From NCBI GenBank assembly GCA_016870915.1, contig VFZY01000053.1, positions 1-32,355 on the forward strand: 32,355 nt of DNA, read 5' to 3'. This DNA comes from Acidobacteriota bacterium (GTDB lineage: Bacteria; Acidobacteriota; Terriglobia; Bryobacterales; Bryobacteraceae). The translations under genes and the position numbers were made by a program. Below are positions 1-32,355 of the stretch, piece after piece. Each line of letters opens with the position of its first letter. The stretch's first letter is position 1. The notes beneath the pieces were generated by a model, which saw only the letters and a program-made list of their open reading frames with translations, made no database searches and was not told the origin of the DNA.

Positions 1-144
1 GCCCATGCCGCCAAAGCCGCCGCCCATCCCGCCGTAACCACCCATCCCCATCCCCATGCCGCCGTACCCCATGCCCATGCCGCCGAAGCCGCCAAACCCC
101 ATACCCATGCCCATGCCGCCAAAGCCGCCGAAGCCCAGAAAGCC
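1..144 (-). repeat. Gly/Met-rich coding repeat inside gspD
   Basis: Residues 300-347 of GspD (and probably more beyond the edge) are built almost only of Gly, Met, Phe and Tyr in units such as GFGGMGMGM, GYGGMGMGM and GGYGGMGGG. The DNA is correspondingly repetitive (units of ccgccgaagcc / catgcccatgcc on the plus strand). It sits where the N3 domain of GspD normally has a flexible loop, so it is most likely an expanded pore-facing loop. It is coding, not an intergenic satellite. Confidence 0.85.
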
Positions 145-1041
145 CATGTAGAGTTGCATCACCGCCATGGCGAGTCCGTCCGCGCGTCCGTACTTGACCC
201 GGTACACAAAATTGTCCGTCGTCCCCACCGGCGCCTTGGACTCAATGTCCAGCTTCTTGATCCAGTCCTCGATCTTCGGAAAAATGCCGGGGTTCGGAGC
301 CACGGCAATGATCATGTTGATGCGGTCCACGGCAAGAAACCGCGCCGTCGCCGACTTCTCGCTCAGCGACAGGGACTTCAGCACCGTCTCCAACTCCTTC
401 ACCACGTCCGACGCCTTGCCGTACTTCATCTCATACAGCTTCACCCGCTGGTCCGCCAGCGTCTCGCTGTCGAACATGCTGATCAGGTCCATCGTCCGTC
501 GCATGTTCCGCGCGTTGTCCAACAGGATCAGCAGATTCGCCGGCTCGTAGTCCGCCAGCTTGGCGCCCTCGCCCACGAACGGGTCCACCAGCTTCTTGAT
601 CTCGGTCACCGAAACGAACTTCAGAAACACCAGGTTCAGCACCATCCGCTCATCGTCCGGAAGCGGCTTGTCGTCACTCTGCGGTGTCACCGGCAGCCGC
701 GCCATCTCGGTCGCCGGCACAATGCGGTGAATATCGCCCACCTTCACCATCACCGCCTGGTTCATGCGCAGAATCGTTTCAAGAAGCGTCTGTACATCCA
801 CGGCCTTGATCTCGCCGTAGGTGTTGATCGAAACCGTGCCGCCCTTGATGCGCGGGTCCAGGATGTAGTTGATCTTCAGCCGGCGTGCCAGCATGTCGAT
901 CACCTCGGTGAGCGAGGCGTTCGGCAGGTTGAGAACCAGGTTGCCCTGTGCCTGCGCGGCAGCCGGGGAAGGCGCCAGGGCCGTCATCGCGGCCCCACAC
1001 AAGGCCAGTCGTGTCAGTGCTCGGAACATCGTGTTTCGCAT
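1..1041 (-). CDS. gspD: Type II secretion system secretin GspD, N-terminal part (runs off left edge)
   Basis: Outer-membrane secretin that forms the exit channel of the type II secretion system. The frame is open from ATG at 1041 to the window edge (347 codons, no stop), so the C-terminal secretin barrel lies outside. Residues 1-30 form a signal peptide (hydrophobic LALCGAAMTALAPSPAAAQA, cut near AAA/QA). Next come an N0-like domain (LPNASLTEVIDMLARRLKIN, then a YILDPRIKG stretch) and N1/N2-like repeats (MVLNLVFLKFVSVTEIKKLV, later VKLYEMKYGKASDVVKELE), with the pattern ending ANLLILLDNARNMRRTMDLI typical of secretin periplasmic domains. From residue 300 the third repeat is interrupted by a Gly/Met-rich stretch. 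It is last in the operon, 15 bases after the preceding gene. A second in-frame ATG lies 4 codons in; I prefer the first because the signal peptide then has a basic n-region. Confidence 0.92.
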   Translation of the reverse strand, partial: MRNTMFRALTRLALCGAAMTALAPSPAAAQAQGNLVLNLPNASLTEVIDMLARRLKINYILDPRIKGGTVSINTYGEIKAVDVQTLLETILRMNQAVMVKVGDIHRIVPATEMARLPVTPQSDDKPLPDDERMVLNLVFLKFVSVTEIKKLVDPFVGEGAKLADYEPANLLILLDNARNMRRTMDLISMFDSETLADQRVKLYEMKYGKASDVVKELETVLKSLSLSEKSATARFLAVDRINMIIAVAPNPGIFPKIEDWIKKLDIESKAPVGTTDNFVYRVKYGRADGLAMAVMQLYMGFLGFGGFGGMGMGMGFGGFGGMGMGYGGMGMGMGGYGGMGGGFGGMG

Positions 1042-1056
1042 CGGTTGCTCTGTCTG

Positions 1057-1476
1057 TTACTTCCTCGCCGCCAGGGTCTTTTCCCAGACAGCCTGCTCAT
1101 CCGGATCCAGTGCATCTTTCTTCTTCGTCCACTTGGCGATACCGAACGGAGTCGGTTTCGTGAACCGCACCGAGTCCCCGTCGTCCTCCGCCACCATTCC
1201 CGCCGGAAGCTGCGCATCGGCCGGCCGCGTCTCATCGTGCGGGAACTTCGACCAGCCGAACGGTGTACGCCGCCACTGCCACGCCTGCCCCTTCGCGTCC
1301 GTGTGCAGGTAAACGTTCTCGGAGATCCGGCGCGCGTTCTTCGGCGGCTCCACGGGCGCGGCTTGCGCGGCGGCCTTCTTGGCTTTCCCCGCGGTCCCTT
1401 TCGCGACCCCTTTGGCCGGCGGATTCTGCGCCCACGCTCCGGCACACAGGCAAAGCACAACGGCAATCGTCTTCAT
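1057..1476 (-). CDS. Small exported protein with two TPFG motifs, within the secretion operon
   Basis: 139 residues, not recognised as a named family. Residues 1-16 (MKTIAVVLCLCAGAWA) are a clear signal peptide, followed by a Lys/Ala/Pro-rich linker to about residue 50. The folded part has two similar motifs, WQWRRTPFGWSKF and VRFTKPTPFGIAKW, separated by a short spacer, and a charged C-terminus. It lies between the GspC-like gene (12-base gap) and gspD (15-base gap), so it is co-transcribed with the secretion genes. The neighbouring GspC-like protein ends in a related TPFG motif, which suggests a shared interaction module. A periplasmic accessory role for the secretin or the platform is inference; it could also be a co-expressed secreted substrate. 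Confidence 0.8.
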   Translation of the reverse strand: MKTIAVVLCLCAGAWAQNPPAKGVAKGTAGKAKKAAAQAAPVEPPKNARRISENVYLHTDAKGQAWQWRRTPFGWSKFPHDETRPADAQLPAGMVAEDDGDSVRFTKPTPFGIAKWTKKKDALDPDEQAVWEKTLAARK

Positions 1477-1488
1477 CAGCTTTCCTCC

Positions 1489-2211
1489 CTACTTCACGGC
1501 TTCCCAGAAGCAAGCCTGTCCGAACGGCGTGGCGGTCACCACTTTCTTGTAGCCGCCCACCACCGTGCCCGGCGCCGAGGTCTCTCCCGCCTGGCAGTAC
1601 TTCTTGTCCGTTCCCGTCATCGCCTGCCCGGGGCCCGGGGTGGCCGGCGCCGCCGGGGTCAGGTTCGTCGTCGACGCCGCCGCAACGGGTGCCGCGGCCG
1701 CCGCCTGGCCGGCTTGCGGTCCGGGTTCCTTGTACCGCAGCTCGGCAATCGGTTTCTTGATATCCACGCCCTCGAACTGGAACACGATCTCCGTCTCGCT
1801 CAGCGAGACCAGGGTCAGGTCCCCGATCTTTCCGCCGGCCCGCACCGCATGCTGCTGCCCGCCGCGCGAGCGGTCCGAAAGAAACACCGTCGGTCCGTCG
1901 CCAATGTCCATCACGCCATGCACCACCGGCAGCGGGGGCGTTGGCTTGGGCGCCGGCAGTTCCACCACCACGTTCGGATTGCGGTCCTTCGAGAACAGCG
2001 TTTTCTGGGCCACTTCCAGATACTCCGCGCCGGTCACCGGCTGCGGCGCGGGCGGCGCGGCGAACTCTCCGGCCTTGGCCGAAGCCACCCGCCGCGACAA
2101 TACCTCCTGGCGCCGGGTCTCGGCCTCGCGCCATCGCGAATGCAACTCGAACGACGCCCAGGCCACGGCCGCCGCCAGCGCGGCGCTCAACAGAGCCAGT
2201 CTGCGCTTCAT
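1489..2211 (-). CDS. gspC: GspC-like inner-membrane protein linking platform and secretin
   Basis: 240 residues from ATG at 2211, chosen because it overlaps the gspM stop by the ATGA seen throughout this operon; upstream starts would lie inside gspM. A short cytoplasmic KRR is followed by one membrane segment (residues about 4-21) and a periplasmic part. Residues about 60-165 fit the HR domain of GspC/PilP: YLEVAQKTLFSKDRNP, a Pro-rich stretch, then VVHGVMDIGDGPTVFLSD and LTLVSLSETEIVFQFEG. In the family this domain contacts the N0 domain of GspD. An Ala/Pro-rich linker (about 170-200) leads to a 40-residue tail with two Cys (KYCQAGE, GQACFWE) and a TATPFGQ motif resembling the next gene. No PDZ domain is visible, unlike proteobacterial GspC. 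Assignment rests on the HR-like region and on operon position. Confidence 0.8.
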   Translation of the reverse strand: MKRRLALLSAALAAAVAWASFELHSRWREAETRRQEVLSRRVASAKAGEFAAPPAPQPVTGAEYLEVAQKTLFSKDRNPNVVVELPAPKPTPPLPVVHGVMDIGDGPTVFLSDRSRGGQQHAVRAGGKIGDLTLVSLSETEIVFQFEGVDIKKPIAELRYKEPGPQAGQAAAAAPVAAASTTNLTPAAPATPGPGQAMTGTDKKYCQAGETSAPGTVVGGYKKVVTATPFGQACFWEAVK

Positions 2212-2798
2212 AACGCGCCAAAACCCTTCTTCTCGGGAATCAGCTTGCGCGGCACCAGCGCCGAAACCACAATCCGCACCGGCATCACCTTGTCCTTCTC
2301 CCGCGCACCGCCAATCCGGATCTCGGTTGCCGAAAGCAGTTCCGTCTGCGCCGAAAAATCGGCCAGCAGGTTCACCAACTGCTCCACGCGGCATTCGAAG
2401 TTGAGCCCGATCGAGATCTCGCCGTAGTGGTCGCCCACCGCGCGCAGCCGCGCCAGGTCACTCGACTTCAACTCAATCGGAGGAGCCTGGGCTTGCAGCA
2501 ACCGGCGCACCACCTGCTGCAGCCGCGCCTCCACCTGCGGGGCTGTGTCGGCAACAAGCAGACCCTTCTCACGCTCCTTGAGTTCACCGTCGGCCCGCTG
2601 CGCCAATTCCTGCCGCGCGGGCACCGCGGCGGCCACCTGCCGCAACCGGTCCAGCCGCCTCTCGGCCTGCTCCACCGAGGTTCCACCGGTCACCACCGCC
2701 GGCGCCGGATCCTCCGTTGCCCAGTAGGCCGCCAGCGCCATCGCCAGCGCTGCTCCCAACAGCATCAGGGCGCGCCGGTCCCGGGCCGATAGCTTCAC
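2208..2798 (-). CDS. gspM: Type II secretion GspM/PilO-like platform protein
   Basis: 196 residues. A short basic N-terminus (MKLSARDRRA) precedes a single membrane helix (about 10-26), a predicted coiled coil (about 40-105, rich in Glu/Arg/Gln) and an alpha/beta C-terminal domain (about 110-190) ending VMPVRIVVSALVPRKL. This is the layout of GspM/PilO-type proteins, which dimerise with GspL/PilN in the inner-membrane assembly platform. Both ends overlap neighbours by ATGA (gspL at 2795-2798, the GspC-like gene at 2208-2211), implying translational coupling. Sequence in this family is poorly conserved, so the name depends on topology and position. Confidence 0.85.
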   Translation of the reverse strand: MKLSARDRRALMLLGAALAMALAAYWATEDPAPAVVTGGTSVEQAERRLDRLRQVAAAVPARQELAQRADGELKEREKGLLVADTAPQVEARLQQVVRRLLQAQAPPIELKSSDLARLRAVGDHYGEISIGLNFECRVEQLVNLLADFSAQTELLSATEIRIGGAREKDKVMPVRIVVSALVPRKLIPEKKGFGAL

Positions 2799-4054
2799 TT
2801 CGCCACCCCTTCCCGCTGCGCCCGGATGCGAAACGTCTCGCCCTTCTCCACCCGCGTGATCGGCACCGTGAACTCGGCGTTCCGGAACAGCGGTGAGGCG
2901 TCGATGATCTTGAGTAACTCCGCCGCGCTCTCGGTTTCACCCGCCACGACGATGCTTTCGCGGTACAGTTCCAGCGCGCCAAGATAGGCGGGCGGAGGCA
3001 GCAGCCGCGTGACCTCTCGAATAGCGTCGAGATCGGCCTTGGCCCGGCCGCGAAACTCGGCGATCTGCTGCAGCCGGCCCTCCGTCGATGCGGCCACGCG
3101 CTCCAACTCCGCGGCCCGCTTCGCCTGCGGTTCCAGCTTCTGAATCTCCGCGGCGATCGTTTCCCGCAGCCGGCGCTCCTGCAGCGCGCTCTCGGCGCTC
3201 AACGCCACGGCCAGCAGCGCCAGCACACTCGCCAGCACAGCGGCCGGAATGAACATCGCCCGCGAACTCTCCACCCGGCGCGCCGCCGGCAGCAGGTTCA
3301 ACGGCAAAGCCAGGCGCGGGCACGCCGACGCCAGCGCCGCCGCCCGCGCCAGCGGATGCTCGCCGCCGCCCGGAATCGCGTCGTTGAGAGCCCGCGCCGC
3401 CGTCTCCGCCGGAAGCCGCATCTCGGCCAGAACGCGAGGCAGCACCGCATCCGCCGAACCCGCGAGATTCACCGAGAAAACCGGCCGGGCGGCACTCTCG
3501 GCATAAACCTCCACGCCCTCACCCGCTTCGTGAGTCGCCACGCCCTCCGCCGGCGCGCCCCACAACCGGATGGCGGAGTGGATGGCCGAGGCGGAAAAGC
3601 TGAAGCCGCGCACCGCCACGCCTGCTTCGCCGAACAGGTCGGCCAGCTCGTCCACCACGGTCCGCCGCGCAATCCCGATGAGAACGTGGCTCGTGTCGCC
3701 CAACCGCGCAAAGCCGGTCACCACGTCGTCCTCGGCGTACGGATGCAGCGCCTCGGCCTGAAACAGCACCGCCGCCGCGAGGTCCTTCGAGGAGACACCC
3801 GGCAACGCGACGGTTCGCATGATCACATCGGCGCGAGGCAGCAGAACAACCGCCGCCACATGGCTTGCCCCCTGCGCCTTCAGGAACGCCGCGTACTCCG
3901 TGCCCCATTCCGTGGCATGGCGTGCACGAAAGTCCTCGATCCGGAGCCATCCGGACACGCGTGCCCCGCCGGGCCGCACCCGCACCACGCTCACCGTGAG
4001 ATCCCGGGCGCCCACCTCAATGCCCACACCCGTGCCGAAGGCCAGCCAGTTCAC
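2795..4054 (-). CDS. gspL: Type II secretion GspL (PilM-PilN fusion-type) platform protein
   Basis: 419 residues. Residues 1-235 have an actin-like PilM fold (start FGTGVGIEVGARDLTVSVVR; VVLLPRADVIMRTVALPGVS; ADDVVTGFARLGD-like region). Residues 250-260 (LPLNLLPAARR) match the conserved start of PilN, followed by one membrane helix (266-288), a coiled coil (about 290-335) and a ferredoxin-like periplasmic domain ending FRIRAQREG. The protein thus joins the cytoplasmic PilM and membrane PilN parts in one chain, as GspL does. It recruits the ATPase GspE to the membrane and pairs with GspM. It overlaps gspK by ATGA at 4051-4054 and gspM at 2795-2798. Confidence 0.9.
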   Translation of the reverse strand: MNWLAFGTGVGIEVGARDLTVSVVRVRPGGARVSGWLRIEDFRARHATEWGTEYAAFLKAQGASHVAAVVLLPRADVIMRTVALPGVSSKDLAAAVLFQAEALHPYAEDDVVTGFARLGDTSHVLIGIARRTVVDELADLFGEAGVAVRGFSFSASAIHSAIRLWGAPAEGVATHEAGEGVEVYAESAARPVFSVNLAGSADAVLPRVLAEMRLPAETAARALNDAIPGGGEHPLARAAALASACPRLALPLNLLPAARRVESSRAMFIPAAVLASVLALLAVALSAESALQERRLRETIAAEIQKLEPQAKRAAELERVAASTEGRLQQIAEFRGRAKADLDAIREVTRLLPPPAYLGALELYRESIVVAGETESAAELLKIIDASPLFRNAEFTVPITRVEKGETFRIRAQREGVAK

Positions 4055-5073
4055 TGCACTACCTCAGGCACCGGAGCGTCGTCATACCAGCGCAGAACGT
4101 GGAACGGACGTCCATCCACAGGCCGCATCAATCGCTTCACCAGAACCGCCACCGAGCGCCGTGCATCCGAAAGCCGGCCGTCCGCCGCGCGAGCCCGCGC
4201 CGTCGCCCGAAGTGTAAAAGCCGTGCCGCCCCCAATCGCCAGACGCCGCAACGCGGGGCTTCCCAACTGCACGAACGGCATGAGCTGTTCCTGGGCAAGA
4301 AACGGAGTCTGGCGCCGGTACTCAGTCACCGCCGCGATCTCCTGCGGAGGCAGGCCAATCGCGGCCATCAGGGCCGGATGAATCGTATTGATGTCGAACG
4401 TATCCGTGGCGCCGTACACCGATACGCAATCGCGCAGGCCGCCGCGGTACTCAAGCGCGCCCTCCGCGTTCCGCTCGTAGGCGCCGTGGAAAAGCTCCGG
4501 TGTCATGCCGTGCACAAGCAACAGTTCCTCAATCTCCTCTATAGACGCGTGGGGCGCCGAAAAAGACGGAACCCGGGTGAGATAGAAGGGGTCGAACCGT
4601 CCGCCCCGCGCGTCGGTCAGCGGTGTCCGCCACTCGAAAATCGCCGCCGCGATGATCTCGGCCTGCCGCGGGGGAGTCCCCAGCGCCAACAACAGCCGCA
4701 TCAGCACCTCGGGACGGCTGGTGTTGATGTTCAGCTTTGACCACTCCGGAATGATCTCCACCCGCGCCTGCCCGCCCGGAAACTCGAAGTCGAGATACGG
4801 CAGACCCGGCGTGTGATACCGCGACCGCCCGCTTGGCTCCTGGCTGAGCGGTCCCCACAGCATGTACAGCATCGCCCGCTCAATCGCCCCGCGGGCCAGG
4901 AAGTAGGCCTTGGTCTGATCAAGCGACGTCGAAGTCCGCTCGTTCTCCTGCCGCACCGTGTTGGCCACCGAAAACGCGATCGCCCCCAGGGCCGCCGAAA
5001 GCCACAGCACGCTCAGCAGCGCGCCGCCACGGCGGGTCTTCGAAGCGCGACGTTCTTCAGAGGCCATCGGCAT
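4051..5073 (-). CDS. gspK: Type II secretion minor pseudopilin GspK
   Basis: 340 residues. A basic leader (SKTRRGG) precedes the hydrophobic helix ALLSVLWLSAALGAIAFSVA; Glu+5 of other pseudopilins is absent, as is usual for GspK. Then comes an N-terminal half with EIIPEWSKLNINTSRPEVLMRLL, the typical 'lNiNta' signature, and two helical-hairpin regions (ALGTPPRQAEIIAAAIFEW; DTFDINTIHPALMAAIGLPP). GspK caps the pseudopilus tip together with GspI and GspJ and limits its length. It overlaps gspJ by 17 bases (5057-5073), a little more than other junctions; a second start two codons downstream is possible. Confidence 0.92.
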   Translation of the reverse strand: MPMASEERRASKTRRGGALLSVLWLSAALGAIAFSVANTVRQENERTSTSLDQTKAYFLARGAIERAMLYMLWGPLSQEPSGRSRYHTPGLPYLDFEFPGGQARVEIIPEWSKLNINTSRPEVLMRLLLALGTPPRQAEIIAAAIFEWRTPLTDARGGRFDPFYLTRVPSFSAPHASIEEIEELLLVHGMTPELFHGAYERNAEGALEYRGGLRDCVSVYGATDTFDINTIHPALMAAIGLPPQEIAAVTEYRRQTPFLAQEQLMPFVQLGSPALRRLAIGGGTAFTLRATARARAADGRLSDARRSVAVLVKRLMRPVDGRPFHVLRWYDDAPVPEVVQ

Positions 5074-5794
5074 AGTTCTGATACGGCGACTTGGTCAGGA
5101 ACACCGGCATCGTCAACCCGGTCGGCTGAATGCGCGAAGCGTCCGCTTCAAGAAGCGTCAGTTCGATCCGGATCGCTGTTGGCCACTCCTGCCACAGCCA
5201 GCGGTCCACCCACTGCTCCGGCGCCGGCGGCAATGCCGGACGCTGGTACCAGAACCGGCACGATCGCAGCTTGTCCGCCAGAATGAAGGACCGTGGACCC
5301 GCTTCAATCGGCCGGAAACGCGGGACCATCAATCTTGAGACCGGGTCGGGCTGCAGCCCGAAGCAGTAGAAACCGGTTCCCACCGGGCCCGTGTACAGGT
5401 GCTCGTTCACAATCAGCCGGACCCCCTGATTGCCCGCGCCCGGAATCACCAGAAACTCGGCCACCCGCGGCGCGCCGCGCCCCGCCTCCTCAATCGAGTA
5501 GCTGGAGACCAGCCGCATCGATTCGGCCTCGCCCTGGAAAAACAGCATCCGCGCCGGCGGGGCCGCCGGGGCCGGCCGGCAGAACGCCATCACCGGCATC
5601 AGCCCCGCGACGAACTGCTTGCTGATCCGCTGCGCACCCAGCACGCGCCGGTTGGCCCCAATGCGCGAGTTGGTCCGCTCCATCGCATTCAGGCCAATGC
5701 GCATCGCCATCAGAATCCCAACCGAAAGCAGGCTCACCAGCGTCACCGCGATCAACAGCTCGATCAGCGTGATGCCCCGCTGCCGCCGTCTCAC
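5057..5794 (-). CDS. gspJ: Type II secretion minor pseudopilin GspJ
   Basis: 245 residues. The class III leader is very short (MRRRQRG, cut before ITLIELLIA, with Glu at +5), followed by the N-terminal membrane/pilin helix. The remainder is a long beta-rich domain, including the RSFILADKLRSCRFWYQ and WPTAIRIELTLLEA stretches common in GspJ. It forms part of the tip complex with GspI and GspK. The start is fixed by the ATGA overlap with the gspI stop at 5791-5794. Cleavage would require a prepilin peptidase, which is not encoded in this window. Confidence 0.9.
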   Translation of the reverse strand: MRRRQRGITLIELLIAVTLVSLLSVGILMAMRIGLNAMERTNSRIGANRRVLGAQRISKQFVAGLMPVMAFCRPAPAAPPARMLFFQGEAESMRLVSSYSIEEAGRGAPRVAEFLVIPGAGNQGVRLIVNEHLYTGPVGTGFYCFGLQPDPVSRLMVPRFRPIEAGPRSFILADKLRSCRFWYQRPALPPAPEQWVDRWLWQEWPTAIRIELTLLEADASRIQPTGLTMPVFLTKSPYQNYADGL

Positions 5795-6243
5795 CGCTTC
5801 GCTCCCTGAGCCATGAAGGACGGGTGCCGCAGGTCGTTACTGGTGAGCACTCCGCGGCGGTAGCTCTCAAGCGTCAGCTTGCGGCGCTGCGGGCCGGACA
5901 TCCACCACGCCTCCAACTCCACCCGGTCCAGCATCATCAGCCCGCCGCCACCTTGCTGCAGCATCTCGTGCGGCTCAATCAGCACCCGCCAGCCGCCGTC
6001 GACGCCGCCGGCCGTGGCCGGATCCCACCGGCCCTCCACCGGCGTGAATCGAGTGAAGTTCTGGCTGGAGAGGATCTCATCCATCTTCCGATGGGCGAGC
6101 ACGGTCATGCGGTCGTAGTCCGTCAGCCGTGAGGCGTTCCGCACTGATACGGAAAGACTGGACAGCAGACCCGCCACCGCGATGCCCATCAGCGTGGTGG
6201 CCACCAGCACCTCAAGCAGCGTGAATCCGCGCTGGTTTCTCAC
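5791..6243 (-). CDS. gspI: Type II secretion minor pseudopilin GspI
   Basis: 150 residues. The leader MRNQRG is followed by FTLLEVLVATTLMGIAVAGLL, a textbook class III signal with Glu+5, and the LAHRKMDEIL segment typical of GspI. A small beta domain follows (RVELEAWWMSGPQRRKLTLE). GspI nucleates the pseudopilus tip complex with J and K. It overlaps gspH and gspJ by ATGA at both ends, so its stoichiometry is probably set by translational coupling. Confidence 0.9.
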   Translation of the reverse strand: MRNQRGFTLLEVLVATTLMGIAVAGLLSSLSVSVRNASRLTDYDRMTVLAHRKMDEILSSQNFTRFTPVEGRWDPATAGGVDGGWRVLIEPHEMLQQGGGGLMMLDRVELEAWWMSGPQRRKLTLESYRRGVLTSNDLRHPSFMAQGAKR

Positions 6244-6704
6244 TTCTCCGGCTCCGGTGTTTCGACGCGCGGCACCCCGCCAATCGGGTCGATGCGGACA
6301 ATCCGGCGCGCCCCGCGCTTGTTCTCAATCTCAACGCCCACGCGTGGCATCGCGCCGCCCGGGTAAAGGTAGAACCGGCGAGGCCCCGGCACGCTGTCGG
6401 TGCTCTCCGGAAGCACCCGCCGGATCACGAGACCGTCGGTGAAGGTGAGCGTGCGAAGGAAACCCTTCTCCGTGCTGCGCGCCTCGAGCCTGCTCTTATC
6501 ACGGACAATGGTCACCTCCACCATCCGCTGGCGCCGCTCCGCGTACGTCATGGAGGCGTTGAGGAAGTTGGCCGCGTCGTCGGTGGCCGCGCGAAGCCGC
6601 AGGGAATCGATGCCGCTCGCCACCGAAGGAAAGGTGATGCTGGCCATCACGCCGATCAGCGCGACCACCACCATCATCTCCACCAGTGTGATGCCCCGGC
6701 GCAC
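6240..6704 (-). CDS. gspH: Type II secretion minor pseudopilin GspH
   Basis: 154 residues from a GTG start at 6704, 4 bases after the gspG stop. The frame is open further upstream, but that part lies inside gspG and would give a non-pilin N-terminus. From GTG the leader reads VRRG/ITLVEMMVVVALIGVMASI, matching the short leaders of gspI and gspJ, and a GGAAGAG lies 11 bases upstream. The pilin helix is followed by ANFLNASMTYAERRQRMVEV, characteristic of GspH, and a beta domain ending in VRIDPIGGVPRVE. GspH joins the GspG shaft to the tip complex. Confidence 0.88.
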   Translation of the reverse strand: MRRGITLVEMMVVVALIGVMASITFPSVASGIDSLRLRAATDDAANFLNASMTYAERRQRMVEVTIVRDKSRLEARSTEKGFLRTLTFTDGLVIRRVLPESTDSVPGPRRFYLYPGGAMPRVGVEIENKRGARRIVRIDPIGGVPRVETPEPEK

Positions 6705-6708
6705 GCGG

Positions 6709-7167
6709 CTACTGGCTCTTCCAACTGACGACGTCCGCGTTGATGCCTTCGCCTCCCGGCTGGCCGTCGGCGCCCAGGGAAACGATATCGGGCTCATCGC
6801 CATGCTCCCCGGGGTACTTATAGAGGTAGGGGCGCCCCCATGGATCGACGGGCACATCCTGCGGAAGGTACGGGCCCTGCCACTGGTTGAGACCCTGCGG
6901 CCGCATCCGCAAAGCCGTCAGGCCCTGTTCGGTGGTGGGAAAGAGGCCGGTGTCCAGCTTGTAGGCGCCCAGCGCGGTCATGAACCCGTTCAACTGGGCG
7001 CGTGCCGCCGTGATGCGGGCGGTGTCGCCCCGGGACAACAGGCGCGGGATCACCAGCGCCGAAAACAGCGCGATGATGGTCACCACCACCAGCATTTCGA
7101 TCAGCGTGACACCGCGCCGGTTTTTTGCGCGCCGCTCTCCGGCTCCCGTTGGATTGGGTCTATTCAT
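6709..7167 (-). CDS. gspG: Type II secretion major pseudopilin GspG
   Basis: 152 residues. The leader is 19 residues long (ends KNRRG), followed by VTLIEMLVVVTIIALFSALVIPRL. The body has the standard GspG signatures in order: ALGAYKLDTGLFPTTEQGL, WQGPYLPQDVPVDPWGRPY, YPGEHGDEPDIVSLGADGQPGGEG and NADVVSW. The last segment supplies the Asp-rich calcium-binding loop that stabilises the protein in the family. GspG subunits form the pseudopilus shaft that pushes substrates through the secretin. It starts 3 bases after gspF. This gene is the firmest evidence that the cluster is type II secretion rather than type IV pili. Confidence 0.96.
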   Translation of the reverse strand: MNRPNPTGAGERRAKNRRGVTLIEMLVVVTIIALFSALVIPRLLSRGDTARITAARAQLNGFMTALGAYKLDTGLFPTTEQGLTALRMRPQGLNQWQGPYLPQDVPVDPWGRPYLYKYPGEHGDEPDIVSLGADGQPGGEGINADVVSWKSQ

Positions 7168-7170
7168 TGG

Positions 7171-8394
7171 TTACACCGCCATTTCATTGATGCTTGTGAT
7201 GGCCAGCAGCATACTCAGGATCAGCGAGCCCACCACCACGCCCATGATCAGGATGACCAGGGGTTCGAACACCGAGGTGAAGCGGCGGATCGCCGCCCTG
7301 GTATCGGCCTCATAGATCTCGGCCATGCGGCCGAACATCTGGTCCAGCTTGCCGGTCTCCTCACCCACGGTGAGCAGATGCCCGGCCAGCGCCGGAAACT
7401 CCTTGGTGCGCTTCAGCGGCGCCGCGATGCCCTCGCCGCGCTTCACACCCTGCGCCACCGCGTCGAGCGTGCCCGCGATTCGCTGGTTGTTCAGAATCGC
7501 CCGCGCGATTCCCAGCGACTGCACCAGCGGCACCGAGTTCCGCACCAGCGTCGACATCGCGCGGGCAAAGCGGGCCACCTCGGCCTTCCGCAACGCGTCG
7601 CCCAGCAGCGGAATCCCAAGCCGGAAGCCGTCCCACCAGTAGCGGCCCGCGGCGGTCCGTATGTAGGTCTGAAACACGGCCGCCGCGGCTGCCAGAGCCA
7701 GGCCCGCCATCCAGCCGTAGGTCTGCACCACCTTGCTCGCCTCCAGCATGATCTGCGTGGGCAGCGGGATCGCCATCCGCGACTGCTCGAACGCCGAGGC
7801 AAAGCGCGGCACCACGAACTGAAGCAGCACGATGATCGAGCCCAGGCCCACGAACGCCAGCAGGGCGGGGTAGACCATCGACGAGATGATGTAGTTCCGC
7901 AGGTCGTCCCGTGTGCGCTCGAACTCGGCCAGCTGCTCGAACACCTGCGAGAGCGAACCGGAAGCCTCGCCCGCGCGCACCATGTTGACGTAGAGGCTGC
8001 CGAAGCAGGCGGGCTGCGTGGCCAGACTGTCGGCCAGCGACTTGCCGCCCTTCAGCACCCGCAGAATGTCCTGCAGGATCTGGCGGAAATCGGCCCGCTC
8101 GGTGAGTTCGGTGGAGATGGCGAGCGCACGGTCCAGCGCCACGCCGGAGTTGAGCAGCGTGGCCAGTTCCTGGGTGAAGAACAGCACATCGCGCCGGCGG
8201 CTGCGGTTGATGGTGAACCAGGCGGTGAGCTTGGCGCCCACATCGAGCGAACGCTGCTGTTCGGTGCCCACGTAGACCGGCGCCAGGCCCTGGCGCCGCA
8301 GTTCGGCCGCCGCTCCCCGCTCTGTCTCCGCGGTGATGGAGCCCGCGCGGGTCTTCCCGTCCGGTGTCACGGCGCGATAGTGGAAAGCGGCCAT
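7171..8394 (-). CDS. gspF: Type II secretion inner-membrane platform protein GspF
   Basis: 407 residues, the usual length. The N-terminus (FHYRAVTPDGKTRAGSI) is the standard GspF start. Two T2SSF domains (about 70-195 and 270-395) each contain the conserved FxxxLATLLxSGVxLxxAL-type pattern (FFTQELATLLNSGVALDRAL; FARAMSTLVRNSVPLVQSL) and GExSGxL/GExTGxL motifs (RAGEASGSLSQVFEQLA; TVGEETGKLDQMFGRMA). Three membrane helices lie at about 170-192, 220-240 and 375-398. GspF is thought to couple rotation or conformational change in GspE to pilin addition. It lies 3 bases from each neighbour. Confidence 0.96.
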   Translation of the reverse strand: MAAFHYRAVTPDGKTRAGSITAETERGAAAELRRQGLAPVYVGTEQQRSLDVGAKLTAWFTINRSRRRDVLFFTQELATLLNSGVALDRALAISTELTERADFRQILQDILRVLKGGKSLADSLATQPACFGSLYVNMVRAGEASGSLSQVFEQLAEFERTRDDLRNYIISSMVYPALLAFVGLGSIIVLLQFVVPRFASAFEQSRMAIPLPTQIMLEASKVVQTYGWMAGLALAAAAAVFQTYIRTAAGRYWWDGFRLGIPLLGDALRKAEVARFARAMSTLVRNSVPLVQSLGIARAILNNQRIAGTLDAVAQGVKRGEGIAAPLKRTKEFPALAGHLLTVGEETGKLDQMFGRMAEIYEADTRAAIRRFTSVFEPLVILIMGVVVGSLILSMLLAITSINEMAV

Positions 8395-8397
8395 TCG

Positions 8398-10032
8398 CTA
8401 GAACTCCTGGGTCACCCGGAGCACCTCATCGGGCGTCGTCGTTCCGTTGGCCACCTTGAGCCATCCGTCCTCGCGCAGCGTGTGCATGCCGTTCCGGCGC
8501 GCGGCCGCCGTCAGATCGCCGGCGTCGGCGTTGGCCATGATCAGCTTACGCAGGTCTTCGTTCAGTTCCATCATCTCGAAGATGCCAACGCGGCCCGCAT
8601 AGCCGGATCCGAAGCACCGGTCGCACCCGGCTCCGCGCCAGGTGGGCACCTGTTCACCTGTGGGCGTCATGCGCGGCTCGGATTCGGTGCGGCAGCCGCG
8701 GCAGATCACGCGCACCAGCCGCTGCGCCAGCACACCCACCAGGGATGAGGTGATGAGGTAATTCTCCACTCCCATGTCGGTGAGCCGCGTGATGGCGCTG
8801 GGCGCATCGTTGGTGTGCAGCGTGGAGTAGACAAAGTGGCCCGTCAATGCGGACCGTATGGCCACATCGGCGGTCTCGCGATCGCGGATCTCACCCACCA
8901 TGATGACGTCCGGATCCTGGCGCACAATGTGGCGCAGGCCGGCGGCGAACGTCAGGCCGATCTGCGGATTGACGTGGATCTGGTTGATGCCGTCCATCTG
9001 ATACTCCACCGGGTCCTCGATGGTGATGATCTTCTTGTCGCTCTGGTTGATCCGCTTGAGGGCCGAATAGAGCGTGGTGGACTTGCCGCTGCCGGTGGGG
9101 CCGGTGACCAGGAAGATGCCATGGGGGAGCTGCGTGTAGTGCTCCATGCGGTCGAGCATGCGGTCGTCAAAGCCAAGCCGCCGCAGATCGTAGAAGTCGC
9201 CGGCGGAGCGGTCAAGCAGGCGCATCACCACGCTTTCGCCGTAGAGCGTGGGCAGGGTCGAGACGCGCAGATCGATTTCACGTCCCAGCACCTTGATCTT
9301 GATGCGGCCGTCCTGCGGCAGCCGCCGTTCGGCGATGTTCAGCTTGGCCATCAGCTTGACGCGCGAGATGACCGCGGCCTTCATTTCACGCGGCGGCGCG
9401 TCCTGCTCCTGCAGGACACCGTCGACGCGGAACCGGATGCGGAACTCCTTCTCGAACGGCTCGATGTGGATGTCGCTGGCGCGCTTGTCCGCGGCGCCGG
9501 CGATCATGGCGTTGACCATGCGGATCACGGGCGCTTCGCTGGCCATGTCGCGCAGGTGCTCCAGATCCTCCGAGACCTCGGCGCCCGCGTCGAAGGCGGC
9601 TTCCTGCTTCTGGGACTCGCCGAAGTGGCGGTCGATGGCGTCCAGGATCTCCTGCTCGGCGGCAAGCACCGGCTCAACGCGCAGGCCGGTGGCGGCGCGG
9701 GCCGCGCCCAGCGTTTCAAAGTCCAAAGGATCGGCCATGGCCAGCCGGAGCACGCCGCCGTCCAGTGCGTAGGGAATGGCGCGTGACTGGCGCAGGAAGC
9801 GCGCGGCCAGACGCTCGGTCTCCGGAGACGAAGCCGGTGGACCCTCAAGAGTCACCAGCGGCGTGCCCAGTTGATCCGCCAGCGCGGCCAGAACGTCCTT
9901 CTGCGCGATGAAGCCCAGGTCGACGAGCACTTTGCCGATCTTTTCGCCGCGCTCCTTCTGAAGCTCCAGCGCGCGGTCAAGATCCTCCGCCGTGATCAGG
10001 CGGCGATCGATCAGCATCTCCCCCAGCCGCAT
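8398..10032 (-). CDS. gspE: Type II secretion ATPase GspE
   Basis: 544 residues from ATG at 10032; a GTG lies one codon upstream and an AGGGGAAC ribosome-binding site serves either. The N-terminal MshEN-like domain (about 1-140) binds GspL and perhaps a nucleotide. The ATPase core has Walker A GPTGSGKST (about 311-319), an Asp box ITIEDPVEYQ, Walker B DVIMVGEIRD (about 375-384) and a His box STLHTNDAPSAITRL. A tetracysteine zinc site is present (CRGC about 444-447 and CDRC about 470-473), separated by a 22-residue loop. It powers pseudopilus assembly from the cytoplasmic face of the inner membrane. It opens the structural part of the operon, 28 bases after the small exported protein gene. Confidence 0.96.
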   Translation of the reverse strand: MRLGEMLIDRRLITAEDLDRALELQKERGEKIGKVLVDLGFIAQKDVLAALADQLGTPLVTLEGPPASSPETERLAARFLRQSRAIPYALDGGVLRLAMADPLDFETLGAARAATGLRVEPVLAAEQEILDAIDRHFGESQKQEAAFDAGAEVSEDLEHLRDMASEAPVIRMVNAMIAGAADKRASDIHIEPFEKEFRIRFRVDGVLQEQDAPPREMKAAVISRVKLMAKLNIAERRLPQDGRIKIKVLGREIDLRVSTLPTLYGESVVMRLLDRSAGDFYDLRRLGFDDRMLDRMEHYTQLPHGIFLVTGPTGSGKSTTLYSALKRINQSDKKIITIEDPVEYQMDGINQIHVNPQIGLTFAAGLRHIVRQDPDVIMVGEIRDRETADVAIRSALTGHFVYSTLHTNDAPSAITRLTDMGVENYLITSSLVGVLAQRLVRVICRGCRTESEPRMTPTGEQVPTWRGAGCDRCFGSGYAGRVGIFEMMELNEDLRKLIMANADAGDLTAAARRNGMHTLREDGWLKVANGTTTPDEVLRVTQEF

Positions 10033-10060
10033 CACTGTTCCCCTGCTCCCGGCCGCGGAA

Positions 10061-10597
10061 TCAAAACACCTTTTCCTCGATGGCCGTGTTCAGCGCCTCT
10101 TCCTTGCCTCGCGCTTCCATCAACTGGCCCCGGCGGGACTGCATCAGCAACTGCCCGGGCAGGCCAGTCTGGCTTTCCCACGGCAGGTAGAACAGAGACA
10201 CGGCCACCGCAATGCGCTCCTCGCGCGGCAGGCCCTCGAGCGATACGGCCGCTTCGGAAAGCAGTTGGCGCATGGCCTGGCGCAGCAGCGGCAGGCGGTC
10301 CAGCTTGCGCTGGCGCAGCTTCGCGATATCTTCCGGCTTCATCTGCGGGCGGAATGGCGAGATGGCCGCCGGGGCCAGATTGACCTCGGCTGAAAACACC
10401 GCGCCGTAGCCATCCAGGTACACGCCCCGGGCCGGCCCCAGCAGCGCGAACGGGTCATCGTAGAGCGTCTCCACCTTGCGGTTGAACGACTTCTCAAGCG
10501 CCACCAGACCGCTGCGCGCAACGGTGCTCTTTTCACTGGCGCAGGTGGCCGCCGCGCCCAACAGAAGTCCCAGGGTCACCGAACGGCGGGCGATCAT
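10061..10597 (-). CDS. Small exported protein of unknown function between anti-sigma factor and gspE
   Basis: 178 residues. The N-terminus (MIARRSVTLGLLLGAAATCAS) is a signal peptide; the Cys at 19 lies in AATC, a poor lipobox, so lipoprotein status is doubtful. The rest is mostly helical, with KPEDIAKLRQRKLDRLPLLRQAMRQLLSEA in the centre. It ends with a charged segment. I do not recognise a family. The start overlaps the anti-sigma stop by ATGA (10594-10597), so it is translated with the regulator genes. A periplasmic sensor or modulator of the anti-sigma factor, or an assembly factor, would fit the position, but nothing in the sequence shows either. Confidence 0.82.
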   Translation of the reverse strand: MIARRSVTLGLLLGAAATCASEKSTVARSGLVALEKSFNRKVETLYDDPFALLGPARGVYLDGYGAVFSAEVNLAPAAISPFRPQMKPEDIAKLRQRKLDRLPLLRQAMRQLLSEAAVSLEGLPREERIAVAVSLFYLPWESQTGLPGQLLMQSRRGQLMEARGKEEALNTAIEEKVF

Positions 10598-11199
10598 TCC
10601 TGGCCTCCCACATCCACCGCGTCGCGGCTGGCCAGCAGGATGCGGTTCATCTGCTTCTTCATCAGTTCAAAGTTCGCTTCCATGGTGAGCCGCTCGGCGC
10701 GCCGCTCCAGTTCATAGCGCTGGCTTGCCGCGTTGAGCGCCGTCCGCACCAGGCGCGCGCTCTCCTCGGAATGCCGGGCCTCGGCCAGGGCCGTTGCCCG
10801 GGCCACCAGCGCGGGCATCCGCATCTGAAGCTCCGCATCGATTCCCGCTGCCACTTCGCGCCGCACCAGCGCGGGGTCCGTTGCCAGGGCCTTCTGGCCC
10901 CACACGGCGTGAAACACAATGGCCGCGGAGAGCACGCCCGCCGCCGCGAAAGTCCATTGAGATGAAGGCCACAGCCGCTGCCACCAGGTGGGCTCGAAGA
11001 CCTTGTCCGAAACAAAGGCGATGCGCCGCGGCATCTCTTCCCGCGGCAGGGCGGTGAGCGCCGCGCGGGTCACATCCAGACGGTCGCGCTCGGCGGCGCA
11101 ATCCCGGCAGGTCTTCACGTGCGCTTCGAACTCCAGGCGCGCGGCCGGGGTCGCCTCACCCAGCACGTAATCCATAACGAGGTCTTTGGAACAGTTCAC
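10594..11199 (-). CDS. Anti-sigma factor with N-terminal zinc finger and one membrane helix
   Basis: 201 residues. The N-terminus has a zinc-finger anti-sigma domain: Cys3, and His27-x3-Cys31-x2-Cys34 (AHVKTCRDC), as in ZAS/RsrA-type proteins that hold ECF sigma factors. A membrane helix spans about 82-100 and the C-terminal 100 residues are helical, Ala/Arg/Glu-rich and predicted periplasmic (ARLVRTALNAASQRYELERR). The domain order fits a membrane-anchored sensor that releases the sigma factor when the periplasmic part is perturbed. It overlaps the sigma gene stop by ATGA (11196-11199), the usual arrangement for cognate pairs. Confidence 0.9.
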   Translation of the reverse strand: MNCSKDLVMDYVLGEATPAARLEFEAHVKTCRDCAAERDRLDVTRAALTALPREEMPRRIAFVSDKVFEPTWWQRLWPSSQWTFAAAGVLSAAIVFHAVWGQKALATDPALVRREVAAGIDAELQMRMPALVARATALAEARHSEESARLVRTALNAASQRYELERRAERLTMEANFELMKKQMNRILLASRDAVDVGGQE

Positions 11200-11744
11200 G
11201 ATTGCCCTCGCGCGCCGGCCGGGGCCAGCGTATCCTTCAAAACATCGAACGCCGCGTAGAGGCGCGACTTGACGGTGGATACCGGCGCGCCGGTGATTTC
11301 GGCGATCTCTTCGAACTTGAATCCTTCGAACACTTTCAGCACCACCGTTTCCCGTTGATCGGGCTTCAAGCGGTTCAACGCCGCCTGCACCGCCAGGGTC
11401 ACCTCCAACGAAGCCGCCCGCTCAACCGCGAGCGATGCCAGAGGCTCGCCATCCATCGCCTCTTCCGGCCGCGAACGCCGCAGCAGGGAGTAGGCCTCAT
11501 TGTGGGCGATGCGGAACAGCCAAGGAGAAAACCGTCCCGCATCATCCAGCTTCGAGAGGTTCTGGTAAGCCTTGAGAAACGCTTCCTGTGTCAGATCAAG
11601 AGCGTCCTCGCGATCGCCCACCAGCCGGAGCAGATAGTTGAAGACACGTTTCTCCCAGCGGGAGATGAGCACGTTGTAAGCGTCCACCTTCCCGCGCCGC
11701 GCCTGGGCGACCAGATCACGATCTTCCACTTCCCGAAAGATCAC
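11196..11744 (-). CDS. RNA polymerase ECF sigma factor, RpoE-like
   Basis: 182 residues from GTG at 11744, with GAGGAA 5-10 bases upstream. Region 2 is at about 15-85 (VDAYNVLISRWEKRVFNYLLR; REDALDLTQEAFLKAYQNL; RFSPWLFRIAHNEAYSLLRR). Region 4 is at about 120-172 (ALNRLKPDQRETVVLKVFEG; FEEIAEITGAPVSTVKSRLY). There is no region 3, which defines the ECF class. It is the first gene of the secretion operon, so the sigma factor probably regulates its own cluster. I see CGTCT on the coding strand near 11780 but no convincing matching -35, so no autoregulatory promoter is claimed. Confidence 0.94.
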   Translation of the reverse strand: MIFREVEDRDLVAQARRGKVDAYNVLISRWEKRVFNYLLRLVGDREDALDLTQEAFLKAYQNLSKLDDAGRFSPWLFRIAHNEAYSLLRRSRPEEAMDGEPLASLAVERAASLEVTLAVQAALNRLKPDQRETVVLKVFEGFKFEEIAEITGAPVSTVKSRLYAAFDVLKDTLAPAGARGQS

Positions 11745-11830
11745 TTCAGTTCCTCAACTCGGGGCTCCGTTTGTAGAGACGCCCGGCGCGCGCGAAAAGT
11801 CGGAGCGGTTGGCGAAAAAATCCGCGCGGC

Positions 11831-12880
11831 CTATTCGAGACCCAGAATGCGCCGGTTGCGGGCCACGTCGCTGGCCGCGCCGGCAAAGTCGTCAAAGGCG
11901 CGCTTGGGCACATCGATGAGGTGCTGGGCGATGAACGGAGCGCCTTCGGCCGCGCCCTGCACGCTGTCCTTGTAACAGCACTCCCACTCAAGCACGGCCC
12001 AGGAGCTGTAGCCGGCGGCGGTGAGGCGGGTGAACACCTGTTTGAAGTCCACCTGGCCGTCGCCCAGACTGCGGAAGCGGCCGGGCCGGCTCTTCCAGTC
12101 GAGATAGCCGCCGTAGACACCGGCTTTGGCGGAGGGCCGGTACTCGGCATCCTTCACATGGAAGGCCTTGATGCGGGAGCCGTATTCGTCGATGAACCCG
12201 ACGTAATCCAGGCACTGGAGGATGAAGTGCGACGGATCGTAGTTGATGTTGACGCGGGCGTGGTTGCCGGTCACTTCCAGGAACCGTTCGAAGGTCGCGC
12301 CGTCGTAGAGATCCTCGCCGGGGTGCAGTTCGTAGGCAAGATCGATGCCATGCTCTTCGGCGCAATCAAGGATGGGCTGCCAGCGCCGCGCCAGTTCCTT
12401 GAACCCTTCCTCGACCAGGCCGGCCGGGCGCTGCGGCCAGGGATAGATGGTGGGCCACAGCAGGGCGCCCGAAAACGACGGCGACACGGGGAGCCCCATG
12501 TTGCGCGACGCCTTGATGACCAGCTTCATCTGCTCGGTGGCCCAGGCCGCGCGGGCCTTGACGTCGCCGCGCACTGCGGGGGCGGCAAAGACGTCGAACA
12601 GTTCGTCGTAGGCGGGGTGCGAAGCGACAAGCTGGCCCTGCAGGTGCGAGGCAAGCTCCGTGATTTCGAGGCCGTTGGTCTGGCCCTTCAACTCATCGCA
12701 ATAGTCCTTGGAGGATGCCGCCTTGGCCAGATCCATGATCCGGCCGTCCCAGGAGGGAAGCTGGATGCCCTTGTAGCCGAGCGACTTCACCCAGGCGGAG
12801 ATGGCGGGCAGGGAATTGTAGGGCGCCTCGTCGGCCATGAACTGGGCCAGGAAGATCGCGGGACCTTTGATCTGAGACAT
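11831..12880 (-). CDS. Sugar phosphate isomerase/epimerase family protein (TIM barrel)
   Basis: 349 residues, the AP-endonuclease-2-like xylose-isomerase fold. Supporting motifs are GYKGIQLPSWDGRIMDL (first strands), LAYELHPGEDLYDG (metal-binding Glu), RVNINYDPSHFILQ (conserved Asp-Pro-Ser-His), IKAFHVKDAEYR (His/Asp of the metal site) and WAVLEWECCYKD (last metal-binding Glu). It is probably a cytoplasmic metal-dependent isomerase or dehydratase acting on sugars or inositols; substrate cannot be told. AAAGGAA lies 10 bases before the ATG. It is 86 bases downstream of and co-directional with the sigma gene's reversed neighbour region, but upstream in transcription order, so read-through into the sigma operon is possible. 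Confidence 0.88.
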   Translation of the reverse strand: MSQIKGPAIFLAQFMADEAPYNSLPAISAWVKSLGYKGIQLPSWDGRIMDLAKAASSKDYCDELKGQTNGLEITELASHLQGQLVASHPAYDELFDVFAAPAVRGDVKARAAWATEQMKLVIKASRNMGLPVSPSFSGALLWPTIYPWPQRPAGLVEEGFKELARRWQPILDCAEEHGIDLAYELHPGEDLYDGATFERFLEVTGNHARVNINYDPSHFILQCLDYVGFIDEYGSRIKAFHVKDAEYRPSAKAGVYGGYLDWKSRPGRFRSLGDGQVDFKQVFTRLTAAGYSSWAVLEWECCYKDSVQGAAEGAPFIAQHLIDVPKRAFDDFAGAASDVARNRRILGLE

Positions 12881-13057
12881 GCGTTGTGTGGTTCCTTTAC
12901 GGTGGAATCGGAAACCCTCTATGGTATTCGATTTCGAGGCCCCGGAGCGGAGCGTGGAAAGAGAGGGCAGGAAAACCGGAGCGTGGCACGTTCTACAATT
13001 ATTGGCGTGTAACAGGCCGGTTCAGACCGATAGGCCAGGCTGTAAGTAGGAGTTCTT
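12881..13057 (+). promoter_or_regulatory. Divergent intergenic region, probable promoters for both flanking genes
   Basis: 177 bases separate divergently read genes, so both promoters should lie here. On the plus strand TACAAT at 12994-12999 is a fair -10 box but has no good -35. A GGAG ribosome-binding site sits 7 bases before the ATG at 13058. The promoter call is positional rather than motif-based. Confidence 0.3.
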
Positions 13058-15146
13058 ATGATCATGTTCACGACGTTTCTGGTTCTCAATATGGCCGCTG
13101 GCGCCGCTCCGCCGGCCAAAGTGCCGGCGCCGGAAGTGGACTGTATTATTCCGGGCAGTTCCATGGTGACCGGCATCAGCGCTTATCCTCTGAAGGCCGT
13201 TGAGATCAACTATGAGCCCGTGAAGTTCACGGCCGCGCAGAAGGGCTACCGCTTCCAGATCAGGATCTTCGGCGAGTTGCGTGATGGCAATGGAGTTCGT
13301 ATCTCGGCGCCGCCAGCGCCCGATCACAAGTCGACGTTGAGGGCCTGTGCGCCGCCGCCGGCCGAAAGTCGTGGCGAGACGGCTGCGTCCGTGCCGCCGC
13401 CGGCCCCGGCCGTCGTCAAAATGCCGCCTCCCGTGAAGCCTGTGGCGGCCGCGAAGCCTGTAGCCGTCGTCAAAGCGGAAACGCCGGCCGAGGACTCCCA
13501 GGCAACGGCATCCACGGCTCTGCCCGCTTACTTCGACCAGCCAATTGAGGGCGCTACCAGCATGATCGTCTACGTTCACGAAGCGGGGGTCACCAAGATC
13601 GATCTGTCTTCCGAGGGTACGGCCGTGGCGGGGACAACAGCAAAGGAACTGGCCCCGGGACGCTGGGAGCTTACGGTGCCGGCTCTCAAGGCGAACGCCC
13701 GTCTGATTGCGACGCCGGACAAAGGCGCGCCGTCCAAAGCGGTGGCTGTGCTCGCAAAAATGCTGCCGCCAGTGGTGAACACGGTCAAAGCCGCCGAGAG
13801 GGTGGTGAGTGGCTTTGTGCGTCAGCCCGGCATCGTCAAGGTGGAGGTGACACGCCCCGGCGACACAAAAGCGCTGAAGGACGGGCAGCCGGGTGATGAC
13901 TTCAGGTTCTCACTCACGCTGGATGGGGGCGCCAAGTTGAAACCCAACGAGACACTCCGTGTTACCGCACGGACTGAGGACGGACGCACTGCCAGTACGA
14001 ACGTCGTTGTTGTTGCTGGACTGGAGAAGCCCGATGTCGCGGAGCCGCGCGAGGGCGATAAGACTGTCACGGGTTCGGCGCGGGGCGCGGAGAGTGTATC
14101 GGTTACTGTGACGGATCACAAGAAATCCTTCATCGAAGAGAAGCAGGCCGTTGTAGACAGCAACACCGGCATCTTCGTCGCTGGCCTGAGCAACAGCCTT
14201 GCCGAGGATTCCAAGGTTGAGGTTTCATCCATCAGTGGCGAAGCCCGGAGCAAGAGTGCGGCTCAACATGTGCAAACATCGGAGTTCAATTGGGGCCGGG
14301 TAAGGGCCTACTTCTCGCTTGGCGCGGTTGCCTCCAAGGACGACGATGGGTTTCAGAAGGGCCGCCCCTATCTTGCGTTGAACATTGACAAGAGTTGGTT
14401 CTTTAAGACAACTTGTTATTCACTGCCGGACGGGAGTCCAGGCGTTATGGACGAGGAGTTCAAGAAGAGCCACCCAAGTGACTGGCGCTGGCGCTGCGAT
14501 GGGTTGCGATCCAACCCGGCGTCCGAGAAGGATCGGAAATTCCGTCAGCGCCGCTGGTACATCCGGTTGAACACATACTTCGAAGGCCGGCTCCAGAGTT
14601 TGGAATCACTGAGCCTGAACCGTGCAAGCCTCAATGCTAAGGCCCTGGCGGACAAGCCCCGAACCGCCGCCTTCGAGACTGGCGCTTATCTCCCGATTGC
14701 CCATGCCCGAACGGGTTGGTCGTGGGACGGCCAGACGCAGTCGCTGTTTGTTGCACCGCTGGTCAAGGGCGGGCTTGAGTCTCTGCCCGGGGCGTCGGGC
14801 GCGCCGGGAACGGAGAAGGCGCTTGAAGGCAACTACCGGTTTCTGGCCGGGCGGCGTGCGCGTTGGGCACTATCGCGCTTATCAGAACTCTCATGCTGTG
14901 GCGCCCGCGCTCATCAGTTGGATCGACTTCACGTGGGGCACGTGGGACAGGATGGCGGTGACGCAAGACAAGCGTGTCCTTAAGGGGCGATTTGAAGTGA
15001 CCGGCCGCCTCAAGATCCCGTACTCGCCGTTCCAGGTGGGTTTCTCGACCAACAGCGGTCCGGGCCGCGATGAGTTCCAGCTCTTTGCCGGCACTCGCAT
15101 TGACCTGACGCGCGTGCTCTCGAAGATCGCGCCGAATCTCAGGTAA
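13058..15146 (+). pseudogene. Large exported protein with probable C-terminal outer-membrane beta-barrel, one frameshift
   Basis: The frame from ATG 13058 (GGAG 7 bases upstream) is coherent to residue 597, then becomes junk and stops at 14983. From 14850 the +1 frame continues sensibly to a stop at 15146 (GGVRVGHYRAYQNSHAVAP, FTWGTWDRMAV, GFSTNSGPGRDEFQLFAGTR). Removing one G from GGG at 14849-14851 restores a protein of about 695 residues. Layout: signal peptide 1-17; a beta domain to about 80; a Pro/Ala/Val-rich linker (about 85-150); repeated Ig-like or adhesin-like beta segments (160-410); then alternating aromatic strands (VRAYFSLGAVASK, RPYLALNIDKSWFFK, RWYIRLNTYFEGRL) that look like a barrel. 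Function unknown. It may be a real mutation or an assembly error in a G run. Confidence 0.75.
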
Positions 15147-15194
15147 CGTCTGAGCATGTTCGAGCCGGAAGCGGCTGTGGTACGTTGAATCCAG

Positions 15195-15593
15195 GTGTTC
15201 CTGGCTCGACACATTTGTCAGCGGGTTACGCGGACCGCGGCAGGTCTGCTTCTCGCCGTTTCTCTTTTGCCAGGATCGTTGCTGGCGTTCGCTCAGGCGC
15301 ACCTTCAGTCTTCCATGGCGTGCTGCCGCCGGGGCAGTGCGCACTCCTGTTGCGCCCGCAAGGCCAAGCCTTTGGACGGCCCTGCCTGGCGGGCCAGCCG
15401 GTCCTGCGGTGAAGTATGCACGCCGGCTCGTGGCATGTCTTCCGCTCCCGCTCTTCCTTCGGGGAGCGGCGGGGTTGCGGTCCACTACACCCCGGTCGAA
15501 GTGCCCGTTCTGATTTCGACCGTCCGGCTTCGCGCCCGGCTCCCCGAGCAGCTCTTTGAGCGCCCCCCTCCCTTCGCCCTCCACCTCATCTGA
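15195..15593 (+). CDS. Small Cys-rich exported protein
   Basis: 132 residues from a GTG start. A basic N-terminus precedes a hydrophobic segment (about 14-34, AGLLLAVSLLPGSLLAFAQA), a signal peptide or anchor. Then comes a dense Cys/His cluster: ACCRRGSAHSCCARK (Cys43, 44, 52, 53, His50), and CGEVC (Cys71, 75). The tail is Pro/Arg-rich (FERPPPFALHLI). The overall shape resembles short Cys-rich proteins found next to TonB receptors and metal-resistance genes, which makes metal binding plausible; this is inference. It precedes the receptor gene by 43 bases and is read in the same direction. The start codon is uncertain, and no strong ribosome-binding site is visible. Confidence 0.62.
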   Translation: MFLARHICQRVTRTAAGLLLAVSLLPGSLLAFAQAHLQSSMACCRRGSAHSCCARKAKPLDGPAWRASRSCGEVCTPARGMSSAPALPSGSGGVAVHYTPVEVPVLISTVRLRARLPEQLFERPPPFALHLI

Positions 15594-15636
15594 CCTTCCG
15601 CGAAACGCGTTGTCGAACCCGAGGTAGGAGTGTCTC

Positions 15637-18510
15637 ATGATTCCCATCCGGTGGCTGAGTTTTCTCGCCGCCTTTTGTCCCCTGTCTGCTCAGAATATCG
15701 GTGGTTCTCTCGCCGGGCAGGTTGTCGATTCCCAGGGTCTGGCGATTGACCAGGCGCTGGTTGAAGTGTCGGGCAACGCCTCCGGCGCCAGGTATACCAC
15801 TCGCACGGACAACTCCGGCCGTTTTCTGGCCCCCGTTCTGCCGCAGGCGTCCTACACGATCGCGGTCTCGCGCGAGGGATTCGACACAGCCACGGCGGGA
15901 CCTGTTCGTGTGACCATCGGCGAGACGCCGTTCATTCGCGTCACGCTGCTTCCTGCCGCCACGACGCAGACGCTCACCGTGGCTGCGTCCGTATCGGCGC
16001 TGCCCACCAATGCCGCGGACCGCGGTGCGAGCTATGGCGCTTCGCTGATGAATGACCTTCCGATGCTTGGCGGCTCCACCGGGCGCAATTTTCGCACCCA
16101 GGCCTACCTGACTCCGGGTGTCTCGGCGTCCACGACGGCGCACCGGCCTTTCGCCGTTTCGGGTTCCCGGAACCGGAACAACAACTACATGGTGGATTCG
16201 AACGACTTCAATGAAGCCGAGGGCGGCCTGTTGATGGGTCGGGGTGCTTCCGAGCAACTCATCTCCACGGAAGCGATTGATGGCATGCAGGTGCTGACGC
16301 ACAATTTCAAGGCCGAGTATGGCCGCCAGAATGGCGCCGTGGTTTCGATCATCACCAAGCGCGGGGGCAACCAGTTCCACGGTCTGCTGTACCACTATCT
16401 GCGCAACGACAAGCTGGATGCCCGCAACGCCTTCGACCTTGTGAAACCGCCGCTGCGGGGGAACAACTACGGATTCAACCTGGGCGGCCCCCTCCGCCGG
16501 GACCGGACATTCTTCTTCCTCAATAATGAATGGAACCTGCGCCGCACGGCGAGCCCGGCCACCATCCAGACCCTGTCAGCGGCGCAAAGGGCACAGGCCG
16601 TGCCGGCCATAGCGCCGCTCGCCGGCCTTTTTCCGGAGCCAAATCTTCCCGGCACGAACCTGCACAGGGCGAATCCCTCCTCGTCCGTTGACCAGAACAG
16701 CCAGGTGTATCGGGTGGACCATGAACTGAGCCCGGCGCAGCGCATCTTCTGGCGCACAACGCGGTTGAACGCCATCAATCGCGGCGCCACGGGCGCTTCG
16801 CTGTCACGCTACGAATCGGGCGTGGGCCCCGCCGGCCACTCCTTGCAGCACATCTGGACGCCCACCGCGCGGCTCTTGAACGAAGCCCGGCTCAACTACA
16901 CAAGGTTCACGCTGAACGACACCTTTCTGGACCCGGTGGCTCTGGGCGACCCGGCGCGGAACGGCCTGGCCGGCACCGTGGCGGTGAACGGGCTCACGAC
17001 GCTGGGCCACTTCGCCTTTATGGCCCGCCGCACGGCGCAGAACACGTTTCAGTATGCGGACGACTTGAGCTACACCCGCGGCGGGCATGCCTTTAAGGCC
17101 GGCGCCAACATCCGCCGCCTGCAACTGAACAATGGCACGTTCGCGCCCAGCTTCACGGGCGTGCTGCGATTCAACTCCGTGCCGGACTTTCTGGCCGGGC
17201 GCGCCGCATCGTATTCGCGCAACGTGGGCAATCCCTACATCGGCCTGCGGGCCACGGAGTGGAACTACTACCTGCAGGACGACTGGCGCGTGCATCCCCG
17301 GCTCACATTGAATCTGGGTGTTCGCTACGAGTTCAACTCCGTACCGAGAGAGGTCAACGGGCTGATCGACGAGCGGTATCGTTTCGCGCCGGACCGCAAC
17401 AACGTTGCGCCGCGTTTCGGGTTCGCCTGGCAGGCCGGTGAGACGGTACTCCGCGGCGGCTATGGCCTCTACTACAACGTGCTGGAGCTTAGCTTTGTGG
17501 GGCTGACGCGCTTCAATGCGCCGCGCATCCGGAACTTCGCGGCGGCCAGCCCGGCGTTTCCGGATCTTCTGGCGACCGCGCAAGCCGGTCTTGCCACCGG
17601 CCTGGTGATTCCGGGCCGCAACGCGCGGCAACCCTACTCGCAACACATGAATCTGTCGCTGGAGAGGCAGGTGCTGAATCCTCAGACTGTGCTGAGCGTG
17701 GCGTACGTGGGAACGCTGGGACGTAAGCTGCCACGGGCGTCACGCCCGAACGGCGGCGATGGGCTGGCGCAGCGTCTGCGGCCCGATCCGTCGCTTGGGG
17801 TGGTGAATGTGTTGGAGACGGCGGCGAATTCTTCCTATCACGGGTTGCAGGCCAGTTTGCAGGCGAAGCTGGGGCGGCTCACGATGCGCAACGCTTACAC
17901 GTGGTCCCGGTTCCTGGACGAAGTGAGCGATTTTCCGAGCTCGAACACAGGCATTGACCGGGGCCTTCTTGCCCTGGACGAAAACAACTGGCGGCTGAAC
18001 CGCGCGGTGTCCGACTTCGACCTGCGCCACGTCCTCAACAGCGCCTTTTCCTACGACCTGCCGCGCGGATTCCGCGTGCAGGGGATTGTGGGGCTGCAGA
18101 GCGGCCGTCCGTTCACTCTCTATTCAGGGACTGACTCTCCGTTTGGCACCAACAACAACCGCATTCATCAGGTTCCCGGTTCGCTGAGTTTCAGCCCAAG
18201 CGCGCGCCGGGCGGTGGCGCTGGCGGATGCTTCTCTTCGCGCGGCCCTGATTCCCGGCGCGGGCCGCTTTGGCACGCTGGGCCGCAACACAGCGACAGGC
18301 GACACGCAAGCCGGCATCAGCCTGGGCCTGCACAAGAGCTTCGCGTTGAGCGAACGAACGCGGCTTGAGTTTCGGGGCGAGGTGTTTAACCTGATGAATA
18401 CGGTGAACTACGCTCTTCCGGACGGTGTGCTCAGTTCGCCCAACTTTGGACAGGCCCTCACGGCAGGAGATCCCCGGCAGGCCCAACTCGGCCTGCGCCT
18501 CAGCTTTTAG
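15637..18510 (+). CDS. TonB-dependent receptor with N-terminal carboxypeptidase-regulatory-like domain (Oar-like)
   Basis: 957 residues, complete. AGGTAGGAG lies 6 bases before the ATG. Residues 1-19 are a signal peptide (ending PLSAQ). Residues 23-110 form a CarboxypepD_reg-like beta sandwich (GSLAGQVVDSQGLAIDQALV; TDNSGRFLAPVLPQASYTIA). A plug-like domain follows (about 115-240: AFKAEYGRQNGAVVSIITKRG-type segment, with the GGNQFHG motif common to this family). The rest is a long outer-membrane barrel of Tyr/Asn/Arg-rich strands (YYLQDDWRVHPRLTLNLGVR; NVAPRFGFAWQAG; GLYYNVLELSF). It ends in AQLGLRLSF, with the terminal Phe used for barrel assembly. It is thought to import a ligand or export/anchor products through the outer membrane; ligand unknown. 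The sialidase-like gene follows after 15 bases, so the two are an operon. Confidence 0.92.
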   Translation: MIPIRWLSFLAAFCPLSAQNIGGSLAGQVVDSQGLAIDQALVEVSGNASGARYTTRTDNSGRFLAPVLPQASYTIAVSREGFDTATAGPVRVTIGETPFIRVTLLPAATTQTLTVAASVSALPTNAADRGASYGASLMNDLPMLGGSTGRNFRTQAYLTPGVSASTTAHRPFAVSGSRNRNNNYMVDSNDFNEAEGGLLMGRGASEQLISTEAIDGMQVLTHNFKAEYGRQNGAVVSIITKRGGNQFHGLLYHYLRNDKLDARNAFDLVKPPLRGNNYGFNLGGPLRRDRTFFFLNNEWNLRRTASPATIQTLSAAQRAQAVPAIAPLAGLFPEPNLPGTNLHRANPSSSVDQNSQVYRVDHELSPAQRIFWRTTRLNAINRGATGASLSRYESGVGPAGHSLQHIWTPTARLLNEARLNYTRFTLNDTFLDPVALGDPARNGLAGTVAVNGLTTLGHFAFMARRTAQNTFQYADDLSYTRGGHAFKAGANIRRLQLNNGTFAPSFTGVLRFNSVPDFLAGRAASYSRNVGNPYIGLRATEWNYYLQDDWRVHPRLTLNLGVRYEFNSVPREVNGLIDERYRFAPDRNNVAPRFGFAWQAGETVLRGGYGLYYNVLELSFVGLTRFNAPRIRNFAAASPAFPDLLATAQAGLATGLVIPGRNARQPYSQHMNLSLERQVLNPQTVLSVAYVGTLGRKLPRASRPNGGDGLAQRLRPDPSLGVVNVLETAANSSYHGLQASLQAKLGRLTMRNAYTWSRFLDEVSDFPSSNTGIDRGLLALDENNWRLNRAVSDFDLRHVLNSAFSYDLPRGFRVQGIVGLQSGRPFTLYSGTDSPFGTNNNRIHQVPGSLSFSPSARRAVALADASLRAALIPGAGRFGTLGRNTATGDTQAGISLGLHKSFALSERTRLEFRGEVFNLMNTVNYALPDGVLSSPNFGQALTAGDPRQAQLGLRLSF

Positions 18511-18525
18511 CACAAGGAAACCGAC

Positions 18526-19782
18526 ATGAAGATCGCCACTCTGCTCACCGCCTCCTTTGCTCTTGCCGGTCCCGTGGAGGGCCCGGCGACCATTCCGGCG
18601 GTCGCCTTTGAAAAGGAACCCCACGCCTTGCACGGCGGTAAGCCGGCCCGCAGCCCGAAGATCATCTCCCGCCGCGCGCAGGGACTTCTGGCGATCTACA
18701 CGGCCCCGGCCGCGCGCGGCGCCGACCTCTACTTCACAACCTCCGCCGACCTTGGTGAGTCGTGGTCGGAGCCCCAGCGCATCAACAACGTGCCCGGCGA
18801 AGTCTCCGATCATGGCGAGAACTCGGCGCAGCTTCTGCTCTCGCCTGATGAGATGACCCTCTACGCCTTCTGGAACGCGCGCGATCCCCAGAACCCCGGG
18901 GCGTCCCATGTGCGCTTCTCCAAGGGCGGTGCGATGATGACCACGTGGTCGCCTGCCGTCACTCTCGACGACGATCCGGTCCCCAACTCCCATGGATTCC
19001 AGGGCGCCGGCGTGGCTCCCGATGGAACACTGTTTGCCGCCTGGCTCGATCAGCGTGACAAGGAAGCGGCTAAGACTGGTGACTACACCGCCGGCGCCGC
19101 CACGGTCTATCTCACACGCTCGACCGACGGCGGCCGGACCTGGGTCCGCAACATTGCCATTGCCCAGGATGTCTGCCCCTGCTGCCGCGTGAGCTTTGGC
19201 TTCGTTGCCGGCCGTGTGGTCGTGTCGTGGCGTGGCGTGGTCACGGGCGACTTCCGCGATATCTTCACCAGCGTTTCGTCGGACAACGGCCAAACCTGGT
19301 CCAAACCCACGCTCGTCAGCCGCGATGGGTGGAAGATCAAAGGCTGCCCCCACGTTGGAGCCGCCATGGCGGCGGTGAACGGCCGCCTCCACATCGTCTG
19401 GTACACCGAAGCGCAGGGCAAGCCCGGCATCTTTGTGGCCTCCACGACAAATGGCTCGGAGTTTACACCCAAGCGGCTCGTCTCGACCGGCACAGCCGAC
19501 CCTACCCATCCCTTTGTCAACGTCTTTGACGATCGCCTGGCCATTGCTTTCCAGGCGCGCGACGGCCGGGAAAAGGACTCCTGGGGCAAGATGAGCATCT
19601 ATTACCGCGAACTTCTGGCGAACGGGACTCTCTCGCCGCTGCAGCGAGCCGGTTTGCCGGGTGCCGGCACCGTGACGTATCCCTCACTTGCGCTGGGTAT
19701 GTCCGGCCGAACGTTTCTCGCGTGGACGGAGTCGGGGGAAAACGGTCCCAAAGCTATGCTCCTCCGTGGCCGTGCCCGCTGA
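18526..19782 (+). CDS. Exported sialidase-fold (BNR repeat) protein with CPCC motif
   Basis: 418 residues. A short hydrophobic N-terminus (MKIATLLTASFALAGP) is a signal peptide; AAGGAAA lies 7 bases upstream. Asp-box repeats SADLGESW (73-80), STDGGRTW (199-206) and SSDNGQTW (251-258) mark a sialidase-type beta propeller. The usual catalytic Arg triad and Tyr/Glu pair of true sialidases cannot be confirmed by eye, so enzymatic activity is not claimed. DVCPCCRV (Cys217, 219, 220) and KGCPHVG (Cys274, His276) suggest a disulfide or a metal site. It is coupled to the upstream receptor gene (15-base gap). It could be a secreted glycan-binding or glycosidase protein, or a periplasmic partner of the receptor. 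Confidence 0.85.
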   Translation: MKIATLLTASFALAGPVEGPATIPAVAFEKEPHALHGGKPARSPKIISRRAQGLLAIYTAPAARGADLYFTTSADLGESWSEPQRINNVPGEVSDHGENSAQLLLSPDEMTLYAFWNARDPQNPGASHVRFSKGGAMMTTWSPAVTLDDDPVPNSHGFQGAGVAPDGTLFAAWLDQRDKEAAKTGDYTAGAATVYLTRSTDGGRTWVRNIAIAQDVCPCCRVSFGFVAGRVVVSWRGVVTGDFRDIFTSVSSDNGQTWSKPTLVSRDGWKIKGCPHVGAAMAAVNGRLHIVWYTEAQGKPGIFVASTTNGSEFTPKRLVSTGTADPTHPFVNVFDDRLAIAFQARDGREKDSWGKMSIYYRELLANGTLSPLQRAGLPGAGTVTYPSLALGMSGRTFLAWTESGENGPKAMLLRGRAR

Positions 19783-19831
19783 GGCCGGCAGGGATGAGGA
19801 GGCCGAAGCAACTCGATCGGCATTCGGGCGT

Positions 19832-21130
19832 CTAGAGGTACGACTCCGGGAATAAGGCCTTGTGTTCAGCAGCTGCGTCGGCTGGGGCGGCGTTGGCATC
19901 CACCCACGTGGTAGGACCGGAGCCGGGCGCATTGGGCCAGCCCCCTGGCGGTGCGGCAACGCCGGCTGGCGCGGGTGGAATGGTGACCGACACCACGCCT
20001 GTTGCGGTCATGTGCAGAACCTGCCGGAAACTCCACTCCCAGTACCCCAGGATATTCGGGAGGGCACCTGGGCAGAACTCGACCACCCAGGTGCGAAAGA
20101 GATCGTTCACGGTACGATACGTACAAACGGGCGCGCCATTCGGAATCCCCCCGTTGGGGAAATCGGAGAATACCCAGGTTCCACCGCCCACATTGATGTT
20201 AGGTCCGCCTCCCGGTGGGTCGGCGCGGGGCTGTCCCGCCACTGGCAGCAAATCCACCCAGGCCCCGTTGACCAGAAGGTATCTCCTAGGAGTCGCGATT
20301 GTCTGGAAGCGAATCGTGCACTCGGGAGGGACGCCAGTCACGTAGATGATCTTCAGGTACCCGTAAAAGTCAACCGCAGGGTTTCCTCCGGCTGCCGGGA
20401 CCACGAGGTTGCCCGCTTCCGGACCCGGACTATCGAGGGCCGTAGTAGTTCGGCCTCCCACGACTACCGGTTTAGCCGGGACCAGCAGCTTCGGCGGAGG
20501 AAGCTGCGGCACACCTTCAGGACGGAACTGCGCGACCGCGAAATTGAGCTTCAATCCCAGGATGCGCAGGTTGAATTTTACCTTCGTGACCGGCACGACC
20601 ACACCACGAATATTGTGCCGTTGATTGTCTCGCCAGACGATCTCCAGATTGGGGAAACTAGGAAGCACGAAAGGGCCGGCCCCGGCTTTCAAGTTACGCA
20701 GCGCCAAGAAGCGCATTCGTTTTATGGAGGCAAGGGAGATTTTGTGATAGAGAGCTATCGTGGACTGGGCATCGCGGATGTGCCGATCGAATTGGCGAAC
20801 CGCTTGCCTGACTGCGGTTACTGGGGCGACATTCGCGATCTCCAGCCGGAACAACTTCTTCGCCGCCTGCAATTCATTGTTGGCGAGCTGCCGCCGGCGG
20901 CCAGCTTCGGCGGTGCACTCCCGAGCCGCACGATCAATACCCCGCTGGTTGCCGCGATCGATCAGCGGACCGACTGTTTCATCGAAGGCAGCCGCATAGC
21001 GGACCATCACGCCGGTGGCCTGCTGAATGTCGCCGATTCCCCTCGCTAAGGCTCTTGCGGCGCTTGGTTCCTCCCCTCGAAAGGGAGCCTCATCACCGCT
21101 CTGGTTATCTTGCCTTGGACGTTTCGCCAT
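19832..21130 (-). CDS. Protein of unknown function, 432 residues
   Basis: I do not recognise this protein. AAGGAG lies 8 bases before the ATG at 21130, and the frame is long and compositionally protein-like, so it is a real gene. There is no signal peptide. Residues 1-35 are polar and low-complexity; about 25-160 is helical and probably coiled coil (ALARGIGDIQQATGVMVRYA; CTAEAGRRRQLANNELQAAK; VRQAVRQFDRHIRDAQSTIA). From about 160 onward it is beta- and Pro/Gly-rich (VVVPVTKVKFNLRILGLKLN; FYGYLKIIYVTGVPPECTIR; GGGTWVFSDFPNGG), ending in an Ala/Pro-rich tail. Codon choice looks less GC3-biased than in the neighbours, and the gene stands alone between oppositely read genes, both hints of transfer. 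The helical-then-beta layout recalls structural or secreted effector proteins, but that is only a shape resemblance. Confidence 0.78.
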   Translation of the reverse strand: MAKRPRQDNQSGDEAPFRGEEPSAARALARGIGDIQQATGVMVRYAAAFDETVGPLIDRGNQRGIDRAARECTAEAGRRRQLANNELQAAKKLFRLEIANVAPVTAVRQAVRQFDRHIRDAQSTIALYHKISLASIKRMRFLALRNLKAGAGPFVLPSFPNLEIVWRDNQRHNIRGVVVPVTKVKFNLRILGLKLNFAVAQFRPEGVPQLPPPKLLVPAKPVVVGGRTTTALDSPGPEAGNLVVPAAGGNPAVDFYGYLKIIYVTGVPPECTIRFQTIATPRRYLLVNGAWVDLLPVAGQPRADPPGGGPNINVGGGTWVFSDFPNGGIPNGAPVCTYRTVNDLFRTWVVEFCPGALPNILGYWEWSFRQVLHMTATGVVSVTIPPAPAGVAAPPGGWPNAPGSGPTTWVDANAAPADAAAEHKALFPESYL

Positions 21131-21851
21131 TTCAGTGCTCCTTCACTTCAATCTCGAGGACATCTAGCTCGATTTATGAGTGCGGGATCTCCGCGAATCA
21201 GCAAGTGCAGTGGTTGACCGGGATTTCCGTTTTACCTCCCGGCTCGCAAACAGGATACACCCACTCGCCCTTCTTATCAAGGCTCTTCTTACTCGGGAGG
21301 CGTGTTCGTCTCGGGGCCCCCAGGAACACGTGCAAGACGGAGCCCCGGCGCAGGTGTTCCTTGCAACCTGGCGGCCTGCGCCGGGCCCTTTGCGCTTTTG
21401 ACCGGCGGCAAGACTCGAAATCCGGGAAACTCAGTCTTTTCAGCGCCTGCCACCGACAGTTCTCCCACCCTCACCTCCGAGGTCGCCTGATTTCGCCCTT
21501 CCGATTCGCCTCTCCTTATCCGCCCCCCATTGCCAGCGCTTCGATCCGCCGTATCATGCTCCCGAACAGTGTCGTGTCAGATGGGTTCCGGCCGGTATCA
21601 GCCAGCAGCCCGGACATGCTTGACCAATCTGCCGCCGGCCTTCACAGCTTTTGTTGCAGGCTGGTCAGCGACGAGTTCCCGATCTTCTTCGGCAACACCC
21701 GGCCCGGAGGGCGCCGCACTATCAAGGTAGTGACTTCGCGCCATTCGCAGATGCGCGAGTTGCGGACTCAGAGTGGCGGCCGTCCGTGACGGACTCTGTA
21801 CGCGTTCAATCCGTCGCCCGCTCACCTGTCCGCTACAATAGAGCCTGCGAC
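21131..21851 (+). other. About 720 bases without a convincing gene
   Basis: No reading frame here has a good start, ribosome-binding site and protein-like composition together. Short minus-strand frames exist: 33 codons at 21516-21617 (MSGLLADTGRNPSD, then TLFGSMIRRIEALAMGGG), 61 codons at 21289-21474, and a frame ending at 21198 with GEWVYPVCEPGGKTEIPVNH and a final CTC. None is supported well enough to call. The repeat at 21214-21264 shared with the right edge suggests that part of the gap is the decayed end of a mobile element. TACAAT at 21834-21839 may be the -10 box of the oxidase gene. Confidence 0.6.
21214..21264 (+). repeat. 51-base repeat, copy A (possible mobile-element end)
   Basis: Matches 32222-32273 in the same orientation. 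Shared blocks in order are GACCGGGATTTCC, TTTT, CTCCCGG, CAG, ATACACC and AC, about 36 identical bases with two small length differences. Copy A lies in an intergenic gap 84 bases upstream of the unknown minus-strand gene. Confidence 0.6.
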
Positions 21852-23222
21852 ATGTCTTGGGCCTATACCGAGGATGCCTCGGGTTTCAAGGGACACACAG
21901 ACCGGGTGGCGGTTCCGCGCGATGAAGCGGAACTGATCGCGGTTCTTGATGAAGCGCGGGCGGCGCGTATTCCCGTGACCATTTCGGGCGCGGGGACGGG
22001 GCTGGCCGGCGGCCGGGTGGCCCAGGGTGGATGGACTCTTTCCACGGAGCGCTTCCAGCGCATTGAGATTCACGATGGATGGGCGACTGCGGGCTCGGGC
22101 GTGAGCCTGGCCGATTTGCAGGCCGCGGCGCGGCCTTCCGGGCAGTTCTATCCTCCGGACCCGACGGAGACGCTGGCTTCGCTGGGCGGCACGGTGGCTT
22201 GCAATGCCAGCGGATCCCGCAGCTTTCTTTATGGCGCGACGCGGGAGTGGCTGCGGTGCCTTCGGGTGGTGCTGATGGACGGGCGTGTCCTCGACGTGAG
22301 GCGCGGGGACCGGCTGGATTTCGACGTGCCTGCGCTGCCGCGGCCCGGCACGAAAAAGGTGTCCTGCGGCTTTCCCCTGCAGCCCGGCATGGATTGGATC
22401 GATCTGTTCACGGGTTCCGAGGGCATCCTGGGGATTGTGACCGAGGTGGAGGTGGGCCTGCTTCCCATTCCACAGGCGCTGTTGAACGGCGTGGTGTTCT
22501 TTCCGGACGAAGAGCGAACGCTGAATGCGATTGACGCATGGCGGCCGATACCGGGCCTGCGGATGCTGGAGTTCGCCTGCCATCAGTCCCTGCGGTTGAT
22601 CGCCCAGCGATTTCCGGAGATTCCGGCGCAGGCTCAAGGCGCGGCGATCATCGAGCAGATTGTATCGGGCGAATCGGATTTCGACCTCTGGTCCGACCGT
22701 CTGGCGGCGGGCGGCGCCCTGGAACACGACTCCTGGTTCGGCACCTCGGACGGGGACCGGGAGCGTTTCCGGCGTTTTCGCCACGCGCTGCCGGAATCGG
22801 TCAACGACGCCTGCCGCCGGAATGGCTTCATGAAGCTGGGCAGCGACTACGCGGTGCCGCTGGAACGGCACCGGGAGATGATCCGCTACTATCGCGCGCA
22901 GTGCGATCCGGTGCTTGATGACCGCTACGTGATCTACGGCCACATCGGCGATGCGCACGTGCATCTGAACATGCTGCCTGCCTCGCAGGCCGATTTCGAC
23001 AACGGCAAGGCGCTGATGGTGGACTTCGCGCGGAAGGCCGTTGAACTGGGCGGCACGGTGGCCGCCGAGCATGGGCTGGGAAAGCGCAAGGCGCACCTAT
23101 TAAAACTGCAATACACGTCCGAACAGATCTCTCAGATGGCGGAGGTCAAGCGCCGGCTGGATCCTGATTGGCTCCTGGGGCGCGGCAACCTGCTGGATGT
23201 ACCGCCGGAATTCACTCAATAG
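21852..23222 (+). CDS. FAD-linked oxidase (GlcD/D-lactate dehydrogenase-like)
   Basis: 456 residues from ATG at 21852; longer frames upstream lack the family's start and extend into non-coding sequence. The FAD-binding type 4 (PCMH) domain is at about 18-200: VAVPRDEAELIAVLDEA, then PVTISGAGTGLAGGR and YPPDPTETLASLGGTVACNA with GSRSFLYG. GSEGILGIVTEVEV closes the domain. The C-terminal FAD-oxidase domain has the conserved YGHIGDAHVHLN, GGTVAAEHGLGKRK and RLDPDWLLGRGNLLD. Family members oxidise 2-hydroxy acids such as glycolate or D-lactate, or ether-lipid precursors; substrate unknown. The methyltransferase gene follows after 18 bases, so the two are probably co-transcribed. The ribosome-binding site is weak. 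Confidence 0.92.
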   Translation: MSWAYTEDASGFKGHTDRVAVPRDEAELIAVLDEARAARIPVTISGAGTGLAGGRVAQGGWTLSTERFQRIEIHDGWATAGSGVSLADLQAAARPSGQFYPPDPTETLASLGGTVACNASGSRSFLYGATREWLRCLRVVLMDGRVLDVRRGDRLDFDVPALPRPGTKKVSCGFPLQPGMDWIDLFTGSEGILGIVTEVEVGLLPIPQALLNGVVFFPDEERTLNAIDAWRPIPGLRMLEFACHQSLRLIAQRFPEIPAQAQGAAIIEQIVSGESDFDLWSDRLAAGGALEHDSWFGTSDGDRERFRRFRHALPESVNDACRRNGFMKLGSDYAVPLERHREMIRYYRAQCDPVLDDRYVIYGHIGDAHVHLNMLPASQADFDNGKALMVDFARKAVELGGTVAAEHGLGKRKAHLLKLQYTSEQISQMAEVKRRLDPDWLLGRGNLLDVPPEFTQ

Positions 23223-23240
23223 AACAACAGGAGCACTTTC

Positions 23241-24284
23241 ATGTCACAGACGCCTCCGGCGGAGCTTCCGCCCAACGCCATCCTTCTTCAACTCGCATTC
23301 GGCAAGGCCATCACCTGTTCCCTTTCCGCGGTGGCCCGGCTGGGCATCGCGGACCACATGACCGCGGAGCCGCGGCCGGTGGACGCCATTGCGGCAAGCG
23401 CGGGGGTGCACGCGGATTCGCTGAACCGCGTGCTGCGCATGCTGGCAAGCCTTGGTGTTTTCCAGGAGGCCCCGGGACCGGCCTATGGACTGACGCCGAT
23501 GGGCAACCTGCTGCGCACGGATGCCGAAGGGTCGATGCGCAACTTCCTGACGATGTTCGGGGACCGCTGGACCATGGGCGCGTACCGCAACGTGGACCAG
23601 TGCATACGCACCGGCGGCGACGGCGTGACGCGTGAGTATGGCAAGCACGCGTTCGAGGTGTTCAAGGACAGTCCCGCCGAGGGACTGACTTTCGCCAACG
23701 CGATGACGGATTTTTCCCGGGCCGCGGCTGAGGCGGTTGTTCCGGTGATGGACCTTTCGGGGTTCAACAAGCTGGCGGACGTGGGCGGCAGCCATGGAGT
23801 GCTGCTGGCGAGTCTGATGGATGCTTACCCGAGCCTGGAGGGGGTGCTCTTCGATCTGCCGGAGATCATCGATTCGGCGCGTGCTTCGGGCGAACTTTCC
23901 CGGCATGAGAGCCGGGTGGCCTATGAGGGCGGCGACTTCTTCGCGCGCGTGCCCGCCGGTTGCGATGCCTACGTGATGAAGCACATCGTCCATGACTGGA
24001 GCGATGAGGCGTGCGCCACCATCCTCAGGCTGATGAGGGATGAACTGGCGAAGACGGCTCCGGCGACGGGTCGAGTGTTCCTCTGCGAGATGGTGCTGAA
24101 CGAGAACCCCGCGCCGTCGCCCGCCAAGATGCTTGATATCGAGATGCTGGTGTGCACCGTGGGTGGACGGGAGCGCACGGCGTCCGGCTTCGCGGCCCTG
24201 TTTGAGTCCGCGGGTCTGGAACTGGTGACTATCCGGCCGACGCCTTCGCCGGTGTGTGTGATTGAAGCCCGCGTGAAGGCGTGA
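23241..24284 (+). CDS. SAM-dependent O-methyltransferase (acetylserotonin/hydroxyneurosporene type)
   Basis: 347 residues, with AGGAG 8 bases before ATG. The N-terminal winged-helix dimerisation domain (about 15-95) includes LGIADHMTAEPRPVDAIAAS and RVLRMLASLGVF. The methyltransferase_2 domain follows, with the SAM loop LADVGGSHGVLLASLM (about 178-193), the acidic strand end GVLFDLPEII and the catalytic segment MKHIVHDWSDE, where His251 is the expected general base. It ends FESAGLELVTIRPTPSP, the usual last strands. Such enzymes methylate phenolic or enolic hydroxyls of small molecules. Its pairing with the FAD oxidase might mean joint modification of a metabolite. It ends one base from the convergent sulfatase stop. 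Confidence 0.93.
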   Translation: MSQTPPAELPPNAILLQLAFGKAITCSLSAVARLGIADHMTAEPRPVDAIAASAGVHADSLNRVLRMLASLGVFQEAPGPAYGLTPMGNLLRTDAEGSMRNFLTMFGDRWTMGAYRNVDQCIRTGGDGVTREYGKHAFEVFKDSPAEGLTFANAMTDFSRAAAEAVVPVMDLSGFNKLADVGGSHGVLLASLMDAYPSLEGVLFDLPEIIDSARASGELSRHESRVAYEGGDFFARVPAGCDAYVMKHIVHDWSDEACATILRLMRDELAKTAPATGRVFLCEMVLNENPAPSPAKMLDIEMLVCTVGGRERTASGFAALFESAGLELVTIRPTPSPVCVIEARVKA

Positions 24285-24285
24285 G

Positions 24286-25629
24286 CTACTTTACTGCCGC
24301 ATCCCAGCGCTGAATCGCCAACTGCAACTGCTCGACAACGGCGGGCTGCTCAACTGCGTAGTTGCGCTTCTCCGCCGGGTCGTCCTTCAGGTTCGAAAGC
24401 CATACCCGCGCCGGTTTCGGTTCCCCCGCGAACTCCGGCGCGTTCACGATCAGTTTCCAATCGCCGCGCCGCACCGCGCGCTGGTTGAGATACTTCCAGT
24501 GCAGTTCGTCATGCGGCGATTTTGCTCCCGTGGTGAGCACGGGGGTGATGTCCCGGCCATCCGTGCCGTCGGGGACCGGAGCAGCGCCGGTGAGGTTCAT
24601 CAGCGTGGGCAGCAGATCCATGGCGGCGACGGGCTCCCCGATGACCTGCCCGGGCTTGATGAGGCCCGGCGCGCGGATGATGGCGGGCACGCGGATTCCG
24701 CCTTCAAACAGGCCCTGCTTGAAGCCTCGGAATGGTGCGTTTGAGCCGCCGCGATAGGGGCGCCCGGCATGGTCGGCACGAGTCTCCTGGGTGGCGCCGT
24801 TGTCGCTTTGAAAGTGAATGATGGTGTCCCGGGCGAGGCCGCGCTTCTCAAGCACGGCAAGAATCGCCCCCACCGCGTCGTCGACGGCCGCCACCATGGC
24901 CAGATGCATGCGCCGGTCGCGATCCATGGAGGCGGGGAAGCGGTTCAGGTACTGTTCGGGCGCCATCATGGGGTAATGCGGCGCGCCGAACGCCAGATAG
25001 AGGAAGAACGGCGTTCCGGCGCGCTGCCGGTTGAGGAAGGCCAGGCTCTCGCGTTCAAAGAGGGAGGTCTGGTACTTCGGGTCCTCCCAGACTTCCTGCT
25101 CATTGCGCCAGAGATCGTGGAGGATCTCGCTTTGGCCGCGGCCTAACGTGTAATAGCGGTGCGAGAGGTAATCCGTCCAGCCCGAATAGAAGCCGTAGAA
25201 CTCATCGAAGCCCTGGGCGAGCGGGCGGGAGTGCGGGGCGCTGCCCATGTGCCACTTGCCGATGGCGGCGGTGCGATACCCGGCCTGCTTCAGGATGGCC
25301 GCAAGGGAGGTTTCCCCGGCGCGGAGGCCTGGTGTATTGAACTGCGCGGTGGAGGTGAGAACATCTTCGATGCCGTGGCGCTGCGGATACTTCCCTGTGA
25401 GGATGCTGGCGCGGGACGGCGAGCAGACAGGGCAGTTGCTGTAGAAGCTGGTGAGGCGTGCGCCGGATGCGGCCAGTTTGTCGAGATGCGGCGTGCGGGC
25501 ATCTGAGGCGCCGTAGCAGCCCAGGTCGCCGATGCCCTGATCGTCGGTGACGATGACGATGACGTTGGGGCGGCGCGGCTGTGCGTGCAAGGCGGCGGCT
25601 GCCGAGGCGAGGAGCGCGCGGCGGGTCAC
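24286..25629 (-). CDS. Type I sulfatase (formylglycine-dependent)
   Basis: 447 residues. The N-terminus (MTRRALLASAAAALHAQ) is an export signal with a twin-Arg-like TRRALLA. The alkaline-phosphatase-fold core has the metal-site start NVIVIVTDDQGIGDLGCYGA and the signature VCSPSRASILTGKYPQRHG, in which Cys69 of C-S-P-S-R is the residue converted to formylglycine. GKWHMG, FLYLAFGAPHYPMM and IHFQSDNGATQE supply further active-site residues. The C-terminal subdomain (HDELHWKYLNQRAVRRGDWKL) is typical. It hydrolyses sulfate esters, probably of polysaccharides, in the periplasm. The required maturase is not in this window. It overlaps the upstream deoxyhypusine-synthase-like gene by ATGA (25626-25629). 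Confidence 0.95.
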   Translation of the reverse strand: MTRRALLASAAAALHAQPRRPNVIVIVTDDQGIGDLGCYGASDARTPHLDKLAASGARLTSFYSNCPVCSPSRASILTGKYPQRHGIEDVLTSTAQFNTPGLRAGETSLAAILKQAGYRTAAIGKWHMGSAPHSRPLAQGFDEFYGFYSGWTDYLSHRYYTLGRGQSEILHDLWRNEQEVWEDPKYQTSLFERESLAFLNRQRAGTPFFLYLAFGAPHYPMMAPEQYLNRFPASMDRDRRMHLAMVAAVDDAVGAILAVLEKRGLARDTIIHFQSDNGATQETRADHAGRPYRGGSNAPFRGFKQGLFEGGIRVPAIIRAPGLIKPGQVIGEPVAAMDLLPTLMNLTGAAPVPDGTDGRDITPVLTTGAKSPHDELHWKYLNQRAVRRGDWKLIVNAPEFAGEPKPARVWLSNLKDDPAEKRNYAVEQPAVVEQLQLAIQRWDAAVK

Positions 25630-26873
25630 CGGGCGGCTCCGGCGAGTGGATAGTCGAGCGAGCCGCTGAGCCAGGCGGCGTTTTCGCGCACGTCCTGCAA
25701 GAGTGTCTGCAGAGTATTTTCTCTTTGGGCGAAGAGGCGATAGCCTTCGCCGGACCTGAGGTAGCCGGCCGCTTCGGGGTGGCGCTCGAACAGCGCTGAT
25801 TCACCGATCTCCGTTTTCATGCGCGCGAAGCGGGCGCGTTTGTCGAGCAGCGCCTTGATGAGAAACGGAATCACCAGGGAGTAGTCCGCCTGAAGACTCT
25901 CCGTGGTTTGCAGGTAAACGTCCTTATCCACCTTGCCCCAGGTGACCGCTTCCGCCGGCGGGCAGCCGGAGAGCGACCCGTCGGTGACCGGCGCGGAGAC
26001 GATCTGCACGTCGAACGCATAGCCGGTGACGTCGCGCAGGCCGAGGATCTGGCTCAAGGCGGGCTCGGGCTGCAGGTTGTAGTTTTTGGGAACGCCGCCG
26101 CCGAGCATGAGTGTGGCAAGCCTGCGCGCGGGGCTCTCAAAGAGTCCCCAGCGGTGATAGGCGCAGGATTCGAAGACCTCGGCGTGGGTGTCCAGATCGA
26201 AGGCATAAGCGCCGAGCACGCCCGCCTGCCGCATCGCCCAAAGCTTCATCGAATTCAGAAACACGCTGCCGTCGCCGGGCGCCCCGACGAACACTGGAAT
26301 GTCGAGCCGGTGGCAGGTGGCGAGCAGGCCGGCGGGCAGGGAATTCCGCTGCTCCTGAGCGGCGTAGAAGGCTCCGAGGCGGTGGCGGAGTTCGGTGCCG
26401 GTCATCTTCTTCTGGAACTCTGGTTGCCGCAGCACGGCGCTGATGAAGCGGTCCTGATCGAACAGCACCTGCTCGTCGAACGCCATGTCGGTGACGCGAA
26501 TGGTCTGCTCATCACGCAGCGCGGCATCATCGGTGAAGATGGGCACTTCGTGAACCGCCTCCGCGCCGTGGCCGTCGAGGGCGCGATGGCCGTCGTGATA
26601 ACAGACGGCGTCGGTGGTTGAGAGGTAGGCCACCCAGCCGGTCTCAAGCAGTGGAATGAGCCACGTGTAATGTTGGCCGCTGACGGTGACCGGGCCGGCA
26701 ACCGCGACGGTCAAGGGGCAGCCTTCGCCGATGGCGCGATCAAGAATGGAGAAGACGCGCCGCAGATAGGCGCCGCCGAACGCCGGCAGGCAGTTGAGAA
26801 AGACATCTTCCAGAGTGGCGCACTCATCCACGCGCTTGACCCGGACCGTCTTTCGATGCTGGGGATGCTTCAC
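25626..26873 (-). CDS. Deoxyhypusine synthase-like family protein
   Basis: 415 residues from GTG at 26873, which leaves a 64-base divergent promoter gap; an ATG at 26954 is possible but would overlap the opposite gene by 17 bases. Family signatures are PVFVGAPGDGSVFLNSMKLW, LMLGGGVPKNY (about 256-265), VSAPVTDGSLSGCPPAEAVT and WGK; the Lys of WGK (about 314) aligns with the catalytic Lys of eukaryotic deoxyhypusine synthase. DHS-like enzymes use spermidine and NAD+, transferring aminobutyl to a protein Lys or to a polyamine. Bacteria have no eIF5A, so a polyamine-type reaction (for example homospermidine synthesis) or a new target is likely. The ATGA overlap with a sulfatase gene is unusual for this family. 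Confidence 0.88.
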   Translation of the reverse strand: MKHPQHRKTVRVKRVDECATLEDVFLNCLPAFGGAYLRRVFSILDRAIGEGCPLTVAVAGPVTVSGQHYTWLIPLLETGWVAYLSTTDAVCYHDGHRALDGHGAEAVHEVPIFTDDAALRDEQTIRVTDMAFDEQVLFDQDRFISAVLRQPEFQKKMTGTELRHRLGAFYAAQEQRNSLPAGLLATCHRLDIPVFVGAPGDGSVFLNSMKLWAMRQAGVLGAYAFDLDTHAEVFESCAYHRWGLFESPARRLATLMLGGGVPKNYNLQPEPALSQILGLRDVTGYAFDVQIVSAPVTDGSLSGCPPAEAVTWGKVDKDVYLQTTESLQADYSLVIPFLIKALLDKRARFARMKTEIGESALFERHPEAAGYLRSGEGYRLFAQRENTLQTLLQDVRENAAWLSGSLDYPLAGAAR

Positions 26874-26937
26874 GAGATCAGAATACCGGACCCGGACCGG
26901 TATCCACTGGCGATAGAATGGAACGCTGAGGTTCACC
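26874..26937 (+). promoter_or_regulatory. Short divergent intergenic region with promoter for the hydrolase operon
   Basis: 64 bases lie between the GTG of the minus-strand gene and the ATG at 26938. On the plus strand TAGAAT at 26914-26919 is a fair -10 box and GAGG lies 6 bases before the ATG. No clear -35 box is seen. Confidence 0.3.
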
Positions 26938-28656
26938 ATGAAGTTGATCGCCATTTCCCTGCTGGCCGCAAGCGCGCTTCCGGGCGCGCCGCGCCGGGAG
27001 ACCGTCTACAAGCAGACGCCGCAGGGCGAACTCAAGATCCACCTCTTCTTCCCCGAGGAGTGGACCAGGAGCGACCGGCGTCCTGCCATCGTCTTCTTCT
27101 TCGGCGGCGGCTTCGTGGGCGGCACACCCGCGCAGTTCTTTTCGAAAGCCGGGTACTTCGCCAGCCGCGGTCTGGTGGCCGCCAGCGCCGAATATCGGGT
27201 GCGGAACCGGCATCAGACGGACCCCACGGCATCGGTGGAAGACTGCAAGAGCGCCATACGCTGGGTGCGCTCGAACGCCGGCGACCTGGGCGTGGATGCG
27301 GGGCGCATCATCGGCGGGGGCGGTTCGGCGGGCGCCACGTGTGTTCTTGCCGCCGCGCTCAACAAAACGCTCGACAGCCCGAAGGAAGATGCCGGGGTCT
27401 CATCGCGCCCCGATGCTCTGGTGCTGTACAATCCCGCGCTTGAGTTTCAGGAGGATCGCGTGAAGGCGCTGTTTGCGGGCGACGCTGTGAAGGCGCGCAG
27501 CATGGATCCATCGGCTCTGATTGCCGCCGGCGCGCCGCCGATGATTCTCATCTATGGGTCGAATGACCCGATGATGGCGGAGGCGCGCCGGTTCATGGCC
27601 AAGTCGCGCGGGCTGGGCAACCGGCCGGCGATGTACACGGCCAAGGGGCAGGGCCACGGATTTTTCAATGATCGCGCCGATGACCCTGCCTGGCACCCTT
27701 CGGTGCTGTACGTCTCGGACGCCTTTCTGGCCGGTCAGAAGTATCTGGCGGGCCAGCCCACCATTCCGATGCCGGTGGGCAGCCGGGCCGCGCTGTATGC
27801 CGAGATGCCACCGCCGCCGGCGGGGCCGGGTCCACGCGAGATTCCCGGCGTGCGCGTGACGCGAAACATTGTGCAGGCCAAGACGCCGGAGAAGGATCTT
27901 CTGATTGACCTTTATCTGCCGGCGCAGGCCGCGGCGAAACCGCTGCCGCTGATCGTCTGGGTGCACGGTGGCGCATGGAGGGCGGGCAACAAGGAGAATC
28001 CGCTGGGCCTGTGGATGGTGGAACGCGGCTATGCACTGGCGAGCGTGAACTACCGCCTGAGCCATGAGGCCATTTTCCCGGCGCAGATTCACGACACCAA
28101 GGCCGCCATCCGGTGGCTGCGCGCGAATGCGGCGGGGCATGGATTGGATGCCGGGCGCATCGGGGTGTTCGGGTCGTCGGCGGGCGGGCACCTGGTGGCG
28201 CTGCTGGGGACCTCGGGCGATGTCAGCGACCTGGAAGGCACGGTGGGAACAACCGGCGTTTCAAGCCGCGTTCAGGCGGTGGTGGATTTCTTCGGACCGA
28301 CGACGCTCACCCGCATGTCCTATTACGCGAGCCGCATGGATCACAACGCGCCTGATTCCCCGGAATCGATGCTGGTGGGGGGGCCGGTGCAGCAGAATCC
28401 GGATCTGGTGCGCCGCGCCGACCCGATCAGCTATATCACGCCCGGCGACCCGCCGTTCCTGATCTTCCACGGCGATCATGATCCGCTGGTGCCGCCGGAG
28501 CAGAGCGAATTGCTGGCCGCGGCGCTGAAGAAGGCGAACGTGCCGGTGAGCATCCGCATTCTTCCGGGCGCGGGCCATGGCGGCAAGGAGTTCTCCGCAC
28601 CCGATGTGCTGCGGCAGATTGAACAGTTCTTCGACAAACACCTGAAAGGGATTTGA
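26938..28656 (+). CDS. Exported protein with two tandem alpha/beta-hydrolase (esterase) domains
   Basis: 572 residues. A signal peptide covers 1-17. The first hydrolase domain (about 22-275) has FFFGGGFVGG as oxyanion loop (Phe instead of the usual His), nucleophile Ser130 in GGGSAG, Asp210 in IYGSNDP and His240 in GQGHGF. The second (about 300-572) has a canonical WVHGGAW loop, Ser414 in FGSSAGG, Asp515 in HGDHDPLVP and His547 in GAGHGG. Both triads look complete. The second domain resembles BD-FAE/feruloyl-type esterases; the first resembles hydrolases often found with sulfatases. It probably removes ester groups from polysaccharides in the periplasm. The two-domain fusion is unusual but the frame is uninterrupted. 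The next gene starts 3 bases downstream. Confidence 0.9.
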   Translation: MKLIAISLLAASALPGAPRRETVYKQTPQGELKIHLFFPEEWTRSDRRPAIVFFFGGGFVGGTPAQFFSKAGYFASRGLVAASAEYRVRNRHQTDPTASVEDCKSAIRWVRSNAGDLGVDAGRIIGGGGSAGATCVLAAALNKTLDSPKEDAGVSSRPDALVLYNPALEFQEDRVKALFAGDAVKARSMDPSALIAAGAPPMILIYGSNDPMMAEARRFMAKSRGLGNRPAMYTAKGQGHGFFNDRADDPAWHPSVLYVSDAFLAGQKYLAGQPTIPMPVGSRAALYAEMPPPPAGPGPREIPGVRVTRNIVQAKTPEKDLLIDLYLPAQAAAKPLPLIVWVHGGAWRAGNKENPLGLWMVERGYALASVNYRLSHEAIFPAQIHDTKAAIRWLRANAAGHGLDAGRIGVFGSSAGGHLVALLGTSGDVSDLEGTVGTTGVSSRVQAVVDFFGPTTLTRMSYYASRMDHNAPDSPESMLVGGPVQQNPDLVRRADPISYITPGDPPFLIFHGDHDPLVPPEQSELLAAALKKANVPVSIRILPGAGHGGKEFSAPDVLRQIEQFFDKHLKGI

Positions 28657-28659
28657 ACC

Positions 28660-29130
28660 ATGTACAAGACACTCGCTACATTCGCGCTGATGGCGCTGGC
28701 AACGGGGGCTGAGGCTCAGCTTGCCAGCAAGAAGTCGCTGACTCTGGGAGCGGCGAAGCAGATTGCGGCCGCGGCGGAGGAAGAGGCTCGCAAGAATAAC
28801 TGGAACGTCGTGATCGTCATCCTGGACGACGGCGGCAATCTGGTCTATCTGCAGAAGATGGACGGGACGCAGATTGGAAGCATCGCCGTGGCGCAGGCCA
28901 AGGCGCAGAGCGCGATTTCGTTCAAGCGGCCGACGAAGGTGTTTGAAGATGCGCTGGTGGGTGGGCGGCAGGCGATTTTGAAGCTGCCCGGCGCGATTCC
29001 GGTGGAGGGCGGCATTCCGCTTGAAAACGGCGGGACGATGATCGGTGCGATCGGGGTGAGCGGTGTGACGTCGCAGCAGGATGGGCAGATTGCCGGGGCG
29101 GGCGCGAAGGCCGCCGCGGCGATGAAGTAG
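28660..29130 (+). CDS. GlcG/HbpS-like (DUF336) exported protein
   Basis: 156 residues. Residues 1-20 are a signal peptide (ending GAEAQ). The GlcG/HbpS fold follows: SLTLGAAKQIAAAAEEEARK, VVIVILDDGGNLVYLQKMDG, SIAVAQAKAQSAISFKRPT and MIGAIGVSGVTSQQDGQIAG, all hallmarks of the family. Characterised relatives bind heme or cobalamin, or support glycolate oxidase; its role here is unknown. It starts 3 bases after the hydrolase stop, so translation is coupled. A strong hairpin follows 29 bases downstream. Confidence 0.92.
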   Translation: MYKTLATFALMALATGAEAQLASKKSLTLGAAKQIAAAAEEEARKNNWNVVIVILDDGGNLVYLQKMDGTQIGSIAVAQAKAQSAISFKRPTKVFEDALVGGRQAILKLPGAIPVEGGIPLENGGTMIGAIGVSGVTSQQDGQIAGAGAKAAAAMK

Positions 29131-29158
29131 CGCCTGACGCCAAGTGATGTTTTTAGCT

Positions 29159-29193
29159 GCCGGGGCCGGGCAGTTCCTTTGCCCGGCGCCGGC
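29159..29193 (+). terminator. Strong hairpin, probable transcription terminator
   Basis: GCCGG-G-GCCGGGCA pairs with TGCCCGGC-G-CCGGC around a 7-base loop, a 13-pair stem with one mismatch, 28 bases after the stop of the GlcG-like gene. The following tail (GAGTGTTTACT) is only weakly T-rich, so efficiency is uncertain. Confidence 0.6.
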
Positions 29194-29222
29194 GAGTGTT
29201 TACTCCACACTGGCAACTGCGC

Positions 29223-29252
29223 TTGAACCGCCGCCGGGGGCTGTGATATAAG
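29223..29252 (+). promoter_or_regulatory. Sigma-70-type promoter for the second TonB-dependent receptor
   Basis: TTGAAC (29223-29228), an 18-base spacer, and TATAAG (29247-29252) form the best promoter in the window. It lies about 80 bases before the receptor ATG. A small hairpin (ACCGG-AAAAG-CCGGT, 29263-29277) follows in the leader. Confidence 0.55.
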
Positions 29253-29331
29253 GTTTCGCATCACCGGAAAAGCCGGTCAGCAGTCCCGGCGCGATGTAAT
29301 CCGGCGAATCTCAAGTAACGGGGTTTGTCAC

Positions 29332-32300
29332 ATGCTGCTGAGCAATCGGTTCTTTGCTCGTACTCTTCTGGCGGCCGCCACTCTGGCGGGGCCCGTCACC
29401 CAGCAACTCATCCACGGACAGGCGTTTCAGGGATCGATCGTAGGCGCTATCACGGATGCATCGGCTGCCGCGATGACCGGGGCCACGGTAACGCTCATCA
29501 ATCTGGGTACACAGGAGCGCCGGCAGGCGCAGACGGCCCAGGACGGGTTCTACCAATTCCTCAACCTGGTGCCGGGCGCTTATCGAATCACCGTGGAGAT
29601 GCAAGGGTTCAAGCGTGCGGTGCGCGAACCCATCGAGGTGAGTGTATCGAGCGCGATGCGCGCCGACGTGGCGATGGAAATCGGCGACGTCAATCAGTCC
29701 GTGGAAGTGGAAGCGCTGGCGCCACTGCTGAACACCGAAAGTTCCAACCTGAGCCAGACCGTCTCCTCGCGCGCGGTGCAGGATCTGCCAGTGAATGGCC
29801 GGAACATTCTGAACCTGATGGCGTTGGTGCCCGGAGTGGTCCCTCAGGGCAACACGGAGGGCAACGCGCTGACGGGCAAGAACGTGTTCGCGGCCGGCAA
29901 TTACCAGGTGGGGGGCGGCATGGCGAACCAGGCCGCCTCGTACTTCGATGGGGTTCCGATGAATGCGGGCATCGGCAACCTGACGATCCTTGCGCCGAGC
30001 CCGGACGTGGTCTCCGACTTCCGCGTTCAGACCAACAGCAACAACGCGGAGTTTGGCCGTTATTCCGGCGGCGTGCTCAACCTTGGCTCGAAGTCCGGCA
30101 CCAACCAGTTCCACGGTTCCGTGTACGAGTTCTTTCGCAACCGCGTGCTCAACGCGAGCAACTTCTTCGCCAACGCCAACCGCCTTGCCAAGCCGGCGTT
30201 TTCCCAGAACCAGTTCGGCGGCACGTTCGGAGGCCCGGTGCTGAAAGACCGGCTCTTCTTCTTCGCCGGCTACGAAGGTTACCGCCAGAGGCAGGGCGCG
30301 ACGTTTCTCACCACGGTTCCCCAACCACGGATGAACAGCGGCGATTTCTCCGAGTTCCGGAACGCAAGTGGAGCCCTGATTCCTGTCTTTGATCCACTCA
30401 CCCAGTGCGGCGCCCATAGCAATCCGGCCTGCGCCGCGGGCACCGGTCCGCAACGGTCTCAGTTTCCGGGCAACGTCATCCCGGCGAGCCGCATCAACCC
30501 GGTTTCGAGGCGCTTGAACGAATTTCCGCTGCACGCGCCGCCGAACCTGCCGGGCGCCGCGTTCACCAACCTTTTCAACTACAGCAAGAACATCAGCTCC
30601 GGCGGCGACAACGACCAGTACAACGGGCGCGTGGACTATGCCATCAACGAGCGCATGCGGCTGTTCGGCCGCTTCACCCGGTGGGGCAGCGCCAACTCGC
30701 CCGCCATCCTCTTCGACAATGGCGTGTTTGGTGGTGACCCGTTTTCGCCCGAGACCTTTACCACCAAACAAGCGGTGGCCGGATTCACGTGGCTGATCCG
30801 CCCGACCATGATCCTGGACCTTCGCGCCTCCTACGGCCGCTGGAACTATGAGCGGATCTCCCCGTTCCGGGGGATCGACATGACCGAGAGATTCGGCTTC
30901 CCGTCCTACTTCCGGACGCTGCCGCAATTGCGCCAGGTGGCGGGCGAGACCGGCTATCCGCAGATCACTCTCAGCACCTACACCCACACCAACCCCGGAC
31001 CGTTCAACGGCCATCTGTTTAGCGTTGACAATACCTATGTGCTGTTGCCGAGTTTCACCTGGGTGAATGGCCGGCACCAATGGAAGTTCGGCGCCGACCT
31101 GCGCAACTTCCGCAACAACTACTATCAGCTGGCCCCCGGCGGCGCCTTCCAGTTCGACAACGTGTTCACGTCCCAGAACGCCCTGAACCCCGGCGCCACC
31201 GGAAACGCGCTGGCCTCGTTCCTGTTGGGGATGGGCCAAGGCGGCAACATGCTGGTGCTGGGGCTGCCCTATCAGTCGCTGAGCTATCAGGGCTACTACG
31301 CGCAGGATACCTGGCAGTTCAACTCCAAGTTGACGGTGACGCTGGGGCTGCGGTGGGAGATCCCGGGCGTTTTCAAGGAGCGGTATGACCGCACGACATC
31401 GCTGAATCCGGTGGCCGAGAATCCGGCCACGCGAGGCATCCTGGTGAATGGCCGGCCGGTGGTGGGAAGGCTGGACCGCGTCAACACGCCGGATCACTCC
31501 ATTCGCGGCAACAAGGATGAAAGCTACCGGCTGTTTGCGCCCCGCCTGGGCATTGCGTACCGGATCCGTCCGCAGACTGTCTTCCGGGCCGGCGCGGGCA
31601 TGTACTATCTTCCGACGAACCTGCAGTTCAACGAGGGCCCTTACGGCAACGCCCTGAACGCCTACAGCACGCCCTGGCTGGTGAGCATCGACCGATCGGT
31701 GACACCGCTCAATACGTTGAGTGACCCGTTCCCGGGCGGCTTTGTGCCCTCGCTCGGCTCGCAGCCTGACTTTCAGCGGCTGCTGTTGGGCCAGTCACCC
31801 GCGGCGGCTCTGCGCAACTCGCCGCGTCCCTATCAGGGGCAATGGAACGCCGCGATTCAGCACCAGGCGCCGGGCGACATCGCCGTGGAGCTCGCCTACG
31901 CGGCTTCCCGCGGCGTGCATCTGCCACGCAATGACTACAACATGAACGCGATTCAGGACGAGTTCCTCTCCCTGGGCAGCCGGTTGAACAGCCAGGTGCC
32001 GAATCCGTTTTTCGGGCTGGTGAACGTGGGGGCGCTGTCGCAACGGACGGTGACCCAAGGCCAACTGCTGCTCCGGTATCCGCAGTACACGGGGTTCATT
32101 CAGCGCACGTCCTACCTGGGCAACACGACCTATCATTCGCTGCAGATGAAGGTGGAACGCCGCTTCGGCGCCGGTGGAAGCCTGCTGGGCGCATACACGT
32201 TCTCGAAACTGCTCACCGATATGGACCGGGATTTCCATTTTGGGTCTCCCGGACCCCGACAGTATACACCAACGCCTCACTCCCGTGCCGGATTTGATCA

Positions 32301-32355
32301 GAATCCCCTTTCCGAGGGCGGGCCAGTGCCTGCGGATGGCTTCTTTCGACCATCG
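29332..32355 (+). CDS. TonB-dependent receptor with carboxypeptidase-regulatory-like domain; runs off right edge and probably interrupted near 32222
   Basis: The frame is open from ATG 29332 to the window edge (1008 codons). The N-terminus is a long signal peptide (ending about residue 30, HGQA), followed by a CarboxypepD_reg-like domain (about 33-120: FQGSIVGAITDASAAAMTGA; TAQDGFYQFLNLVPGAYRIT). The plug has LPVNGRNILNLMALVPGVVP and NAEFGRYSGGVLNLGSKSGT with NQFHGSVYEFFRN, all standard for Oar-like receptors. The barrel proceeds normally to YHSLQMKVERRFGAGGSLLG and AYTFSKLLTDMD, where the family normally continues with further strands. From residue 965 (32224) the sequence no longer resembles a receptor (RDFHFGSPGPRQYTPTP) although the frame stays open. 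That point coincides with the start of repeat copy B. The gene is probably an insertion-disrupted receptor, unless this is an unusual variant. Confidence 0.88.
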   Translation, partial: MLLSNRFFARTLLAAATLAGPVTQQLIHGQAFQGSIVGAITDASAAAMTGATVTLINLGTQERRQAQTAQDGFYQFLNLVPGAYRITVEMQGFKRAVREPIEVSVSSAMRADVAMEIGDVNQSVEVEALAPLLNTESSNLSQTVSSRAVQDLPVNGRNILNLMALVPGVVPQGNTEGNALTGKNVFAAGNYQVGGGMANQAASYFDGVPMNAGIGNLTILAPSPDVVSDFRVQTNSNNAEFGRYSGGVLNLGSKSGTNQFHGSVYEFFRNRVLNASNFFANANRLAKPAFSQNQFGGTFGGPVLKDRLFFFAGYEGYRQRQGATFLTTVPQPRMNSGDFSEFRNASGALIPVFDPLTQCGAHSNPACAAGTGPQRSQFPGNVIPASRINPVSRRLNEFPLHAPPNLPGAAFTNLFNYSKNISSGGDNDQYNGRVDYAINERMRLFGRFTRWGSANSPAILFDNGVFGGDPFSPETFTTKQAVAGFTWLIRPTMILDLRASYGRWNYERISPFRGIDMTERFGFPSYFRTLPQLRQVAGETGYPQITLSTYTHTNPGPFNGHLFSVDNTYVLLPSFTWVNGRHQWKFGADLRNFRNNYYQLAPGGAFQFDNVFTSQNALNPGATGNALASFLLGMGQGGNMLVLGLPYQSLSYQGYYAQDTWQFNSKLTVTLGLRWEIPGVFKERYDRTTSLNPVAENPATRGILVNGRPVVGRLDRVNTPDHSIRGNKDESYRLFAPRLGIAYRIRPQTVFRAGAGMYYLPTNLQFNEGPYGNALNAYSTPWLVSIDRSVTPLNTLSDPFPGGFVPSLGSQPDFQRLLLGQSPAAALRNSPRPYQGQWNAAIQHQAPGDIAVELAYAASRGVHLPRNDYNMNAIQDEFLSLGSRLNSQVPNPFFGLVNVGALSQRTVTQGQLLLRYPQYTGFIQRTSYLGNTTYHSLQMKVERRFGAGGSLLGAYTFSKLLTDMDRDFHFGSPGPRQYTPTPHSRAGFDQNPLSEGGPVPADGFFRPS
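32222..32355. mobile_element. Possible insertion-element end, with repeat copy B at 32222-32273
   Basis: Positions 32222-32273 match 21214-21264 in the same orientation (shared blocks GACCGGGATTTCC, TTTT, CTCCCGG, CAG, ATACACC, AC). The start coincides with loss of receptor homology, as expected at an insertion boundary. On the minus strand TATACT lies at 32263-32268, possibly an element promoter pointing outward. No transposase is recognisable in the 134 bases visible, and the family is unknown. Confidence 0.5.

Follow-up and report, generated by a model that had tools for sequence, protein, structure and literature searches.

A TonB-dependent receptor gene of an acidobacterial genome interrupted by a high-copy IS1380-family element, copies of which recur upstream of other receptor genes

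The TonB-dependent receptor gene at the right-hand edge of the window (the whole stretch of DNA analysed, 32355 bp, which is the entire contig C53 of G000, a 6.6-Mb genome assembled into 367 contigs) was almost certainly broken by the transposition of an insertion sequence (IS) of about 1.7 kb, belonging to the IS1380 family, between codons 964 and 965, with duplication of the target ATGGA. The insertion severs the last roughly 220 β-barrel residues from the receptor, which is very probably inactive as a result. In itself, this is an ordinary gene disruption. Insertion of the element accounts for the truncated receptor and for much of the breakage of the genome into 367 pieces, and the part that deserves follow-up is the placement of IS copies before receptor genes. 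The features of the window are collected in Table 1.

Table 1. Features of the window that bear on the interrupted receptor and on the IS.
Feature	Position	Strand	Remarks
TonB-dependent receptor gene, 5' part (CarboxypepD_reg + OMP_b-brl_4)	29332..32225	+	PF25183 3.5e-153, PF13620 1.8e-17
Target-site duplication ATGGA, 5 bp	32221..32225	.	Repeated on C46, immediately past the other IS end
IS1380-family IS, transposase-3' end, non-coding	32226..32355	-	Estimated length of the whole element, ~1.7 kb
Imperfect terminal inverted repeat CCGGGATTTCCATTTTGGGTC; other end CCCACATTTCCGTTTTGAGCC	32226..32246	.	
TATACT, candidate -10 of a putative outward promoter, read towards the receptor	32261..32266	-	No -35 found
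Truncated and decayed relic of an IS1380 element related to this IS, with the same end and a remnant of the transposase C-terminus	21218..21626	-	
432-aa ORF	19832..21130	-	ATG 87 bp from the relic end in the outward direction, GAAGGAG upstream

The reading frame that starts at 29332 is open up to the contig end, and its homology to receptors stops at residue 965, the gene before the insertion comprising 964 whole codons and two bases. The two closest homologues, one in a Candidatus Sulfopaludibacter MAG (L115, 84% identity in the best segment, covering query residues 29-965) and the other in MAG K_DeepCast_65m (L116, 82% identity, query residues 11-965), both run on past this residue with barrel sequence that is absent from the window. 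An earlier note on this DNA had stated that receptor homology stops where a repeated sequence begins, which is what the divergence of both homologues after residue 965 bears out, and it would have been contradicted by intact receptors with the window's residues after position 964; L115 and L116 continue differently. The note had placed the change at 32222-32224, close to the boundary but slightly off, since the receptor extends exactly to 32225 and the IS runs from 32226 off the contig end. The difference arose because the copy at 21218 is by coincidence preceded by GA as well, the last two bases of the duplication; GACCGGGATTTCC is found at two places in the window and no more, 21216 and 32224.

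The missing receptor C-terminus, which the note had proposed to look for, lies on contig C46 directly past the other end of the IS. In a search with the C-terminus of the homologue, C46:125-790 was found to match L115 with 78% identity (E 1.4e-119), while the runner-up among the 153 matches to the receptor C-terminus, a number that reflects the very large TonB-receptor family of G000, reaches 46%. The start of C46 carries, in this order, the second IS end (106-127), ATGGA (128-132) and GAGCCTCACCGAG, with which the receptor 3' part of about 220 codons begins, the junction reading GAAATGTGGG/ATGGA/GAGCCTC. When the flanks are rejoined, they give LTDMESLTEWLN, which matches the intact homologues L115 and L116, and removal of the IS and of one ATGGA yields the frame KLLTDMESLTEWLN, the same as in both homologues. 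That the copy in the gap between C53 and C46 is complete, and how it transposed, we infer.

Two other explanations of the odd C-terminal reading, a natural receptor variant or a chimera generated by the assembler at a repeat, are highly improbable. They could draw on the fact that the contig ends 130 bp past the sequence change, but the repeat keeps the same boundary next to some hundred different flanks, with duplications of 5 bp, and the intact homologues continue in the same way as C46. ATGGA is found once in each list of flanks (left, i.e. next to the transposase-3' end, and right), which pairs the window with C46. A duplication length of 5 bp for this IS is supported by 92 left flanks (the distinct ones among 97 matches, with at most one mismatch and at least 30 bp of flank) and 118 right flanks (out of 127 matches, with at most two mismatches). 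The terminal 5-mer of 70/92 left flanks is shared with some right flank (against 42 on average and 55 at most in 2000 trials with shuffled columns) and 63 one-to-one pairings can be made (shuffled mean 34, maximum 46), while six-base matches drop to background (7; control mean 4.2, maximum 8). The target motif of the insertions is roughly YTNAR. A 4-bp duplication would lie at the lower end of the 4-5 bp range of the IS1380 family. On the assumption of such a length, contig C93, which has TGGA behind the other IS end, gave one exact match as a partner for the receptor, and it was discarded because the gene there is exosortase-like: an exosortase-like frame (L085) stands right behind the IS end, with an ATG 5 bp from the IS.

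The element itself is well supported as a new IS1380-family member at high copy number. The last 130 bases of the window have 40 scored matches in the genome, with 97-100% identity and at or near contig ends. The left end (first 21 bases, up to three mismatches) was found 97 times in the genome and the other end 127 times, the reversed control pattern giving 0 in each case, and among the matches listed almost all IS ends lie at contig ends. The search of the genome with the repeat end that the note had suggested therefore revealed further copies, the lack of which would have spoken against it, and the element is in a massive expansion, its copies numbering about 100-130 as judged by the 97 and 127 matches to its ends. 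Since an assembler cannot bridge identical copies, the contig stops inside the IS, and since such copies collapse in assembly, as expected, the interior of the element is present in the contigs only as short pieces, no end-to-end copy being read in G000.

The note's reading of a probable insertion element is also supported by three further things that it had proposed to look for, a transposase (of the IS1380 family), a second, inverted end and a target duplication (of 5 bp). Contigs that extend up to 342 bp into the left end encode the C-terminus of a transposase on the minus strand, starting about 235 bp into the IS end and hence past the end of the window. A second set of contig ends starts with CCCACATTTCCGTTTTGAGCC and encodes the N-terminus of a transposase matching PF13701; CCCACATTTCCGTTTTGAGCC and CCGGGATTTCCATTTTGGGTC form an imperfect inverted match, as the two ends of an IS1380 element do. 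The 97-aa N-terminal fragment of the element's own transposase is 89% identical to a relative in G017 (another genus of the same family) and scores 76 bits on NF033539, which is that of a fragment and under the whole-protein cut-off. The relative in G017 is complete, with a single 443-aa transposase ORF between its ends that reaches 373 bits on the NCBIfam IS1380 model NF033539 (cut-off 180). The enzyme is therefore an IS1380-type DDE transposase, by NF033539 for the G017 relative and by PF13701 for the N-terminus of the element's own protein. A search of Rfam with two loci of 1.5-1.8 kb holding both IS ends gave no match up to E 0.5. Two distant PF13701-type transposases are also encoded in G000, on C73 (L025) and C315 (L026), in open frames of 437 and 503 aa that share 26% and 29% of their residues with the transposase of G017; more than one lineage of this type is therefore present.

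The second copy in the window, at 21218, has the same orientation as the one in the receptor gene and likewise has its interior to the right, as the note had it. That the resemblance exceeds chance, also claimed there, has been upheld: the 130-bp end scores 35 against the rest of the window, compared with a mean of 26.7 and a maximum of 32 in 60 shuffles, and when the end is taken from contig C242, where 342 bp of it are available, its score against 21151-21750 is 159 (maximum of 300 shuffles, 74). On the minus strand, the transposase C-terminus also has a weak match to 21519-21701, with 47% identity, an E of 4.7e-4 and one stop. The homology is real, and the copy is an old, decayed and truncated relic. 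The idea that 21218 starts a complete second element was rejected, a FAD-linked oxidase lying beyond it and no right IS end being found within 3 kb inward.

Among known elements, the IS of the window is most readily compared with IS1247, an IS1380-family member of 1672 bp with an inverted repeat of 16/13 and a 5-bp duplication according to PMC3281130. The transposase family, the size (here an estimate of ~1.7 kb), the short imperfect inverted repeats and the 5-bp duplication are alike. In contrast to IS1247, the element has a very high copy number and its host differs, its relatives being found in Acidobacteriota MAGs. Near-identical mobile-element genes are also numerous in the acidobacterial genome of Candidatus Solibacter usitatus Ellin6076 (PMC3174227), but the 123 mobile-element genes counted there are of all kinds, whereas about 100-130 copies of one IS are present here. 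Two further IS1380-family elements, ISEcp1 and ISPme1, have outward promoters, ISPme1 mobilises and enhances the DNA beside its 3' end, and a remnant of ISEcp1 of about 200 bp has been fixed as a promoter before a gene (PMC9330008). Unlike captured modules of the ISPme1 type, the copy in the window is bordered by ATGGA immediately at each of its IS ends (a point tested individually for this site only) and is therefore a simple insertion, so that one-ended capture of adjacent DNA as a transposable module was set aside. No report of the window IS, or of the placement described below, was found among the papers listed in searches of open-licence literature.

The post-transposase end of the element recurrently faces downstream gene starts, as in ISEcp1 and ISPme1, and the neighbours here are often TonB receptors. 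At 13/92 sites in G000, a TonB-receptor start follows the transposase-3' end within 150 bp (distances 5-108 bp; for example L060, L062, L071, L209, L227 and L288). The same is true of 3/118 sites for the other end and of 17/3000 background positions with matched 5-mers, a background that is slightly low because 1.6 kb at contig ends was excluded and these hold IS-flanked receptor starts. The two ends differ (Fisher p 0.0028), and they also do so when receptors are counted by profile and by eye (15/92 left versus 6/118 right, p 0.0099), a count in which two left sites called as interrupted genes (L183 and L263) are receptor-facing only by eye, both being kept as inside-gene in the count of gene interiors. 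Genes were called with our own hexamer method trained on G000 and applied also to G009 and the other relatives. The receptors at 18 receptor-facing sites are dissimilar (median mutual identity 33%, highest 50%) and the sites have 16 different 5-mers, which argues for largely independent insertions; a unique duplication partner was found at 7 of them.

It is quite possible, if short of probable, that the transposase-3' end has an outward promoter, or lets transposase transcription read through, and that copies upstream of TonB-receptor genes were kept for the expression of these genes, in which case the insertion in the window would be a by-product of the same expansion. The enrichment and the direction bias just described are in line with this, as are the independence of the sites and the pattern in G009, where left-end matches are 75-92% identical and where 2/23 left flanks and 0/30 right flanks face receptor starts (23 of 25 left-end and 30 of 34 right-end matches having been classified). 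However, the bias is based on 16-21 sites, with a plain binomial p of 0.02 for 13 versus 3, non-receptor gene starts display no bias in direction (13/92 versus 18/118), and for 2/18 receptor-facing sites the right flanks collected contain no duplication partner, several others being ambiguous.

The main rival is that the IS prefers the DNA before receptor genes for its structure, transcription or AT content, the direction bias being due to chance or to a polar target, a reading that we hold to be somewhat less likely. It would account for the avoidance of gene interiors (99/210 flanks inside genes versus 2238/3000 in the background), for the preference for YTNAR and for the mild enrichment of right ends before receptors (3/118, p 0.03). 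On the other hand, a model of the 29-bp target motif expects receptor-facing sites at 0.26% (left) and 0.28% (right), under 0.3% for either end, and the local motif therefore explains neither the enrichment nor its direction, while a palindromic target would not yield a difference between left and right. A third possibility, selection for the loss of receptors (those used by phages, for instance) behind the insertions in and near them, is very unlikely. A receptor was indeed destroyed in the window, but the number of insertions within receptor genes does not depart from the background (23/210, compared with the 377/3000 background positions of G000 that receptor genes contain, p 0.59) although these genes are the larger target, and this count largely refutes it.

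The geometry is like that of ISEcp1 and ISPme1, with ~235 bp of non-coding DNA separating the transposase from the IS end that faces receptor starts. TATACT, the candidate -10, was found to be the top over-represented hexamer upstream of genes (19/259 regions; shuffled mean 2.1, maximum 5), in a set from which 81 regions near IS ends had been dropped and which retained some IS-derived hexamers. It is also present on the reverse strand in 8/259 regions, and in only 1/17 of the regions upstream of receptors. TAnnnT is kept in most, not all, of the related left ends compared by eye. Scans of both IS ends with the sigma-70 consensus gave no promoter, an acceptable -35/-10 pair being absent from each, which counts against an outward promoter. 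The sequence support is thus thin (TATACT and a negative sigma-70 scan), and the promoter, unlike those published for ISEcp1 and ISPme1, is a candidate inferred from placement statistics and TATACT. The more specific proposal that one IS, 3' end first and upstream of at least 13 dissimilar TonB-receptor genes, gives them an outward promoter, and that relics such as the one at 21218 are domesticated promoters, is tentative and somewhat doubtful. If IS-borne promoters are real, numerous members of one receptor gene family in an environmental bacterium would have been recruited by a single mobile element, and a set of nutrient receptors would be under IS-borne control; in the IS1380 promoter cases met in print, those of ISEcp1 and ISPme1, what is affected is resistance genes or neighbouring DNA that was captured. 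IS1380 elements have also been described as more frequent than expected between co-directed genes and rarer than expected next to MFS transporters (PMC9208149).

Isolated ends are compatible with the retention of promoter-bearing ends. An examination that covered left ends revealed ten (in G000, G003, G009 and G025) that have no right end over about 2.5-3 kb in the inward direction, and 6/10 face a gene start at most 150 bp away, two of these genes being receptors, both in G009. Such ends, that at 21218 among them, are comparable to the ISEcp1 remnant of ~200 bp. The relic of the window is counted among the six by the ATG at 87 bp of the 432-aa ORF, a possible beneficiary of the relic end, for which the hexamer gene caller favoured a start at 21007 over the ATG on the 21130 side; neither Pfam (E 0.001) nor NCBIfam (E 0.01) gave a match to the ORF. 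L376 has its right end, unlike the ten isolated left ends. In G009 and G025, isolated IS ends at most 150 bp before gene starts, two of them those of TonB receptors, are found at L367, L368, L369, L373 and L374.
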